Positions 1-64,000 of a DNA stretch of 64,000 nucleotides are shown here, piece after piece. The DNA comes from Streptomyces sp. MA5143a. Its GTDB lineage: Bacteria > Actinomycetota > Actinomycetes > Streptomycetales > Streptomycetaceae. Under the pieces are notes generated by a model that saw only the letters and a program-made list of their open reading frames with translations, had not been told where the DNA came from and did no database searches. Each line of letters starts with the position of its first letter. The first letter of the stretch is position 1. A program made the translations under genes and the position numbers. The stretch spans positions 124,001 to 188,000 of the forward strand of contig NZ_OLMK01000068.1 in the NCBI RefSeq assembly GCF_900290235.1. Direction: 5' to 3'.

Positions 1-910
1 CGAGGACCCGGTCGACGGTCAGGGACTCGGGGACGAGCAGCGGCTCGCGCAGCAGCTCCGCCACGGAGGTGCGCAGCCGGCGCCCGGCGGGCACGGCGAG
101 GACGTCCTTGATGTGCACGGTGCCGACCACCGAGTCGAGGCTGCCCCGGTAGACGGGGAAGCGGGACAGACCGGTCGCCCGGGTGGCGTTCGCCACGTCC
201 TCGCAGGTCGCCTGGGCGTCGAGGGCGATGACCTGCACACGCGGCGTCATCACGTTCTCGGCGGTGAGGTCGGCCAGGTTCAGCGTCCGCACGAACAGCT
301 CGGCGGTGTCCGGCTCCAGCGCGCCCTCCTTCGCGGAGTGCCGGGCGAGGGCCGCCAGCTCCTGGGGGCCGCGCGCGGAGGCCAGCTCCTCGGCGGGCTC
401 GATCCCGAACAGGCGGACGAGACGGTTGGCGGTGTTGTTGAGGTGGGTGATGAACGGGCGGAACGCAGCACTGAACCAGCGCTGCGGGTTCGCCACCTTC
501 TTCGCCACCGACAGCGGCGAGGAGATCGCCCAGTTCTTCGGCACCAGCTCGCCCACGACCATCAGCACGATCGTGGACAGGGCCGTACCGATCACCAGGG
601 CGACGGAACTCGACGCCGAGGCGGGCACGCCCAGCGCCTCCAGCGGGCCCGCGATGAGCTTGGCGATGGACGGCTCGGCGAGCATGCCGACGACCAGATT
701 GGTCACGGTGATGCCGAGCTGCGCGCCGGACAGCTGGAACGTCAGGTTCCGTACGGCCTTGAGGGCGCCGGCGGCACCCCGCTCGCCGCGCTCCACGGCC
801 CGCTCCAACCGCCCGCGCTCGACGGTGGTCAGCGAGAACTCGGCGGCCACGAACGCGCCGCAGACCAGCGACAGCAGTACCGCCACCAGCAGGAGGAGCA
901 CTTCGGTCAT
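1..910 (-). CDS. CNNM/HlyC-CorC family membrane protein with CBS pair (partial)
   Basis: The gene runs off the left edge; about 303 N-terminal residues are visible. The first ~190 residues form a DUF21/CNNM transmembrane domain: a hydrophobic N-terminal helix, a second helical stretch near residues 103-119, and the family motif GELVPKN at 120-126. A CBS-domain region starts near residue 215 (MTPR at 221-224, then SRFPVYRG). Members are linked to Mg2+/Co2+ efflux or resistance and act in the cytoplasmic membrane; the older name hemolysin is misleading. The ATG at 910 is preceded by a GGGGGTG run. The C-terminal transporter-associated domain would lie outside the window. Family is sure; the substrate is not. 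Confidence 0.9.
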   Translation of the reverse strand, partial: MTEVLLLLVAVLLSLVCGAFVAAEFSLTTVERGRLERAVERGERGAAGALKAVRNLTFQLSGAQLGITVTNLVVGMLAEPSIAKLIAGPLEALGVPASASSSVALVIGTALSTIVLMVVGELVPKNWAISSPLSVAKKVANPQRWFSAAFRPFITHLNNTANRLVRLFGIEPAEELASARGPQELAALARHSAKEGALEPDTAELFVRTLNLADLTAENVMTPRVQVIALDAQATCEDVANATRATGLSRFPVYRGSLDSVVGTVHIKDVLAVPAGRRLRTSVAELLREPLLVPESLTVDRVL

Positions 911-1210
911 CGGGTCACCCCCGTCCCATGATCCGGCAGGGGCGGGATGATCGCGCGATGTCGTGCACCGGCTCGGGCGCGACGGGCGCCGGACCGGCTA
1001 CTGGGAGGCTCGCCCATGGGCGGACGCTCACGACCTTTCCGTAGAGACTCACAGACCCACCCATGGTAAAGGGTCGGCAAAGTGGTGTTCGCCGTCCCGC
1101 TCGCGTCGGCCTTCTCGGTCACGAGCGGCTGGTTCACCCACCGCCCGCCGTACCTCCTGAGCGCGTACCCAGACGATCGCCGCGCATGAGCCGTCGCGCG
1201 GCGTCCGGGG
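911..1210. other. Intergenic region, leader of the CNNM gene
   Basis: About 300 bases without a convincing gene. It contains the leader of the minus-strand CNNM gene and the downstream end of the acetyltransferase gene. A 49-codon open frame on the minus strand (915-1064) ends four bases before the CNNM start and could be a leader ORF, but it has no recognisable family. I see no M-box-like riboswitch core and no strong terminator. Confidence 0.4.
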
Positions 1211-1642
1211 CTACAGGGGCTTGACCCAGCGTCGCCAGTGGTCCTCGCGGTGGTAGCCGGTGGCGGCCCAGGTGTGGTGGGCCTGTTCGTTGGCCTCCAG
1301 GACCATCGCGTCCACGCGCCGCCCGCCGAGGGCGACGAACCGCTGCTCCACCGCTTCCAGCAGCGCGGTGGCGATGCCCTGCCGACGGCGGTCCGGGTGC
1401 ACCGCCAGCCGGTAGGCAGAGCACCGCCAACCGTCGAAGCCGGCGATGACGCTTCCCACGAGGACGCCGTCGCGCTCCGCGAGGATCAGCGCCTCGGGGT
1501 CCCGGGCGAGGAGCCGGGCGACTCCGTCGTGGTCGTCGCTGATGCTCGTTCCTTCCGCGGCCTCGCTCCAGAACCGCAGCACGGTGTCGATGTCCGAGGG
1601 GGAGGCGTAACGGATTCGAAGATCATTCATGGGACGAGCCAA
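1211..1642 (-). CDS. GNAT family N-acetyltransferase
   Basis: A 139-143 residue GCN5-type acetyltransferase that should transfer the acetyl group of acetyl-CoA to an amine; the substrate cannot be read. Motif A, the acetyl-CoA pyrophosphate loop, is clear at residues 81-93 (VHPDRRRQGIATA), after the beta4 strand SAYRLA. The length fits a single GNAT domain. Start choice: ATG at 1630 gives 139 residues, but a TTG at 1642 has the better ribosome-binding site (AGGTGAG about 8 nt upstream), so the longer form is given. It is a lone gene between the CNNM gene and a decayed region. Confidence 0.85.
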   Translation of the reverse strand: MARPMNDLRIRYASPSDIDTVLRFWSEAAEGTSISDDHDGVARLLARDPEALILAERDGVLVGSVIAGFDGWRCSAYRLAVHPDRRRQGIATALLEAVEQRFVALGGRRVDAMVLEANEQAHHTWAATGYHREDHWRRWVKPL

Positions 1643-1847
1643 GCAGAGCGCTCACCTGTCCGGCGAACGGATTTCCGCCACCGCGTTCCTCGTGGGGGGG
1701 GGGCGGAGGCGGGCCTCAACGGGGCTGCTGCCACCGGCGGCGACGGCCGCGTCGCGCACGATCCGGGCCGCGCGGGCGCTACAGCGCTGGGCCGAGAGGC
1801 CGGGGTGATCGCGCCAGGCGGACGCCGCCAACCGCAGGGCGGGCTCC

Positions 1848-2105
1848 GTGCTCCTCGCGGTGGCCATGCGCCCGAGGGGCGGCCGGCTGTCCGACCGGCT
1901 GGGCCCGGTCCGGATGCCGGCCGGCTCGCTGACCGTGGTCGTTCGCCGGGGCGCTCGTGCAGTCCTTCACGCTCCCCCTCGCCCCCCGTGGGCACCGTCG
2001 CCTTCTTGCCCGTGGCCGCCGCGCTCGGCGCCGGCGCGACCTTCGTCGCCGCACTCGCCCGCACCCTCACCGGGGTACCTGCCGCGGCGGAGGGCGGCGG
2101 GCGCG
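1848..2105 (+). pseudogene. Decayed NarK/NasA-type nitrate transporter remnant (MFS)
   Basis: Three consecutive stretches on the plus strand look like one piece of a nitrate/nitrite MFS transporter broken by frameshifts. In one frame near 1851-1940 reads AVAMRPRGGRLSDRLGPVR, the cytoplasmic loop motif of MFS carriers. The next frame, near 1950-1992, reads AGALVQSFTLPLAP. The third, near 1988-2060, reads VGTVAFLPVAAALGAGATFV. Joined, these follow the order of NarK-type proteins as I remember them. No start, no N-terminal half and no functional C-terminus remain. The flanks (1643-1847 and 2106-2246) are also non-coding and include a run of ten G near 1693-1704. Confidence 0.6.
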
Positions 2106-2246
2106 CACCCCGCACGGGCCGTCGGCGCGGGCACGGCACCACGGCCGACACGACCGCGTAGTACGGCGGCCGCGCTATCCGTCCGGCCCCACGGCACCCC
2201 GCACGTACTCGACGGCCGGCAGCCGGAGGCATCGGGCCCCGCCGTC

Positions 2247-3125
2247 TCACCGGCCGCGCAGCGCCTCGATGACGCGGGCGAACGCCTCCATGTTCGGCTC
2301 CAGGACCGTGAGATACGTGAAGCCGTACCGCTTCCGCTGCGCCAGTACCTGTTCGACGATCTCGTCCAGCGTCCCCACGAGGACCAGCGGCAGCCGCAGG
2401 ACCTGCTCCTCGCGGAGATGCGGGATGTGCCCGAGCCACGGCCGCACGGCGGCGCCGCGGTCCTCGGCGAACTCCACGATCTGGATCAGCAGATTGAGCT
2501 CGGCCGGCTCCTCACGGCCGGACGCGAACTCGTGGTACCGGCCGACCCGTTCGTCCAGCTCCTCCGCCGTCAGCGCCTCCAGCGTGCCTCCCGCCCCCGG
2601 CCGGGCGCCCGTGAACGCCGCGATGTCCGCGTGTTCGGCGGTGATCCGCAGCATCCGGTCGCCGTTGGCGCCGACGAGCAGCGGTACGGTCCGCTGCGCG
2701 GGGCGCGGTTGGTGCTCCTCCGAGTCGAGGAGCCGCCGTAACTCCGCGATCGTCCGGGCGAGATGGTCGACGCGCTCGCGCGGCGACCTCCACGGCAGGC
2801 CCGCTCTCTCGTGCTCGGCCGGCACGTACCCGGTGCCCAGCCCCAGCTCCAGGCGTCCGCCGGTCAGCGCGTCCGTGGTGGCCACCTCGCGCGCGAGGAG
2901 CGCCGGGTTCCAGAAGCCCGCGTTGAGCACGAACGTGCCGACCCGGGGCCGTTCGGTCGCCTCGGCCGCGGCGACCAGCGCCGGGAACGGGGCGGGCATG
3001 CCCAGATGGTCGGGGACCAGGATCACGTCGTAGCCGAGCCGCTCGGCCCTGCGGCACTTCGCGCGCCACTCCTCGGCCGAGGTCGGATTGAGCAGGTTGA
3101 CTCCGAAACGGAACGGGCGCGGCAT
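2247..3125 (-). CDS. LLM class F420-dependent oxidoreductase
   Basis: A 292-residue luciferase-like TIM-barrel protein of the F420-binding subgroup (TIGR03621-like). The N-terminus reads FRFGVNLLNP, then DVILVPDHLGMPAPFPAL (residues 33-50), and LTGGRLELGLGTGY (88-100) is the usual cofactor-phosphate segment. Such enzymes use F420 or FMN for hydride transfer; the substrate is unknown. It is transcribed alone. Codon 129 (bases 2739-2741) is TTA, the rare leucine codon read by the bldA tRNA in Streptomyces, so translation may be limited to late growth. It sits next to a pseudogene, so it may belong to a plastic part of the chromosome. Confidence 0.88.
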   Translation of the reverse strand: MPRPFRFGVNLLNPTSAEEWRAKCRRAERLGYDVILVPDHLGMPAPFPALVAAAEATERPRVGTFVLNAGFWNPALLAREVATTDALTGGRLELGLGTGYVPAEHERAGLPWRSPRERVDHLARTIAELRRLLDSEEHQPRPAQRTVPLLVGANGDRMLRITAEHADIAAFTGARPGAGGTLEALTAEELDERVGRYHEFASGREEPAELNLLIQIVEFAEDRGAAVRPWLGHIPHLREEQVLRLPLVLVGTLDEIVEQVLAQRKRYGFTYLTVLEPNMEAFARVIEALRGR

Positions 3126-3230
3126 GAACTCTCCTCACCGACAGGGGATTTGAGCCTGTGTGTCCCGGCGAGTACACCACCCGGGCGCGCTCGCTGCCAG
3201 CACGCCCGGCCTGTCGGCCCCGCCGGACGG

Positions 3231-5801
3231 TCACTCGTGCGCGATCGCCGCCAGCACATTCATCCGCGACGCCCGCAGCGCCGGCAGCAGGGCGGCCACC
3301 ACCCCCACCACCGCCGAGCCGATCACCACGGCGACGACCGTGCCCCAGGGGATCGCCAGTGCCTTCATGCCCTGGAGCGCCAGCACCTGCTGCACGCACA
3401 CCCCCCACACCAGCCCCAGCGCCAGCCCGAGGACCGCGCCGAACACGGCGATCACCACCGACTCCAGCCGGATCATCCGCCGCAGCTGCCGCCGGCCCAG
3501 CCCGATCGCGCGCAGCAGCCCGATCTCCCGGGTGCGCTCGACCACCGAGAGGGCGAGGGTGTTCACCACGCCGAGCACGGCGATGACGATCGCGAGGCCG
3601 AGCAGCGCGTACACCAGGTACAGCAGCACGGCGATCTGGCCGCGGACCAGTTCCTTGTAGTCGGCCTGGTCCCGCACCTGCACCTGCGGGTACGCGTCCA
3701 GCGTCCGCTCCAGGTTCGCGCGCAGCTCGTCGGCGCCGACCCCGGAGGCGGCGTTCACGTACAGCGCCGAGTCCTGGCCGTCCGGCACGTACCGCTCGAC
3801 GGTGCCCGTCCCGAAGAAGAGGCCGCCCTGCATCCCGAAGCCGTCGGCGGTGTCCTGGTCGGTGAGCGCGGCGACCTTGAGCTCGGCGTCCTTCCCGCCC
3901 GGGAACCGCACCGGGACCGTGTCGCCGACCGTCACGTCGTGCTCGCGGGCGAAGTCCACGTCCATGCCGAGGGCGCCGTCGGCGAGCGCGGCGGCGCTGT
4001 CGCCCTCGGCGTAGGTGACGTTCGCGACCTCGTCGAGCCGGGGGTCGTAGGCGGCGGCGGTGGTCTCGATCCGCTTGCCGTCCGGCAGCCGTACGGCCAC
4101 GGGCGCGAACCGCTGCCGTACGACGAGGCCGGCGCCCTCCGTGTCGCGGATCTTGTCGGTGACCTCCTGGGGGAACGGCAGGAAGTTCTGGTTCTGGACG
4201 ACGAAGTCCGCGCCCAGCGTTTTGTCGATCTCGTTGTCGAACGACTTGGTCATCGACGCGCTCGCCACGGACATCCCGGCGACCAGCGCGAGCCCCACCA
4301 TCAGCGCGGCGGCCGTGGCTCCCGTACGGCGCGGGTTGCGCAGGGCGTTGCGCTGGCTCATCCGGCCGACGGAGCCGAACAGCGCCGGGAACGCGCCGCC
4401 GAGGACCCGGATCACGGGCCGTACCAGGAGCGGGCCCGCGATGACGGTCGCGATCAGGGTGAGGACGACGCCGAGGCCGAGGAGCGAGGCCGCCGAGCCG
4501 GTGTCCGACGACATCGCGCACCCGACGAGCGCGGCGGCGCCGGCCGCGCCGACGACCGCGCCGACCACCGCCCGCGTCCGCAGCGGCCGTCCCACCCCGG
4601 CGATCTCCGCGTCCGTGAGCGCCGCCATGGGCGACACGGTCGCCGCGCGCCGCGCCGGCAGGTACGCCGCCACGAAGGTGACCCCGAGGCCGACGACGTA
4701 CGCCGCGATCGGTGTGCCCACGCCGACGACCATCTCGGTGGACTTGAGGTTCATCCCGAACGCGCCCATGAGCTCGATCAGCCCGAAGGCCAGCCCGATG
4801 CCCGCGGCGAGGCCGAGCGTCGACCCGACGAGGCCGAGGAGCGCCGCCTCGGTGAGCACCGAACGGCGCACCTGCCGCCGGTCGGCGCCGAGGGCGCGCA
4901 GCAGGCCCAGCTCACGGGTGCGCTGGGCGATGAGCATCGAGAAGGTGTTGACGATGAGGAACACCCCGACGAGCGTCGCGATGCCCGCGAAGCCGAGCAT
5001 CACGTACTTGATGACGTCGAGGAACCCGCCCAGCGAGGCGGCCGCCGAATCGGCCTGCTCGTCGGCGGTCTGGTACTCGTAGGTGCCCGGCCCGAGGGCT
5101 GCGGCGATCCGTTCCTTCAGCTCGGCGTCGCCGACACCGGGGTCCGCGGTCACCGAGATGCTCGTGGCGGCATCCGGGTCGCCCAGCAGCCGGGTCTGCG
5201 CGGTCCGGGTGTCGAGGAAGACCAGCGCTGCGCCGGGGTTGGTGGTGGTGAAGGTGGCGATGCCGACGATCCTCACCTTGAAGGAGCCGGGTGCGGCGAG
5301 GACGGTGAGGGTGTCACCGATCGCCACGTCCTTCTTCTTCGCGGTGTCGGCGTCCAGCAGCGCCTGCCCGGGTCCCTTGGGCGCGTGCCCGCTGGTCAGC
5401 TCCACGGGGCTGCGGTCGGTGGGATACCAGTCGGTCGCGATGGTGGGGGCGCCGGTCGTCGGGCCCACCGACTCGTTGTCCCGGTCGACGACGGTGATGT
5501 TCTCCACGGACGCGTCGACATGGGCGTCCGCCACCCCGTCGACCTTCGCGACCCGCTCGGCGAGCGAGGCGGGCACGGTGTCCACGGCCCCGGAGGGCAT
5601 CTGCCCCTCCAGGTCGTCGTCCTTCGGGCCGACGGTGACGTCGGCCGAGGTGGAGGCGAAGAGACGGTCGAAGGTACGGGTGACCGTGTCCGAGAAGATC
5701 AGACTGCCCGCGACGAATGCCACGGACAGGACGACGGCCAGCGCCGAGAGCACCAGCCGCCCCTTGTGCGCCAGGAAACTCCGCAGGGTCGCCTTCAGCA
5801 C
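3231..5801 (-). CDS. ABC transporter permease, FtsX/MacB type, duplicated core
   Basis: An 856-residue permease of the type VII (MacB/LolC/FtsX-like) group. A first membrane helix (about 16-38) is followed by a large extracytoplasmic domain (~40-235) and a three-helix FtsX core (~255-380, containing TRELGLLRALGADRRQVRR). A second half repeats the pattern: a helix near 490-515, another external domain, and a final FtsX core (~730-845, with TREIGLLRAIGLGRRQLRRM). Such proteins use ATP for mechanotransmission or for extracting lipids and peptides from the membrane rather than for classic import. The ATPase gene lies four bases upstream in the same operon. Cargo unknown. Confidence 0.93.
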   Translation of the reverse strand: MLKATLRSFLAHKGRLVLSALAVVLSVAFVAGSLIFSDTVTRTFDRLFASTSADVTVGPKDDDLEGQMPSGAVDTVPASLAERVAKVDGVADAHVDASVENITVVDRDNESVGPTTGAPTIATDWYPTDRSPVELTSGHAPKGPGQALLDADTAKKKDVAIGDTLTVLAAPGSFKVRIVGIATFTTTNPGAALVFLDTRTAQTRLLGDPDAATSISVTADPGVGDAELKERIAAALGPGTYEYQTADEQADSAAASLGGFLDVIKYVMLGFAGIATLVGVFLIVNTFSMLIAQRTRELGLLRALGADRRQVRRSVLTEAALLGLVGSTLGLAAGIGLAFGLIELMGAFGMNLKSTEMVVGVGTPIAAYVVGLGVTFVAAYLPARRAATVSPMAALTDAEIAGVGRPLRTRAVVGAVVGAAGAAALVGCAMSSDTGSAASLLGLGVVLTLIATVIAGPLLVRPVIRVLGGAFPALFGSVGRMSQRNALRNPRRTGATAAALMVGLALVAGMSVASASMTKSFDNEIDKTLGADFVVQNQNFLPFPQEVTDKIRDTEGAGLVVRQRFAPVAVRLPDGKRIETTAAAYDPRLDEVANVTYAEGDSAAALADGALGMDVDFAREHDVTVGDTVPVRFPGGKDAELKVAALTDQDTADGFGMQGGLFFGTGTVERYVPDGQDSALYVNAASGVGADELRANLERTLDAYPQVQVRDQADYKELVRGQIAVLLYLVYALLGLAIVIAVLGVVNTLALSVVERTREIGLLRAIGLGRRQLRRMIRLESVVIAVFGAVLGLALGLVWGVCVQQVLALQGMKALAIPWGTVVAVVIGSAVVGVVAALLPALRASRMNVLAAIAHE

Positions 5802-5805
5802 GGTC

Positions 5806-6678
5806 TCAGTCCTTGTCGAGGTCGGTGGTCCCGGTGGGGCGCGCGTCGGCGGGGGCGCCCTCCCCGTCGGTCGTGGCGCGCGGGTCGAGCCCCGAGGGCT
5901 GGGCGGCGCTTCCGCTGAACAGGCGCATGCGTTCGAGGACCGCCTCGGCCGTGGGGTGCTCCATCCGGTCCACGATCCGTCCGTCGGCGAGATAGAGCAC
6001 CAGGTCGGAGTGGGCGGCGGCCCCGGGGTCGTGGGTGACCATGACGACGGTCTGGCCCAGCTGGTCGACGGCCTCGCGCAGGAAGCCCAGCACCTCCAGT
6101 CCGGCCCGTGAGTCGAGGTTGCCGGTGGGCTCGTCCGCGAAGATCAGCTCGGGCCGGGAGGCGAGGGCGCGGGCGCAGGCGACCCGCTGCTGCTGGCCGC
6201 CGGACAGCTGCGACGGCCGGTGCCCCAGCCGGTTCCGCAGTCCGAGCGTGTCGATGACCTGGTCCAGCCACTTCTCGTCCGGTTTCCGGCCCGCGATGTC
6301 CATCGGCAGGGTGATGTTCTCGGCCGCGTTCAACGTCGGGATGAGATTGAACGACTGGAACATGAAGCCGATGCGGTCCCGGCGCAGCCGGGTCAGCTCC
6401 CGGTCCTTCAGCCCGGTGATCTCGGTGTCCCCGAGCCACACCTGCCCGGCCGACACGGTGTCGAGCCCGGCCAGACAGTGCATCAGCGTGGACTTCCCCG
6501 AGCCCGAGGGGCCCATCACCGCGGTGAAGCGGCCGCGCGTGATGTCCACGTCGACCGAGTCGAGGGCGAGCACCGCCGTCTCGCCCGAGCCGTACGCCTT
6601 CGTCAGGCCCCGGGCGCGGGCGGCGACACCGTCGGCTTCCGCGCGGCCGACGGAGTGCTCAGCGGCAGCAGTGGACAA
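5806..6678 (-). CDS. ABC transporter ATP-binding protein (MacB/LolD type)
   Basis: The ATPase partner of the FtsX-type permease directly downstream. In the 290-residue form Walker A is GPSGSGKST at 56-64, the signature LSGGQ at 158-162 and Walker B LIFADEP at 178-184, followed by GNLD and a switch-region His in MVTHDP. The insert MFQSFNLIPTLNAAEN is typical of the LolD/MacB group. An ATG at 6708 in the same frame is possible, but the TTG at 6678 has a much better ribosome-binding site (AGGGAGG 7 nt upstream), so I use it. The ~70-residue C-terminal extension rich in Ala/Asp/Thr is outside the ABC domain. Confidence 0.93.
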   Translation of the reverse strand: MSTAAAEHSVGRAEADGVAARARGLTKAYGSGETAVLALDSVDVDITRGRFTAVMGPSGSGKSTLMHCLAGLDTVSAGQVWLGDTEITGLKDRELTRLRRDRIGFMFQSFNLIPTLNAAENITLPMDIAGRKPDEKWLDQVIDTLGLRNRLGHRPSQLSGGQQQRVACARALASRPELIFADEPTGNLDSRAGLEVLGFLREAVDQLGQTVVMVTHDPGAAAHSDLVLYLADGRIVDRMEHPTAEAVLERMRLFSGSAAQPSGLDPRATTDGEGAPADARPTGTTDLDKD

Positions 6679-6812
6679 AACGGCCTCCCTGATCGAAAGG
6701 GTTCGCATTCCGGGCGTTCCCGGACGAGCCTAATGTGATCCAGTCCACACCGGATATCCCCCCGAAGTCCGAGGCGGCCTCCGCCGCAGGTCGGGCACCG
6801 GATGTCGGTGTA

Positions 6813-6835
6813 AGGGGCATCGGAGTCATGCCCCT
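6813..6835. repeat. Small inverted repeat upstream of the TA-like pair
   Basis: Arms AGGGGCAT and ATGCCCCT (6813-6820 and 6828-6835) with a 7-base loop lie between the divergent ABC and toxin-antitoxin operons. No U-tract follows, so a regulator site for the ABC operon is as likely as a terminator. Confidence 0.45.
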
Positions 6836-6893
6836 AGGGGGGCGGCTGCCACTGCTCCCGACGGGGAAGCGTGCTCGGTGGGCACGGAGGCCC

Positions 6894-6922
6894 TTGCCGT
6901 GCTAGCGCTCCGGCGCTAGCGT
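6894..6922 (+). promoter_or_regulatory. Promoter with embedded operator for the RHH/Fic-like pair
   Basis: A -35 element TTGCCG (6894-6899) and -10 element TAGCGT (6917-6922) are 17 bases apart. A perfect palindrome, GCTAGCGC-tccg-GCGCTAGC (6901-6920), fills the spacer and overlaps the -10. The start codon at 6929 is only 6 bases downstream of the -10, so the transcript would be leaderless. The geometry suggests autorepression by the RHH protein it drives; that binding is inferred. Confidence 0.65.
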
Positions 6923-6928
6923 CGAGGC

Positions 6929-7201
6929 ATGGCCAAGACCCAGCTGAACGTACGGGTGGACGAGGACACGGCGCGAGCCGCCCGGGAGCGAGCCCTGGAG
7001 CGCGGGATGAGTGTCAACCGGTACATCGAGGAGCTGGTCAGACAGGACACCGGAGAGGTGGGCCACACCTTCGTGGAGTCCGCGGCCGACTTCATGAAGC
7101 AGTACGAGGCGGTCTTCGCCGAGGAGTTCGACGGCGCCCCCACCCGGACGGCGCCGAAGGCGGCGGGGGAACCCGGGGGCGGGCGCGAGGGACGTCGCTG
7201 A
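6929..7201 (+). CDS. Ribbon-helix-helix antitoxin-like protein
   Basis: A 90-residue protein. The N-terminus (QLNVRVDEDTARAARERALE, then RGMSVNRYIEEL) fits an Arc/CopG ribbon-helix-helix DNA-binding domain: one beta strand and two helices over residues 4-43. The acidic C-terminal part (~45-72, TFVESAADFMKQYEAVFAEEF) would be the partner-binding arm, and the last ~20 residues are disordered. The next gene starts 4 bases after the stop, so the pair is co-transcribed and probably a type II toxin-antitoxin module. A palindrome fills its promoter spacer, suggesting self-repression. The domain call is confident; the antitoxin role rests on context. Confidence 0.8.
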   Translation: MAKTQLNVRVDEDTARAARERALERGMSVNRYIEELVRQDTGEVGHTFVESAADFMKQYEAVFAEEFDGAPTRTAPKAAGEPGGGREGRR

Positions 7202-7205
7202 TCCC

Positions 7206-7580
7206 TTGAGCCAGCTCAGAATCGACCTCGCCTGGCTGCTGATGGTCGCCGAACAGAAGACGCCCGGAGATCCCCAGGTCAGCGACTGGGGCGCTCTTGT
7301 CGCCGCCGTCGCCCGGCACGACGCGCAGATCTTCGACGTCCCCGTCTACGACACCCCGCACGCCCGCGCCGCCTCCCTCCTGCAACTCCTGCTGCACGTC
7401 CCGGCCCTGGAGCGTTCCAACGCGCTGTTCGCCTCCGCTGTCGCCTACGGCTACCTCGTCGCCAGCGGCGTCAAGGTCGTCACCTCCGCCGAGCAGGTGC
7501 GCGAACTGGCCAGACTCGTCAAGAGCGGGGAGGCCACGGTGCAGGACATCGCCCAGGAACTGCGCCAGTGGAGCCGGTGA
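7206..7580 (+). CDS. Fic/Doc-like toxin component, catalytic motif degenerate
   Basis: A 124-residue protein starting at TTG 7206, four bases after the RHH gene. It resembles the small streptomycete proteins annotated as Fic-family toxin component: LRIDLAWLLMVAE, then FDVPVYDTPHARAASLLQLL and a helix ending in RSNALFASAVAYGYL near residues 69-83, followed by GVKVVTSAEQVRELARLV. The canonical Fic motif HPFx(D/E)GNGR is not intact; only a distant echo (LLHVPALERSN) lies in its place. It may have lost AMP-transferase activity or may belong to a separate fold family. Its role as a toxin is inferred from the partner gene. Confidence 0.65.
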   Translation: MSQLRIDLAWLLMVAEQKTPGDPQVSDWGALVAAVARHDAQIFDVPVYDTPHARAASLLQLLLHVPALERSNALFASAVAYGYLVASGVKVVTSAEQVRELARLVKSGEATVQDIAQELRQWSR

Positions 7581-7629
7581 ACGACGACCGTCCGGCGTCT
7601 CGGCGCCGGGCAGATACGTCGGGTGGGGC

Positions 7630-8298
7630 CTAGGGATTGTCCTCGTGCGGGCCGGAGCGTCGGGCCCGGCCCAGTACGTGGTGGGAGCTGGGCAGGCGCG
7701 GGCCCCGCGGCGGTAGGGACAGCTCCCTGACCGACTCGATCTCGAAGGCCGCGGCCCCGATCGCGCCCACCGGGTCGCGGGACACATGGCAGCCGCCGAA
7801 CAGCAGGGGCCACACCGTGTGGTCCAGCGCCCGCCGGGTCGTGCGCGTCACCCGGCCGCCGCCCCCGCCGTGCTCGAAGAACCGCAGCTCACCACCGGGA
7901 CGCAGCACCCGTCGGATCTCCCGCAGCGCACGCTCCACATCCCGCACGCTGCACAGCACCAGCGACACCACGGCCGCGTCGAACGCCTCGCTCTTGACCG
8001 GCAGGGCCTGAGCCGCGCCCGGCGCGACATCCACCGGCACATCGGCGCGCAGGGCCGCCTCCAGGGCCAACTTCCGCAGGGAGCGCTCCGGTTCGATCGC
8101 CACGACCTCCGCGACCGTACGCGGGTAGTGCGCGAAGTTCAGGCCGTTGCCGGCACCGATCTCGATGACCCGCCCCGAGAGCCCGGCGAGCAGCTCGTCA
8201 CGCAACGGGCCGACCATCGGCTCCGCCGACACGCTCAGCCGGGCGTAGAACCGGGCGAACAGGGGGTGGCGCACGGCGTCCTTGCCGGCACGGACCAT
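7630..8298 (-). CDS. Class I SAM-dependent methyltransferase
   Basis: A 222-residue protein with a complete Rossmann-type methyltransferase core. Motif I is VIEIGAGNGLNF (44-55), the acidic residue ending strand 2 is in VAIEPE, and the later strand motif is FDAAVVSLVLCSV followed by LREIRRVLRPGGELRFFEH, typical of UbiE/COQ5-like small-molecule methyltransferases. The methyl acceptor cannot be predicted. It is convergent with the toxin-antitoxin pair and alone in its transcript. Soluble, no signal peptide. Confidence 0.88.
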   Translation of the reverse strand: MVRAGKDAVRHPLFARFYARLSVSAEPMVGPLRDELLAGLSGRVIEIGAGNGLNFAHYPRTVAEVVAIEPERSLRKLALEAALRADVPVDVAPGAAQALPVKSEAFDAAVVSLVLCSVRDVERALREIRRVLRPGGELRFFEHGGGGGRVTRTTRRALDHTVWPLLFGGCHVSRDPVGAIGAAAFEIESVRELSLPPRGPRLPSSHHVLGRARRSGPHEDNP

Positions 8299-8470
8299 GA
8301 CGGACCTCCCGAGGAGGACGACAGATACCCGGATTGTCCCCCGCCGGGGACCGGCTCACCCGTCCCGCGCCGAGAGGCGGACACGACGGCGCCCGCCGCG
8401 CGGCCCTGGGGAGGAGGTCGCGCGACGGGCACCGGTCGTACGGCGGGCGGTGTTCCGCGATGCCGTGCGG

Positions 8471-9157
8471 TCAGGCGATGAAGTTCCGCACCTGCTCGTA
8501 GACGCCGTGGTCGTTGTTCATCTCGTCGTGCGAGATACAGCCGACCTCGACGTTCGTGGCCCCGTTCAGGATCGCGGTGGTGTCCGGGGTGAGCGCGTCG
8601 TCGCAGTTCGACCAGTAGCTGGCGTACGACACACTGCCCGGCGTCTCGTCACCGGAGTTGAGCGAGGTCAGGAACGAGCTGCCGGTGTACATCTCGGCAC
8701 ACGAGGTGTACAGCCAGCGGCACCAACCCGCCACGGTCGTCCCGTGGTTGACGCCGGCCGTGGAGACGAAGTCGTCGACGTACGCCGTCCCGCCGAGGTT
8801 CTTCAGGTAGTAGCGGGAGCTGAGCGCGCCCATCGAGTGGACGACCACGTCGACCTTGGAGGCACCCGTCGAGGCGAGCACGCTCTGGATCTTCGTCTTC
8901 AGCTGCGCCGCCGTCGTGGCGTTCGACTGGCCCCAGTCGTACGACCAGGAGTGCAGCTCCGAGGCGGTGTAACCGTCCGCCTTGAAGTACGCGATCCAGT
9001 CGTCCCAGCTGCTGGACGAACTGCTCAGACCGTGCACGAAGACGACCGGGTTGTGGGTCGCGGCACGGGCGGGGGCCGCGGAGAAGGTCAGGGACAGCAG
9101 GAGTGTGCTGGTCACGGTCGCGAGGGCCGTGGCGATACGGCGCATGCGGCGATGCAT
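8471..9157 (-). CDS. Secreted triacylglycerol lipase/esterase (alpha/beta hydrolase)
   Basis: A 228-residue exported hydrolase. A Sec signal peptide covers residues 1-32 (cleavage near PARA/A). The mature part begins with the oxyanion strand PVVFVHGL (37-44) and carries the nucleophile elbow VHSMG with Ser108; the C-terminal catalytic His is probably His217 (NNDHG), with His210 as the alternative. Two later Cys pairs probably form disulfides outside the cell. The size and elbow fit small class 2 lipases related to Bacillus LipA. The ATG at 9157 has AGGAGG upstream with a short 4-base spacing. Ester substrate is likely; chain-length preference unknown. Confidence 0.9.
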
Positions 9158-9263
9158 GGAGCCTCCTGAAACGGGTGGGGTTCGTCAGGAGTGTCAGCGG
9201 GGTCTACGCGCGCCGCATCGGTGAAATCGCCGGTCTTTACTGGTCGGTTAACTCGCAAGTAAC

Positions 9264-11525
9264 GTGATGAGTGTGGTGACTCCGGTGAACCCCCCACGAC
9301 TTCCGCATCGCTCGCCACCGCCCCCCAGCACCGCGCGGCCGAGCCCGAACACGGCATTGGCCGCCGCGCCGACGCCACCCGAAGGCGTGCCCGCGCCCGA
9401 AGGCGTGCCCGTGCCCGCGCTGTCCGACGGCGTGCGGGTACGTCTGCTGCACGCCGCCCACGGCGATCCGCGCGCCGCCGCCGAACTCGCCGCCGCCCTG
9501 ACCCCGCGCCAGGCCATCGGGCTCGACCCGCTGCCCGCCGAGCCGTTCGCGCTCGCCCCCGCGCTGCTGCGCGCCCACCGGCGGGACGTACGGGCCCTGC
9601 CCGACGACACCCGCTTCCTGCTGCTCCTCGCCGCGGCCGACCAGTACCCGATCCCGACCCACGCCTACGAGCGGGCCGTCACGGCCGCCGGACTCGACAC
9701 CCAGCCCCTCGACGCGGCCGAGGCGGCGGGCATCGCGGACGCCACGGCCCAGGGCGTCGTCTTCCGGGACGCCTGGACCCGTGTCGCCGTCTACGAGTCC
9801 GCCTCCACGGCCGACCGCCGCGCGGCCCACCGCCTCCTCGCCGGAGTCCTCAGCGGCGAGGGCGAGAGACCTCGACGCTCCTGGCACCGGGCCGCCGCCG
9901 CCCTCGGCCCCAGCCGCCGGCTCGCCGCCGAACTCCGCCTCGCGGCGAAGGTGGCACGTGCCATCGGGGAGCCCGCGCTGGCCTCCGCCCTCGCCGAACG
10001 CGCCGCCGGCCTCACCCCCGACCCCGCCGAACGCATGCCGCTGCTCGCGCGGGCGGCGGCGGAGGCCTGGCGGTCGGGCGACGGCGACCGGGCCCGCCGG
10101 CTCGTCGCCGCCACCGACGACGACGCCCTCGCCGGCCTCCTCGCCCTCCGCTCCGGCAACGCCTCCGAGGCCTTCGACGCCCTGCTCACCGCCACGGTCC
10201 GGCACGGCGGCGGCCCCGACCCAAACACGGCCGCCCATCTGTTGGCACGAGCCACCGAGGCCGCCATCTACACCGGGGACCTGCGCCGCTGCCGGGAGGC
10301 CGCCGCCGTCGCCGACCGGCTCGGGATCCTCCCGCCGAGCACCCTCGGCGCACTCGCCGCCGCGTTCGAGGGGCGCTACGACGACGCCCGCGACGTCCTC
10401 GAAGCCGCGGCGGGCCGCTGCGGCCCCGGCGGTGACCCCACCGGGCTGATCCACGCCGGGATCGCCGCCCTGCTCCTCGGCGACCACACCCGCGCGTTCA
10501 CCGCCACCTCCCGCGCCGCCGCCTCGGCCCGCGCCAGGGGCGAGACGGCGACCGTGCCGCAGGCCATGGAGTTCCGGACGTACGCCGAGTTCTGGACCGG
10601 GCGCCCCAGGGCCGCCGAGGCCGCCGCCGTGGAGGCCCTGCGACAGGCGTACGCCACCGGGCAGGACAACGGGGCCTGCCATCTCCAGGCCGCCCTCGCG
10701 ATGTTCGCGGCCGTCACCGGGGACGAACAGGTGTGCAGGGAGCGCGCCGAGTCCGCCCGCGCCCACGCGCTGGAACGGGGCCTCGGACTCCCGGCCGCAC
10801 TCGCCATGTACGCCCTCGCCTTCCTCGACCTCGCCGCCGGCCGCTACGCCGCCTCGGCGGCCCGCCTGCGCGCACTCGCCGGGTTCGGCCCCGGGCACGG
10901 GCACCGGGCCATCCGCCACCTCGCCACCCCGCACTACGTCGAGGCCGCCGTCCGCACCGGCGACACCCGCGTGGCCGGCGCCGCGCACGCCGACTACGAC
11001 CACTGGGCCCGCACCGTCCGCAGCGCCGACGACCTCGCCCTCAGCGCCCGCTGCCGGGCGCTGCTCGCGACGGGGGAGGAGGCCGTGGAGCACTACCGGG
11101 CCGCGCTCGACCTGCACGCCTCCGGCACCCGTGACTTCGAACGGGCCCGCACGGAACTGCTGTTCGGCAGCGCGCTGCGGCGGCTCCGCAACCGCACCGA
11201 GGCCCGCGACCGGCTGCACAGCGCGCTGGAGGCCTTCATCCACTTCGGTTCGCCCCACTGCGCCGACCAGGCCCGCGCCGAACTCCGCGCCCTCGGCGAG
11301 AGGGCCCCCTCCGCCCCGGGCCCCGACGACCTCACCGGCCGGCTCACGGCCCAACAGCTCGCCATCGCCCGCATGGCCGCGGACGGCGCCACGAACCGGG
11401 AGATCGCCGCCCGCCTCCTCCTGAGCCCCCGCACGATCGACCACCACCTCCGCGGCGTCTTCGCCCGCCTGGGCATCAGATCCCGCATCGAACTGGTCCG
11501 CCTGCTGGGAGAAACGGCGAACTGA
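9264..11525 (+). CDS. Large LuxR-family transcriptional regulator, LAL-like without NTPase motif
   Basis: A 753-residue protein starting with GTG at 9264. The C-terminus is a LuxR/GerE helix-turn-helix (~690-750: LTAQQLAIARMAADGATNRE, then LLSPRTIDHHLRGVFARLGI). The middle is an Ala-rich alpha-solenoid resembling the TPR-like arm of LAL regulators. I found no Walker A at the N-terminus, where a Pro-rich stretch of about 45 residues stands instead, so this is a LAL relative that has lost or never had its ATPase module. It is divergent from the lipase gene, which it might control. Target genes are unknown. Confidence 0.87.
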   Translation: MMSVVTPVNPPRLPHRSPPPPSTARPSPNTALAAAPTPPEGVPAPEGVPVPALSDGVRVRLLHAAHGDPRAAAELAAALTPRQAIGLDPLPAEPFALAPALLRAHRRDVRALPDDTRFLLLLAAADQYPIPTHAYERAVTAAGLDTQPLDAAEAAGIADATAQGVVFRDAWTRVAVYESASTADRRAAHRLLAGVLSGEGERPRRSWHRAAAALGPSRRLAAELRLAAKVARAIGEPALASALAERAAGLTPDPAERMPLLARAAAEAWRSGDGDRARRLVAATDDDALAGLLALRSGNASEAFDALLTATVRHGGGPDPNTAAHLLARATEAAIYTGDLRRCREAAAVADRLGILPPSTLGALAAAFEGRYDDARDVLEAAAGRCGPGGDPTGLIHAGIAALLLGDHTRAFTATSRAAASARARGETATVPQAMEFRTYAEFWTGRPRAAEAAAVEALRQAYATGQDNGACHLQAALAMFAAVTGDEQVCRERAESARAHALERGLGLPAALAMYALAFLDLAAGRYAASAARLRALAGFGPGHGHRAIRHLATPHYVEAAVRTGDTRVAGAAHADYDHWARTVRSADDLALSARCRALLATGEEAVEHYRAALDLHASGTRDFERARTELLFGSALRRLRNRTEARDRLHSALEAFIHFGSPHCADQARAELRALGERAPSAPGPDDLTGRLTAQQLAIARMAADGATNREIAARLLLSPRTIDHHLRGVFARLGIRSRIELVRLLGETAN

Positions 11526-11607
11526 AGCCCGCCACCGTCCTACCGGGCATCACTGCCATGGTGTGCCGTCACCGCTGTGCCGGGGGCCTTGCCAGGAGGG
11601 CCGACCG

Positions 11608-12327
11608 TCACCCGGCCTCCCGCGCCGCGAAGGCCCCCGCGTCCCACGTCCCGCCCAGCGCCGGTGCCAGCCACTCGCCCGCCCGCGCCCGGAACTCCGC
11701 CGGTTCCAGAGCGCCCGCGCCCTCCGGCACCGCCCCCAGCAGCGGCGCTCCCGCCACCACCGGCAGGTCCGCCACATTGCAACGGGACGCCAGATCCGCG
11801 GCCTTGGGCCAGCTGCCGATCACGACACCCGTCAGCCGCACCTCCCGCACGGCCAGCTCGCGGGCCGTCAGCTCGGTCGTGTTGAGCGTGCCCAGCCCGG
11901 CCGAGGCCACCAGCAGCACCGGCGCGCCCAGCAGTCGCGCCGTGTCCGCCAGCGTGCCGCCCGCCTCGTCGAAGCGGACCAGGAGACCGCCCGCGCCCTC
12001 GACCAGGACCAGGTCGTGGTCGGTCGCCAGCTTCGCCGCCGCCTCGGCGACGTCCTCGGGGTGGACCGGGGCCAGCCCGGACCGCCGGGCGGCCGTCGCG
12101 GGAGCCAGCGGCTCCGGGTAGCGGGCGAGTTCGTGCGCGGCGACGGCGTCCCCGGCGAGCCGTACCACCTCGTCCGCGTCGCCGCGCTCGTCCGGCCGCA
12201 CCCCGGTCTGCGCGGGCTTGAGCACCGCCACGGACCGGCCGGCGGCCGCCGCCGCCACGGCGACGGCCGCCGTGGCGACCGTCTTGCCGACCTCCGTGCC
12301 CGTCCCCGTCACCACCAGGATCGCCAT
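11608..12327 (-). CDS. bioD: ATP-dependent dethiobiotin synthetase BioD
   Basis: A 239-residue enzyme that closes the ureido ring of dethiobiotin from diaminopelargonic acid, CO2 and ATP. The P-loop GTGTEVGKT is at residues 8-16, followed by VLKPAQTGV with the substrate-binding Lys and by LVLVEGAGGLLV. The ATG at 12327 has GGGAGGGATGAC upstream and sits one base after the bioA stop, so translation is coupled; an upstream GTG in frame gives only a non-homologous extension. It is last of the bioB-bioA-bioD operon. Confidence 0.96.
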   Translation of the reverse strand: MAILVVTGTGTEVGKTVATAAVAVAAAAAGRSVAVLKPAQTGVRPDERGDADEVVRLAGDAVAAHELARYPEPLAPATAARRSGLAPVHPEDVAEAAAKLATDHDLVLVEGAGGLLVRFDEAGGTLADTARLLGAPVLLVASAGLGTLNTTELTARELAVREVRLTGVVIGSWPKAADLASRCNVADLPVVAGAPLLGAVPEGAGALEPAEFRARAGEWLAPALGGTWDAGAFAAREAG

Positions 12328-12328
12328 G

Positions 12329-13618
12329 TCATCCCTCCCGCGCCGCCGCGCACACCGCGCGCGCGATCCGTGCCACGTCCTCGTCACCGGTGACGTACGG
12401 CGGCATCGTGTAGACGAGGTCGCGGAACGGCCGCAGCCACACGCCCTCGCGCACCGCGGCCTCCGTCGCCGCCCTCATGTCCACCTCGTGGTCGAGCTGG
12501 ACGACACCGATGGCGCCGAGGACCCGGACGTCCTTCACCCCCGGCACGTCGAGCGCCGGGGCCAGCCCTTCCCGCAGTCCCGCCTCGATCCGCCGGACCT
12601 CCGTGAGCCAGTCCTGCCCCAGCAGCAGCTCGATGGAGGCGAGCGCCACGGACGCGGCCAGCGGATTGCCCATGAACGTCGGCCCGTGGGCGAGCACGGG
12701 CACCTCGCCCCGAGAGATCCCGTCGGCCACCCGTGCCGTGCACAACGTCGCGGCCATCGTCAGATAACCGCCGGTCAGCGCCTTGCCCACGCACATCACA
12801 TCCGGCGTCACCGCCGCGTGCTCCGCCGCGAACAGCGCGCCCGTCCGGCCGAACCCGGTCGCGATCTCGTCGAACACCAACAGCACGTCGCGCGCGTCGC
12901 ACACCTCGCGCAGCACCCGCAGATACGCGGGGGAGTGGAACCGCATCCCGCCCGCGCCCTGCACCACCGGCTCCACGATCACGGCGGCCAGTTCGTCGGC
13001 GTGCCGCTCGACCGCCGAGCGCAACCGCTCCGCGTACGCCTCGTCGTACTCCGCCGGCGGCGCCTCGACGAACACCTGCCGCGGCAGCACGCCCTGCCAC
13101 AGCTCATGCATGCCGCCGTCCGGGTCGCACACCGACATGGGCTGCCAGGTGTCGCCGTGGTAGCCGCCGCGCCAGGTGAGCAGGCGCTGCTTGCCGGGAC
13201 GGCCGAGCGAACGCCAGTACTGCAGGCACATCTTGACGGCGACCTCGACCGAGACCGACCCCGAGTCGGCGAGGAACACATGCTCCAGACCGTCGGGCGA
13301 CATGTCGACAAGACGCTTCGCCAGTCGTACGGCGGGCTCATGGGTGAGCCCGCCGAACATCACATGGCTCATCCGGCCGAGCTGCTCGCGCGCGGCCTCG
13401 TTGAGCACCGGGTGGTTGTAGCCGTGGATGGCCGACCACCAGGACGACATGCCGTCGACGAGTTCGCCCGAGCCGTCGGCGAGCCGCAGCCGGACCCCGC
13501 TCGCCGACTCCACGACGAGCGGGTCCACCCGGCCCGGCATCGGACCGTACGGATGCCACACATGCCGCCGGTCGAGGTCCAGCAGCTCGGCCACGCTCGG
13601 GTCGGGCCCCTCAGGCAT
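12329..13618 (-). CDS. bioA: Adenosylmethionine-8-amino-7-oxononanoate aminotransferase BioA
   Basis: A 429-residue class III PLP aminotransferase converting KAPA to DAPA with SAM as amino donor. The N-terminal block [13 protein letters not shown] (14-26) and the SSWW motif (58-61) are diagnostic of BioA. PLP contacts are Asp250 ([14 protein letters not shown]) and the Schiff-base Lys279 (VGKALTGG). The ATG at 13618 overlaps the last codons of bioB, showing translational coupling; a longer open frame reaching 13801 lies inside bioB and is not used. Middle gene of the bioB-A-D operon. Confidence 0.96.
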
Positions 13619-14846
13619 TGGGCGCGAGATCCGTGCCGGCACCCCGACGCCGCACGGCGACCAGATCCGTCCGGGCCTCGCCCGCTTGCGAGGCCGCCGT
13701 GGAGGAGGTGGTGGCCGCGGAACCGCAGACGCCGCCCCCCTCATGCGACCCGCACCCGCCACCGCTGTCGTGGGACCCGCAGCCGCCACCCTCGTGGGCA
13801 CCGCACCCGGCGCTCTCGTGGGACCCGCAGCCGCCCCCGGCCGCCCGGTGCTCCGGCAGCGTGATCTGGTCGGCGCCCTCCACCTCGAACCCGGCGTCCG
13901 CGATCATCTCCAGGTCGGCCTTGCCGGCCTGGCCCTCGCTGGTGAGGTAGTCGCCGAGGAAGATCGAGTTGGCCAGGTGCAGCGCGAGCGGCTGCATCGT
14001 CCGCAGATGCACCTCGCGGCCACCGGCGATGCGCACCTCGACGTCCGGGCAGACGAACCGCACCATGGCGAGGATCCGCAGGCACCGCTGGGGCGTGAGG
14101 TTCCACTCCTTGGCCAGCGGGGTGCCCTCGAACGGGATCAGGAAGTTGACCGGCACCGAGTCCGGGTCCAGTTCACGCAGCGAGAAGACGACGTCGACGA
14201 GGTCCTCGTCGGTCTCGCCCATGCCCGCGATCAGACCGGAGCACGCCGACAGACCCGCCGCGTGCGCCTTCTGCACCGTGTCCACCCGGTCGGCGTACGT
14301 GTGGGTGGTCGTGATCTCCCCGTACGTCGACTCCGACGTGTTGAGGTTGTGGTTGTAGGCGTCCGCGCCCGCCTCGCGCAGCCGTTCGGCCTGACCGTCG
14401 GAGAGCAGACCCAGACAGGCGCACACCTCGACGCCCTCGTTCTCCTCCTTGATGGCCTTGATGGTGCCCGCGACGCGGTCCACGTCACGGTCCGTCGGGC
14501 CGCGCCCGGACGCCACCAGGCACACCCGCTTGGCACCGCCGGCGAGACCGGCCGCGGCGGCCTTCGACGCCTCGTCGGGCTTCAGCCAGGTGTACTTGAG
14601 GATCCCGGCCGTCGAGCCGAGCCGCTGGGAGCAGTACGAGCAGTCCTCGGGACACAGCCCGGACTTCAGGTTGACGAGATAGTTCAGTTTCACCCGTCGC
14701 CCGAACCAGTGCCTGCGCACCTTTCCGGCCGCGGCCACCACGTCGAGCAGGTCGTCGTCGGAGGTGCCGAGGACGGCGAGCGCCTCGGCACGGCTCAGCG
14801 GCTCGCGCCGGAGCCCCTTGTCCACCAGCGTGTTCAGCAGGTCCAT
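13611..14846 (-). CDS. bioB: Biotin synthase BioB with Cys/His-rich repeat tail
   Basis: A 411-residue radical-SAM enzyme inserting sulfur into dethiobiotin. The radical-SAM cluster ligands are Cys65, Cys69 and Cys72 ([12 protein letters not shown]); further family blocks include YNHNLNTS and LIPFEGTPL. Normal BioB ends near residue 335. This one continues for about 75 residues and begins with four CGSH/CGAH units (Cys340, 348, 356, 365, each followed by His three residues on) plus Cys374, spaced 8-9 residues apart in Gly, then an Ala/Thr-rich end. The tail looks like a metal or Fe-S handling segment. First gene of bioB-A-D, divergent from bioF. Confidence 0.96.
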
Positions 14847-15046
14847 GAGAGCCGATCCTGTCCTACCGGACCGCTCCCGGCCAAGGAGACTTCGGACAAC
14901 AGAGTCGGTTCGACGTGTGGGTATCGCCACATCGTGGGCGACGGGCCGTCCCGTTAGTGTCTGTGCACTGCCTACAAAAGCCCCTGCCGCGCTGCCCGAT
15001 GACAGCACCGGCACCGAGGGCTGCCCACGCGACCCCCGGAGGACTC
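14847..15046. promoter_or_regulatory. Divergent bioB/bioF promoter region
   Basis: A 200-base region driving both halves of the biotin locus. It must hold two back-to-back promoters. I searched it by eye for a BirA-like or BioQ-like palindrome and found only a weak 4-base-arm symmetry around 14955-14968 (AGTG...CACT). No operator can be assigned. Confidence 0.6.
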
Positions 15047-16174
15047 ATGGCGTTCGGCTGGATCGACGAGCAGGCGTCGGCACGCCGCCGCGCCGGGCTC
15101 GTACGGACCCTGCGCCCCCGCCCCGCCGACTCGCCCCTGCTCGACCTCGCGAGCAACGACTACCTGGGGCTGGCCCACCACCCCGAGATCATCGAGGGCG
15201 CGGCCGAGGCGGCACGCATCTGGGGCGGCGGGGCGACCGGCTCCCGGCTCGTCACCGGCACCACCGAGCTCCACGGCGAACTGGAGCGCGAACTGGCCGC
15301 CTTCTGCGGCTTCGAGGCCGCCCTCGTCTTCTCCTCCGGCTACGCCGCCAACCTCGCCGCCGTCACCGCGCTCGCCCCGCACGGCTCGCTGATCGTGTCC
15401 GACGCGGGCAACCACGCCTCCCTGATCGACGGCTGCCGGCTGGCCCGCGGGACCACGCAGGTCGTCGAGCACGCCGACCCCGACGCGGTCCGCAAGGCGC
15501 TCGGCACGGCCAAGGGACCCGCGATCGCGGTCTCCGACACGGTGTTCTCGGTGGACGGCGACGCCGCCCCGCTGGCCGGACTGGCCGCCGCGTGCCGCGC
15601 GTACGGCGCCGGGCTCGTCGTGGACGACGCCCACGGGCTCGGCGTCCTCGGCGACGGCGGCCGGGGCGCGCCGTACGCGGCGGGGCTGGCGGGCGCCCCC
15701 GATGTCGTCGTGACGGTCACTCTGTCGAAGTCGCTGGGCAGTCAGGGCGGTGCCGTCCTCGGACCGGCGAAGGTGATCGACCACCTGGTCAACGCGGCCC
15801 GGACGTTCATCTTCGACACGGGGCTCGCCCCGGCGGCGACGGGCGCCGCACTCGCCGCGCTCAGACTGCTGCGCCGTGAGCCGGAGCGGGCCGCCCGGGC
15901 CCGTGAGGTGGCGCGGGCGCTGCACACACGGCTGACGGCGTCGGGCCATGAAGCGGTGCGGCCCGACGCCGCCGTGGTGTCCGTACGGGCGCCGTCTCCG
16001 GATCAGGCGGTGCGGTGGGCGGCGGACTGCCGGGCGGCGGGTCTCGCCGTCGGCTGTTTCCGCCCACCGTCCGTGCCCGACGGCATCTCGAGGCTGCGGT
16101 TGACCGCCCGGGCGGATCTCACCGAGGGACAGATCGACCGAGCCGTGGGAATCATCGGCGATACGCGACCGTGA
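15047..16174 (+). CDS. bioF: 8-amino-7-oxononanoate synthase BioF
   Basis: A 375-residue alpha-oxoamine synthase condensing pimeloyl-thioester with alanine to KAPA, the first step of the ring pathway. PLP residues are visible: His123 (GNHAS) for stacking, Asp194 (DDAHG) at the pyridine nitrogen, and Lys228 (TLSKSLGSQGG) for the Schiff base; the block LDLASNDYLGL near 32-42 is typical. The ATG at 15047 has GGAGG 4 bases upstream. It is divergent from bioB with a 200-base shared promoter region, so the four genes bioF and bioB-A-D give a full late biotin pathway. No bioH or bioC is in the window. Confidence 0.96.
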   Translation: MAFGWIDEQASARRRAGLVRTLRPRPADSPLLDLASNDYLGLAHHPEIIEGAAEAARIWGGGATGSRLVTGTTELHGELERELAAFCGFEAALVFSSGYAANLAAVTALAPHGSLIVSDAGNHASLIDGCRLARGTTQVVEHADPDAVRKALGTAKGPAIAVSDTVFSVDGDAAPLAGLAAACRAYGAGLVVDDAHGLGVLGDGGRGAPYAAGLAGAPDVVVTVTLSKSLGSQGGAVLGPAKVIDHLVNAARTFIFDTGLAPAATGAALAALRLLRREPERAARAREVARALHTRLTASGHEAVRPDAAVVSVRAPSPDQAVRWAADCRAAGLAVGCFRPPSVPDGISRLRLTARADLTEGQIDRAVGIIGDTRP

Positions 16175-16231
16175 GTCGGCGTCGCGGCCGTGCGTCGCCA
16201 GAAGCGGAACCTGTGGTGCGGCCGGTGGTGC

Positions 16232-16456
16232 TCACCGAAGCGTGGTGACGAATCCCTCCCATGCCTCGGGGGTGAACAGCAGGGCGGGCCCCGCCGTGTT
16301 CTTCGAGTCGCGCACGGCCACCAGTCCGGCCAGTCGGCCGGACCCGGGACGGGCCGTTTCCACACAGTTGTTCATCCCCGTGCTGCGGCTGCTGCGCAGC
16401 CACCGCACACCGCGTAGCGCGGTACTGGTGGGTACGTTCCGAGGCAGAGCTGACAT
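16232..16456 (-). CDS. DUF397 family small protein
   Basis: A 74-residue protein with the DUF397 pattern: a W-R-S-S-R-S-like block (RWLRSSRS), NNCVETA, VAVRDSKNTAGPALLFTPEAWEGF. In Streptomyces such proteins are the small partners of DUF5753/XRE regulators, as in the WhiJ group. It lies 23 bases downstream of the XRE gene in the same direction, so the two form an operon. It probably modulates the regulator or an associated sigma/anti-sigma pathway; this is inferred from the family. Confidence 0.88.
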   Translation of the reverse strand: MSALPRNVPTSTALRGVRWLRSSRSTGMNNCVETARPGSGRLAGLVAVRDSKNTAGPALLFTPEAWEGFVTTLR

Positions 16457-16479
16457 GGTGCCTCCTTACGCGCCGGAAG

Positions 16480-17337
16480 CTAGCCCTGAGCCAGACCGGC
16501 GATGTAATCCAACGAGTCCTCGGGCGAAAGGGCGTGGATCTGAAGGGTGTTGAAGGCCTCGACATAAGCCCTGAGGTCTTCTTTCCGTTCGAGGTAGAGG
16601 CTACTCGTCAAGTGGTCGAGAACAACCACGTCCAGATCGGAAGTGTTCCGAAATGAGAAGATTACGAAAGGACCGGTGATGCCGATGTGCGCCCCGGCAG
16701 TGAACGGCAGCACCTGCAACCTCACTTGCGGCAGACGCGCCGCCTCGACCAACCGCTCCAGCTGACGGGCCATGACCTCGGGTCCGCCGACCTCACGCCG
16801 CAGAACGCCCTCGTCGAGCACGGCGCTCAGCTCCATCGGGGGGTGTCCGCGCAGAACGTCCTGCCGTGCGAGCCGCACTTCCACGAGCGCGTCGATCTTG
16901 TCGTCCTCCAGTCCCTCCACCGCGGCCCGCGTCACCGCCCGGGCGTACTCGGGGATCTGCAGCAGGCCCGGCACGACCGAGGTCTCCAGGGTGCGCATCC
17001 CGCTCGCCTGCGACTCCAGGCTGATGAAGTCCCGGTACGTCGGCGGCAGCACCCCTCGGTACGCGTGCCACCAGTTGTGCCGTCCGCCCCCGTCCTCGGA
17101 GCCCGCCAGCGCCATCAGCAGTTCCCGTAACTCGCCGTCGTCGACCGCGTAGGCGTCCAGCAGTCGGTGGACGTCCGCGGGTTTCACTCCGCTGGCGCCC
17201 GTCTCGATGCGGCTCACCTTCGACTGGTGCCAGCCCACGAGACGGGCGGCCTCGACGCTGGTGATGCCGACGCGGGTGCGCAGGAGGCGCAACTCGGCGC
17301 CGAGCTTGCGGCGGCGCACCGCCGGACCGTACTGCAT
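16480..17337 (-). CDS. XRE-family regulator with DUF5753 domain (WhiJ-like), TTA codon
   Basis: A 285-residue regulator. An N-terminal helix-turn-helix (~12-66: LRLLRTRVGITSVEAARLVG, QSKVSRIETG) is followed by a DUF5753 ligand/partner domain (~100-280) containing FISLESQASGMRTLETSVVP and LLQIPEYARAVT. The ATG at 17337 is preceded by GGAAGGAGACACCC; longer frames upstream have no homology. Codon 70 (bases 17128-17130) is TTA, read by the bldA tRNA, tying this regulator to development or late growth. It is followed by DUF397 and faces an HATPase gene, the layout of the WhiJ/AbaA-type modules. Confidence 0.92.
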   Translation of the reverse strand: MQYGPAVRRRKLGAELRLLRTRVGITSVEAARLVGWHQSKVSRIETGASGVKPADVHRLLDAYAVDDGELRELLMALAGSEDGGGRHNWWHAYRGVLPPTYRDFISLESQASGMRTLETSVVPGLLQIPEYARAVTRAAVEGLEDDKIDALVEVRLARQDVLRGHPPMELSAVLDEGVLRREVGGPEVMARQLERLVEAARLPQVRLQVLPFTAGAHIGITGPFVIFSFRNTSDLDVVVLDHLTSSLYLERKEDLRAYVEAFNTLQIHALSPEDSLDYIAGLAQG

Positions 17338-17443
17338 GGGTGTCTCCTTCCGCCCGGCGCGCGAAGTCGGGTGACGGTAGAGGATGGCCCGAGAGGCCCC
17401 TCGAATACGGTCGGCCGTCGGAGAGTTCACCGCTTCGAGCGAC

Positions 17444-17459
17444 AGATATATGCATATCT
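17444..17459. promoter_or_regulatory. AT-rich palindrome in the XRE/ATPase intergenic region
   Basis: AGATAT and ATATCT (17444-17449 and 17454-17459) flank a 4-base centre in an otherwise GC-rich divergent promoter. It is the best candidate operator for the XRE regulator, or part of an extended -10 region. Inference only. Confidence 0.5.
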
Positions 17460-17583
17460 TGGTGGATCGCCACCCGTGACGGCCCAGGTAGTGGCACTCT
17501 GGCGCGAAGCACCAGTCCGGGACCGTACTCGAATCATCCGCTCCCAGTCGGACATCGGTCCCGTGGGAAAGGGACGCACCGCC

Positions 17584-18042
17584 ATGGCAGATCACCAGGA
17601 AGCATCCGTCACTCTGCCGAGCGATCCCGCCTCGGTGTCCGCGGCCCGGAGATACGTCGCCACCGTGCTGGCCGAATGGGGCCTGCCGAGCGACACGGAC
17701 ATCGCGGACACCGTGCGCCTGATCGTGTCCGAACTCGCCACCAACGCCGTTCAGCACACCTTCGGTCAGTCACCGACGTTCACCGTGGACCTCGTCCTCG
17801 ACCGTGACGAGCATCTGCACATCGGCGTCACCGACAGTCATCCGCGCTTCCCGAAACGCCTGCCCGCCGCCGTCCAGCAGGACAACGGGCGGGGCATGGT
17901 CATCATCCGCTGGCTGACCGCCGAGTGCGGCGGGCGGCTGAGTGTCAGACCCACGCGGGAGGGCGGCAAGACGGTGGCGATCGAGCTTCCGTGGGCCGTC
18001 CCCGTGCAGCCGGTCAGGGCAGGCGGTCCGCAGGAGCCCTGA
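17584..18042 (+). CDS. Anti-sigma-factor-like ATPase (HATPase_c, RsbW family)
   Basis: A 152-residue cytoplasmic GHKL ATPase of the streptomycete RsbW-like group. The N-box with the ATP-coordinating Glu/Asn is LIVSELATNAVQHT (46-59), the D-box reads IGVTDS (80-85) and the G-box NGRGMVII (101-108). Such proteins phosphorylate or bind anti-anti-sigma factors. It is divergent from the XRE/DUF397 pair, the usual genomic arrangement. The ATG at 17584 is chosen because it begins the conserved part. Its 3' end overlaps the tail of the convergent membrane protein gene by 29 bases. Confidence 0.88.
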   Translation: MADHQEASVTLPSDPASVSAARRYVATVLAEWGLPSDTDIADTVRLIVSELATNAVQHTFGQSPTFTVDLVLDRDEHLHIGVTDSHPRFPKRLPAAVQQDNGRGMVIIRWLTAECGGRLSVRPTREGGKTVAIELPWAVPVQPVRAGGPQEP

Positions 18043-18586
18043 CGGAGTCCCGCCCCTGGGGGGCGGGGACCGTCCCGCCGGGGCGCGGCGCCGGTGGCGT
18101 GCGGTTCCCGCGGACGGAGCGTCCCACCAGCCTCGGGAGCAGGCCCCACAGCAGCAGACAGCCGACGAGCGTGCCACCGCCGGCGGTGAGGCCCGCGGCC
18201 CGGCCGAGTGTCACGTCCACGATGAGCAGGACCGACCCCGCGAAGGCCGGCATCAGTACCCCCAGGCCGACACCGGCCAGCCTGGACGAGACCCGGACGA
18301 TGGTGGGCTTGGCGTTCTGCTGGAACAGCGAGCGGTGCAGGGCGGCCGGGGCGGTGAAGAGCGCCGCCGCCAGGACCGCGAGGAGCAGTGTGGTGACGTA
18401 CGTCGCGCGCTGGAAGGCGTCCAAGTCCGGGAAGCGCGGGGTGAAGGCCAGCGTCAGCAGGAACGCGAAGAGGATCTGCACCCCTGTCTGGGTGACCCGC
18501 AGTTCCTGGAGCAACTCGGAGAAGTTGCGGTCGGCCCGTTCGAGAGGCGTCTCGTTGCGAGCGGGGCTGATGCGTTCGTCGGCCAT
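18014..18586 (-). CDS. DUF6328 family membrane protein
   Basis: A ~190-residue protein with a conserved N-terminal cytoplasmic part (ETPLERADRNFSELLQELRV) followed by four hydrophobic segments: around VQILFAFLLTLAF, YVTTLLLAVLAAALF, LAGVGLGVLMPAFAGSVLLI and TLVGCLLLWGLLP. It matches the actinobacterial DUF6328 family as I remember it; function unknown. Start choice is unclear: ATG 18586 starts the conserved region, while GTG 18619 in frame would add 11 residues; neither has a strong ribosome-binding site. Single gene. Confidence 0.8.
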   Translation of the reverse strand: MADERISPARNETPLERADRNFSELLQELRVTQTGVQILFAFLLTLAFTPRFPDLDAFQRATYVTTLLLAVLAAALFTAPAALHRSLFQQNAKPTIVRVSSRLAGVGLGVLMPAFAGSVLLIVDVTLGRAAGLTAGGGTLVGCLLLWGLLPRLVGRSVRGNRTPPAPRPGGTVPAPQGRDSVRAPADRLP

Positions 18587-18739
18587 GGCTGTACGAGTAA
18601 CCATCCGGGCCTGTGTCACGCCTGCCGAGGAGGGGGCGAAGGAGGGTTCTGGGGCACTCGGGGAGCGACCGGGGAGCGACCGGGGAGCGGCCGGGGTGAA
18701 CCGGGAGGGCGGCCGGTGCTCCGGCCGCCCTCCGACGGG

Positions 18740-19213
18740 TCAGCGGACCCGGCCGTACCAGACGCTCTTCGTCCAGATCTTCTGCAGTCGCACGACGTCA
18801 CCCGTCTTCGGCGAGTGCCAGATCTTTCCCTTCCCCGCGTAGATACCGACGTGGTAGACACTCGATCCCGAGTGGAAGAAGACGAGGTCTCCGAGCTTGC
18901 GGCTGCTCGCGGAGATGTGCTTCGTCTTGTTGTACTGCTGCTGGGCAGTACGGGGCAGCTTCTTGCCCGCCTTCTTGAACGAGTAGAGCGTCAGCCCTGA
19001 GCAGTCGAACCTGCCGGGGCCCGTCGCGCCGTACCGGTAAGGGGAGCCCTTCTTGGAAGCGGCGACCTGAAGCGCCTTCGACGCCACTGTGGCGGCCTCG
19101 GCGTCCGAGGCGACGCCCGGGACCACGATGCTGCCGCCGACGGCGGCGATGGTCAGAGCCGAGGCCGTGCCGGCCCGGGTCAACAGCGACGGGACACGAT
19201 TGAGCGCAGACAT
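18740..19213 (-). CDS. Secreted NlpC/P60 peptidoglycan endopeptidase
   Basis: A 157-residue exported cell-wall hydrolase, probably cleaving D-gamma-Glu-diaminopimelate bonds. A signal peptide spans residues 1-40 (cleavage near AEA/A). The NlpC/P60 domain fills the rest, with catalytic Cys71 (RFDCSGL), His121 (YHVGIY) and a third polar residue His133 (IWHSP). It has no LysM or SH3 targeting domain, unlike the larger Rpf/Swl enzymes. The ATG at 19213 is preceded by GAAGGG; an upstream in-frame ATG falls inside the riboswitch. The leader carries a c-di-AMP riboswitch, so wall cutting is tied to second-messenger level. Confidence 0.93.
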   Translation of the reverse strand: MSALNRVPSLLTRAGTASALTIAAVGGSIVVPGVASDAEAATVASKALQVAASKKGSPYRYGATGPGRFDCSGLTLYSFKKAGKKLPRTAQQQYNKTKHISASSRKLGDLVFFHSGSSVYHVGIYAGKGKIWHSPKTGDVVRLQKIWTKSVWYGRVR

Positions 19214-19224
19214 GCGCAACCCTT

Positions 19225-19390
19225 CGTCAGCCGCCTGTGAAGGATGACCTGTCGGATTCGGGCTGGCGAAGTTGCCCGGCCGCTGACGCGGCTTCACCCC
19301 AAGGGCTGCTCGACCCGGTCATGGCGTGACCGTCCCGGCGACCCGTCGTGCTTGGGTCCTCCACTCCTGCCGATCCACTCCTGTCGACCG
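19225..19390 (-). ncRNA. ydaO-type c-di-AMP riboswitch
   Basis: Read on the minus strand, the leader contains the conserved blocks of the ydaO/yuaA aptamer in order: GGAGGACCCAAG, then CTTGGGGTGAAGCC, then CAGCCCGAATCCGACAG followed by GGTCATCC and CACAGGCGGC just before the gene. In actinobacteria this element precedes wall-hydrolase genes such as rpfA and NlpC/P60 and lowers expression when c-di-AMP is high. Boundaries are approximate because the helices were not folded computationally. Confidence 0.85.
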
Positions 19391-19780
19391 GTCATCCAGG
19401 CGGCGGCAGGACTCGGCGTCCGCCCGGATCGCCCCGCCGCTGCGGCGGGGGCTTGTCGTCAGGAAGGGATCTTGACGCACGGAAGTCCGAAAATCCCAAC
19501 GGAATCAGGGATTTGTGGTGTTACTCACCACTCGCCCGTTCGGGTGGACAGACCTTTTTCAGCTGTTCTGTCCACGGAGTCGAGGACGTCCGCACCAGCA
19601 ACGGAATGATGGGTTCCGGCACTCTTGCAGGCATGATGCGCAACTCCGGCGGTTTTGGGGACGGGTGGGCCGATGGGTTGTTCCGCGTAGGCCGTCCGGT
19701 GGGCCGAGACCCGGACCGGAGGGCCCGTCAGTAGTACGGCGGACGACGCCCGATCGGTTCAGGCGGGGGAGTCGTCGGAG
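19391..19780. other. Intergenic region upstream of the riboswitch
   Basis: About 390 bases with no convincing gene. It holds the promoter of the riboswitch transcript. Two hairpins are visible: CCCCGCC-gctgc-GGCGGGG at 19432-19450 and GTGGTG-ttact-CACCAC at 19515-19531. Short open frames on the plus strand here show no family resemblance. Confidence 0.5.
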
Positions 19781-20098
19781 TCAGGCGGGGGAGTCCTCGG
19801 GTTCCGGCGGAAGGGTGACCCGGGCCGCCCGCCGTTCCCCGTCCAGGACCCGCAGGGCGCGGGCCAGGGTGGGGGCGTGCAGTTCGTTCTCGCCGCGTGT
19901 GTGCATCAGTTCGAGCGCGTCGCGCAGCGCCGTCGCCCGGCCGACGAGGGCCTGCGCGGCCCGCAGCCCGCGATACGTGTCGCCGGGGCGGGCCGGGTTG
20001 ATCCGGCCCAGCAGGTCGACCACGTCCAGATAACGGTCGATCAACTCCGCCTCGGCCCGCGTCAGCGCGGGCAACGGCGGCAGCTCGGGTGGGAGCAT
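19781..20098 (-). CDS. Hypothetical small protein co-transcribed with clpP
   Basis: A 105-residue protein, all helical by appearance (LTRAEAELIDRYLDVVDLLG, RGLRAAQALVGRATALRDAL), without signal peptide or membrane segment. I do not recognise the family. It starts at ATG 20098 with GAGGTGAG upstream, 7 bases after the clpP stop, so it is clearly in the clpP operon and may be a partner or adaptor. Codon usage is normal for the chromosome. Confidence 0.75.
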   Translation of the reverse strand: MLPPELPPLPALTRAEAELIDRYLDVVDLLGRINPARPGDTYRGLRAAQALVGRATALRDALELMHTRGENELHAPTLARALRVLDGERRAARVTLPPEPEDSPA

Positions 20099-20105
20099 CG
20101 GCGGC

Positions 20106-20747
20106 TCACCTCGCGCCGGGGAGCGCCCGCGAGCCCCTGCGGCTCGGCACGACCCGGTCGGCCAGGCCGTAGTCCACGGCTCCGTGTGCGTCGAGGAACT
20201 TGTCCCGCTCGAGGTCGCCGCTGATCCGTTCGTGGCTCTGCCCGGTGTGCCGTACGAGCATCTCCTCCAGTCGCCGGCGGTTGCGCATCAGCTCCTCGGC
20301 CTGGATCGCCAGATCACTCGCCTGTCCGGTGACCGGCTCGGTCAGCGCCGGCTGATGGAGCACCACCTGCGCGCCCGGCAGCACGGATCGCTTGCCCGGC
20401 GTGCCCGCCGCCAGCAGCACCGCGGCGGATGCCCCCGCCCGGCCGAGGCAGACGGTCTCCACGTCGCAGGTGACGAACCGGATCGTGTCGTAGACGGCCG
20501 TCATCGCACTGAACGAGCCGCCGGGGGAGTTGATGTAGAGGGAGATGTCCCGCTCCGGGGACTGGTACTCCAAGTGCATGAACTGCGCCATCACGTCGTT
20601 CGCGGACGTGTCGTCGATCTGCGTCCCGAGGAACACGATCCGCTCCTCCAGCAACTTCGCATACGGATCCATCGTTCGGTGACCCGCACTTGTGCGTTCG
20701 GTGAATTCGGGGAGCACGTGGCGGGCCGACGGGCGGTTCGCGGGCAT
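20106..20747 (-). CDS. clpP: ATP-dependent Clp protease proteolytic subunit, solitary paralogue
   Basis: A 213-residue ClpP serine peptidase. The catalytic triad is complete: Ser107 (GRAGASAAV), His131 (VVLHQP) and Asp178 by alignment ([10 protein letters not shown]). IVFLGTQID and INSPGG are the usual N-terminal blocks. The ~25-residue N-terminal extension before [15 protein letters not shown] may be a propeptide. It is not followed by a second clpP, unlike clpP1-clpP2 or clpP3-clpP4, so it is probably the single-gene ClpP of streptomycetes (ClpP5-like). The ATG at 20747 has GAGGAG upstream. A palindrome lies in its promoter. Confidence 0.93.
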
Positions 20748-20769
20748 GGGGGTCTCCTCTGATCGACTT

Positions 20770-20786
20770 CTGTAAAAAATGTACAG
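20770..20786. promoter_or_regulatory. Palindrome in the clpP promoter
   Basis: CTGTA-N7-TACAG (20770-20774 and 20782-20786) lies 23 bases upstream of the clpP start in an A/T-rich patch that is rare here. A dimeric repressor or activator site is plausible; streptomycete clpP paralogues are known to be induced when ClpP1P2 fails. Confidence 0.45.
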
Positions 20787-20826
20787 GACGTACGCCTCTT
20801 TGGAGCGGCCCTCGGCTGACAGCGAA

Positions 20827-20857
20827 AATCCCCGCGGAGCGTGGCTCCGCGGGGATT
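20827..20857 (-). terminator. Intrinsic terminator after the Tat-exported protein gene
   Basis: A perfect 14-base-pair stem (20827-20840 with 20844-20857) and a 3-base loop. On the minus strand the stem is followed by TTTTCGC, the expected U-rich end, so it terminates the gene at 20916-21344. Confidence 0.85.
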
Positions 20858-20915
20858 GGTCTCGGAGGGCGAGTGGGGGGCGGGTGAGTGGTGGGGCGTG
20901 CGGGTGGAGTGCCGG

Positions 20916-21344
20916 TCAGTTGAGCGGGGCGGGGGCGGGGGTTCCGTAGAAGGTGATGGGGGGCCAGCCGCGGGTGGCGGCGAGTTCGTTGAGGGCGTTG
21001 GCCACTTCGAGCGCCGAGATCCGCTGGGCCGCCGGCGCCTCCGTCGTGCTCACGGTGAAGCTGACCGTGAGCTCCGTCATCTCGGTGCCGGGCATCCGGA
21101 CGTATCCGCTGAACTTGGTGCCGTCCGGGAAGTCGGCCCCCGCGTTCTCCTGGGCTCGGGCCTGGGCCTGGGGCTGGTTCGGGGGCCGGCTCTGGGCCTG
21201 GTCCGGCGTCGGGTTCTCGTCCGCGGTCCCGTTCTCGGCCGCCCGGGCCGGCCCGCCGGCGAACAGTGCGGTGCCCGCCGCCGCTGTTCCCGCTGCCGCC
21301 GTCCCTGTGTATCCGAGCAGTGTGCGCCTGGAAAGGCTGGACAT
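20916..21344 (-). CDS. Tat-exported protein of unknown function
   Basis: A 142-residue secreted protein. A twin-arginine signal is visible (SLSRRTLLGYTG, then an Ala-rich core ending GGPARA/A near residue 35). It is followed by a Gln/Pro/Ala-rich linker (~38-68) and a small conserved C-terminal domain (~70-142: GTKFSGYVRMPGTEMTELTV, then EVANALNELAATRGWPPITF). I do not recognise that domain. A single gene with its own strong terminator. The Tat route suggests that it folds in the cytoplasm, perhaps with a cofactor. Confidence 0.8.
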   Translation of the reverse strand: MSSLSRRTLLGYTGTAAAGTAAAGTALFAGGPARAAENGTADENPTPDQAQSRPPNQPQAQARAQENAGADFPDGTKFSGYVRMPGTEMTELTVSFTVSTTEAPAAQRISALEVANALNELAATRGWPPITFYGTPAPAPLN

Positions 21345-21478
21345 GATCTCCCCGTTCGTTTGTCATGAACGCCTCCCCTCGGAGGTCGTTGTGATCGTAC
21401 GAACGTGCGGAGCGTCCCGGGGCAGAATGGGACCTTCCGCTCCGGGGAGGCGGTGGGACCCGGTCTAAGCTGGACCCC

Positions 21479-21757
21479 ATGGCCTACGAGATTCCGGTGA
21501 CGCAAGCCAGGGCTGAGCTCGCCGATCTGATCAACCGAGTGGTCTACGGCGGCGAGCGCGTCGTCGTGACGCGGCACGGCAAGCCCCTCGTCGCCCTGGT
21601 CTCCGCCGCCGATCTGGAGCAGCTCGAAGCGCTCCAGGATCCCGCGGAGGAGCCCGTCGTCAGCGCGGTCTCCGGCGTCCGCGAGGTGGCGTCGCCCCCT
21701 AGGGACCAGCAGCGGTTCGGCATCACGGCGGAGCACCGGGGGTCGGGCGCCTCCTAG
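21479..21757 (+). CDS. Type II antitoxin, Phd/YefM family (orphan)
   Basis: A 92-residue protein with the Phd/YefM N-terminal DNA-binding fold: MAYEIPVTQARAELADLINR, then GERVVVTRHGKPLVALVSAA (26-45) and a Leu-rich helix. The C-terminal third is disordered, as expected of a toxin-neutralising arm. No YoeB, Doc or RelE-like gene follows; a strong terminator lies 40 bases downstream. It may act in trans, or regulate only its own promoter. Domain call is sure, antitoxin function is not. Confidence 0.85.
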   Translation: MAYEIPVTQARAELADLINRVVYGGERVVVTRHGKPLVALVSAADLEQLEALQDPAEEPVVSAVSGVREVASPPRDQQRFGITAEHRGSGAS

Positions 21758-21796
21758 AGGGCGTGAAGGCACGTCACTCACGCCCGCATACGAGTA

Positions 21797-21836
21797 GGCC
21801 GTGCGCCCCCGTCCGCTACAGCGGGGGCGCACGGCC
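21797..21836. terminator. Bidirectional terminator between convergent genes
   Basis: A perfect 15-base-pair inverted repeat (21797-21811 and 21822-21836) with a 10-base loop, between the orphan antitoxin gene and the convergent membrane protein gene. It can fold from either strand. Confidence 0.85.
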
Positions 21837-21914
21837 TGTCTGGTTGGGGCCGCTTCTCGCGTGGCTCAGATGCCTTGTCCGAGGCGGGGTCCGGCTTCGG
21901 AGCCGCTCGCCCGG

Positions 21915-23018
21915 TCAGTGCGCGGGTGTGGGCGCCGGAGTGCGGCCGGTGGTGGGCGCGGCGGCCTGCGACGCGGCGGGCTTCTTCGGCCGCTTGAGCA
22001 GGGGGCCCACGAGGACCGCGCCCAGGCCGAGTACGGCCCACCAGGTCAGGATGAGCGCCGGGCTGAGGGCGGCGGCGCCGTCGAAGAACGAGACGGAGCG
22101 CAGCAGTGTCGCGCCGGCGCCCGGCGGCAGCCACTGACCGAGCGTCCCGGCGGGCTCGGGCAGCATCCGGGGTGCCGAGGCGGCGCCCGAGAAGGGGTTG
22201 CCGAGGAACACGATCAGCAGCGCGCCCAGGCCGAGGCCCGCCCGGCCCAGCAGTGCGGCCAGGCCGGCCACGGTGGCGCCCACGGCGAGGGTGGTGAGGC
22301 CCAGTACGCCCGCCTCCGCCCACCAGTCACCCGTGAGCGCGCCCAGCCAGGTGTGCGCCAGGGCCGCGGCGGCGAGGCCGACCAGGGCGGCGGCCCCGGC
22401 CAGTGCGCCGGCCGCACGCGCCCCGCGCAGCCCGAGCAGTGTCACCACCGCGCCGGCGGCGGTACCGGCCAGCGCCAACGGCAGCACGCTCGAACCGAAG
22501 GCCGACCCGCGCGGGTCCTCCGCCGGGGTCGCCACCACGTCGGTGACCTCCACCCGGGCGCCCTCCCGAGCGGCCTGCTCGCCCACCGCCTGCTGGAGCA
22601 ACTGCGCGACCATCGGGCTCGCCGCCGACGCCGTGAGCAGCTTCGGCCCCGCCTCGGTGACGACGACCGCGCCGTACACGGTCCGGTCCTCGATCGCGTC
22701 CCGCGCGGCGGCCTCGTCGGCGTAACGGTGCACCTCGAAAGCGCCGTCCCGCTGCTCCAGGCGCTGCTCGACCTGCGTGGCGGCGGCCGCGGGGCCCGCC
22801 ACACCGAGCGGCAGATCGCGCGGTGCGATACGGGCGTTGGGCCAGGCGAAGGCCCAGAGCGCGAGTGCCGCGATGACGGGGATCAGCACGATGACCGCGA
22901 CCATCCGGCGACTCGGCGGTGTCACGTGCGCCCGGGAGTCGGCCGGGGTCGCCGGGGCGGCTGGGGCGGCCGGGGCGGTGGGCTCGGCCGCCGAGGGTGC
23001 GATGGGCGTGGCGGACAT
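21915..23018 (-). CDS. Membrane protein, YhgE/ABC-2-permease-like
   Basis: A 367-residue protein. After a Pro/Ala-rich cytoplasmic start come one membrane helix (~40-60), an extracytoplasmic domain (~62-165, starting RIAPRDLPLGVAGP) and about six further helices (~172-345), ending in a basic Pro-rich tail. This layout fits the YhgE/Pip and ABC-2 type permeases (DUF3533-like). No ATPase gene is adjacent. It is divergent from a TetR repressor with two matched operators between them, so it is almost certainly the target; such pairs often serve drug or lipid efflux. Cargo unknown. Confidence 0.75.
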   Translation of the reverse strand: MSATPIAPSAAEPTAPAAPAAPATPADSRAHVTPPSRRMVAVIVLIPVIAALALWAFAWPNARIAPRDLPLGVAGPAAAATQVEQRLEQRDGAFEVHRYADEAAARDAIEDRTVYGAVVVTEAGPKLLTASAASPMVAQLLQQAVGEQAAREGARVEVTDVVATPAEDPRGSAFGSSVLPLALAGTAAGAVVTLLGLRGARAAGALAGAAALVGLAAAALAHTWLGALTGDWWAEAGVLGLTTLAVGATVAGLAALLGRAGLGLGALLIVFLGNPFSGAASAPRMLPEPAGTLGQWLPPGAGATLLRSVSFFDGAAALSPALILTWWAVLGLGAVLVGPLLKRPKKPAASQAAAPTTGRTPAPTPAH

Positions 23019-23118
23019 GGTTTCCCTCCATACCGATGGTGTGGGTGTGGGTGCGGGTGTGGTGAGGAGCAGTGGTGACCCGGGTCTCGTCGGCCGGCTC
23101 TCGCTCTCCTCGCCAAAA

Positions 23119-23140
23119 AGAAGGAGCGTTCGTTTTTCTT
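23119..23140. promoter_or_regulatory. TetR operator, copy 1
   Basis: The 22-base box 23119-23140 (AGAAGGAGCG TTCGTTTTTC TT) differs from a second box at 23175-23196 by only two bases. Centres are 56 bases apart. This copy is nearest the membrane protein gene. Binding by the divergent TetR protein is inferred. Confidence 0.7.
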
Positions 23141-23174
23141 GACTTCACCATGCTCGCCGGGGCGTGACTTGTCA

Positions 23175-23196
23175 AGAAGGAACGTTCGTTTTACTT
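23175..23196. promoter_or_regulatory. TetR operator, copy 2
   Basis: The second copy of the box (centre GAACGTTC) ends 8 bases before the tetR start codon, so occupancy would also block the regulator's own transcript and give autorepression. Confidence 0.7.
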
Positions 23197-23204
23197 TTGA
23201 CGGC

Positions 23205-23834
23205 ATGCCTCGCGTATCGCAGGAGCGTCTAGACGCCCGCCGCCGCCAGATCCTCGACGCCGCGGCCCGCTGCTTCGCCCGCAACGGGTTCCACGCCACG
23301 TCGATGCAGGACGTACTGAAGGAGGCGGACCTCTCCGCCGGGGCCGTCTACCGCTACTTCACCGGCAAGGAAGAGCTGATCGCCGCGATCGTGGCGGAGG
23401 TGATCAGTGAGATCCGGGGTGCGTTCCAGGAAGCCGCCGCCCGGCGGCCGCTGCCGTCCCCGGAGATCCTCATCGGCATGGTCATCCGGCAGATCCTCGG
23501 CAAGGAGCCGACGCTGGGGCCGAACGGCGGGTCCCTCTACCCCCGGCTGATGGTGCAGGTCTGGGCCGAGACCCTCCGCAACCCGGACTTGCAGAACGTG
23601 CTCAACGACGGTTTCGCGCAGGTGCGGCAGCCGTGGGTCGAGATCGTCGAGGCGTATCAGGACGCGGGGATGATGCGGGCCGACATCCCGGCGCTCAGTG
23701 TGGCGCGGACGCTGATCGCGCTCGCCCAGGGTTTCGCGGCCCAGTACGCGCTCTTCGGGGACGTGCCGGTCCAGGTGGTCGAGCTGGGGTTGAAGGCTCT
23801 GATGAGCATGGAGGACCCGGCCGCCCGTACCTGA
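23205..23834 (+). CDS. TetR/AcrR family repressor
   Basis: A 209-residue repressor. The N-terminal helix-turn-helix (~10-56) is canonical: RRRQILDAAARCFARNGFHA, TSMQDVLKEADLSAGAVYRY, FTGKEELIAAIV. The C-terminal ligand domain is helical (TetR_C of the AcrR group). The ATG at 23205 is used; frames upstream cover the operator. It is divergent from the membrane protein gene, with twin boxes between them, so it likely controls both. The inducer is unknown. Confidence 0.92.
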   Translation: MPRVSQERLDARRRQILDAAARCFARNGFHATSMQDVLKEADLSAGAVYRYFTGKEELIAAIVAEVISEIRGAFQEAAARRPLPSPEILIGMVIRQILGKEPTLGPNGGSLYPRLMVQVWAETLRNPDLQNVLNDGFAQVRQPWVEIVEAYQDAGMMRADIPALSVARTLIALAQGFAAQYALFGDVPVQVVELGLKALMSMEDPAART

Positions 23835-23912
23835 GCCGTGAGGGTTCCGCGCCTGAGCCGAGCGCGTTCCGCTCCCGAGCCGGGCGCGTTCCTCGTCCGG
23901 GCCGGGGGTCGG

Positions 23913-23928
23913 TTAACGTCACCGAAAC
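23913..23928 (+). promoter_or_regulatory. Probable GlnR box upstream of ureA
   Basis: TTAAC-N6-GAAAC (23913-23917 and 23924-23928) matches the GlnR half-site pair gTnAC-N6-GaAAC at 9 of 10 defined positions. Urease genes are known GlnR targets in Streptomyces, which supports the call. It is ~100 bases upstream of the ureA start. Confidence 0.6.
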
Positions 23929-24028
23929 GCCGCCCAATTAGCCTGCGGCCACGCCACCTGCGATGTTGCGCGGTGGCGAGGCAACCGGACCCCGCACGGT
24001 CCGGAGCGAGGATGTGAGGTGGGACGCC

Positions 24029-24331
24029 GTGCAACTGACCCCGCACGAGCAGGAGAGGCTGCTGATCCATGTGGCGGCGGACGTGGCCGAGAAGCGCAGG
24101 GCCCGGGGCCTGAAGCTGAACCACCCCGAAGCTGTCGCCCTGATCACCGCGCACATCCTGGAAGGCGCGCGGGACGGCCGTACGGTGGCCGAACTCATGG
24201 CGTCCGGGCGGAAACTGCTCACCCGCGACGACGTGATGGAGGGCATTCCCGAGATGATCCACGACGTCCAGGTCGAGGCGACCTTCCCGGACGGCACCAA
24301 GCTCGTCACCGTCCACGACCCGATCGTCTGA
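24029..24331 (+). CDS. ureA: Urease gamma subunit
   Basis: A 100-residue protein, exactly the usual UreA length. Blocks include [40 protein letters not shown] and [20 protein letters not shown]. It forms the gamma part of the trimeric urease that hydrolyses urea to ammonia and carbamate in the cytoplasm. The GTG at 24029 has GAGGTGGG upstream and gives the canonical N-terminus; a longer frame from 23963 adds a non-conserved stretch. First gene of ureA-B-C-F-G-D, 10 bases before ureB. Confidence 0.97.
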
Positions 24332-24341
24332 GGGGGCTGCC

Positions 24342-24653
24342 GTGATTCCCGGAGAGATCCTCTTCGCCGAGGAACCGATCGTGTACAACGAGGGCCGTGA
24401 GGTCACCCGGCTGACCGTCCTCAACGCCGCCGACCGGCCCGTCCAGGTCGGCTCCCACTACCACTTCGCCGAGGCCAACCCCGGTCTGGACTTCGACCGT
24501 GCCGCCGCGCGCGGCAAGCGGCTGAACGTCGCCGCGGGCACCGCCGTACGGTTCGAGCCCGGCATCCCCGTCGACGTGGAACTCGTCCCGCTCACCGGCG
24601 CCCGTGTCGTGCCGGGACTGCGCGGGGAGACCGGAGGTGCCCTCGATGCCTGA
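24342..24653 (+). CDS. ureB: Urease beta subunit
   Basis: A 103-residue UreB. The conserved core reads [11 protein letters not shown], then [20 protein letters not shown] and [11 protein letters not shown]. It is structural, completing the trimeric alpha-beta-gamma unit. It starts with GTG and overlaps ureC by 8 bases, so the subunits are coupled in translation. Confidence 0.97.
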
Positions 24654-26367
24654 GATCTCGCGTGCCGCGTACGCCGACCTGTTCGGGCCGACCACCGGTG
24701 ACCGTATCCGGCTCGCCGACACCGATCTGCTCGTCGAGATCGAGGAGGACCGTTCCGGCGGCCCCGGACTCGCCGGCGACGAGGCCGTGTTCGGCGGTGG
24801 CAAGGTCATCCGTGAGTCCATGGGCCAGGCCCGCGCTACGCGCGCAGACGGCACCCCGGACACGGTCATCACCGGCGCGGTCATCATCGACCACTGGGGC
24901 ATCGTCAAGGCCGACATCGGCATCCGCGACGGCCGTATCACCGGCATCGGCAAGGCGGGCAACCCCGACACCATGGACGGGGTCCACCCCGACCTCGTCA
25001 TCGGGCCCGAGACGGAGATCATCGCGGGCAACGGGCGCATCGTCACCGCCGGTGCCATCGACGCGCACGTCCACTTCATCTGCCCGCAGATCGCCGACGA
25101 GGCGCTGGCGTCCGGAGTGACCACCCTGGTCGGTGGCGGCACCGGACCGGCGGAGGGCTCCAAGGCCACCACCGTCACCCCCGGCCCCTGGCACCTGGCC
25201 CGGATGCTGGAGGCGATGGAACAGTACCCGCTGAACATCGGCTTTCTCGGCAAGGGCAACACCGTCTCCCACGAGGCGATGCTGTCCCAGATCCGGGGCG
25301 GGGCGCTCGGTCTGAAGCTGCACGAGGACTGGGGGTCGACGCCCGCCGTCATCGACGCGGCCCTGACCGTCGCCGACCGGACCGGCGTCCAGGTCGCCAT
25401 CCACACGGACACCCTCAACGAGGCCGGGTTCGTGGGCGACACCCTGGCCGCCATCGCCGGACGGGGCATCCACGCGTACCACACCGAGGGCGCCGGCGGC
25501 GGGCACGCGCCCGACATCATGACCGTGGTCTCGCAGCCGCACGTGCTGCCCAGCTCCACGAACCCGACCCGGCCCTACACCGTCAACACCGCCGAGGAAC
25601 ACCTCGACATGCTGATGGTCTGCCACCACCTCAACGCCGCCGTGCCCGAGGACCTCGCCTTCGCGGAGTCCCGCATCCGGCCGTCGACGATCGGGGCCGA
25701 GGACATACTGCACGACCTGGGCGCCATCTCGATCATCTCGTCCGACGCCCAGGCCATGGGCCGGGTCGGCGAGGTCGTCCTGCGTACCTGGCAGACCGCG
25801 CACGTGATGAAGCGGCGACGGGGCGCCCTGCCGGGTGACGACCGCGCCGACAACCACCGCGTACGTCGCTACGTCGCCAAGTACACGATCAACCCCGCGC
25901 TCGCGCAGGGCCTCGCGCGTGAGATCGGGTCCGTGGAGAGCGGCAAGCTCGCGGACCTGGTGGTGTGGGAGCCCGCGTTCTTCGGGGTGAAGCCGCAGCT
26001 CGTGATCAAGGGCGGGCAGATCGCGTACGCGCAGATGGGCGACGCCAACGCGTCCATCCCCACACCGCAGCCGATCCTCCCGCGCCCGATGTACGGGGCG
26101 ATCGGGCGGGCGCCGGCCGCCAACTCGTTCAACTTCGTGGCGCCGCTCGCCGTCGAGGACGGACTGCCGGAGCGGCTCTCGCTCGGGAAGCGGTTCGTCG
26201 CCATCGACTCGACGCGCGGGGTCACCAAGGCCGACATGCGGGAGAACGACGCGCGACCCGAGGTGCGGATCGACCCCGACAGCTTCGCCGTGCACATCGA
26301 CGGCGAGCTGGTGGAGGCGACACCGGCCGCCGAACTGCCCATGGCCCAGCGGTACTTCCTCTTCTGA
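24646..26367 (+). CDS. ureC: Urease alpha subunit (catalytic)
   Basis: A 573-residue nickel amidohydrolase, full length. All active-site residues are in place: His141 and His143 (DAHVHFI), Lys224 for carbamylation (GLKLHEDWG), His253 (AIHTD), His279 ([10 protein letters not shown]) and Asp367 (SSDAQAMG). The mobile-flap pair Cys326-His327 (MVCHHL) is present too. So the enzyme should be active once Ni is loaded by UreD/F/G. The ATG at 24646 overlaps ureB, and the TGA overlaps the ureF ATG by one base. A GlnR-type site upstream of ureA suggests nitrogen control. Confidence 0.98.
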
Positions 26368-27041
26368 TGTCCAGGGCGACTCTTCTCGTACTGGCCGACG
26401 GCCGCTTTCCCGCCGGGGGGCACGCGCACTCCGGCGGGGCCGAGGCGGCCGTCAAGGCCGGGCTGATCCGCGGGGCGGACGGTCTGGAGGCGTTCTGCCG
26501 GGGCCGGTTGCACACGGTGGGGCTGGTGTCGGCGGCGCTGGCCGCGGCGGCGGCACTCGGGGTCGACCCGGTCGCGCTGGACGCGGCGGCCGACGCCCGG
26601 ACACCGTCCCTCGCGCTGCGGGTCGCCTCCCGCAAGCTGGGGCGGCAGTTGATGCGGGCGGCCCGTGCGACCTGGCCGTCCGAGGAACTGGGCGCGCTGG
26701 CAGGGGAGTTCCCCAAGGGGGCGCACCAGTCGGTGGTGTTGGGCGTCACGGCGCGGGCGGCCGGGCTCGGGCCCGAGGACGCCGCGTACTGCTCCGTGTA
26801 CGAGAGCGTGAGCGGGCCGGCGAGTGCGACCGTGCGGTTGCTGAGCCTGGATCCGTTCGACGCGACGGGGGTGGTGGCGCGGTTGGCCCCCGAGATGGAC
26901 CGTGTGGTGCGGTCGGCCGTCGAGGCGGGGCGGGAGGCGGTCGGGGGTGGGGTGGATGTGCTGCCGGCGGCTTCCGGGCCGTTGCTGGACATCGGGGCGG
27001 AGGTGCATGCGGCTTGGGCCGTGCGGTTGTTCGCGTCCTAG
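26367..27041 (+). CDS. ureF: Urease accessory protein UreF
   Basis: A 224-residue helical protein. The N-terminus LLVLADGRFPAGGHAHSGGA is the family signature; FPKGAHQSVVLGV and YCSVYESVSGPASATVRLL follow. It forms the UreD-UreF scaffold that recruits UreG for GTP-dependent nickel insertion into UreC. Its start codon overlaps the ureC stop by one base. No ureE metallochaperone gene is present, which is common in actinobacteria. The next gene, ureG, is separated by a 266-base gap with a large inverted repeat. Confidence 0.95.
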   Translation: MSRATLLVLADGRFPAGGHAHSGGAEAAVKAGLIRGADGLEAFCRGRLHTVGLVSAALAAAAALGVDPVALDAAADARTPSLALRVASRKLGRQLMRAARATWPSEELGALAGEFPKGAHQSVVLGVTARAAGLGPEDAAYCSVYESVSGPASATVRLLSLDPFDATGVVARLAPEMDRVVRSAVEAGREAVGGGVDVLPAASGPLLDIGAEVHAAWAVRLFAS

Positions 27042-27140
27042 GAGGGGGTCGCCCCCGCCGCCCCTACCCGTCCCGTCCCCAGGGGCTGCGCCCCTTCGAC
27101 CCCCGCGGTCGAGCTCGGGCCCTTGGGGTTCGTCGGCGGG

Positions 27141-27250
27141 TGCGGGTTGTCGTGGGCTGATCGCGCAGTTCCCCGCGCCCCTAAAAGACTCGGGCGCCTC
27201 CGCTTTTCAGGGGCGCGGGGAACTGCGCGAGCAACCACCCACAACCCGCA
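27141..27250. repeat. Large imperfect inverted repeat between ureF and ureG
   Basis: Arms 27141-27182 and 27209-27250. The inner 21 bases pair perfectly (27162-27182 with 27209-27229), as do the outer ten (tgcgggttgt at 27141-27150 with acaacccgca at 27241-27250). The core GTTCCCCGCGCCCCT recurs near 57.9 kb and is a familiar streptomycete intergenic repeat. It could form a strong mRNA hairpin inside the ure operon. Confidence 0.8.
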
Positions 27251-27307
27251 GGCGCTCGATCACCACGCCCCCCGAACTCTTCCACCCCCATATAAAGGAG
27301 CCGCTTC

Positions 27308-27991
27308 ATGCATCTCGACCATGACCACCTCCACGACGGTCCCTCCGCGGTGAGCGCGGACGCGTATCGGCCGGACGGCCGTCGGCGCGCGCTGCGGATC
27401 GGGCTCGGCGGGCCCGTGGGGTCCGGGAAGACGGCCACCGTCGCCGCGCTGTGCCGTGCGCTGCGGGACGAGCTCGCCCTGGCCGTCGTGACCAACGACA
27501 TCTACACACGGGAGGACGCCGAGTTCCTGCTGCGCGAGGCCGTGCTGCCGCCCGAGCGGATCACGGCCGTGGAGACGGGCGCGTGCCCGCACACCGCGAT
27601 CCGGGACGACATCTCGGCGAACCTGGAAGCCGTCGAGGACCTGGAGGACGAGGTCGGCCCGCTCGATCTCGTCCTCGTCGAGTCGGGCGGCGACAACCTC
27701 ACCGCGACGTTCTCCAAGGGCCTCGTGGACGCGCAGATCTTCGTGATCGACGTGGCCGGCGGCGACGACATCCCCCGCAAGGGCGGCCCCGGCGTCACCA
27801 CCGCCGACCTGCTGGTGGTCAACAAGACGGACCTCGCGCCGTACGTCGGGTCGGACCTCGGTCGGATGGCCGCCGACGCGAAGGCGCAGCGCGCCGAACT
27901 GCCGGTCGTGTTCCAGTCGCTCAGGAGCGAGGCCGGTGTCACCGACGTCGCCGCCTGGGTACGGGAACGGCTCGCGGCGTGGACCGCGTGA
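27308..27991 (+). CDS. ureG: Urease accessory GTPase UreG
   Basis: A 227-residue SIMIBI-class GTPase that powers nickel delivery. The P-loop GGPVGSGKT is at 34-42, Cys-Pro-His at 93-95 ([11 protein letters not shown]) holds the metal between two UreG molecules, and [12 protein letters not shown] carries the guanine-specific NKTD. The N-terminus HLDHDHLHD is His-rich and may bind spare nickel, a partial substitute for the missing UreE. It lies after the inverted repeat and just before ureD. Cytoplasmic. Confidence 0.97.
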
Positions 27992-28068
27992 CGGCGGCGG
28001 GAGGCGCCGGGCCGCGAGGTGCGAGCGCCACGCAGTCGCGGGAGGGGAGTCACACCGGCGCACCCACC

Positions 28069-28830
28069 ATGAGTACGACCGGTGTCCGCGCCACCGCGCG
28101 GCTCGCCGCCCGTGCCGACGGACGCGGCGGTACCGCTCTGCCCGTGCTGGAGAGCCATGGGCCGCTCGCGCTGCGGCGCACCCGGGGGAGTGGTGACGAG
28201 GCCCGGGTCATGCTGGTCGGCGCCATGAGCGGCCCGCTCGGGGGCGACCGTCTCGCCGTGGAGGCGGAGGTCGGGCAGGGCGCGCGGCTGCATCTGGGGT
28301 CCGCGGCGGCGACCATCGCCCTGCCGGGGCAGGGCAAGGAGGAGGCCCGCTACGACGTACGGGTCCGTGTCGCCGCCGGGGGCGAACTGCGCTGGCTGCC
28401 CGAGCAGTTGATCTCGGCCTGCGGCAGCGACCTGCGGGTGTCGACCTCCCTCAGTCTCGCGTCCGGTGCCCGGCTCGTGTTCCGCGAGGAGCAGGTGCTC
28501 GGGCGGGTCGGGGAGGGGCCGGGGCGGTTGAGCAGCCGGCTCACCGTACGGCTGGACGGGCGGGCGCTGCTCGACCAGGAGGTGTCCTGCGGGCCGGGCG
28601 CACCCGGCGGCTGGGACGGTCCCGCCGTGCTGGGCGGGTACCGGGCGCTCGGCCAACTCGTCGTCGTACGGCCGGAGTTCGCGCAGCGGCCGCCCGCACC
28701 CAGGGTGCTGGGGGAGTCGGCCACCCTGACTCCGCTGGCCGGGCCCGCGGTCCTCGTCAGCGCCCTGGCGCCGGACGCGCTGCTGCTGCGGCGGGTGCTG
28801 GACGAGGCGTTGGCCGGGCTCGACGGCTGA
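28069..28830 (+). CDS. ureD: Urease accessory protein UreD
   Basis: A 253-residue UreD/UreH scaffold. Family blocks are visible: GPLALRRTR, GGDRLAVEAEVGQGARLHLG, LRWLPEQLISACGSDL, and EVSCGPGAPGGWDGPAVLGG. With UreF it forms the tunnel for Ni from UreG to UreC. The ATG at 28069 opens the conserved part but lacks a well-spaced ribosome-binding site; a GTG at 27988 overlapping the ureG stop (GTGA) would give 27 more residues by coupled translation. Last gene of the urease operon. Confidence 0.94.
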   Translation: MSTTGVRATARLAARADGRGGTALPVLESHGPLALRRTRGSGDEARVMLVGAMSGPLGGDRLAVEAEVGQGARLHLGSAAATIALPGQGKEEARYDVRVRVAAGGELRWLPEQLISACGSDLRVSTSLSLASGARLVFREEQVLGRVGEGPGRLSSRLTVRLDGRALLDQEVSCGPGAPGGWDGPAVLGGYRALGQLVVVRPEFAQRPPAPRVLGESATLTPLAGPAVLVSALAPDALLLRRVLDEALAGLDG

Positions 28831-28973
28831 CCCGCGGCCCGCTCAACGGAACGTGCCTCACCGGTTATCGGATTAGTAAAGAACGTTCCGCCCCTCTGTT
28901 CCCCGGTGCCTCCCAAGTACGAGGATCCCCGTGACCATTCGAAAATTCGAAACGATGTACGGGGAGTTCCCTC

Positions 28974-30572
28974 TTGAGAGGTATGAGGCCGACGAGAAGG
29001 GCGGCAGCGTTCGGCTCCGCCGGACTGCTCGTCACGGCGACCCTGATAGCCGGCGCCGTCACCGCCCCCGTGGCCAACGCCGCGGCCGCCGGCGGTGGCA
29101 AGGACCTGGAGGCCAAGGGTGTTGCCGTCGCCGCCGCCAAGGCGGCGAAGAAGGGCGTCACGTGGCAGGACTGCCCCGAGGGGTGGGGTCTGGAGAAGCC
29201 CATCCAGTGCGGCTGGGTCACCGTGCCGCTGAACTACGCCAAGCCGAACGGCAAGCAGATCAAGCTCGCCGTGGACCACATCGGCAACACGGGCACGAAG
29301 GAGGAGCGCCAGGGCGCCCTCGTCTACAACCCGGGCGGCCCCGGTGGGTCGGGTCTGCGCTTCCCGCGCCGGGTCACCACCAAGAACCCGCTGTGGGCGA
29401 ACGTCTCCAAGGCGTACGACTTCGTGGGCTTCGACCCGCGCGGTGTCGGCAAGTCGGCGCCCATCTCCTGTGTCGACCCGCAGGAGTTCGTGAAGGCGCC
29501 CAAGATGGACCCGGTGCCCGACAGCGAGGCCGACAAGCGCAAGCAGCGCAAGCTCGCCGCCGCCTACGCGGCCGGCTGCCAGAAGCGCAGCGGCGCGATG
29601 CTGCCGTACATGACCACGGCGAACACCGCCCGTGACCTGGACGTCATCCGTGCCGCCCTCGGGGAGAAGAAGCTCAACTTCCTCGGCGTCTCGTACGGCA
29701 CCTACCTCGGCGCGGTCTACGGCACCCTCTTCCCGACCCACGTCCGCCGCCTGGTCGTCGACAGCGTGGTGAACCCCTCGCGCGAGAAGATCTGGTACCA
29801 GGCCAACCTGGACCAGGACGTCGCCTTCGAGGGCCGCTGGAAGGACTGGACGAAGTGGGTCGCGCAGAACGACGCGACGTACCACCTCGGTGACACCCGT
29901 GCCAAGGTGCAGGCGAAGTGGCTGGAGCTGCGCGCCACCGCGAAGAAGAACCCGATCGGCGGGCTCGTCGGCCCGGCCGAGCTGATCTCCTTCTTCCAGA
30001 GCGCCCCGTACTACGACTCCGCGTGGGCGCCCACCGCCCAGGTGTGGAGCAAGTACGCCGCCGGTGACACCCAGGCGCTGGTCGACGCGGCCGCCCCGGA
30101 CCTGAGCGACACCGCGGGCAACGCCACGTCGGAGAACGGCAACGCCGTCTACACCGCGGTCGAGTGCACCGATGCCAAGTGGCCCACCAGCTGGAAGACA
30201 TGGGACCGCGACAACACCCGGCTGCACAAGAACTACCCGTTCATGACCTGGGCCAACGCCTGGATGAACCTGCCCTGCGCGACCTGGCCGTCGAAGCAGT
30301 ACACGCCGGTGGAGGTCAAGACGAAGAAGGGCCTGCCGCCCGTTCTGATCGTCCAGTCCGAGCGTGACGCGGCCACCCCGTACGAGGGTGCCGTCGAGCT
30401 GCACAAGCGGTTCAAGGGCTCGCGTCTGATCACGGAGACGAAGGCCGGCTCCCACGGAGTCACCGGCCTGGTCAACGCGTGTGTCAACGAGCGCGTGGAC
30501 TCCTACCTGCTCACCGGCAAGGTGGGCAAGGCCGACGTGAAGTGCGCCGCGCACGCCACGCCGGCACCGTAG
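28974..30572 (+). CDS. tap: Secreted tripeptidyl aminopeptidase (alpha/beta hydrolase)
   Basis: A 532-residue exported serine peptidase of family S33, close to the S. lividans/S. coelicolor Tap enzyme that removes tripeptides from protein N-termini. The Sec signal is residues 1-36 (cleavage near ANA/A). The oxyanion loop is NPGGPGGSG (119-127), and the triad is Ser240 (LGVSYGTYLG), Asp465 (QSERDAATPY) and His494 (AGSHGVTG). Four or more Cys suggest disulfides. The TTG at 28974 is spaced 8 bases from GGGAG; ATG 28983 in frame is the alternative. It lies alone after ureD and ends at a strong terminator. Confidence 0.92.
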   Translation: MRGMRPTRRAAAFGSAGLLVTATLIAGAVTAPVANAAAAGGGKDLEAKGVAVAAAKAAKKGVTWQDCPEGWGLEKPIQCGWVTVPLNYAKPNGKQIKLAVDHIGNTGTKEERQGALVYNPGGPGGSGLRFPRRVTTKNPLWANVSKAYDFVGFDPRGVGKSAPISCVDPQEFVKAPKMDPVPDSEADKRKQRKLAAAYAAGCQKRSGAMLPYMTTANTARDLDVIRAALGEKKLNFLGVSYGTYLGAVYGTLFPTHVRRLVVDSVVNPSREKIWYQANLDQDVAFEGRWKDWTKWVAQNDATYHLGDTRAKVQAKWLELRATAKKNPIGGLVGPAELISFFQSAPYYDSAWAPTAQVWSKYAAGDTQALVDAAAPDLSDTAGNATSENGNAVYTAVECTDAKWPTSWKTWDRDNTRLHKNYPFMTWANAWMNLPCATWPSKQYTPVEVKTKKGLPPVLIVQSERDAATPYEGAVELHKRFKGSRLITETKAGSHGVTGLVNACVNERVDSYLLTGKVGKADVKCAAHATPAP

Positions 30573-30584
30573 GGAACTGAGTGG

Positions 30585-30619
30585 GTGAGGGGCGACCGGG
30601 CGGACCGGTCGCCCCTCAC
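30585..30619. terminator. Terminator between tap and the epimerase gene
   Basis: A perfect 15-base-pair stem (30585-30599 with 30605-30619) and a 5-base loop, centred between two convergent genes. Confidence 0.85.
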
Positions 30620-30648
30620 GCATGTGCCTGGGCGTGACCGCTCAGGGC

Positions 30649-31686
30649 TTACGGCCGGTGTTCCGCCAGCCAGGCGTCCTCCGCCGCGTAGTCGAAGAGG
30701 TCGCCGTACGTCGCGGCCATCCTGGGGTACGCCTCCCGCCAGTCCCGGCCGCCCGCCAGCCGGCTCTCGATCCACGCGACGGTCTCCGGCAGGGTCTCGG
30801 CGTACCGGACCACCGGGCGGTAGCCCACCTCCCGTTCGGCCGCCGACATGTCGCACACCACGTCCGTGGGCACGGACCACGGGGTGTCGCCCACCGTGGG
30901 CGAGGGGGCGGGCCCCTCGACGAGCACGTCCTCCGCCGTGACGCCCATGACGCTGTCGATCGCGGCGGCGATCTCCGCCACCGTGGGCGCGTCGGGGTCG
31001 ACCGCGTTGAGCGCCCGGGAACCCGGCCGGGCGGCGGCCAGCCGGATCAGTTCCGCGATGTTGGTGACGCTCGCCGGATGGAAGCGGCTCCGCCCGCCGT
31101 ACGCGAGGATCCGCCGGGGCCGCCGGTCGAGGTTGCGCTTCACGAAGTACAGCTCGCGGGGCGTACGGCAGTGCGGCCCGTGGATGGCGCCCGCACGCAG
31201 CAGCGTCGTCGGCAACCGGTCGCCGGCGGCGAGGAGTTCCCGTTCGAGGCCCGACTTGCGGGTGCTGTACGAGGTCTCGCCGGGCCGGATGGTGCGCTGG
31301 TCCTCGGTGAGGGGCACGGGGTACTCGGGGAAGCCGTCCGGCTCGGCCTGGGTGTCGAAGGTGCGGCCCTTGTCGTCCTCGTACACCGACACGCTGGAGA
31401 CAACCACCGCCGAGCCGATCCGGTCGGCCAGCGCGGTCAACTGCCGGGCGTGTTCGGGCCCGTAGGCGACCATGTCCACCACGACGTCGCAACCGTCGCC
31501 GATCGCCGTCGCCAGCGCCGTGTCGTCCCCGCGGTCCACGCGCTCGACCCGTACCTCCTCGGGCCAGCCGTCGTCCCGCCCGCCTCCCCGAGAGAGGGCC
31601 GTCACCTCCCAGCCGTCCCTCGCCAGCGCGCCCACGGCCACACGCCCGATCTGTCCCGTCGCCCCGATCACCACAGCACGTCTCAT
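30649..31686 (-). CDS. NAD-dependent epimerase/dehydratase family protein
   Basis: A 345-residue extended short-chain dehydrogenase. The Rossmann motif GATGQIG is at 8-14 after MRRAVVI, then VVSSVSVYEDD and SYSTRKSGLERELL with the Tyr-x-x-x-Lys pair. The region TTLLRAGAIHGP fits atypical SDRs of the NAD-epimerase group. Substrate unknown; there is no sugar cluster around it. The ATG at 31686 is chosen; longer frames upstream add only Pro-rich sequence. Single gene, convergent with tap. Confidence 0.87.
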   Translation of the reverse strand: MRRAVVIGATGQIGRVAVGALARDGWEVTALSRGGGRDDGWPEEVRVERVDRGDDTALATAIGDGCDVVVDMVAYGPEHARQLTALADRIGSAVVVSSVSVYEDDKGRTFDTQAEPDGFPEYPVPLTEDQRTIRPGETSYSTRKSGLERELLAAGDRLPTTLLRAGAIHGPHCRTPRELYFVKRNLDRRPRRILAYGGRSRFHPASVTNIAELIRLAAARPGSRALNAVDPDAPTVAEIAAAIDSVMGVTAEDVLVEGPAPSPTVGDTPWSVPTDVVCDMSAAEREVGYRPVVRYAETLPETVAWIESRLAGGRDWREAYPRMAATYGDLFDYAAEDAWLAEHRP

Positions 31687-31801
31687 GATCCGACCGTACG
31701 GCGGTGGCGCCGCCGTGGGAGGAGGATCTGCTCTGGGCAGATGACGCGGTGACACAGCGGCACCGACGCCCGCCCCAAGGGCGTTCTCGGCGCCGCCCGC
31801 A

Positions 31802-32542
31802 TCAACTCAACGGCATACGCGGGAACTTGCGTTCCTTCCGGTCCTTGCGTTCCTTCGCCGCGGCCTCGGCCTCCTGGGCCTTCACGACGGCCGCGTACTG
31901 GTCCACGTACTCCTGCTCGGAGAGCGAGAGGATCGCGTACATGATCTCGTCGGTGATGGCACGCAGGACGGCCTTCTCGCTCTCCATGCCCTCGTAGCGG
32001 GAGAAGTCGAGGGGCTTGCCGAAGCGGATCACCACGGGGTGGATGTTCGGGATGACCTTGCCCGGCGGCTGCGCCTCGAACGTGCCGATCATCGCGCACG
32101 GGATCACGGGCACCCTGGCCCTCAGCGCCATGACCGCCACGCCGACCTTGCCCTTGTAGAGGCGGCCGTCGTGCGAGCGCGTGCCCTCCGGATAGATGCC
32201 GAGCAGTTCGTCCTTGCTGAGCACCCCGAGCCCCTCGCGGATCGCGGCCTGACCGGCCTCCTTCCCGGAGCGGTCGACGGGGATCTGCCCCGCGCTGCGG
32301 AAGAAGAACGCCGTCAGTCGGCCCTTGACCCCAGGCCCGGTGAAGTACTCGGCCTTCGCCAGGAAGGTGATGCGCCGCTTGAGGATCGCCGGCATCAGGA
32401 AGTGGTCCGAGAAGGACAGGTGGTTCCCGGCGACGATGGCCGCGCCCGACGACGGCACGTGTTCGAGACCCTCGATGCGGGGCCGGAAGACCAGCCGCAG
32501 CAGCGGACCCAGAAGCACATACTTGAGCAGGTAATAGAACAC
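31802..32542 (-). CDS. 1-acyl-sn-glycerol-3-phosphate acyltransferase (PlsC-like)
   Basis: A 246-residue membrane-associated acyltransferase adding the second acyl chain to lysophosphatidate. The catalytic motif NHLSFSD (NHx4D, 40-46) and the substrate motif EGTRS (119-123, YPEGTRS) are both intact, with a hydrophobic N-terminal helix (1-18). The C-terminal tail is charged and helical (AVVKAQEAEAAAKERKDRKE). It starts with GTG at 32542. Single gene; the specific lipid cannot be told from PlsC paralogues. Confidence 0.92.
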   Translation of the reverse strand: MFYYLLKYVLLGPLLRLVFRPRIEGLEHVPSSGAAIVAGNHLSFSDHFLMPAILKRRITFLAKAEYFTGPGVKGRLTAFFFRSAGQIPVDRSGKEAGQAAIREGLGVLSKDELLGIYPEGTRSHDGRLYKGKVGVAVMALRARVPVIPCAMIGTFEAQPPGKVIPNIHPVVIRFGKPLDFSRYEGMESEKAVLRAITDEIMYAILSLSEQEYVDQYAAVVKAQEAEAAAKERKDRKERKFPRMPLS

Positions 32543-32923
32543 GGCGTCCCCTTCGCTCTACCGGATCGGCTCTTTGGACGTGTTCCGCCAGGTCACAGCA
32601 CACATCCGCGGACGTGACCGGGCTGAGCCCGTCGCCAGGTGAGGGCAGGTCCGATCGGCCTCATGCCGACTCCTCGCTGACTGTACTGACGTTGCGTCAG
32701 GCGCTTGCGCGCCGGTGAGCCCCGTCCCGCGGTGCCGAGGATTGATCGTAGCCCGTAGTTCCGGCGGTAAGGAGGGCCCCGACCTGCCACAAACGGCAAA
32801 GACGATCAGCCGGGAACGTTCGGTGTTCGATGGGCGCGAGGGCGTGCAGGCGTACGTCCCGACGGCGGAGCGCCGGGCGTAGGGTCGAAGTGGGTCGAAG
32901 TGGCTCGACGGGAGGGAACGGAC
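32543..32923. other. Intergenic region between acyltransferase and SDR genes
   Basis: About 380 bases with two divergent promoters and no convincing gene. One perfect palindrome, CTGACG-ttg-CGTCAG (32686-32700), could be an operator. Short open frames here have no family resemblance. Confidence 0.5.
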
Positions 32924-33637
32924 ATGGCGCTGGTACTGGTGACCGGGGCGGCCGGTGGGCTCGGGCGCAACGCGGCGGACGCGTTGGCCGAGGCAGGCCA
33001 CGACGTGGTGGTGCACGCCCGTGACACGGCGCGTCTTGCCGGTACGGAGGGCGGCGGACGGTGGAAGGGCGTCGTCGCCGGGGATCTCGCCGTCGCGGAC
33101 GAGGTCCGGTCCGTCGCCCGCCAGGCCGCGGGGTTCGGCCGTTTCGACGCCGTCATCCACAACGCGGGCGTCCTGGATTCCCCCGACGAGATCGCCGTCA
33201 ACATCGTCGCGCCGTACCTGCTGACGGCCCTGATGGACAAGCCGGCCAGGCTGATCTACCTCAGCAGCTCCATGCACCGGACGGGTTCCACCGATCTGGC
33301 GCGGCTGACCGCGGGCACGGCCTCCTACGACGACACCAAGCTGTGGGTGACCGCCCTCGCCCTGGCCTGCGCGACCCGCTGGGCGGGAACCTCCAGCCAC
33401 GCGGTCGACCCCGGCTGGGTCCCCACCCGCATGGGCGGGCCGGCGGCCGCGGACGACCTGGCCGCCGGTCACCACACCCAGGTCTGGCTGGCCACCCACC
33501 CCGACGCCACCCCCACCACCGGCGGCTACTGGTACCACCGGCGGACACAGACCCCGCACCCCGCGACCCGGGACGAGCAGTTCCGGGCCCGACTGATCCG
33601 AACCCTGGAGCAGCACACGGGCGTCCCACTCGGCTGA
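32924..33637 (+). CDS. SDR family NAD(P)-dependent oxidoreductase
   Basis: A 237-residue classical short-chain dehydrogenase. The nucleotide loop TGAAGGLG is at 7-14, VIHNAGV near 78-84, and the catalytic Ser115/Ser116, Tyr135 and Lys139 (YLSSSM, ASYDDTK) are in place. The C-terminus resembles plant-type and retinol dehydrogenase-like SDRs (DPGWVPTRMGGP, then GGYWYHR). Substrate unknown. The ATG at 32924 has GGGAGG upstream. Single gene ending at a strong terminator shared with rocD. Confidence 0.88.
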   Translation: MALVLVTGAAGGLGRNAADALAEAGHDVVVHARDTARLAGTEGGGRWKGVVAGDLAVADEVRSVARQAAGFGRFDAVIHNAGVLDSPDEIAVNIVAPYLLTALMDKPARLIYLSSSMHRTGSTDLARLTAGTASYDDTKLWVTALALACATRWAGTSSHAVDPGWVPTRMGGPAAADDLAAGHHTQVWLATHPDATPTTGGYWYHRRTQTPHPATRDEQFRARLIRTLEQHTGVPLG

Positions 33638-33664
33638 CGGCGGCATACCGGTACACCGGGGCAC

Positions 33665-33706
33665 CGCGGGAGAGCCGCTCCCCGCAGGGGGAGCGGCTCT
33701 CCCGCG
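33665..33706. terminator. Bidirectional terminator between SDR and rocD
   Basis: A perfect 19-base-pair stem (33665-33683 with 33688-33706) with a 4-base loop, placed between convergent genes. Confidence 0.88.
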
Positions 33707-33743
33707 GGTCAGCCGCACGCCGGCTGACCGGAACGGCCCCGGA

Positions 33744-34970
33744 TCAGGAGTCCGCCTCCAGAACCTCCCCCAACGTCCCCAGCGCCGAGCGGAGTTCCGT
33801 GGCCGTGACCGTCAGCGGCGGCGCCAGGCGGATCGTCGAGCCATGGGTGTCCTTGACGAGGATCCCCCGGTCCATGAGCCGTCGGCTGATCTCGCGGCCC
33901 GTGCCGATCGCCGGGTCGATGTCGACGCCCGCCCACAGGCCCCGCGCCCGGAAGCCGACCACGCCCCGGCCGACCAGCGCCGTCAGCCCGTCCCGCAGGA
34001 CGACGCCCAGCTCGGCCGCCCGCTGCTGGAACTCCCCGGTCCGCAGCAGCTCCACCACCGCCGAGCCCACCGCCGCCGCCAGCGGGTTGCCACCGAACGT
34101 CGACCCGTGCTCGCCCGGCCTCAGCACGGACAGCACCTCCCGGCGCGCCACCACCGCCGACACCGGCACGATGCCACCGCCGAGCGCCTTGCCGAGCAGC
34201 ACGGCGTCGGGCACCACGTCCTCGTGCTCGACCGCGAGCGTACGGCCGGTACGGCCCAGCCCCGACTGGATCTCGTCCGCGATGAACAGGCACCCGGCCC
34301 GCCGGGTCACCTCCCGCACCCCACGCAGATAGCCCTCGTCCGGGATGAGCACACCCGCCTCACCCTGGATGGGCTCGATCAGCACGGCCGCCGTCGTCTC
34401 GTCGACGGCCGCCTCCAGCGCGGCCAGGTCGTTGTACGGCACCACCCGGAAACCCGGGGTGAACGGGCCGAAACCGCCCCGCGCCTCCGGGTCGGTGGAG
34501 AAGCTGACGATCGTCGTCGTACGACCGTGGAAGTTGCCCGCGGCCACCACGATCGTCGCCCGGTCCGCGGGCACGCCCTTCACCTCGTACGCCCACTTGC
34601 GGGCCACCTTGATGCCGCTCTCCACGGCCTCGGCGCCCGTGTTCATCGGCAGCACCATGTCCAGGCCCGTCAGCTCGGCCAGGGACTCCGCGAACTCCGC
34701 CAGCCGGTCGTTGTGGAAGGCCCGCGACGTGAGCGTCAGCGTGTCCAGCTGGCGGTGCGCGGCCTCGATCAGCGCCGGATGGCGGTGACCGAAGTTGAGG
34801 GCGGAGTAGCCGGCCAGCATGTCCAGATAGCGGCGGCCCTCCACGTCCTCGACCCACGTGCCCTCGGCACGGGCGACGACGACGGGAAGCGGATGGTAGT
34901 TGTGCGCGAGGACGGGCTCCTCGGCACGGATGAGGTCGGCCGACGAACGCGTACGGACGGGAGCGGTCAT
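33744..34970 (-). CDS. rocD: Ornithine--oxo-acid transaminase
   Basis: A 408-residue class III PLP aminotransferase. It should convert ornithine and 2-oxoglutarate to glutamate semialdehyde and glutamate. PLP contacts are Asp232 (LFIADEIQSGLGRTG) and Lys261 (LLGKALGGG). ALNFGHRHP and the GNFHGRTT block match ornithine aminotransferases rather than ArgD. The ATG at 34970 has AGGAGG upstream. It follows ddaH and the Lrp gene in the same direction: ddaH can release citrulline from methylarginine or arginine, and rocD drains ornithine, so the three form an arginine-utilisation module. Confidence 0.93.
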   Translation of the reverse strand: MTAPVRTRSSADLIRAEEPVLAHNYHPLPVVVARAEGTWVEDVEGRRYLDMLAGYSALNFGHRHPALIEAAHRQLDTLTLTSRAFHNDRLAEFAESLAELTGLDMVLPMNTGAEAVESGIKVARKWAYEVKGVPADRATIVVAAGNFHGRTTTIVSFSTDPEARGGFGPFTPGFRVVPYNDLAALEAAVDETTAAVLIEPIQGEAGVLIPDEGYLRGVREVTRRAGCLFIADEIQSGLGRTGRTLAVEHEDVVPDAVLLGKALGGGIVPVSAVVARREVLSVLRPGEHGSTFGGNPLAAAVGSAVVELLRTGEFQQRAAELGVVLRDGLTALVGRGVVGFRARGLWAGVDIDPAIGTGREISRRLMDRGILVKDTHGSTIRLAPPLTVTATELRSALGTLGEVLEADS

Positions 34971-35040
34971 GAGCGGGCCTCCTGGGTCATGGGGCGGAAC
35001 GCCGGGCGAGGGCGGTGGAACGGGGGCCGGGTCTCCAGCT

Positions 35041-35862
35041 TCACGGGCGGAGCTCCTGAGTGCAGCACTTGATGCCGCCGCCGGCCTTCCGGAACTCCGA
35101 CAGGTCGAGCGGGACGGGCACGTAGCCCTGCCGGTCGAGCTGGTCGGCGAGTTCCTTGGCGCGGGACGAGATGAACACATGGCGGCCGTCGGACACCGAG
35201 TTCAGCCCGAAGGCCAGCGCGTCCTCACGGCCGGCGATCACCGCGTCCGGGTAGAGCCGGGCGAGGACCGCGCGGCTGCCGGAGGAGAACGCCTCCGGGT
35301 AGTACGCGATGTTGCCGTCCTCCCCGTCGTCCAGCACGAACAGGGCGGTGTCCAGGTGGTAGAACCGCGGGTCCACCAGCTGGAGGCTGATCACCGGGAC
35401 GCCGAAGAACTCCTGCGCCTGACGGTGGGCCTCACGCGTGGTCCGGAAACCGGTCCCGGCGAGGAGGAAGCGGCCGGCCGGCACCAGGTCGCCCTCCCCC
35501 TCGCACACCGACTCGGCCCGGTGCACCTCGTACCCGGCGCCCTCGAACCAGGCGTCGTACGCGGTGGACTCCGGGCGCCGCTCCGGCGCGTGGAACAGCG
35601 AGCCGAGGACCCGGCCGCCGAGGACGAGCGCGCAGTTGGCCGCGAAGACCATGTCGGGCAGCGCCGCCACCGGCTCCACGGTCTCCACGGTGTGGCCGTG
35701 GTCCCGGTAGGCGCGGATCAGCGCCTGCCACTGCTCACGGGCGAGGTCGACGTCCACGGGGGCGTCCGGACGCATCCAGGGATTGATCGAGTACTGAACG
35801 GCGAAGTGTCTGGGTTCGCAGACCAGAAAGCGCCGAAGGCGCGGCACACGGCTGTCGGGCAC
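35041..35862 (-). CDS. ddaH: Dimethylarginine dimethylaminohydrolase-like amidinohydrolase
   Basis: A 273-residue guanidino-modifying enzyme of the DDAH/arginine-deiminase superfamily, with a pentein fold. The catalytic His169 (RFYHLDTAL) and the C-terminal nucleophile Cys266 or Cys267 (GGGIKCCTQEL) are present; DMVFAAN (70-76) is the Asp-Asn substrate block. The expected product is citrulline from methylated arginine. It starts with GTG at 35862. Between lrp and rocD, with a clear Lrp-type operator in its upstream gap. Exact guanidino substrate is not certain. Confidence 0.9.
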   Translation of the reverse strand: MPDSRVPRLRRFLVCEPRHFAVQYSINPWMRPDAPVDVDLAREQWQALIRAYRDHGHTVETVEPVAALPDMVFAANCALVLGGRVLGSLFHAPERRPESTAYDAWFEGAGYEVHRAESVCEGEGDLVPAGRFLLAGTGFRTTREAHRQAQEFFGVPVISLQLVDPRFYHLDTALFVLDDGEDGNIAYYPEAFSSGSRAVLARLYPDAVIAGREDALAFGLNSVSDGRHVFISSRAKELADQLDRQGYVPVPLDLSEFRKAGGGIKCCTQELRP

Positions 35863-35946
35863 AGAGGGTCTCTCCGCTTCCTGCGGTGTCGGCTGGGGAT
35901 GACACCACGGTAGGAATCAGGACAGACGCCCGACAAGCGACAAGCG

Positions 35947-35973
35947 CTGCGTGTTCACGCAGTGATACTGCGT
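35947..35973. promoter_or_regulatory. Lrp/AsnC-type operator upstream of ddaH-rocD
   Basis: An inverted repeat ACGCAG-tgata-CTGCGT (35957-35973) with a further CTGCGT half-site at 35947-35952 lies between lrp and ddaH. Spaced half-sites like this suit the multimeric Lrp proteins, so the upstream regulator is the likely binder. Confidence 0.6.
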
Positions 35974-35984
35974 ATTCAACCGGC

Positions 35985-36476
35985 TCAGCGCACGTTCGGT
36001 GCGTCGGCGGTGGCGGCGGCCTCCGGAGCCTCGGGCAGCAGATGCGACAGCACCATGTAACTGATCGTCTTGCGGATGAACGGCTCGGTGCGGATCCGCT
36101 CCAGCACCTCCTCGAAGTGCTCCACGTCGACGGCCCGCACATGCAGCAGCGCGTCCGCGCCGCCGGTCACCGTCATCGCCGCCGTGATCTCCGGATGGTT
36201 GCGCACCACCTCCGCCAGCCGCCGGGGCGGCGCCGCGCCCTCGCAGTACACCTCCACGTACGCCTCCGTACGCCATCCGAGCGCCGCCGGCTTCACCGTG
36301 GCCGTGAACCCCGTGATCACCCCGGTCTCCCGCAGCCGGTCCACCCGCCGCTTGACCGCGGTGGCCGAAAGGCCGATGGCCGAGCCGATCTCGGCGAAGC
36401 TGGTCCTCGCGTTCGCCATCAGCGCCGTGATGATCTTGCGATCGAGCTCGTCGAACGCCGCTGACTTGCTGTTCAT
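35985..36476 (-). CDS. Lrp/AsnC family transcriptional regulator
   Basis: A 163-residue feast/famine regulator. The helix-turn-helix spans ~8-55 (FDELDRKIITALMANARTSF, EIGSAIGLSATAVKRRVDRL), and the RAM ligand-binding domain follows (~72-148: AYVEVYCEGAAPPRRLAEVV, VTGGADALLHVRAVD). The ATG at 36476 starts the conserved part. It precedes ddaH-rocD in the same direction and probably senses an amino acid such as arginine or ornithine to control them. Divergent from the LytTR regulator. Confidence 0.93.
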   Translation of the reverse strand: MNSKSAAFDELDRKIITALMANARTSFAEIGSAIGLSATAVKRRVDRLRETGVITGFTATVKPAALGWRTEAYVEVYCEGAAPPRRLAEVVRNHPEITAAMTVTGGADALLHVRAVDVEHFEEVLERIRTEPFIRKTISYMVLSHLLPEAPEAAATADAPNVR

Positions 36477-36564
36477 GCGGGCACTGTATCCAGCGACCGG
36501 CACCCGCGGTACGCGCCCGGAAGGCCTCCGGCGCGCGGACATGTGCAGGCGTACGAATTACTCC

Positions 36565-36579
36565 TACACTCCGGGTTCA
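36565..36579 (+). promoter_or_regulatory. Probable leaderless promoter of the LytTR regulator
   Basis: A -10 element TACACT (36565-36570) ends 8 bases before the ATG at 36579, so transcription would begin at or near the start codon, and no Shine-Dalgarno sequence is needed. The -35 match is weak. Confidence 0.5.
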
Positions 36580-37340
36580 TGCTGCGCGCGCTCGCCGTCG
36601 ATGACGAGAAACCCTCCCTCGAGGAGCTGCTGTACCTGCTGAACGCGGATCCGCGGATCAGCAGCGCCGAGGGCGCCAGCGACGCCACCGAGGCCCTGCG
36701 CCGGATCAACCGCGCCCTGGAGTCCGGCCCCGCCGGACCCGAGGCGATCGACGTGGTCTTCCTCGACATCCACATGGCCGGACTCGACGGCCTCGACCTC
36801 GCCCGGCTCCTCACCGGCTTCGCCCGGCCCCCGCTCGTCGTCTTCGTCACCGCCCACGAGGGCTTCGCCGTGCAGGCCTTCGACCTCAAGGCCGTCGACT
36901 ACGTCCTCAAGCCGGTCCGCCGGGAACGGCTCGCCGAGGCGATACGCCGAGCCGCCCAACTGCGCGGCGCCGCCCCGCCGACGCCGATACCCGTCCACGA
37001 ACCCGACCCCGACCAGATACCCGTCGAGCTCGGCGGCGTGACCCGCTTCGTCGCCGTCGACGACATCACCCATGTCGAGGCCCAGGGCGACTACGCCCGA
37101 CTGCACACCTCGCAGGGCAGCCATCTCGTGCGCATCCCGCTCTCCACCCTCGAGGAACGCTGGCGCGCCCGCGGCTTCGTCCGCATCCACCGCCGCCACC
37201 TCGTCGCCCTGCGCCACATCGGCGAACTCCGCCTCGACGCGGGCACGGTCAGCGTCCTCGTCGGCTCCGTGGAACTCCAGGTCAGCCGCCGCCATGCCCG
37301 CGAACTGCGCGATCTGCTGATGCGCCGGACCACGAGCTGA
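36579..37340 (+). CDS. LytTR family response regulator
   Basis: A 253-residue response regulator. The receiver domain (1-120) has the acidic pocket Asp8/Asp9, phosphorylation site Asp63 (VVFLDIHMAGLDG) and Lys111 (VDYVLKPVRRERL). The LytTR DNA-binding domain (~150-250) reads FVAVDDITHVEAQGDYARLH, then RGFVRIHRRHLVAL. It heads a run of four same-strand genes ending with a LytS-type kinase, with a DUF485 protein and a symporter between them, so the pair probably controls carboxylate uptake. The ATG at 36579 follows a -10-like TACACT closely. Confidence 0.93.
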   Translation: MLRALAVDDEKPSLEELLYLLNADPRISSAEGASDATEALRRINRALESGPAGPEAIDVVFLDIHMAGLDGLDLARLLTGFARPPLVVFVTAHEGFAVQAFDLKAVDYVLKPVRRERLAEAIRRAAQLRGAAPPTPIPVHEPDPDQIPVELGGVTRFVAVDDITHVEAQGDYARLHTSQGSHLVRIPLSTLEERWRARGFVRIHRRHLVALRHIGELRLDAGTVSVLVGSVELQVSRRHARELRDLLMRRTTS

Positions 37341-37349
37341 GGAGACGGC

Positions 37350-37745
37350 ATGCCCCAGGACCCCACCGAACGACGCGTCGTCGTCACCGGCGTGCCCCGC
37401 CGCACGCTCCCGCCCTCCCGGCTCCGCCCGGGCGGGAGACACCCGCACCGCTCCGGCCACCACCGCCCGCGCACCGAGATCGACGAACAGACCACCCTCG
37501 GCCACACCTATGTCCGCTCCCTCATGCGCAGCCAACTCCGGTCCGCCATCGCGGTGTTCGCGGTCCTCGTCCTGCTGGTCGCCCCGCTGCCGCTGGTCTT
37601 CGCCGCCATGCCGGACGGCGCCGGCCTGGAGTGGGCCGTCCTCGGCTTCGGCATCTACCCCCCGCTGGTCCTCCTCGCCCGCCGGCACGTACGGCGCGCC
37701 GAACGCAACGAACAGGACCTCGTTCGTCTGGTCGAGGACCGCTGA
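37350..37745 (+). CDS. DUF485-like small membrane protein
   Basis: A 131-residue protein. A long basic N-terminal tail (~1-55) precedes a DUF485-like core: LMRSQLRSAIAVFAVLVLLV, LPLVFAAMP, WAVLGFGIYPPLVLLARRHV with two membrane helices (~65-83 and ~93-110), ending RRAERNEQDLVRLVED. DUF485 proteins (YjcH group) are the usual partners of acetate/pyruvate symporters such as ActP, and the symporter gene follows. It starts 10 bases after the LytTR gene. Confidence 0.82.
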   Translation: MPQDPTERRVVVTGVPRRTLPPSRLRPGGRHPHRSGHHRPRTEIDEQTTLGHTYVRSLMRSQLRSAIAVFAVLVLLVAPLPLVFAAMPDGAGLEWAVLGFGIYPPLVLLARRHVRRAERNEQDLVRLVEDR

Positions 37746-37785
37746 GACCCACCGTCACCGTGCCCGAGCCGACCGGAAGCGCGGC

Positions 37786-37880
37786 AGGAACGAGAACCGA
37801 GCGTGAGCGAGACCCAGCATGAGCGAGACCCAGCGTGAGCGAGAACCCCGCATGAGCGAGAAGCCGGCATGAACGAGAAC
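37786..37880 (+). repeat. Tandem 16-17-base repeats carrying start-codon-like units
   Basis: Six units of a purine-rich motif, (A/G)TGA(A/G)CGAGA-like, begin at 37786, 37803, 37819, 37835, 37852 and 37869. The last is the real symporter start (ATGAACGAGAAC); the others carry AGG, GTG or ATG in the same place but lie in other frames. The array looks like a slipped-strand amplification of the start region. Confidence 0.8.
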
Positions 37881-39614
37881 TACGCCGTCCCCGCGGTCGC
37901 CCTCGTCGTCGTGGCGACCGTCTTCGTCGGCGCGTTCGGCCTGCGCATCTCCCGCACGACCTCCGACTTCTACGTCGCCTCCCGCACCGTCGGCCCCCGC
38001 CTCAACGCGGCCGCGATCAGCGGCGAGTACCTGTCCGCCGCCTCCTTCCTCGGCATCGCGGGCCTCGTCCTCGTCCAGGGCCCCGACATGCTCTGGTACC
38101 CGGTCGGCTACACCGCCGGATACCTCGTGCTGCTGCTGTTCGTCGCCGCCCCGCTGCGCCGCTCGGGCGCCTACACCCTGCCCGACTTCGCGGAGGCCCG
38201 GCTCGCCTCCAAGACCGTACGGCGGCTCGCGGGCGCCTTCGTCGTCGGCGTCGGCTGGCTCTACCTGCTGCCCCAACTCCAGGGCGCCGGACTGACCCTG
38301 AACGTGCTCACCGACGCGCCCCAGTGGCTCGGCGGGGTCATCGTCGCCGTCGTCGTCGCCGCGACCGTCGCCGCGGGCGGCATGCGCAGCATCACCTTCG
38401 TGCAGGCGTTCCAGTACTGGCTCAAGCTCACCGCCCTGCTGGTCCCCGCGCTCTTCCTCGTCCTCGCCTGGCAGGGCGACGGCGCTCCCCGCCATGCCTT
38501 CGACGAGCCGGCGTCCTTCCGCGAGCAGCGGGTCGTCCGCGTCGACGCGACCCTCGACCTGAAACTCGCCCAGCCGCTGACCGTCACGGTGTCCGGCACC
38601 GTCGACGGCCGCCGCCACGACGAGAAACGGATCGACCTGCCCACCGGCACCCACCGGGTCGAGCGGGGCACCCGGCTCACCTTCACCGAGGGCGACCCCG
38701 TACCCGTCGCCGACCGCGGCAGCAACGGCGGCATGTCCACCTCCCTCGCCGAGGGCCGCGAGGAACGCCCCCTCTACGCCACGTACGGGCTGATCCTCGC
38801 CACCTTCCTCGGCACCATGGGCCTGCCCCATGTCGTCGTCCGCTTCTACACCAGCCCCCACGGCGTCGCGGCCCGCCGCACCACGGTCGTCGTCCTCGGC
38901 CTCATCGGCGCCTTCTACCTCCTCCCCCCGGTCTACGGGGCCCTCGGCCGGCTCTACGCCCCCGAACTCACCCTCACCGGGGACGCCGACGCGGCCGTAC
39001 TCCTCCTGCCGGACCGCATGGTCGGCGGCCTCGGCGGCGATCTGCTCGGCGCGCTCGTCGCGGGCGGGGCGTTCGCGGCGTTCCTGTCCACCGCGTCCGG
39101 CCTCACCCTGGCCGTCGCCGGCGTCCTCGCCCAGGACGTGCTGCCCGCCCGCGGGGTACGGCACTTCCGGCTGGGCACGGTCCTCGCCATGGCCGTCCCC
39201 CTCGCGGCGAGCGTCCTGGTGGGCGGACTACCGGTCGCCGACGCGGTCGGCCTCGCCTTCGCCGTGTCCGCCTCGTCCTTCTGCCCGCTGCTCGTCCTCG
39301 GCATCTGGTGGCGGCGCCTGACCCCACCGGGCGCCGCCGCGGGCATGCTCGCCGGAGGCGGCGCGGCGCTGCTCGCGGTCGCCGCGACCATGGCCGGCTA
39401 CCCCGGCACCGGCGCCTTCCACGCCCTGCTGGCCTGGCCCGCCCTCTGGTCGGTCCCGCTCGGCTTCCTGACGATGGTCCTGGTCTCCCTCGCCACCCCG
39501 AGCAGGGTCCCGGCCGAGACCCCGTCGATCCTGGCCCGCTTCCACCTGCCGGAGGAACTGGTCGGCGGCCAGCCCGCAGCGGCCTCGAAGGAGATCGAAC
39601 TGTGGCGCCGGTGA
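37869..39614 (+). CDS. Sodium/solute symporter, acetate/pyruvate (ActP/MctC) type
   Basis: A 581-residue SSS-family permease with 13 or so hydrophobic segments. TTSDFYVASRTVGPRLNAAA near 30-49 and SGEYLSAASFLGIAG (51-65) are the signature of acetate/monocarboxylate symporters. A hydrophilic insert of ~75 residues (~215-300) is larger than in E. coli ActP and probably faces outside. It uses the Na+ or H+ gradient to import short carboxylates. The start at 37869 is the last of six tandem repeat units. It lies between DUF485 and LytS genes in one operon. Confidence 0.9.
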   Translation: MNENYAVPAVALVVVATVFVGAFGLRISRTTSDFYVASRTVGPRLNAAAISGEYLSAASFLGIAGLVLVQGPDMLWYPVGYTAGYLVLLLFVAAPLRRSGAYTLPDFAEARLASKTVRRLAGAFVVGVGWLYLLPQLQGAGLTLNVLTDAPQWLGGVIVAVVVAATVAAGGMRSITFVQAFQYWLKLTALLVPALFLVLAWQGDGAPRHAFDEPASFREQRVVRVDATLDLKLAQPLTVTVSGTVDGRRHDEKRIDLPTGTHRVERGTRLTFTEGDPVPVADRGSNGGMSTSLAEGREERPLYATYGLILATFLGTMGLPHVVVRFYTSPHGVAARRTTVVVLGLIGAFYLLPPVYGALGRLYAPELTLTGDADAAVLLLPDRMVGGLGGDLLGALVAGGAFAAFLSTASGLTLAVAGVLAQDVLPARGVRHFRLGTVLAMAVPLAASVLVGGLPVADAVGLAFAVSASSFCPLLVLGIWWRRLTPPGAAAGMLAGGGAALLAVAATMAGYPGTGAFHALLAWPALWSVPLGFLTMVLVSLATPSRVPAETPSILARFHLPEELVGGQPAAASKEIELWRR

Positions 39615-39662
39615 ACGGAACCCGCGAGCCGTGGGCGGTGTACCAGTTGCGGGAGGTGAACG

Positions 39663-40883
39663 ATGAGCGGTGAAGTCAGCGGATTCCTGGCCGGGTTCCT
39701 GGTCGCGGTGCTGCCGTTCCTCGCGGCCGGTTTCTGGCTCGGTCGCCGGACGGCCCGGCCGGGCAGAAGCCTGGGCGGCCTCGGCACACCCGTGGAGCAC
39801 GCCACGTTCCAGACCCTGCACACCGCGACGCTCGCCGCGCCCCCGCTGCGCGCGGGCCTCACGGAGGAGACGGCCCGCAGATCGGCCAAACGGCTGCGCA
39901 CCCTGCTCGGCACGGACGCGCTGTGCCTGACCGACCACGAGTCGGTTCTCGTCTGGGAGGGCGTGGGGGAGCACCACCGCGCCGAGATCATGGAGCGTCT
40001 GGCCGGGCCCCTGGAGAGCGGCCGGGGCGAGGCGTTCCGTCTGACCTGCGACATCCTCGACTGCCCGGTCCGCTGGGCGGTCGTCGCCCCCCTCACGGTC
40101 GACGACCGCGTCCACGGCGCGCTCGTCGCCTGCGCCCCCTTGGAGTCCGCCGTCCTCGTCCGCGCGGCCGGTGAGGTCGCCCGCTGGGTCTCCGTCCAGC
40201 TCGAACTCGCCGACCTCGACCAGTCCCGCACCCGGCTCATCGAGGCCGAGATCAAGGCCCTGCGCGCCCAGATCTCCCCCCACTTCATCTTCAACTCGCT
40301 CGCCGTGATCGCCTCGTTCGTCCGCACCGACCCCGAGCGCGCCCGTGAACTGCTGCTGGAGTTCGCCGACTTCACCCGCTACTCGTTCCGCAGGCACGGC
40401 GACTTCACCACCCTCGCCGACGAACTCCACGCCATCGACCACTATCTGGCCCTGGTCCGGGCCCGCTTCGGCGACCGCCTCTCCGTCACCCTTCAGATAG
40501 CACCGGAGGTCCTGCCGGTCACCCTGCCCTTCCTCTGCCTCCAACCCCTCGTGGAGAACGCGGTGAAGCACGGCCTGGAGGGCCGGCTCGACAAGAGCCA
40601 CATCAGCATCACCGCCCAGGACGCGGGCGCGGAGGCACTCGTCGTCATCGAGGACGACGGCGTCGGCATGGACCCCGAGGTGCTGCGACGCATCCTCTCC
40701 GGCGAGACGAGCCCCTCGGGCGGCATAGGCCTGAGCAACGTCGACGAACGGCTCCGCCAGGTGTACGGCGACGACCACGGCCTCGTCATCGAGACCGCGG
40801 TCGGCGCGGGCATGAAGATCACCGCCCGGCTGCCGAAATACCAGCCGGGCGTACACCCGGACGGGGGAATACCCCGAGCCTGA
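39663..40883 (+). CDS. LytS-type sensor histidine kinase
   Basis: A 406-residue kinase. One N-terminal membrane helix (~8-26) is followed by a GAF-like cytoplasmic sensor (~45-180), then the His_kinase block with His207 (QISPHFIFNSL) and an HATPase domain with PLVENAVKHGL and EDDGVGMDP. It is the partner of the LytTR regulator three genes upstream. The single anchor and GAF domain suggest sensing of a cytoplasmic metabolite rather than a periplasmic one. The substrate imported by the symporter is an obvious candidate signal. Start ATG with GGGAGG upstream. Confidence 0.92.
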   Translation: MSGEVSGFLAGFLVAVLPFLAAGFWLGRRTARPGRSLGGLGTPVEHATFQTLHTATLAAPPLRAGLTEETARRSAKRLRTLLGTDALCLTDHESVLVWEGVGEHHRAEIMERLAGPLESGRGEAFRLTCDILDCPVRWAVVAPLTVDDRVHGALVACAPLESAVLVRAAGEVARWVSVQLELADLDQSRTRLIEAEIKALRAQISPHFIFNSLAVIASFVRTDPERARELLLEFADFTRYSFRRHGDFTTLADELHAIDHYLALVRARFGDRLSVTLQIAPEVLPVTLPFLCLQPLVENAVKHGLEGRLDKSHISITAQDAGAEALVVIEDDGVGMDPEVLRRILSGETSPSGGIGLSNVDERLRQVYGDDHGLVIETAVGAGMKITARLPKYQPGVHPDGGIPRA

Positions 40884-40902
40884 GGATCACACAGCGTGCG
40901 TC

Positions 40903-41058
40903 TCAGGTGCGCGATGCCACCATCCCCAGCGTCAGCAGGCCGAGGACGACCCATCCGAACCACAGCCAGCCGTTGCTTCCGAGAGCCACGGTGTAGGCCG
41001 TCACCGCGACCAGCCCACCCACGGTGAGCACCCCCATGGCCTTAGTCGAACTGGGCAT
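40903..41058 (-). CDS. Small membrane protein after the Ser/Thr kinase
   Basis: A 51-residue protein with two hydrophobic stretches (VLTVGGLVAVTAYTVAL, WLWFGWVVLGLLTLGMV). No family recognised. The ATG at 41058 has GAGGAGGGTG upstream and lies 13 bases after the kinase stop, making it the last gene of the lipoprotein-kinase operon. It may sit next to the kinase in the membrane. It is convergent with the LytS gene. Confidence 0.75.
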   Translation of the reverse strand: MPSSTKAMGVLTVGGLVAVTAYTVALGSNGWLWFGWVVLGLLTLGMVASRT

Positions 41059-41071
41059 CGCGACACCCTCC

Positions 41072-43000
41072 TCATGGTTCGTCCTTCTCCATGGTGCGCC
41101 TGTCCTGGCGCATCGCGGTGCAGACGACGAAATGTGTGTCCGAATGCCATCCACTGTCTCCCACCCAGACGGCGGCTTCATAGATGTCGTGGGGGTATCC
41201 GTACTCCTTGGGCGGGACCTGCTTCTGGCAGAGGTCGGGCCCGTCGTCCTTCGCTTTCTTCAACTTCGTGGTCGAGGGCAGCTGGAGGAACGCGAGCACC
41301 TGCTCGTCGTGCGGTCCGTCGCAGGGGACCAGCTTGGCGCGGCTGTCGGAGAGCCGGTCGATGCAGTCCCGCTTCTGCATGGTGGCCGTGTCGGTGAACA
41401 CCATGCCCATCGGTCGGTGCTCCCCGATCGGGCCGTGCACCGGTCCGTGGGTGCCCAGAAGCAGGCAGGCGACGCGCTGTCCGGCGCCGTCGAAGCCGTC
41501 GGCGGTCGGCACCACCGCGTAGCCGCGGGTGTCGGCGAGCAGGCCGTCGGCCTCCTTGGTGAGCCGGTCGCACTGGGCGGCGCCGCCGCTCCGGGCGTCC
41601 TCGGCGGATCCGGCCTCGTACAGGGCCATGACCTGCCCGTCCGTGCCCTCACCGCAGTCCACGACGGTCAGCCGGGGCTGGTCCGTGAAGGGGACGTCCG
41701 ACCAGTCGGCGTCGACGCAGTCACCGTTCCTGAGTGCCCGTGTCAGCCCGATGGCGTCCCCGTAGGGCCTCGCGCCGCTTCCGGTGCCGCCGCCGAGCCC
41801 GCGGAGGTCCGGCAGATTCTCCAGCCCGTACATGAGCCCGCTGACCAGCAGGGCCAGGCCGAGGGTGGTCGCCACGCCGGCCAGCAGGGCCTTGGCGCGG
41901 TGATGACGGCGTCGGCCGTCGGTGCGGGTGCCGGGGGAGCGGCGGGCGGGGTGTGCGGGGCCGTGGTCGGAGGCGGAGGCCAAGTGGGTCTCCGGCGCCG
42001 CAGCGGTCGGCGCGGGCCAGGGCGTCTCGTGCGGGTGCCGAGAGGCGAGCACCTCCGGCTCCACGGCGTACAGGGCCCCGCTCTCCCACTGCGGCTGGGA
42101 CCCCAGGTCCGGATCGGTGCGGGGGTGGGCCCGCGGGGTCACGATCGCGGCGAGAGCCGCCTCGGTGTCGCCGGCGGTGATCCGTTGCACGGGGTCCTTG
42201 GCCAGCATCGCGGCCAGCAGTGGCTCCAGGGCGCCCGCGCGCAGCACCGGACGCGGTTCCTCCAGGACGACGGCGGTCAGGGCGGCGATCCCGGAGTCCC
42301 GGTCGAAGGGGCCGAAGCCCTCCACGGCGTAGTACAGCGTGCAGCCCAGCGAGAACAGGTCGGCCGCGGCGGTCGGCGGCCCGCCCTGGGCCCGCTCGGG
42401 CGCCAGATACCCGGTGGTCCCGACCAGCATGTGGGAGCGGGTGTACCGGGTCTCCTGGGTGTCGGGCTGCACGGAGATGCCGTAGTCGGTGAGCAGGACG
42501 CGCGCGTACGGCGATCCGGTGCGGTCGGGGGCGAGCAGGATGTTGGCCGGTTTGACGTCCCGGTGCATGATGCCGCGCTCGTGCCCGGCGGTCAGCGCGT
42601 CCAGGACGGCGAGCCCTATCCGGGCGCACTCGGCGGGCGCGAGCGGGCCGCGCCCGGTGACGAGCGCCTTCAGATCCAGGGCACCGGGTACGTATTCCAT
42701 GACGATCCATGGCAGCGCGTCGTGTTCGAGGACGTCGTGCACGGTCACGACGTGGGGGTGGCCGCGCAGCCCGGCGGCGTGCCGGGCCTCCGCGCGGGCC
42801 CGCGCGACGCGGGTGGTGCGGTCCTGCTCCTCCTCACCCGGGTCGCGGAACACGATCTCCTTGAGCGCCACCTCGCAGTCCAGCTGCTGGTCGTGGGCGA
42901 GCCAGACATGGCCCATACCGCCGCTGCCCAGGCGGTTCAGCAAGAGGTAGCGGTCGGCGATGACCCGGCCGACTCCCGACTCCGGTGCTTCAGACTGCAT
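41072..43000 (-). CDS. Membrane Ser/Thr protein kinase (Hanks type) with DYG motif
   Basis: A 642-residue kinase. The Gly-rich loop GSGGMG is at 25-30, the catalytic Lys47 in EVALKEI, and the HRDVKPAN loop carries Asp148. The Mg-binding motif is DYG (172-174) rather than DFG, a tolerated change. VGTTGYLAPERA ends the activation segment. After a Pro/Ala-rich linker one membrane helix (~370-390, LLAGVATTLGLALLVSGLMY) leads to an external region with four or more Cys. It has no PASTA repeats, but the operon partner upstream carries one on a lipoprotein. Start: ATG with GGGGAGTGACC upstream. Confidence 0.93.
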   Translation of the reverse strand: MQSEAPESGVGRVIADRYLLLNRLGSGGMGHVWLAHDQQLDCEVALKEIVFRDPGEEEQDRTTRVARARAEARHAAGLRGHPHVVTVHDVLEHDALPWIVMEYVPGALDLKALVTGRGPLAPAECARIGLAVLDALTAGHERGIMHRDVKPANILLAPDRTGSPYARVLLTDYGISVQPDTQETRYTRSHMLVGTTGYLAPERAQGGPPTAAADLFSLGCTLYYAVEGFGPFDRDSGIAALTAVVLEEPRPVLRAGALEPLLAAMLAKDPVQRITAGDTEAALAAIVTPRAHPRTDPDLGSQPQWESGALYAVEPEVLASRHPHETPWPAPTAAAPETHLASASDHGPAHPARRSPGTRTDGRRRHHRAKALLAGVATTLGLALLVSGLMYGLENLPDLRGLGGGTGSGARPYGDAIGLTRALRNGDCVDADWSDVPFTDQPRLTVVDCGEGTDGQVMALYEAGSAEDARSGGAAQCDRLTKEADGLLADTRGYAVVPTADGFDGAGQRVACLLLGTHGPVHGPIGEHRPMGMVFTDTATMQKRDCIDRLSDSRAKLVPCDGPHDEQVLAFLQLPSTTKLKKAKDDGPDLCQKQVPPKEYGYPHDIYEAAVWVGDSGWHSDTHFVVCTAMRQDRRTMEKDEP

Positions 43001-43017
43001 CGGTCACTCCCCAGGGT

Positions 43018-44526
43018 TCAGATCCATACGGGCTGGGCCGGGTCCTCGACGGGGTCTCCGTTGTCGCCGCCGGTGCCCCCGGCGGGCCCTCCCGGACCCC
43101 CACGCCCTCCCGGACCTCCCTGGTCCTCGGACGGGATGCCGCCGGACGGCTCGGGATCAGTGCTCGTCGGATCGACCGGCGAATCGGCGGGCGGGTCGCT
43201 CTCCTCCGTCGGAGTGGGTTCCGGTGAGGGAGGGGCCGCACTCGACGTGGTGGACGTCGGGGTCGGTGTGGGTGTGGGTGTGGGAGTCGGCGTCGGTGTG
43301 GGTGTGGGTGTGGGTGTGGGAGTCGGCGTGGGCGTCGGAACGGGCGTGGGCGTGGGCGTCGGAACGGGCGTGGGCGTGGACTCGCTCGGCGAGGGGATCC
43401 CCCCGCTGGACGACCCCACCGAACCCGAATCCGACCCTGAACCGGAGCCGGAGCCGGAGCCGGAGCCCGAGTCGGACCCGCTGTCGTCTCCCCTCGAACC
43501 CGAGTCGGTGCCGGTGCCGCCGTCCGACGGCGGCCCATCCGTCGGCTTCCAGTCCACCGTCAGCGTCACCGCGTCCCCGAACTCCCGCTTCGCGCCCGCT
43601 CCGGGGCTGGACCCCGTCACAGGAGCGTCGCTCGGCGGCATCTCGTCCCCCTCGACGACCACCGCGAGCCCGTCGTCCGCCAGGGCCGCGCTCGCCTCGC
43701 CGAACGACTTCCCCGCCACCTGCGGCACCGTCCGCCGTTCACGCGCGTCGAACGTCTCGTCCGACTCTCCCGCAGTGCCGACGTCCCGGTTGATGCCCCG
43801 GCCCGGGTCCTCGACGTCGACGAGCTTGATCTCCTTCAGCTGCTCGGGCGCGGGCTTCACCACGACCGTCGCCGACTCGTCGTAGCCGTCCCACTTGTCG
43901 TTGCGGTCGTCGAACTTCACATCGACGCGCTCGGGGTCGTCGTCGAACGCCCGCAGCGGATTTCCGCAGCTGCACTTCACGGCGGGCAGGCCCTGTGCGT
44001 CCACCAATACGGCGATGCCCGCTTCCAGTAGCGCGTCGAAGGGGACGCCTTCGCCGTTCTTGTAGTCGTGGTTCTTCACGAGCGTGTCGTGGCGCAGGAG
44101 AACGGGGGTGAGGTCGTCGAGATAATCGCTGATTCCATCGACTTTCACCCCCACGATGTCGGCCCAGACCTGAGCCTTATTCCGGTTTTCGGGATCGGTC
44201 AGAAAACGCTCGAGTTTGTCGATGTCACAGATCTTCGGGCGCTTCCGCGTTCCGCCGTAGAGGCCGGGCGCGTTCCCCTGCTGGAGTCCGCTGTGCGGCT
44301 CGCGGGACGTGAGGTTCCTCTGGTCCCGGCCCAGCCCGGCCTCCTCGTCGAAGAAGGGTGCGAGGGAGGCCACGCCCGCGGCGACCGCCCGCACCGGGAG
44401 CAGCGCCGGACCGGAGTCGCCGCATCCGCTGAGGACCACCACGCCCACCAGAAGAACGGCGATCCTCCGGACGGCTGATTTCCCGGCATTTCGCAAACAC
44501 GTTCGCAGGCATACGTGAATTGTCAT
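43018..44526 (-). CDS. Lipoprotein with DUF6777-like domain, PASTA domain and PT/GS tracts
   Basis: A 502-residue cell-surface lipoprotein. The lipobox is LSGC with Cys35 after a membrane-type helix (~21-34). A conserved globular domain of the DUF6777 type covers ~40-245 and includes a CSCGNPLRAFD block. Residues ~266-324 read as a PASTA domain (TVPQVAGKSFGEASAALADD, then SSPGAGAKREFGD and VTLTV). Then come a Gly-Ser tract (~348-366) and a Pro-Thr tract (~381-425), and a Gly/Pro-rich end. It is 17 bases ahead of the kinase gene, so it probably provides the external sensor for that kinase. Confidence 0.85.
   Translation of the reverse strand: MTIHVCLRTCLRNAGKSAVRRIAVLLVGVVVLSGCGDSGPALLPVRAVAAGVASLAPFFDEEAGLGRDQRNLTSREPHSGLQQGNAPGLYGGTRKRPKICDIDKLERFLTDPENRNKAQVWADIVGVKVDGISDYLDDLTPVLLRHDTLVKNHDYKNGEGVPFDALLEAGIAVLVDAQGLPAVKCSCGNPLRAFDDDPERVDVKFDDRNDKWDGYDESATVVVKPAPEQLKEIKLVDVEDPGRGINRDVGTAGESDETFDARERRTVPQVAGKSFGEASAALADDGLAVVVEGDEMPPSDAPVTGSSPGAGAKREFGDAVTLTVDWKPTDGPPSDGGTGTDSGSRGDDSGSDSGSGSGSGSGSGSDSGSVGSSSGGIPSPSESTPTPVPTPTPTPVPTPTPTPTPTPTPTPTPTPTPTPTPTPTSTTSSAAPPSPEPTPTEESDPPADSPVDPTSTDPEPSGGIPSEDQGGPGGRGGPGGPAGGTGGDNGDPVEDPAQPVWI
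43262..43440. repeat. Hexanucleotide simple-sequence tract coding for Pro-Thr repeats
   Basis: Repeats of GGTGTG/GGAGTC on the plus strand encode the Pro-Thr tract of the lipoprotein on the minus strand. The tract is long enough to slip, but every unit is six bases, so changes alter length without shifting the frame. Confidence 0.85.
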
Positions 44527-44593
44527 GACCGCTCCCCCCGGCGGTTTCCCCCGTCACCCCGCAGGGCGGAAGCGGGGCTCACGCATCATGCTA

Positions 44594-44614
44594 CTGAAGG
44601 CAAAAGCCTTTCAG
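44594..44614. promoter_or_regulatory. Inverted repeat upstream of the lipoprotein gene
   Basis: CTGAAGGC-aaaa-GCCTTTCAG (44594-44614, one bulged base) lies in an A/T-rich stretch about 70 bases upstream of the lipoprotein start. It may be an operator or part of the promoter of the lipoprotein-kinase operon. Confidence 0.45.
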
Positions 44615-44660
44615 TCAAGAAAATTATGAATGTGCGGTCGTGAGGTCGAACAAAAGAATA

Positions 44661-44687
44661 GGGGTCACGGAAAGGGGGAGTGACCCC
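44661..44687 (-). terminator. Intrinsic terminator after ctaG
   Basis: GGGGTCAC (44661-44668) pairs with GTGACCCC (44680-44687). On the minus strand it is followed by TATTCTTTTG, a U-rich end. Confidence 0.8.
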
Positions 44688-44704
44688 GAGACCATGAGAA
44701 GGGC

Positions 44705-45649
44705 TCAGCGGCCGCGTGCGTCGAGTGAGGCCAGATAGGCGTTGTACGCCTCGAGTTCCTTGTCGCCGTCCCGGTCGGCCGCCCGGTCCTGGCGCCGCGC
44801 CTGGCGCTGTTCGGAGCCGTACCACTGGAAGAGCAGCGCGAGCAGCACCAGCACGGACGGGATCTCGCTGAACGCCCACGCGATGCCGCCGGCCGCGTTC
44901 TGGTCGGCGAGCGCGTCGATGCCCAGCGACGCGGGCGGGTTCTCGTACGACTTCACCATCGGCGTGGACGCCATCATCAGGGCGATGCCGAAGAACGCGT
45001 GGAACGGCATGCCCGCGAACAGCTCCAGCATCCGCATCAGATAGCCCGGCCGGTGCGGGCCCGGGTCCACGCCCATGATCGGCCAGAAGAAGAACAGGCC
45101 CACGGCGAGGAAGTGCACCATCATCGCGATGTGACCCGGCGTGGACCCCATCAGGAAGTCGAACAGCGGGGTGAAGTACAGCGCGTACAGGCTCGCGATG
45201 AACATCGGGATCGTGAACGCCGGGTGCGTGACGATCCGCATGTACCAGCTGTGCAGGAACATCAGCAGCAGCTCGCGGGGCCCCTTGCGGCCCTTGCCGG
45301 CCGTCGGCAGCGCCCGCAGCGCCAGGGTGATCGGCGCGCCGAGCAGCAGCAGGATCGGCGCCAGCATGCTGATCACCATGTGCTGCACCATGTGCACGCT
45401 GAACATGACCATCCCGTAGTCGTTCAGCCGGGTGCACATCACCAGCAGGATCATCAGCACACCCGCGACGAACGCGACGGTCCGCCCCACCGGCCACTTG
45501 TCCCCGCGCCGGACGAGCCGGACGACGCCCCACGCGTACAGCGCGAGCGCCACCAGACAGCCGACCAGGAAGAACGGGTCCGCCGACCACCCGAGCCCCC
45601 GCCCCAGGGTGAAGGGCAGGAGATCCGTGCCGTGCCCGCTGTGATCCAT
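44705..45649 (-). CDS. ctaG: Cytochrome c oxidase assembly protein, caa3-type CtaG
   Basis: A 314-residue membrane protein with seven hydrophobic segments, typical of the Caa3_CtaG family, that helps insert copper into cytochrome oxidase. The helices are linked by HMVQHMVISMLAPILLLLGA, FLHSWYMRIVTHPAF and AMMVHFLAVGLFFFWPIMGV, with conserved His residues. The start MDHSGHG is His-rich. ATG 45649; single gene, with its own terminator. It is unlike CtaG of the Cox11 group. Confidence 0.92.
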   Translation of the reverse strand: MDHSGHGTDLLPFTLGRGLGWSADPFFLVGCLVALALYAWGVVRLVRRGDKWPVGRTVAFVAGVLMILLVMCTRLNDYGMVMFSVHMVQHMVISMLAPILLLLGAPITLALRALPTAGKGRKGPRELLLMFLHSWYMRIVTHPAFTIPMFIASLYALYFTPLFDFLMGSTPGHIAMMVHFLAVGLFFFWPIMGVDPGPHRPGYLMRMLELFAGMPFHAFFGIALMMASTPMVKSYENPPASLGIDALADQNAAGGIAWAFSEIPSVLVLLALLFQWYGSEQRQARRQDRAADRDGDKELEAYNAYLASLDARGR

Positions 45650-45755
45650 TCCGTCGGCTCCTGATTCGTGGGGGTTGAGCGCTGTCTGTCCGGCACCAGA
45701 CTAGAACCGCCCCCGGCCGCGTCGGCGACCGGGGGCGGTACGGCGCTCATCTCAC

Positions 45756-46781
45756 TCAGAGCACGCACTCGGCTTCGTCGTACCGCTCCTTGGGAACGGT
45801 CTTCAGCGTCTCCACCGCCTCGGCGAGCGGCACCATCACGATGTCCGTGCCCCGCAGCGCGGTCATCCTGCCGAACTCCCCGCGGTGCACGGCCTCCACC
45901 GCGTGCCACCCGAAGCGCGTCGCCAGCACCCGGTCGTACGCGGTCGGCGTACCGCCCCGCTGCACATGCCCGAGGATGACCGGCCGCGCCTCCTTGCCGA
46001 GCCGTGCCTCCAGCTCGACGGAGAGCTGCCGGGCGATGCCGGCGAACCGCTCGTGGCCGTAGATGTCCTTGCCGCCCTCGTCGAAGTCCATGGACCCGGC
46101 CTTCGGCTTGGCGCCCTCGGCGGCCACGACGATCGCGAAGCGCTTGCCCGCCTCGAAGCGCTCGCCGACCCGCGTGGCCAGCTCATCGATGTCGAAGGGC
46201 CGTTCCGGTACGACGATGGCGTGCGCGCCGGCCGCCATGCCGGAGTGGAGGGCGATCCAGCCGGTGTGGCGGCCCATGACCTCCACGACCAGCACGCGCT
46301 GGTGGGACTCGGCGGTGGTCTTCAGACGGTCCAGGGCCTCGGTGGCGACACCGACGGCCGTGTCGAACCCGAACGTCACATCGGTGACCGCGATGTCGTT
46401 GTCGATGGTCTTCGGCACGCCCACCACGGGCAGACCGTTGTCCGACATCAGCCGGGCCGCCTTGAGCGTGCCCTCACCGCCGATCGGGATGATCGCGTCG
46501 AGGCCGAGCTCCGCGAGATGGCCCTTCGCCCGCTCCACACCGTCCCGCAGATGCGAGGGCTGGACCCGGGAGGAACCGAGGATCGTGCCGCCGCGAGCCA
46601 GGATGCCGCTCACCGAGTCGAGGTCGAGCTTGAGGTAGTCGCACTCCAGGAGGCCTTTCCAGCCGTCCCGGAAGCCGATGACCTCGTCGCCGTGGTCGAC
46701 GACGGCGCGGTGCACGACGGACCGGATGACGGCGTTCAGCCCGGGGCAGTCGCCGCCGGACGTGAGGACACCAATGCGCAT
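45756..46781 (-). CDS. pfkA: ATP-dependent 6-phosphofructokinase
   Basis: A 341-residue group I phosphofructokinase phosphorylating fructose 6-phosphate at the committed step of glycolysis. The ATP loop TSGGDCPG is at 7-14, GGEG at 101-104 and KTIDND at 124-129 with catalytic Asp127. The pair Gly104/Lys124 is the actinobacterial type: Gly104 marks ATP use, while Lys124 is the residue usually seen in pyrophosphate-dependent enzymes. MGRHTGWIA and the effector-site region follow. Single gene, ATG 46781. Confidence 0.95.
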   Translation of the reverse strand: MRIGVLTSGGDCPGLNAVIRSVVHRAVVDHGDEVIGFRDGWKGLLECDYLKLDLDSVSGILARGGTILGSSRVQPSHLRDGVERAKGHLAELGLDAIIPIGGEGTLKAARLMSDNGLPVVGVPKTIDNDIAVTDVTFGFDTAVGVATEALDRLKTTAESHQRVLVVEVMGRHTGWIALHSGMAAGAHAIVVPERPFDIDELATRVGERFEAGKRFAIVVAAEGAKPKAGSMDFDEGGKDIYGHERFAGIARQLSVELEARLGKEARPVILGHVQRGGTPTAYDRVLATRFGWHAVEAVHRGEFGRMTALRGTDIVMVPLAEAVETLKTVPKERYDEAECVL

Positions 46782-47072
46782 AGCCCGAATTACCTTCTCA
46801 ACGTGGGCAGGATCCGGACCACGCTGTCCGGCGGAATCCCCGCCACCCTACCGGCGCCGGGGGGCCGGACCGTAGCGGGCGTCCGCCTGCTGGACGCCCC
46901 CGCACAGGTGAGCGCACGCCTGGTCAGACGGGCTGTCACAGCTGAGCGGGGGCGGTGTCAGACGGGCTTCGGTACGGGCACTGAGGAACCGTTTCTCAGG
47001 CTCCTCGGCCCGCCTCGCCGAAGGTGCGCGGACCTCGGCCGACGCCGTCCCGGCCGGCTCCGCGCGGCGGCG

Positions 47073-47801
47073 TCACGCCGGCTCGGTGGCCGCCGCGATC
47101 CGCTCGTTGCGCAGAGCCTCGAACCAGCGGTCGTCGGTCGGCGGCAGTGCGTTGACGTCGAGCGCCAACTTCAGCAGCAGATCGGCGATCAGCGGGTTCC
47201 GGGCGAGCACCGGACCGTGCATGTAGGTGCCGAACACGGTGTCGTTGTACGCGCCCTCCGTGCCGTCGCCCGTGCCGTTGCCCTTGCCGAGCCGCACGTT
47301 CGCGAACGGGCGGGCGGTGGGGCCGAGGTGGGTGACGCCCTGGTGGTTCTCGAACCCGGTCAGCTGGGGCAGGCCGAGACGCGGGTCGATGTCCGCGAGG
47401 ACGTCGCCGACGCACCGCTCGCCCTCGCCGCGGACCGTGGTCACGTCGAGCAGGCCGAGGCCCGGCTCGCGCTGACCGAGGTCGTTGACGAACTCGTGGC
47501 CGAGGATCTGGTAGCCGGCGCACACCGCGAACACGATCGCGCCGTTGTTCACCGCCTGGTACAGATGCCCGTCGCGGCGCAGCCGCTCGGCGGCGAGCCG
47601 CTGCGGACGGTCCTCGCCGCCGCCGATCAGGTAGATGTCGCCGGAGGTCGGGATCGGCTGGTCGCTGCGCACGTCCAGCCGGGCCACGTCCAGGCCGCGC
47701 TGCCGCGCCCGGCGCTCCACGACCAGCACGTTGCCCTGGTCGCCGTAGGTGCTGAGCAGGTCCGGGTAGACCCAGACGACCCGCAGGCTGTTGTCACTCA
47801 T
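47073..47801 (-). CDS. gatD: Lipid II isoglutaminyl synthase, glutaminase subunit GatD
   Basis: A 242-residue class I glutamine amidotransferase-like protein. The nucleophile is Cys94 (FAVCAGYQILG) and the His is 195 (GTYMHGPVL). With MurT it amidates the alpha-carboxyl of D-glutamate in lipid II, changing peptidoglycan stem peptides. A glutamate-binding block (QLTGFENHQG) is typical of CobB/GatD-type enzymes. The ATG at 47801 is 24 bases after the murT stop; longer frames run into murT and are not used. Second gene of murT-gatD. Confidence 0.93.
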   Translation of the reverse strand: MSDNSLRVVWVYPDLLSTYGDQGNVLVVERRARQRGLDVARLDVRSDQPIPTSGDIYLIGGGEDRPQRLAAERLRRDGHLYQAVNNGAIVFAVCAGYQILGHEFVNDLGQREPGLGLLDVTTVRGEGERCVGDVLADIDPRLGLPQLTGFENHQGVTHLGPTARPFANVRLGKGNGTGDGTEGAYNDTVFGTYMHGPVLARNPLIADLLLKLALDVNALPPTDDRWFEALRNERIAAATEPA

Positions 47802-47824
47802 GAGTTCCCCTCGAGTCCTCGTGG

Positions 47825-49063
47825 TCAGTTGCCGACGCGGCGGCGCAGGTCCTGGAACGCGGTGTAGTTCGCGATGACCTCGATCCGGCCCGGCGGGCAC
47901 ATCTGCACCGCCTGGTCGAGGCTGTCGCAGACCTGGAAGTGCTGGTTCGCCACTTCCAGTCGCACCGCGAGGTCGAGCTTCCGGTCGCCCAGCACGAAGA
48001 TCGGGTGTCCGGTCAGCCGCGTGTAGTCGACGTCCCACAGCCAGGAGGTGTCGGTGCCGTCGGCGCCGCGCGCGTTCACCGACAGGATCACCGGCGACGG
48101 CGGCGGGTCGATCAGCGAGAACGTCTCCAGCCAGCCCGCCGGGTTCTTGGCGAGCAGCAGCCGCAGATCACGCTGCATGAACTGCACCACGTCATAGCGT
48201 CCGGCGACGGCCTGCACCTGGTACATCCGCTCCAGGGCGACCTGCGGGGGCACCCCGAACACGGCGGCGACGGCGGCCGACGAGGCGGCGTTCGCCTTGT
48301 TGGCGCGGCCCGGCAGCTGGAGGTGGATCGGCCAGGCCGAACCGTGCGGGTCGAGGACGTGGTCGCCGGACAGCGCCCAGCTCGGGGTGGGCCGGCGGAA
48401 ACCGCACTCACCGCAGAACCAGTCGTCGCCCGGGCGCTGCATCACACCGCCGCACGCCGGGCACGACCAGGCGTCGTCCTTCCACATCTGGCCGACGGCG
48501 ACCCAGACCACGTTGGGGGAGGACGACGCGGCCCACACCACCAGCGGGTCGTCGCAGTTGGCGACGACGACGGACTTGGTGCCGGCCAGGCCCTCACGCC
48601 AGGCCTCCGCCATCATGCGGGTCTCGGCGGCCCGGTCGAGCTGGTCGCGCGAGAGGTTGAGCAGCGCGATGCACTTGGGGTCCGTGTCCCGTGCCACACC
48701 GGCGAGGTACTTCTCGTCGACCTCGATCACACCGAACTTGGAGTCGGAGTTGCCGGCGAGCGCCGAGGTGATGCCCGCGGGCATGTTCGCGCCCAGCGCG
48801 TTCGACACGACGGGTCCCGCGGCGCGCAGCGCCTCCGCGATCAGCCGGGTCGTGGTCGTCTTGCCGTTGGTGGCGGAGACCAGGACGACGTCCAGGTTCT
48901 GCGCCAGTCGTGCGAGCAGATCGGGGTCGAGTTTGAGGGCCACCCGGCCGCCGATCACCGATCCGCTACCGCGTCCCGCGGCACGCGATGCCGCCGCGAC
49001 CGCCTTGCCCGCCGTCACGGCCAGCTTGGCCCGCGGCGTCAGCGGGTCCGAGTTGCCTGCCAT
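47825..49063 (-). CDS. murT: Lipid II isoglutaminyl synthase, Mur-ligase-like subunit MurT
   Basis: A 412-residue Mur-ligase-fold protein. The ATP loop SATNGKTTTTR is at 63-73, and a Zn ribbon is inserted at Cys201, Cys204, Cys217 and Cys220 (CPACGG, CGEC), the hallmark of MurT. It activates the D-Glu carboxyl with ATP, and GatD supplies ammonia. Other blocks: LLNLSRDQLDRAAE and YDVVQF in the C-terminal domain. The ATG at 49063 has AGGAGGA upstream. Divergent from peptide deformylase; cytoplasmic, acting on membrane lipid II. Confidence 0.95.
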   Translation of the reverse strand: MAGNSDPLTPRAKLAVTAGKAVAAASRAAGRGSGSVIGGRVALKLDPDLLARLAQNLDVVLVSATNGKTTTTRLIAEALRAAGPVVSNALGANMPAGITSALAGNSDSKFGVIEVDEKYLAGVARDTDPKCIALLNLSRDQLDRAAETRMMAEAWREGLAGTKSVVVANCDDPLVVWAASSSPNVVWVAVGQMWKDDAWSCPACGGVMQRPGDDWFCGECGFRRPTPSWALSGDHVLDPHGSAWPIHLQLPGRANKANAASSAAVAAVFGVPPQVALERMYQVQAVAGRYDVVQFMQRDLRLLLAKNPAGWLETFSLIDPPPSPVILSVNARGADGTDTSWLWDVDYTRLTGHPIFVLGDRKLDLAVRLEVANQHFQVCDSLDQAVQMCPPGRIEVIANYTAFQDLRRRVGN

Positions 49064-49202
49064 CAGTTCTCGATCCTCCTTGCGTACAGCGCCGCGCCCA
49101 GTCCCGGCAACGTGTGGACCAAAGCCTATCGAGATCCACTCACGCGCCCGAATCTCGCCGGGCCGGTAGCACCGGCGGGACCGGCTATATCGGGTCCGAA
49201 CG

Positions 49203-49216
49203 TACTCTTGCGCCCA
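49203..49216 (+). promoter_or_regulatory. Probable leaderless promoter of the deformylase gene
   Basis: TACTCT (49203-49208) ends 7 bases before the ATG at 49216. No ribosome-binding site precedes that ATG, which fits a leaderless transcript. No good -35 is seen. Confidence 0.5.
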
Positions 49217-49755
49217 TGCGAAGCGGCTCGATTCCCGGCGCCCGAGGGCGCGTTCTCCCCATGACACTGCTCGGGGACCCCGTCCTGCACGCCCCTTGTG
49301 AAGAAGTCACGGAGTTCGGTCCCGAACTCGAGCGGCTCGTGGAGGACATGTTCGCGACGATGTACGCGGCGCGGGGCGTGGGTATCGCCGCGAACCAGGT
49401 GGGCCGGGCGCTGAGGGTGTTCGTGTACGACTGCCCGGACGACGAGGACGAGCGCCATCTCGGTCATGTGGTGAACCCCCGGCTGGTGTCGGCGGACGGG
49501 ATCCTGCTGCGCGGGCCGGAGGGCTGTCTGTCGCTGCCCGGACTGGAGGCGGGGGTGGAACGGTACGACGAGGCCGTGGTCGAGGGGTACACGGTCGACG
49601 GGGACCGTGTACGGGTGCCGGGGACCGGGTTCTTCGCGCGGTGCCTCCAGCACGAGTGCGATCACCTCGACGGCCGGGTGTACGTGGACCACCTCTCGGG
49701 GTGGCGCCGTTCCCGGGTGCGGCGCAAGATCGCGAAGGCGCCGTGGGGCGGCTGA
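49216..49755 (+). CDS. def: Peptide deformylase
   Basis: A 179-residue metallohydrolase removing the formyl group from new proteins. All three motifs are present: GVGIAANQVG (54-63), EGCLSLPG with ligand Cys104, and HECDHLDG with His146 and His150. The ATG at 49216 follows a -10-like element closely; the first ~16 residues are poorly conserved, and a second in-frame ATG gives MTLLGDPVLH, the usual start of the family. The enzyme is probably one of several deformylase paralogues. Confidence 0.95.
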   Translation: MRSGSIPGARGRVLPMTLLGDPVLHAPCEEVTEFGPELERLVEDMFATMYAARGVGIAANQVGRALRVFVYDCPDDEDERHLGHVVNPRLVSADGILLRGPEGCLSLPGLEAGVERYDEAVVEGYTVDGDRVRVPGTGFFARCLQHECDHLDGRVYVDHLSGWRRSRVRRKIAKAPWGG

Positions 49756-49825
49756 CATGCCGACGGGCGCGGGTACGCCGTCGCGCGTCGCGCGGCGCAC
49801 CGCGCCCTTTCCGGCGCGGCCGGGG

Positions 49826-50473
49826 TCAGAAGCCCGGGCCGCCCACCTTGTCGCCCGCGGCCGCCAGGCGGCCCCATAGGAGGTCGGCCATGCTGCGGAC
49901 CAACTCGGCCCTGGTGCAGGGGCGTTCGCCGAGCCACCAGTCGCCCGCGGCGTGCATCATGCCCACGATGCCGTGGCCCCAGATCCGTGCGAGCCGGCGG
50001 CTGTCGGGACCGAGGTCGAGGCGCTCTTCTATGACCGTGCCCAGTTCCTCGCCCATGCGCCGCAGCAGGGGCGCGGAGTGCTTGCCGACGTCGAAGCCCT
50101 GGTCGCCCCCGGGCTGACCGCCCTCGGCGGGATGCATCAGGAAGCGGTACACCTGAGGGCGGGCCTCGATGGCCGCGAGATAGGTGTCGAGGGTCGCCTC
50201 GACGCGTTCCCGGCGCTCCGCCGGGGCGTCCAGGGCGGCCCGCAAGGAGTCCAGGAGGGCATCGGTGTGACGCTGGGCGAGCGCGGCGTAGAGTCCGCCC
50301 TTGTCGCCGAAGTGGCGGTAAAGGATGGGTTTGGTGATGCCCGCCTCGGCGGCGATGGCGTTCATCGACGCCCCGGGGCCGTCGCGGAGCACCACACGGT
50401 CCGCGGCCTCCAGCAGCTCGCGCCGACGGCGGTCGGCGGACCGTTCCTGGTCGGTCGACTGCGTGGTGTCCAT
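49826..50473 (-). CDS. TetR family regulator
   Basis: A 215-residue repressor. The DNA-binding domain (~15-62) reads RRRELLEAADRVVLRDGPGA, MNAIAAEAGITKPILYRHFG, then DKGGLYAALA. The C-terminal domain resembles the fatty-acid-type regulators (LDTYLAAIEARPQVYRFLMH). It is divergent from an acyl-CoA dehydrogenase gene with two palindromes between them, so an acyl-CoA sensor is likely. The ATG at 50473 starts the conserved region; a longer open frame upstream covers the operator. Confidence 0.92.
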   Translation of the reverse strand: MDTTQSTDQERSADRRRRELLEAADRVVLRDGPGASMNAIAAEAGITKPILYRHFGDKGGLYAALAQRHTDALLDSLRAALDAPAERRERVEATLDTYLAAIEARPQVYRFLMHPAEGGQPGGDQGFDVGKHSAPLLRRMGEELGTVIEERLDLGPDSRRLARIWGHGIVGMMHAAGDWWLGERPCTRAELVRSMADLLWGRLAAAGDKVGGPGF

Positions 50474-50578
50474 GTCTCTCCCCCAGTACAGATTTCGGTG
50501 ACGCCTGCGCAAAGTAGCACTGACGTACACGTCACGACCGAACGGGCTACCGAGGGCGGCCCGGGAGTTGACTTTTCC

Positions 50579-50590
50579 TACCGACCGGTA
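50579..50590. promoter_or_regulatory. TetR operator, site 1 (TACCG-N2-CGGTA)
   Basis: TACCG-ac-CGGTA (50579-50590), extended by AAC on one side, lies in the shared promoter. Together with a second palindrome 11 bases downstream it forms a two-site operator typical of fatty-acid TetR regulators. Confidence 0.65.
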
Positions 50591-50600
50591 ACAGACTCAC

Positions 50601-50615
50601 GTTACCGCAGGTAAC
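50601..50615. promoter_or_regulatory. TetR operator, site 2 (GTTACC-N3-GGTAAC)
   Basis: A perfect 6-base-arm palindrome GTTACC-gca-GGTAAC (50601-50615), 26 bases before the dehydrogenase start. It shares the TTACC core with site 1. Confidence 0.7.
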
Positions 50616-50640
50616 ATCTTAGTGCAGTGCTGGAGGCGTC

Positions 50641-51867
50641 ATGGCCGAGTTCACGATGGAACTCAACGAGGAACAGCGAGAGGTCCGCGACTGGCTGCAC
50701 GGATTCGCCGCCGATGTGATCCGGCCCGCGGCCGCCGAGTGGGACGAGCGCGAGGAGACGCCCTGGCCGGTCATCCAGGAGGCCGCCAAGGTGGGCATCT
50801 ACTCCCTGGACTTCTACGCCCAGCAGTACTTCGACCCCACCGGCCTCGGCATCCCCATGGCCATGGAGGAGCTGTTCTGGGGTGACGCCGGCATCGCGCT
50901 CTCCATCGTCGGCACCGGCCTCGCGGCGGTCGGCGTCCTCGCCAACGGCACCGAGGAGCAGATCGGCACCTGGATCCCCCAGATGTACGGTGACGCGGGC
51001 GACGTCAAGGTGGCCGCGTTCTGCTCCTCCGAGCCCGACGCCGGCTCCGACGTCGCCTCCATGCGCACCCGCGCGGTCTACGACGAGGCCAAGGACGAGT
51101 GGGTCCTCAACGGCACGAAGACCTGGGCGACCAACGGCGGCATCGCCAACGTCCACGTCGTGGTGGCCGTGGTCGACGCCGAACTCGGCTCCAAGGGCCA
51201 CGCGTCCTTCATCGTCCCGCCGAACACCCCCGGCCTGTCCCAGGGCCAGAAGTTCAAGAAGCACGGTATCCGCGCCTCCCACACCGCCGAGGTCGTCCTG
51301 GAGGACGTGCGCGTCCCCGGCTCCTGCCTCCTCGGCGGCAAGGAGAAGCTCGACGAGCGCCTGGCGCGGGCCCGGGAGCGGGCCAAGGCCGGCGGCGAGC
51401 GGGTGAAGAACGCGGCGATGGCCACGTTCGAGGCGAGCCGGCCCGCCGTCGGGGCGATGGCCGTGGGTACCGCCCGCGCCGCCTACGAGGTCGCGCTGGA
51501 ATACGCCAAGACCCGCGAGCAGTTCGGGCGGCCGATCATCGACAACCAGGGCGTCGCGTTCCAGCTGGCGGACATGCGGACGTCCGTGGACGCGGCCCGG
51601 CTGCTGGTGTGGCGGGCCTCCTGGATGGCGATCAACGGCAAGCCGTTCACCGCCGCCGAGGGGTCCCAGTCGAAGCTGTTCGCGAGCGAGACGGCGAAGA
51701 AGGTGACGGCGCAGGCCCTGCAGATCCTCGGCGGCAACGGATACACCCGGGAGTACCCCGTGGAGCGGATGCACCGGGACGCGGCCATCTACACGATCTT
51801 CGAGGGGACGAGCGAGATCCAGCGGCTGGTGATCGCCCGCACCGTCTCGGGGATGTCCATCCGATAA
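50641..51867 (+). CDS. Acyl-CoA dehydrogenase
   Basis: A 408-residue FAD enzyme that introduces the alpha-beta double bond in an acyl-Co[18 protein letters not shown] and [17 protein letters not shown] are the usual FAD-binding beta-domain blocks. The C-terminal helical part has [31 protein letters not shown] and [19 protein letters not shown], with the Glu of the FEGTSE-type motif as the expected base. Chain-length class unknown. A TetR repressor is divergent, with two palindromes upstream, so induction by its fatty-acid substrate is likely. Confidence 0.95.
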
Positions 51868-51915
51868 CCCCCCCGGAACCGTCGGTGAGACGCGCCGCGC
51901 CCCCCGGGGGGATGG

Positions 51916-53130
51916 TCACCAGGTGACCGGGAGGGCCTCCGGGCCGCGGATCAGGGCGCCGCGCCGCCAGCGGACCTCGGCGGGCGGCACCGCCGGCCGC
52001 AGGCCCGGCACCCGGTCCAGGAGCGCGTCCACGACCAGTTCGGCCTCCAGCCGGGCGAGGCCGGCGCCCACGCAGGCATGGGCGCCGTGCCCGAAGGCCA
52101 GATGGGGGTTCGGGTCGCGGTCGAAGTCGATGCGCTCGGGGTCGGGGAAGACGTCCGGGTCACGGTTGGCAGCCAGGTACGACACATAGACCGGCTCGCC
52201 GGCCCGGATGCGGACACCGTGGAGGACCACGTCCTCCAGGGCGATCCGGGACAGGCCGACGGCGTTGCGGTGCGGTACGTACCGCAGCAGTTCCTCGACG
52301 GCGCGCGGCCGCAGCCCGGGTTCCTCGCGCAGCCGGGCGAGCAGGTCGGGGCGGCTCAGCAGGACGAAGCACATCCGGCCCGTGTTGTGGGTGAGAGCCT
52401 CACCGCCGATCTGCAGGGAACCGGCCAGGGTCGACGCCTCCTCCTCGGTGACGTCCCCCCGGGCCACGGCCGCGCCGAGCAGGGAGACGACGTCGTCCCC
52501 GCCGGAGCCCCGGTGCTCGGCGACGGCCCTCGCGAAGTACGCCGTCATGTCCCGCTCGGCCCGTTCACCGGCCTCGGTGCCGTCCGTCAGGGACAGGATC
52601 CGCCGGGTCCGAACCCGCATCTCCTCGCGGTCCGCGTCCGGGACACCCATCAGGTCGCTGATCACGGTGACCGCGAACGGCTCCAGCACCCGTGCGACGA
52701 GGTCCGCCGGCGGGCCGTCGCCCAGCATCGCGTCCACCGTCGCCTCCAGCTTCCGCCGCGCCGTCGCCCGCAGCCGGGCGATGCCCGGGGCGTCGAAGAC
52801 GGGGGCGAGCGCGCGGCGCAGCCGGGCGTGGTCCGGCGTGTCGGCCAAGGTCATCGCACCCGGCCGCGGGGCGAAGTGCGGCGCCCACCGGGTGACCTGA
52901 CGACCGGCCACCTCCGCCCGGCTGAACCGGGGGTCGTCCGTCACCAGCCGTACGTCGTCGTGGCGGGTCAGCAGCCACGCCCAGCCCTCGCCGTTGGGCA
53001 GCTGGATCCGGTTGATCGGGCCCTCCCGCATCAGCTCGGCCAGCACGGGGTCGAAGTCGACCCCGGTCAGCCTCAGGACGGGCCAGTGCCGTACCGGCGG
53101 GGCGCCGAGGGTCTCTTCGCTCGTCGTCAT
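51916..53130 (-). CDS. Cytochrome P450 (CYP)
   Basis: A 404-residue soluble bacterial P450. The heme loop FGHGAHACVG carries Cys353, and the ExxR pair is Glu280-Arg283 (EELLR). The I helix reads QIGGEALTHN, a variation of the AGxxT motif, with Gly-Glu-Ala in place of Ala-Gly; it may affect oxygen activation or substrate range. ATG 53130; longer upstream frames have no homology. No ferredoxin is next to it. It is divergent from a TenA-like gene, so a small tailoring or degradative unit is possible. Substrate unknown. Confidence 0.93.
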   Translation of the reverse strand: MTTSEETLGAPPVRHWPVLRLTGVDFDPVLAELMREGPINRIQLPNGEGWAWLLTRHDDVRLVTDDPRFSRAEVAGRQVTRWAPHFAPRPGAMTLADTPDHARLRRALAPVFDAPGIARLRATARRKLEATVDAMLGDGPPADLVARVLEPFAVTVISDLMGVPDADREEMRVRTRRILSLTDGTEAGERAERDMTAYFARAVAEHRGSGGDDVVSLLGAAVARGDVTEEEASTLAGSLQIGGEALTHNTGRMCFVLLSRPDLLARLREEPGLRPRAVEELLRYVPHRNAVGLSRIALEDVVLHGVRIRAGEPVYVSYLAANRDPDVFPDPERIDFDRDPNPHLAFGHGAHACVGAGLARLEAELVVDALLDRVPGLRPAVPPAEVRWRRGALIRGPEALPVTW

Positions 53131-53360
53131 GTGTCGCCACGCATGGGGAACGCCTGCTTTCGCTGTCCGGAAGGGGCCTTCGGGCCGGGCACGCGGTGGT
53201 GATGCGGTGGAGTACCCACGATCACCCGTCGGCCCGGCGATCTCGCGCCGGACTACTCCGGACCGGCGAAGCCGGACGGAGCACCGCCCCCTACTCCGGA
53301 CCGGGCGGCCGTGCCATGGTCGAGGAGGCACAGCGCCGCCGGAACCGACGGGAGTACGCC
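53131..53360. promoter_or_regulatory. Divergent promoter region with 14-base direct repeats
   Basis: Between the P450 and TenA-like genes. CTACTCCGGACCGG occurs at 53253-53266 and again at 53291-53304, 38 bases apart. The repeats could be regulator half-sites. No other gene is seen here. Confidence 0.5.
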
Positions 53361-54023
53361 ATGACGCGCACGGCAGGGCATCTGCTGGACACCCTCACCG
53401 CGAAACTGGCCCCCGACCCCGGCGACAACCCGCTGCTGCCGCTCATCGCCGCCGGGACGGCCGACCCCGCCACCCTCGCCGTACTGGCCCTGGAGCAACA
53501 CCAGGTGATCGCCTCCGACCACCGCTCCTTCGCCCGTCTGGCCCAGCTGGCGGCGACCGAGGCCCCCGCGAGCGCCGCGTTCTTCCGGCTGCTCGCGGAC
53601 GGCGAGGCCGTCGCGGCCGGCCACCTCACCATGTTCGCGCGGGCCTGCGGCGTGGACGAGGAACGCGCCGCCGCCCATGAACCGCTGCCGGGCTGCCAGG
53701 CCTACCCGTCGTACGTCGCCCGCCTCGCGCTGGAGGCCGCGCCGGCCGACGCGGTCCTCGCCCTGACCGCCAACTTCGCCTCCTGGGGCGGCTACTGCGC
53801 CACGATCGGGCGAGCCCTGCGCCGGCACTACGACCTCACCGACGACGCGTGCGCGTTCTTCGACTTCTTCGCCGAGCCGTCCCCCGACCTGGACAGGAGC
53901 GCACGGACGGCCGTGGAGGAGGGATGGCAGGCGGGCCGGCTCGACGAGAGGCTCGCCCAGCGCCACGGCCGACTGCTGCAGAGCTACGAATCCATGTTCT
54001 GGAGCACACTCGCCCGCCTGTGA
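53361..54023 (+). CDS. TenA/heme-oxygenase-fold protein
   Basis: A 220-residue all-helical protein resembling the TenA/PqqC-like superfamily: LALEQHQVIASDHRSFARLA, LTMFARACGVDEERA, YPSYVARLALEAAP and VLALTANFASWGGYCATIGR. TenA proteins are thiaminases, but many members have other roles; the Cys in GGYCAT could be the catalytic one. The ATG at 53361 has GGGAG upstream; an in-frame ATG at 53316 is the alternative. It is divergent from the P450. Function not certain. Confidence 0.75.
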   Translation: MTRTAGHLLDTLTAKLAPDPGDNPLLPLIAAGTADPATLAVLALEQHQVIASDHRSFARLAQLAATEAPASAAFFRLLADGEAVAAGHLTMFARACGVDEERAAAHEPLPGCQAYPSYVARLALEAAPADAVLALTANFASWGGYCATIGRALRRHYDLTDDACAFFDFFAEPSPDLDRSARTAVEEGWQAGRLDERLAQRHGRLLQSYESMFWSTLARL

Positions 54024-54045
54024 GAGGGGGCGGAAGGGGGCCGGA

Positions 54046-54285
54046 TCAGCCGGAGACGGCCCCACTGCTGTGCGCGATGCACGCCACGTCGATGCGGTCG
54101 GCCAGCTTCGCCAGCTCGATCGTCAGCGCGGCCACCGTGTCCTCGTCCAGGTCGTCCGCGCCCGCCTCCACCAGGTGCAGCCACCGTCCGCCCAGCGTTC
54201 GCAGCAGCTTGCTGACATCGGCGGCGGCCACCTGAAGGGTCCCGCGGTCGTCGACGATCAGAGGAAGAGTCACTTCGCGGTTCAC
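54046..54285 (-). CDS. DUF6213-like small protein
   Basis: A 79-residue protein from GTG 54285: VNREVTLPLIVDDRGTLQVA, then LLRTLGGRWLHLVEAGADDL and LTIELAKLADRIDVACIAHS. It matches the actinobacterial DUF6213 family as I remember it; function unknown. It is encoded just upstream of the TenA-like gene's 3' end in convergent orientation, and just downstream of gabD on the same strand. No membrane or signal segment. Confidence 0.75.
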   Translation of the reverse strand: MNREVTLPLIVDDRGTLQVAAADVSKLLRTLGGRWLHLVEAGADDLDEDTVAALTIELAKLADRIDVACIAHSSGAVSG

Positions 54286-54310
54286 AACGGGGATGGTAAC
54301 CGCGGAAGGC

Positions 54311-55696
54311 TCACGCCCCGTGCCACACGGTGGTGATGTTGCAGAACTCCCGGATTCCGTGTCCGGACAGCTCACGTCCGTAGCCCGACCGCTTGACCCC
54401 GCCGAACGGGAAAGCCGGGTGTGAGGCGGTCATTCCGTTGACGAAGACGCCTCCCGCGTCGAGATCCCGTACGAAGCGGTCGACCTCGGCCGCGTCCTGT
54501 GTCCATACGTTCGAGCTGAGCCCGAAGGGCGTGTCGTTGGCGATTGCGATCGCTTCGTCGAGGTCGGCGACCCGGTACAGGGTGGCGACAGGACCGAAGG
54601 TCTCCTCGCGGTGGACGCGCATCTCGGGAGTGATGTCGGCGAGGACGGTCGGCGGGTAGAACCAGCCGGGCCCGTCCGGGCGCTCCGCGCCGCACAGCAC
54701 CGTGGCACCGCTCTCCACGGCCTCGTCGACCAGGCCCTCCAGGTCCTCGCGGCCCTGCTCGCTGGAGAGCGGCCCGACGTCGGTGTCCTCGTCCAGCGGG
54801 TCGCCGACCTTCAGCGCCCTCATGCCCTCGACGAAACGCTCGGCGAAGGCGTCGTACACATCGGCGTGCACGAGGAACCGCTTGGCGGCGATGCAGGACT
54901 GACCGGCGTTCTGCGCGCGCGCCGTCACCGCGGTGCTCGCCGCACGGTCGACGTCCGCGGACGGCATCACGATGTACGGGTCGCTGCCGCCCAGCTCCAG
55001 CACCGTCTTCTTGATCTCGTCACCGCCGACGGACGCCACGGACCGGCCTGCGGGCTCGCTGCCGGTGAGGGTGGCGGCCCGGATCCGCGGGTCGCGCAGG
55101 ACGCCCTCGACGGCGCCGGACCCGATGAGCAGGGTCTGGAAGCAGCCCTCGGGGAACCCGGCCCGGCGGAACAGGTCCTCCAGGAAGAGGGCGGTCTGCG
55201 GCACGTTCGAGGCGTGCTTGAGCAGACCCACGTTGCCGGCCATCAGGGCGGGCGCGGCGAAGCGGATCACCTGCCACAGCGGGAAGTTCCACGGCATCAC
55301 CGCGAGGACCGGGCCGAGCGGGCGGTAGCGGACCAGGACGCGGGAGGCACCGGAGTCCTTCACGTCCGCGTCGGAGGGCTCCACGTCGGTGAGCAGCACC
55401 TCCGCGTGCTCGGCGTACCAGCGCATCGCCTTCGCGCACTTGGCGACCTCGGCGCGGGCCTGCTTGACGGGCTTGCCCATCTCGGTCGTCATGACACGGG
55501 CGACGTCCTCCGCGTCCTCCTCCAGGAGGTCGGCGGCCCTCCGCAGCAGCCGCGCGCGTTCCGCGAACGACGTCGTCCGGTAGGTGCGGAACGTGCGGTC
55601 GGCCGCCGCGAGCCGACGCTCGATCTCCTCCTCGCCCAGGGCCTCGTACGTTTTGAGCGTCTCGCCGCTCGCCGGATTCACCGTCGCGATGGGCAT
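54311..55696 (-). CDS. gabD: NADP-dependent succinate-semialdehyde dehydrogenase
   Basis: A 461-residue aldehyde dehydrogenase. Catalytic Cys268 (AGQSCIA), general base Glu234 (LELGGSDP) and oxyanion Asn137 (PWNFPL) are all in place. The sequence pattern MPIATVNPASGETLKTYEAL and VNGMTASHPAFPFGGVKRSG fits the SSADH/AldH group used in GABA catabolism. The ATG at 55696 has AGGAGG upstream. No GABA transaminase is adjacent. Cytoplasmic; substrate call is by family likeness. Confidence 0.9.
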   Translation of the reverse strand: MPIATVNPASGETLKTYEALGEEEIERRLAAADRTFRTYRTTSFAERARLLRRAADLLEEDAEDVARVMTTEMGKPVKQARAEVAKCAKAMRWYAEHAEVLLTDVEPSDADVKDSGASRVLVRYRPLGPVLAVMPWNFPLWQVIRFAAPALMAGNVGLLKHASNVPQTALFLEDLFRRAGFPEGCFQTLLIGSGAVEGVLRDPRIRAATLTGSEPAGRSVASVGGDEIKKTVLELGGSDPYIVMPSADVDRAASTAVTARAQNAGQSCIAAKRFLVHADVYDAFAERFVEGMRALKVGDPLDEDTDVGPLSSEQGREDLEGLVDEAVESGATVLCGAERPDGPGWFYPPTVLADITPEMRVHREETFGPVATLYRVADLDEAIAIANDTPFGLSSNVWTQDAAEVDRFVRDLDAGGVFVNGMTASHPAFPFGGVKRSGYGRELSGHGIREFCNITTVWHGA

Positions 55697-55761
55697 GCCT
55701 GACCTCCTGCGTGAGCTGTCCCTCGACCTTCCCGCGCGGCGACGCGCGCCGCAACGCGGGC

Positions 55762-56229
55762 TCAGCCCGAGTGCTCAGCCAGCCGGTCGAGAAACTCGGT
55801 CTGTGCCTGCACGAGCACCGCGCGGGCCCGCTCCGGGGCGCACCACTCCACCCGGTCCAGTTCGGGGAACTCCTGGATCCGCCCCGACCTCGGCGGCCAC
55901 TCCATCCGGAAGGTCCCCGGCACCACCGTCGACGGGTCGAGGTCGGCCTCGATCGCCCACACGGTGACGATCTTGCCGTTGGTCTGCCGCACCTCACCGA
56001 GGGGTACGGCCTCCCCGTCGGGCGGCTCCAGCCCGAGCTCCTCACGGAACTCGCGGCGCGCCGCCTCCCAGGCGGGCTCGTCGGGCTCGTACTCGCCCTT
56101 CGGCACCGTCCACGCGCCCGCGTCCTTCCGCTCGAAGTACGGGCCGCCCATGTGCCCCAGGAGCACCTCGACGCCGTGCTCGGTGCGGCGGTACAGCAGT
56201 AGACCGGCACTGCGCTTGGGTGTCGTCAC
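55762..56229 (-). CDS. NUDIX hydrolase
   Basis: A 155-residue hydrolase. The Nudix box is complete at 45-67 (Gly45, Glu51, Arg59-Glu60, Glu63-Glu64, Gly66). PKGEYEPDEP and LEVGYFERKDAG-like start KRSAGLLLYRRTE are typical of the MutT/Ap4A-like group; the substrate is probably a nucleoside polyphosphate. The GTG at 56229 overlaps the ligase stop by four bases (GTGA), so the two are made together. Pairing with an ATP-dependent ligase suggests a nucleotide-sanitation or repair setting. Confidence 0.9.
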   Translation of the reverse strand: MTTPKRSAGLLLYRRTEHGVEVLLGHMGGPYFERKDAGAWTVPKGEYEPDEPAWEAARREFREELGLEPPDGEAVPLGEVRQTNGKIVTVWAIEADLDPSTVVPGTFRMEWPPRSGRIQEFPELDRVEWCAPERARAVLVQAQTEFLDRLAEHSG

Positions 56230-57764
56230 CGGGTGACCTCCGGGTGTGCGGCGAGCAGGGTCTCGACCGTATCGGCCTCGGCGGGGGTCTTGTCCTCGCG
56301 ATAGCGGATCACGCGCGCGAAACGCAGGGTGACACCGGCCGGATAGCGGGTCGAGCGCTGGAGGCCGTCGTAGGCGATCTCGACGACGAGTTCGGGGCGG
56401 ACGGTCACACCCCAGCGTTTCTCCTCGACGGCCGACTCCCGCAGCCGTTCGGTCTGCCAGGTCAGCATCGCGTCCGTCATGCCCTTGAAGGTCTTGCCGA
56501 GCATCGCGAAGCCGCCGTCGGCGGTACGCGCGCCGAGGTGGAGGTTGGAGAGCTTGCCGGTGCGCCGCCCGTGGCCCCACTCGGCGGCCAGCACCACCAG
56601 GTCGAGGGTGTGCACGGGCTTCACCTTCAGCCAGGAGGCGCCGCGGCGGCCCGCGCTGTAGGCGGCGTCCAGGGCCTTCAGTACGACGCCCTCGTGGCCC
56701 CGGGCGAGCGTGTCCGCGAGGAAGCGCTCCGCCTCGGCGAGGTCGTCGGGGCCGTGGACGAGGGCGCGCCGGACCCGCATCGGCTCCGGGACGAGCCGGG
56801 CCAGCTCGGTGTGGCGTTCGGTGAACGGCAGGTCGAGGAGGTCCCGGCCGTCCATGGAGAGCGCGTCGAAGAAGACCGGCGACACCGGCACCTGCTCGGC
56901 CGCCGTCGCCACGTCCAGCCGCGAGCCGACCCGCCCGGCGGTCTCCTGGAAGGAGCGCGGCCGTCCCGTCTCGTCGAACGCGATCACCTCCCCGTCGAGG
57001 ATGAACCGCTCGCCCGGCAACTCCAGTGCCGCCGCCGTCAGTTCGGGGAGGCGGTCGGTGATGTCGTCGAGGGTCCGCGTGTACAGGCGTACGTCGGGGC
57101 CGTCACGGTGGACCTGGACCCGGATGCCGTCCAGTTTCTCCTCGACCGCGCAGGCGCCCAGCTTCTCCACGGCGTCCGCGACCGAGGAGGCGCTGTGCGC
57201 CAGCATGGGCAGAACCGGTCGCCCCACCGTGAGCCGGAACCGCTCCAGGGCCGGCGGGCCGTCCGCGAGCAGCGCCTGCGCCACCGTCTGGAGCGAGCCG
57301 GCGAGCATCACCGCCCGGCGGACGTCGGCGGGGGGAGCGCCTGTCGCCGAGGCGAGGCCCTCGACGGCCACCGCGTCCAGCGCGCCCTGCCGGACCTCGC
57401 CCGTGAGGAGCCCGAAGAGATAGCGCTGCTCGACATCGGTGGCCGCGGCGAGCAACTCGCCCACGAGGCGCCGGCGTTCCGCCTGCGAGCCGGCGCCCGT
57501 GACGCCGCCGATCTCCGTGAGACGGGCGTCGACGTCGCGTACGGTCAGGGTGGGCTCGGCGGCGGGGGCGATGTCCTGGTCGAGGACCTTCCAGCCGATG
57601 CCGAGACGGCCCTGGGGGAGTCGGCCCGCGAGGTACGGGATGACGATCGGCACGTCCTCGGCGTCCGCCTCCCGGAACAGCTCGGCGAGCAGCGCGGTCT
57701 TGCGGGAGCGGGCCGAGGTGGCGGCTACCTGGTGGGACAGGTGGGCTAGCTGGGCGAACAGCAT
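56226..57764 (-). CDS. ATP-dependent DNA ligase (LigB type)
   Basis: A 512-residue ligase. The N-terminal 200 residues are the DNA-binding domain, then the nucleotidyl-transferase core with active Lys210 in motif I (EEKLDGIR) and FILDGEVIAF in motif III, and an OB fold with SWLKVKPVHTLDLVVLAAEW. It seals nicks with ATP, unlike the NAD-dependent LigA that serves replication. Close to mycobacterial LigB. ATG 57764. Overlaps the Nudix gene downstream. Confidence 0.94.
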   Translation of the reverse strand: MLFAQLAHLSHQVAATSARSRKTALLAELFREADAEDVPIVIPYLAGRLPQGRLGIGWKVLDQDIAPAAEPTLTVRDVDARLTEIGGVTGAGSQAERRRLVGELLAAATDVEQRYLFGLLTGEVRQGALDAVAVEGLASATGAPPADVRRAVMLAGSLQTVAQALLADGPPALERFRLTVGRPVLPMLAHSASSVADAVEKLGACAVEEKLDGIRVQVHRDGPDVRLYTRTLDDITDRLPELTAAALELPGERFILDGEVIAFDETGRPRSFQETAGRVGSRLDVATAAEQVPVSPVFFDALSMDGRDLLDLPFTERHTELARLVPEPMRVRRALVHGPDDLAEAERFLADTLARGHEGVVLKALDAAYSAGRRGASWLKVKPVHTLDLVVLAAEWGHGRRTGKLSNLHLGARTADGGFAMLGKTFKGMTDAMLTWQTERLRESAVEEKRWGVTVRPELVVEIAYDGLQRSTRYPAGVTLRFARVIRYREDKTPAEADTVETLLAAHPEVTR

Positions 57765-57849
57765 GCAGCCATGGTCCTACGGAGTTTGGCCGGGTGCCTA
57801 TTGGGTGGGGGTGCGGGGGCGTGTTGGCGGGTGCGGGTGGGTGGGGGCT

Positions 57850-57917
57850 GGTCGCGCCGTTCCCCGCGCCCCTCGATGGCCCTTCGGGCCGATCGGTCGC
57901 GCCGTTCCCCGCGCCCC
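57850..57917. repeat. Direct 23-base repeat pair with UUCG hairpin
   Basis: The same 23-base sequence occurs at 57850-57872 and 57895-57917. Between them lies GGCCCTTCGGGCC, a stem closed by a UUCG-type loop. The core GTTCCCCGCGCCCC is shared with the large inverted repeat at 27.2 kb. It is an intergenic repeat between the ligase gene and the flavoprotein gene, and probably works as a terminator or mRNA-end structure. Confidence 0.75.
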
Positions 57918-57942
57918 CGGCGTCATCCCTCGGCTCACGTGT

Positions 57943-58887
57943 TCACGCCGGTCGGTGTCTGTCCAGGTCTGTCATCAGGAGGTCTCCGTTGATCGTGGCT
58001 CCTGCTCGGTAGCCGGAGGAGGCCGCGTTGATGACCTGTTCGGAGAAGGCCATGGCGTTGCCCGCTGCCCAGATGCCGGGGATCGAGGTCTGGCCGGTCG
58101 CGTCCACCACGGGGTAGGCGCCGAAGGGCGTCTCGTGGAGGTCGGCGCCCAGGTGGTCGAGGAGGGCGGTCTGGGGGAGGGGACGGGGGGCGGCGAAGAG
58201 GACCTGGCGGGGGTGGGTGGTGCCGTCGGCGAGGCGTACGCCGGTGAGGCGGTCGTCCTCGGTCAGCAGGGCCGCCACCTCGCCGGGGACGACCGAGACA
58301 CCGGCCGCGGCGAGCCGGCGGAGGTCGTCGTCGGAGAGGTCGGTCTCGGGGACGGTGTGCAGGAACAGGGTGACGTCCTTGGACCACTGGGAGACCATCA
58401 GGGCCTGGTGCACGCTCATGGGGGTCGTGGCGAGCACGCCGAACGCCTGGTCCCGCACCTCCCAGCCGTGGCAGTACGGGCAGTGCAGCACGTCCCGGCC
58501 GAAGCGCTCGGCGAGGCCGGGTACCGGCGGGAGCTCGTCCTGGAGGCCGGTGGCGACGACCAGGCGCCGGGCGTGGAAGGTGCGGCCGTCGGCCAGGGTC
58601 ACCGCGAAGGCGGCGTCGTCCGCGTCCTCGTCGCGGGTGACGTCCACCGCCCGGCCCCGGACGAGGTCGACGCCGTAGCGGGCGATCTCCTCGCGGCCCA
58701 CGGCCAGGAACTCCCGCGGCGGCATGCCGTCCCGCGACAGATAGCCCTGCATGTGGGCGGCGGGCGCGTTGCGGGGCTCCCCGGCGTCGACGACCAGGGT
58801 CCGGCGGCGGGCCCGGCCGAGGACCAGGGCCGCGGACAGTCCGGCCGCGCCGCCGCCGATCACGATCACTTCGTACTGCTGGGTCAT
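57943..58887 (-). CDS. Thioredoxin-reductase-like FAD oxidoreductase
   Basis: A 314-residue flavoprotein of the TrxB fold. The FAD loop GGGAAGLSAA is at 11-20, a CxxC pair Cys136-Cys139 (LHCPYCHGWE) sits where the redox-active disulfide of TrxR lies, and GIWAAGNAM closes the FAD site. The spacing resembles the ferredoxin- or bacilliredoxin-type TrxB-like group rather than classic TrxB. The ATG at 58887 has GGAGGTGG upstream; a GTG 21 bases earlier is possible. It is divergent from an XRE-cupin regulator, its likely repressor. Confidence 0.88.
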   Translation of the reverse strand: MTQQYEVIVIGGGAAGLSAALVLGRARRRTLVVDAGEPRNAPAAHMQGYLSRDGMPPREFLAVGREEIARYGVDLVRGRAVDVTRDEDADDAAFAVTLADGRTFHARRLVVATGLQDELPPVPGLAERFGRDVLHCPYCHGWEVRDQAFGVLATTPMSVHQALMVSQWSKDVTLFLHTVPETDLSDDDLRRLAAAGVSVVPGEVAALLTEDDRLTGVRLADGTTHPRQVLFAAPRPLPQTALLDHLGADLHETPFGAYPVVDATGQTSIPGIWAAGNAMAFSEQVINAASSGYRAGATINGDLLMTDLDRHRPA

Positions 58888-58929
58888 GGTGACCACCTCC
58901 ACGGACAAGGTCGCCCGAGAGCTGCCGTA

Positions 58930-58965
58930 TTGACAAACCTCTTTGCCGAAACTGCAATGGCCGCA
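58930..58965 (+). promoter_or_regulatory. Promoter for a leaderless XRE-cupin gene
   Basis: TTGACA (58930-58935), 17 bases, then TGCAAT (58953-58958); the ATG at 58965 begins 6 bases after it, so the mRNA is probably leaderless. Confidence 0.6.
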
Positions 58966-59564
58966 TGAGTGAGAAGAGTGACGGGGCGGGCGGCACGGAC
59001 GAGGTGCTCGCCGGGGTCGGGCCGAGGCTGCGGGCCCTGCGGAAGGAGCGCGAGGTGACGCTCGCGGGCCTGTCGGAGGCGACCGGGATCTCCGTGAGCA
59101 CCCTGTCCCGGCTGGAGTCGGGGCTGCGCAAGCCCAGCCTGGAGCTGCTGCTGCCGATCGCGCGGGCCCACCAGGTCCCGCTGGACGAACTGATCGGCGA
59201 GCGGCCCGTCGGTGATCCGCGGGTCCGGTCCAAACCGATCGTGCGGCACGGGCGCACGTACTGGCCGCTCACCCGCCAGCCGGGCGGCCTTCAGGCCTTC
59301 AAGGTGCGCGTCGAGCCGGAGGGGCCCCAGGTCCCCGACCCGCGCACCCACGAGGGGTACGAGTGGCTGTACGTGCTCTCGGGGAAGCTGCGGGTGGTGC
59401 TCGGTGAGCACGACGTGGTGCTGACCGCCGGGGAGGCCGCCGAGTTCGACACCCGGGTGCCGCACTGGTTCGGGGCGGCGGGCGAGGCTCCGGCGGAGTT
59501 CCTCAGCCTGTTCGGGCCGCAGGGGGAGCGGATGCACGTCCGGGCCAAGCCCGCCCGCCCGTGA
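58965..59564 (+). CDS. XRE-family regulator with C-terminal cupin domain
   Basis: A 199-residue regulator. The XRE helix-turn-helix (~17-72) reads LRALRKEREVTLAGLSEATG and STLSRLESGLRKPSLELLLP; the cupin domain (~110-185) reads GYEWLYVLSGKLRVVLGEHD and EAAEFDTRVPHWFG. The cupin probably binds a small ligand or metal, with His and Glu ligands in the HEGYEW block. It is divergent from the flavoprotein gene, and the leaderless promoter has a near-consensus -35. It may be a redox or metabolite switch for that gene. Confidence 0.92.
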   Translation: MSEKSDGAGGTDEVLAGVGPRLRALRKEREVTLAGLSEATGISVSTLSRLESGLRKPSLELLLPIARAHQVPLDELIGERPVGDPRVRSKPIVRHGRTYWPLTRQPGGLQAFKVRVEPEGPQVPDPRTHEGYEWLYVLSGKLRVVLGEHDVVLTAGEAAEFDTRVPHWFGAAGEAPAEFLSLFGPQGERMHVRAKPARP

Positions 59565-59668
59565 CGCACGCTACTGTCCGCCGAGTGTTCCCCGGAGGGC
59601 AAGCGACCGCTTAGTATGCGGATGTCAGTCGACCCCGGTCCGACGAAGCAGTCCCGTGGAGGCACCGC

Positions 59669-60646
59669 ATGCAGGCATGGCAAGTGCACGAGAACGGCGA
59701 GCCGAGCGAGGTGATGCGGCTCCAGGACGTGGAGCGGCCCACGCCCGGCGACGGCCAGGTCCTGCTGAAGGTGCGCGCCGCGAACATCAACTTCCCGGAC
59801 GCCCTGATGGCCCGGGGCCACTACCAGGTCCGCCCGCCGCTGCCGTTCACGCCCGGCGTGGAGATCTGCGCCGAGACCGAGGACGGCCGCCGGGTCATCG
59901 CCACCCCGGCACTGCCGTACGGCGGTCTCGCCGAGTACGCCGTGGCGGACGCCGCGGCCCTGCTGCCGGCGCCCGACGCGCTGGACGACGCGGAGGCCGC
60001 CGCGCTGCACATCGGCTACCAGACCGGCTGGTTCGGCCTCCACCGCCGGGCCCGCCTCGAAGCGGGGGAGACGCTGCTCGTCCACGCCGCCGCAGGAGGG
60101 GTCGGCAGCGCGGCCGTGCAGCTCGGAAAGGCCGCCGGCGCCACGGTCATCGGGGTCGTCGGTGGCGCCGACAAGGCCGCCGTCGCCCGGGAGCTGGGCT
60201 GCGACGTGGTCGTGGACCGGCGGAGCGAGGACGTCATCTCCGCAGTGAAGGACGCCACCGGGGGCCGGGGCGCCGACGTGATCTACGACCCCGTGGGCGG
60301 CGAGGCCTACACGCAGTCGACCAAGGTCGTCGCCTTCGAGGGCCGGATCGTGGTCGTCGGCTTCGCCAGTGGGACCATCCCGAGCCCCGGCCTCAACCAC
60401 GCCCTCGTCAAGAACTACGCGATCCTCGGCCTGCACTGGGGCCTGTACAACACCAAGAACCCGAAGCTGGTCCAGCACTGCCACGAACAGCTCACCGAAC
60501 TGGCGGCGCGTGGCGTCGTCAGGCCCCTGGTGAGCGAGCGGGTGCCGCTCGACGGGGCCGCGGCCGCCGTCCAGCGCGTCGCGGACGGTGTCACCACCGG
60601 CCGGGTCGTCGTGGTGCCCGCACCGGAGAACGGAGCCGCAGCATGA
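59669..60646 (+). CDS. Zinc-less quinone oxidoreductase/NADPH-dependent reductase
   Basis: A 325-residue MDR-superfamily reductase. The NADPH motif AAAGGVGSAAVQLGK (141-155) follows ETLLVHA, and the first domain has ANINFPDALMARGHYQ. It is of the NADPH:quinone reductase (QOR) type, without the structural-zinc Cys. The gene starts a three-gene operon; its TGA overlaps the next ATG (ATGA). It may reduce enoyl or quinone groups of the same acyl substrate as the dehydrogenases downstream. Confidence 0.9.
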   Translation: MQAWQVHENGEPSEVMRLQDVERPTPGDGQVLLKVRAANINFPDALMARGHYQVRPPLPFTPGVEICAETEDGRRVIATPALPYGGLAEYAVADAAALLPAPDALDDAEAAALHIGYQTGWFGLHRRARLEAGETLLVHAAAGGVGSAAVQLGKAAGATVIGVVGGADKAAVARELGCDVVVDRRSEDVISAVKDATGGRGADVIYDPVGGEAYTQSTKVVAFEGRIVVVGFASGTIPSPGLNHALVKNYAILGLHWGLYNTKNPKLVQHCHEQLTELAARGVVRPLVSERVPLDGAAAAVQRVADGVTTGRVVVVPAPENGAAA

Positions 60647-61827
60647 CCGACGCAGCCGAACTGAGGCGCCGCACCGCCGAGTTGCTGGCCGCGCACCCGC
60701 CCGCCACCACCGACCGGCTGGACTTCCTGCGCGCCCGCTTCGACGCCGGGCTCGCCTGGGTGCACTACCCGGAGGGCCTCGGCGGCCTCGGCGCCCCCCG
60801 CTCCCTCCAGGCCGTCGTGGACGCGGACCTGGCGGCGGAGGGCGCCCCCGACAACGACCCGCGGCGGATCGGCATCGGCCTCGGCATGGCCGCGCCGACG
60901 ATCCTCGCCTACGGCACCGAGGAGCAGAAGCAGCGCTTCCTGCGGCCCCTGTGGACCGGCGAGGAGGTCTGGTGCCAGCTGTTCAGCGAGCCCGGAGCCG
61001 GCTCCGACCTCGCCGCGCTCGGCACCCGCGCCGTCCGTGAGGACGGGGGGGACTGGGTGGTCAACGGGCAGAAGGTGTGGACGTCCAGCGCCCATGTCGC
61101 CCGCTGGGCCATCCTCATCGCCCGCACCGACCCGGACGTGCCCAAGCACCGGGGCATCACCTACTTCCTCTGCGACATGACCGACCCCGGCATCGAGGTC
61201 CGGCCGCTGCGCCAGATCACCGGCGAGGCCGAGTTCAACGAGGTCTTCATCACCGACGTCCGCATCCCCGACTCCCGCCGCCTCGGCGACGTCGGCGACG
61301 GCTGGAAGGTCGCCCAGACCACCCTCAACAACGAACGCGTCGCCATCGGCGGTATGCGGCTGCCCCGCGAGGGCGGCATGATCGGCCCCGTCTCCAGGAC
61401 ATGGCGCGAACGGCCCGAGCTGCGCACCCACGACCTCCACCAGCGGCTGCTCAAGCTCTGGGTCGAGGCCGAGGCCGCCCGCCTCACCGCGGAACGGCTG
61501 CGCCAGCAGCTCGTCGCCGGACAGCCCGGCCCCGAGGGCGCCGGCATGAAGCTCGCCTTCGCCCGCCTCAACCAGGAGATCAGCGGCCTGGAGGTCGAAC
61601 TCCGCGGCGAGGAGGGCCTGCTGTACGACGACTGGACCATGCGCCGCCCCGAGCTGGTCGACTTCGTCGGCCGCGACGCCGGCTACCGCTACCTCCGCTC
61701 CAAGGGCAACAGCATCGAGGGCGGGACCACCGAGGTCCTGCTGAACATCGTCGCCGAACGCGTCCTGGGCCTGCCCCCGGAGCCGCGCACCGACAAGGAC
61801 GTCGCCTGGAAGGACCTCGCCCGATGA
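60643..61827 (+). CDS. Acyl-CoA dehydrogenase, first subunit of a pair
   Basis: A 394-residue dehydrogenase. Blocks include LFSEPGAGSDLAALGTRAVR, VNGQKVWTSSAHVARWAIL and EIRGNSIEGGTTEVLLNIVA-like end (SIEGGTTEVLLN). It overlaps the quinone reductase gene and the second dehydrogenase by 4 bases each. Tight pairs of unlike dehydrogenases often form alpha2-beta2 heterotetramers, as in the mycobacterial steroid/side-chain FadE pairs. Substrate class unknown, perhaps branched or cyclic acyl-CoA. Confidence 0.9.
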   Translation: MTDAAELRRRTAELLAAHPPATTDRLDFLRARFDAGLAWVHYPEGLGGLGAPRSLQAVVDADLAAEGAPDNDPRRIGIGLGMAAPTILAYGTEEQKQRFLRPLWTGEEVWCQLFSEPGAGSDLAALGTRAVREDGGDWVVNGQKVWTSSAHVARWAILIARTDPDVPKHRGITYFLCDMTDPGIEVRPLRQITGEAEFNEVFITDVRIPDSRRLGDVGDGWKVAQTTLNNERVAIGGMRLPREGGMIGPVSRTWRERPELRTHDLHQRLLKLWVEAEAARLTAERLRQQLVAGQPGPEGAGMKLAFARLNQEISGLEVELRGEEGLLYDDWTMRRPELVDFVGRDAGYRYLRSKGNSIEGGTTEVLLNIVAERVLGLPPEPRTDKDVAWKDLAR

Positions 61828-62900
61828 CCGACCTGCTGTACTCGGAGGAGGAAGAGGCCCTCCGCGCAGCCGTCCGCGACCTGCTCGCCGACCACTGCGA
61901 CGCGGCCGGAGTCATCGCCCGCGTGGAGACGGACGCCCCGCACGACCTGGCGGCCTGGAAGGCGCTCGCCGAGGGCATGGGTCTCGCCGGACTCCTCGTG
62001 CCCGAGGACCGGGGCGGCCAGGGCGCCACCCACCGCGAGGCCGCCGTCGTCCTGGAGGAACTGGGGCGCGCCGTCGCCCCCCTGCCGTACCTCACGAGCG
62101 CCGTCGTCGCCACCGAGGCCCTGCTGGCCTGCGCCGCCGACGACCTGCTCGCCGAGCTGGCCTCCGGCCGCAGGATCGGCGCCCTCGCGGTCGCGCTGAA
62201 CGTCCCCGCCGGCGGCGCCTACAAGGTCGTACGGTTCGAGGGCGGCGCCCTGCACGGCGAGCTGACCGGCATCGCGGACGCGGCCGTCGCCGACGTGCTG
62301 CTCGTGCCCGCCGACGACGGCGGCCTGTACGCGGTCGACGCCTCCGCCGCGACCGTCACCCCGCAGCCGTCCCTGGACCTGACCCGGCCCCTGGCGACGG
62401 TCGCGCTCGACGGGGCGCCCGGCCGCCTCCTCGGCGACGCCGAACCCGCCGTACGCCGGGCCCTGCGCGCCGGGGCCGGGCTGCTCGCCTCCGAGCAACT
62501 CGGGCTCGCCGACTGGACGCTGACCGAGACGGTCCGCTACCTCAAGGAACGCAAGCAGTTCAACCGGCCCGTCGGCGGCTTCCAGGCGCTCAAGCACCGG
62601 CTGGCGCAGCTGTGGCTGGAGGTCGTCAACCTGCGGGCGGCCGCCCGCAACGCGGCCGACACGCTCGCCACCGGCGGCGACGACATCGACGTGGCGGTGG
62701 CCGTCGCCCAGGCGTTCGCCGCGCCCGTGGCCGTCCACGCGGCCGAGGAGGCGCTGCAACTCCACGGCGGCATCGGCATGACCTGGGAGCACCCGGTCCA
62801 CCTGTACCTCAAGCGGGCCAAGGCCGACGCGATCGCGTACGGCACCGCGGGGGCCCACCGGGAGGCACTGGCCGAACTGGTCGACCTGCGCGCACCCTGA
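61824..62900 (+). CDS. Acyl-CoA dehydrogenase, second subunit of a pair
   Basis: A 358-residue shorter and more divergent dehydrogenase. Conserved parts are GLAGLLVPEDRGGQGA, ERKQFNRPVGGFQALKHRLA and QLHGGIGMTWEHPVHLYLKR. The central FAD-binding block is weaker than in its partner, as usual for one half of a heteromeric enzyme, where FAD sites lie between the subunits. It starts four bases within the end of the previous gene. Expected to work as a complex with it. Confidence 0.88.
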   Translation: MTDLLYSEEEEALRAAVRDLLADHCDAAGVIARVETDAPHDLAAWKALAEGMGLAGLLVPEDRGGQGATHREAAVVLEELGRAVAPLPYLTSAVVATEALLACAADDLLAELASGRRIGALAVALNVPAGGAYKVVRFEGGALHGELTGIADAAVADVLLVPADDGGLYAVDASAATVTPQPSLDLTRPLATVALDGAPGRLLGDAEPAVRRALRAGAGLLASEQLGLADWTLTETVRYLKERKQFNRPVGGFQALKHRLAQLWLEVVNLRAAARNAADTLATGGDDIDVAVAVAQAFAAPVAVHAAEEALQLHGGIGMTWEHPVHLYLKRAKADAIAYGTAGAHREALAELVDLRAP

Positions 62901-63088
62901 GCGGCCGTCAGCCACCGTCAGCCGCCGTCAGCCATCGACGGACGGCGCCACGGCAGCACGCGGCGGCGTGCGGCGGCGTGCGGAGAGCCCGTCCCACCTG
63001 GGGCGGCTTTTCCGCGCGCCCCGCGCGGACGGGGTGAACACACGACGGCGGTCCGGCCAACTCCTGTCCCGTACATGCTCTTCGCGCG

Positions 63089-63121
63089 GTACGGGACCCC
63101 ATACTCGCTGGGGTCCCGTAC
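63089..63121 (+). promoter_or_regulatory. Perfect hairpin just upstream of the phosphodiesterase-like gene
   Basis: GTACGGGACCCC (63089-63100) pairs perfectly with GGGGTCCCGTAC (63110-63121) across a 9-base loop. It ends 20 bases before the ATG, right next to the ribosome-binding site, so it may be a terminator of the upstream operon, an attenuator or a translational switch. Confidence 0.7.
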
Positions 63122-63141
63122 GCCACCAGGGGAGGCAGAGC

Positions 63142-64000
63142 ATGGCCCTCACCACCCGCCGCAGAGCCCTCACCACCCTCGGCGCCGCACTCGCCGGCCC
63201 GCTCGCCCTGCCCGCCGCCGAGGCCCTCGCGGCGCAGGAGCGCGGGCAGGGCCCCCGACCGCTGTGGCGGGCCCACGCGCACAACGACTACGAGCACCCC
63301 CGCCCCCTCCTCGACGCCCTCGACCACCGCTTCGGCAGCGTCGAGGCCGACATCTTCCTCGTCGACGGCCAACTCCTCGTCGCCCACGACCCCGAGGACC
63401 TCGACCCGACCCGCACCCTGGAATCCCTCTACCTGGCGCCGCTCGCCGCCCGCGTCCGCGCCCACCACGGCTCCGTGTACCGGGGACACCGCGGGCCGCT
63501 GCAACTCCTCGTCGACATCAAGACCGAGGGCGCCGCGACCTATCTCGAACTCCACCGGCAACTGCGGCGCCACCGGCCCCTGTTCACGACGTACGCCCAC
63601 GGCCGGGTGCGCCCCGGACCGGTGACGGCCGTGATCTCCGGGGACCGGGCCGCCCGCGTCCCCATGGAGGCACAGACCGTGCGGCACGCCTTCTACGACG
63701 GGCGGCTCGCCGACCTGGTGAGCGCGACACCCGCGCCCGCCTCCCTCATCCCGCTGATCTCCGACAACTGGTCGCTGAACTTCACCTGGCGCGGCGCCGG
63801 CCCGTTCCCGGACGCCGAGCGGGCCAAGCTGCGCGCCATCGTCTCCACGGCGCACGGGCGCGGACAGCGGGTCCGGTTCTGGGCCACGCCCGACGTCGCG
63901 GGTCCGGACCGGGACGCGGTCTGGGGTGAACTCCTCGTCGCGGGCGTGGACCACCTCAACACCGACGACCTCGCGGGCCTCGAAGCCTTCCTCGACGCCC
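63142..64000 (+). CDS. Tat-exported PI-PLC/glycerophosphodiesterase-like protein (partial)
   Basis: The gene is cut by the right edge; 286 residues are visible. A twin-arginine signal (TTRRRALTTLGAALAGPL) ends near residue 31. The mature part starts RAHAHNDYEHPRPLLDALD, then SVEADIFLVDGQLLVAHDPE, the GDPD/PLC-like TIM-barrel pattern with catalytic His in HAHND and VAHDP. Likely cleaves phosphodiester bonds in glycerophospholipids outside the cell. The ATG at 63142 has GGGGAGG upstream. Only the C-terminus is missing. Confidence 0.87.
   Translation, partial: MALTTRRRALTTLGAALAGPLALPAAEALAAQERGQGPRPLWRAHAHNDYEHPRPLLDALDHRFGSVEADIFLVDGQLLVAHDPEDLDPTRTLESLYLAPLAARVRAHHGSVYRGHRGPLQLLVDIKTEGAATYLELHRQLRRHRPLFTTYAHGRVRPGPVTAVISGDRAARVPMEAQTVRHAFYDGRLADLVSATPAPASLIPLISDNWSLNFTWRGAGPFPDAERAKLRAIVSTAHGRGQRVRFWATPDVAGPDRDAVWGELLVAGVDHLNTDDLAGLEAFLDA

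Follow-up and report, generated by a model that had tools for sequence, protein, structure and literature searches.

Does a single TTA codon put a WhiJ-like regulator of Streptomyces sp. MA5143a under the control of bldA, and if so, is it this particular codon or the gene as such that has been kept under such control during evolution? The question arises from a locus next to biotin genes in a stretch of 64,000 nucleotides, here called the window, to which all positions refer.

The codon and its locus

The preliminary description had placed a TTA at 17128-17130, as codon 70 of the regulator. Reading of the minus strand and counting from the ATG at 17337 bear this out. The codon stands in frame in the context ...GAC GGC GAG TTA CGG GAA CTG..., is followed by a C, and is the sole TTA among the 38 leucine codons of the regulator. 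The features of the locus are:

13611-14846, minus strand: bioB, neighbour (PF06968 and PF04055)
15047-16174, plus strand: bioF, the conserved neighbour used for establishing orthology (neighbour comparison)
16232-16456, minus strand: DUF397 (BldB-like) partner, 74 aa, TTA-free (PF04149)
16480-17337, minus strand: WhiJ-like regulator, HTH_31 and DUF5753, 285 aa, SCO1242 orthologue (orthologue set and synteny)
17130-17128, minus strand: TTA, codon 70 of the regulator (read directly and counted from the start; TAA on the plus strand)
17164-17166, minus strand: codon 58 of the regulator, CGG (Arg) here, TTA in 118 of 205 orthologues
17344-17349, minus strand: ribosome-binding site AAGGAG, 7 nt upstream of the ATG at 17337 (sequence; conserved in the alignment)
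17420-17471, no strand: conserved 52-bp block, candidate operator/promoter (alignment of 203 loci)
17584-18042, plus strand: divergent AbaA-like HATPase (anti-sigma-like), 152 aa, TTA-free here (PF13581)

The start of the regulator at 17337 is backed by orthologues which align from residue 1 and by the conserved ribosome-binding site. The Pfam domains HTH_31 (PF13560, residues 12-73) and DUF5753 (PF19054, residues 101-280) are both matched above the cut-offs, which puts codon 70 at the end of the DNA-binding domain. The gene has what marks bldA-dependent genes of Streptomyces, an in-frame TTA within a real coding sequence, and the cognate tRNA-Leu(UAA) gene, bldA, is present in the same genome on another contig (G000:C145).

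The DUF397 gene starts 23 nt downstream of the regulator stop codon; bioF, bioB and bioA follow further along the locus. An XRE and DUF5753 regulator with adjoining DUF397 and AbaA-like HATPase genes, both kept in orthologous loci, is the composition by which a WhiJ cluster is recognized, and the designation as WhiJ-like XRE regulator given in the preliminary description is well founded. The same gene arrangement, including bioF, is found in 203 of the 205 distinct Streptomyces loci which constitute our orthologue set, and in other genera of the family. Beyond the ATPase gene, a match to the c-di-AMP riboswitch RF00379 (19217-19350, minus strand; 39.3 bits, barely over the cut-off of 38) is seen at the 5' end of an NlpC/P60 gene (18740-19297, minus strand).

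In S. coelicolor BioB is SCO1244 and BioD is SCO1246 (PMC2000904). The WhiJ-like SCO1242 is two gene numbers away from bioB; hence, as judged by gene numbers and by the position beside bioF and bioB, the regulator is the orthologue of SCO1242. The arrangement is identical in S. violaceoruber NRRL S-981, with TTA at codons 58, 73 and 207. The NCBIfam model for the paralogue SCO1979 matches the regulator below cut-off only (256 vs 350 bits). SCO1242 has been listed as a 'DNA-binding regulatory protein (WhiJ-like)' with a TTA in 9 of 11 Streptomyces and without one in the K. setae orthologue; it is among the WhiJ paralogues present in nearly all Streptomycineae and absent from other groups (PMC4255298). 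Because of this listing the TTA of the regulator is a known case: its presence in SCO1242 of most streptomycetes was published in 2013. On the codon context or the position of the TTA nothing was found in the open literature. A survey of 213 genomes counted 18 orthogroups in which half of the species or more have a TTA, wherever it is placed, and only 11 with a conserved TTA codon (PMC10327506).

Going by gene numbers, the DUF397 gene of the locus seems to have no SCO number, only SCO1243 fitting between SCO1242 and BioB; this may explain why SCO1242 is absent from a study of XRE-DUF397 pairs (PMC10364602).

How unusual is one TTA? The mean for Streptomyces genomes is 177 ORFs with a TTA (PMC10327506), which amounts to a few per cent of their genes. 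According to a rough gene call the window contains 4 TTA among 1540 leucine codons, one of which (codon 14 of the ORF 14915-16174) is upstream of the likely bioF start. In-frame TTAs are also located at codon 129 of the called ORF of a luciferase-like monooxygenase gene (2247-3125, minus strand) and at codon 6 of the longest ORF of a LytTR response regulator (36543-37340, plus strand), where it may precede the true start. A TTA is not a trait of the entire DUF5753 family, as only 4 of 25 DUF5753 genes in the source genome have one; the three further regulators are L006, L014 and L017. A single TTA in one gene is not improbable by itself; it is the comparison across orthologues which lifts the regulator above chance.

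TTA codons across the genus

A TTA at any position is present in the regulator of most orthologues (158 of 205, 77%). Of the 205, 118 have it at codon 58 and 19 at codon 70, none at both; the remaining positions are 16, 19, 21, 59, 73, 96, 126, 143, 162, 179, 196, 202, 207, 209, 255 and 282. TTA70 is also present in the nearest relatives, S. ossamyceticus and S. torulosus (98%); at 93%, S. tailanensis carries CTA instead. Outside Streptomyces, twelve more distant orthologues of the family were compared, the majority belonging to one genus, probably Kitasatospora; a single one carries TTA, at codons 70 and 193.

Retention of the very same codon, as known from adpA, supports a bldA target and does not define it. 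Here it is not observed, and plain vertical conservation of TTA70 is rejected (19/205). The preliminary description had made conservation of the TTA among orthologues its check; CTG, CTC, TTG, CTT or CTA occupy codon 70 in the majority, the very outcome it had named as speaking against this codon. The idea of bldA control at the level of the gene is not refuted, because most orthologues lacking TTA70 have a TTA elsewhere, chiefly at codon 58. By parsimony, the clade of the window (15 leaves) acquired TTA70 separately. A replacement of TTA58 by TTA70 in this lineage is unsupported, since the stem on which TTA58 arose is that of a different clade (141 leaves).

No TTA was found in DUF397, bioF or bioB of the 205 loci, and the ATPase gene has one in 6. 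A compensating TTA in partner genes where the regulator has none was not seen in DUF397 or bioF; four of the six TTA-bearing ATPases (L049, L050, L052, L087) are from species whose regulator already has TTA16. The GC3 of the regulator (0.849) is the same as that of the DUF397 gene (0.844), so regional AT drift is not the explanation for the TTA. A regional low GC or a recent horizontal origin is rejected likewise, the locus being syntenic through the genus.

Selection or drift

A tree was built from bioF, ATPase and DUF397 of 203 species and changes were counted by parsimony. The tree calls for about 36 gains of TTA and 21 losses; 45 of the 203 members have TTA-free regulators. TTA arose many times independently at different codons of the regulator, preferentially in lineages without one. 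On branches with a TTA-free ancestor the gain rate was 2.2-2.9-fold (Fisher P 0.0015-0.01), that of other synonymous changes 0.7-0.8-fold. In a null simulation with independent sites, in which the history of TTA58 was held fixed, the observed gain ratio was matched in 0-0.3% of the runs (P 0-0.003). Genes with at least two TTAs are fewer than expected, 20 observed vs a mean of 65-80 simulated (P 0.013-0.043). These data fit, at less than even odds, a reading in which the regulator is under selection for roughly one bldA checkpoint with no fixed codon, which is re-gained at new positions and seldom doubled. Since the tests were devised after the data had been seen and are based on parsimony, such selection is called plausible here and nothing stronger.

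Neutral tolerance is a serious, though also less than even, possibility. The regulator might be weakly expressed with relaxed codon usage, and TTA would drift in and out, be decoded by BldA tRNA as any codon is by its own tRNA, and have no regulatory effect visible to selection. TTG accounts for 10% of its leucine codons vs 1-3% in the neighbours. For other third-position changes from G to A the rates span 0.085-0.89, and TTG-to-TTA in the regulator, at 0.20, falls among them; much of the TTA supply can therefore be put down to relaxed codon usage. TTA is not retained longer than other leucine codons (leaving rates of 1.74 for TTA, 1.24 for TTG and 1.49 for CTG). The losses of TTA58, about 20, went uncompensated save for a same-branch gain of another TTA in only two, and the count of TTA-free leaves agrees with the neutral prediction of the simulation. 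What drift does not readily accommodate is the excess of gains where a TTA is absent together with the scarcity of double TTAs. Further, TTA:TTG is 0.21 vs 0.018 for CTA:CTG, a difference in which the TTA58 clade weighs heavily. Gains also lean towards the 5' end, 17 of 33 falling into the first third of the gene (P 0.013 vs leucine exposure), but the bias is not significant when compared with TTG gains (P 0.26). A 5' lean is reported for streptomycete TTA genes.

A probable bldA-gated regulator

As a whole, we read the locus as containing a WhiJ paralogue, orthologous to SCO1242, whose TTA is a true codon of the bldA type and whose product is gated and controls its own intergenic region, the position of the TTA being free; we give this reading a probability of about 0.6. 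On sequence grounds the regulator is a credible bldA target, and TTA70 itself is lineage-specific. In the absence of BldA tRNA ribosomes would stall or fail at codon 70 and yield little full-length regulator. Translation past this point would need charged tRNA-Leu(UAA), and the full-length protein would be formed mainly when BldA tRNA is plentiful, i.e., in late growth and development. The DUF397 product could drop by polarity, an effect suggested earlier for other operons with a TTA (PMC2000904). Throughout the genus, a bldA checkpoint at no set position would often be imposed on the gene.

The regulator would then act on the conserved intergenic region of 246 bp which it shares with the ATPase gene, controlling itself and its divergent neighbour. 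The 52-bp block in this region contains the palindrome ATATGCATAT at 17448-17457; with three mismatches allowed, the 20-bp stretch around it has one site in the genome. In S. venezuelae, WhiJ9 attaches to direct repeats within the intergenic region of its own locus; it appears self-repressing, and the divergent gene is activated through it (PMC10294661). By analogy, the regulator's own intergenic region is its probable site of action. What we infer is the bldA dependence of the regulator, its action on the intergenic region and its physiological output; codon, frame, tRNA gene, neighbourhood, the frequent TTAs at varying positions in orthologues and the excess of gains in TTA-free lineages are observations.

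The preliminary description had gone further and suggested that without active bldA the module may stay off. For the regulator itself bldA dependence is consistent with the presence of the tRNA gene and with the 158 TTA-bearing orthologues out of 205. For the module the claim overreaches: the ATPase and DUF397 genes here are TTA-free, and the regulator alone would be directly gated. The ATPase would escape direct gating, and the output of the module could rise or fall with bldA; should the regulator be a repressor of the divergent ATPase gene, bldA would reduce the expression of that gene. Some TTA genes are reported to be expressed without bldA.

How does the locus compare with known systems? 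The SCO1242 orthologues are the same gene by synteny with bioF and bioB and have a TTA in most Streptomyces, yet mostly at codon 58, in some at 16, 19, 73, 179 or elsewhere, and at codon 70 in the window. The established bldA target adpA (bldH) likewise codes for a regulator and has one UUA for the BldA tRNA to read. Its TTA has been tested by mutagenesis. The adpA TTA is present in all 14 genomes analysed (PMC4255298), compared with 77% in the regulator's group, and is positionally conserved (PMC10327506), whereas the position varies among orthologues of the regulator. The locus whiJ9-bldB9-iosA of S. venezuelae likewise combines a WhiJ-type regulator, a BldB paralogue and a divergent target with an intergenic control region; there the divergent gene is iosA, here an AbaA-like ATPase, and the report discusses no TTA codon (PMC10294661). 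In the XRE-DUF397 pairs Scr1/Scr2 a DUF397 gene follows the regulator as it does here; the S. coelicolor pairs in these studies exclude SCO1242, and the locus in the window has in addition the divergent ATPase and the TTA (PMC6262351, PMC10364602).

It is improbable that the bldA-gated regulator controls the adjoining biotin genes and so couples biotin synthesis to development. Synteny with bioF is kept in 203 of 205 loci and in a sister genus, but conserved synteny by itself is no proof of control. In a bldA mutant of S. coelicolor only a few proteins of primary metabolism are altered, and BioB (SCO1244) and BioD (SCO1246) belong to them; however, the change in BioD is a shift between two spots, i.e., post-translational (PMC2000904). 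Moreover, the conserved element between regulator and ATPase is single in the genome and absent from the bioB-bioF gap, where neither an intergenic alignment nor the genome search with this element revealed a shared operator. With no copy of the element near the bio genes, the biotin link is a lead only. The gap itself (14847-15046) has conserved blocks, e.g., GTGTGGGTATCGCCACA and TTAGTGTCTGTGCACTGCCTACAAAA (as in L057), which are possible sites of biotin regulation. An error in start codon, reading frame or base calling as the source of the TTA can be dismissed, as TTA70 is also present in independent genomes of close relatives (S. ossamyceticus, S. torulosus, S. scabiei and others), and frame and start of the regulator are conserved among orthologues.

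What is added to the known case is that the TTA position is not fixed across lineages. The module, otherwise mostly TTA-free, is a clean place for testing the checkpoint idea. If it is the checkpoint and not the site which is selected, searches for bldA targets requiring a conserved codon miss real ones, and position-wise conservation underestimates the bldA regulon.
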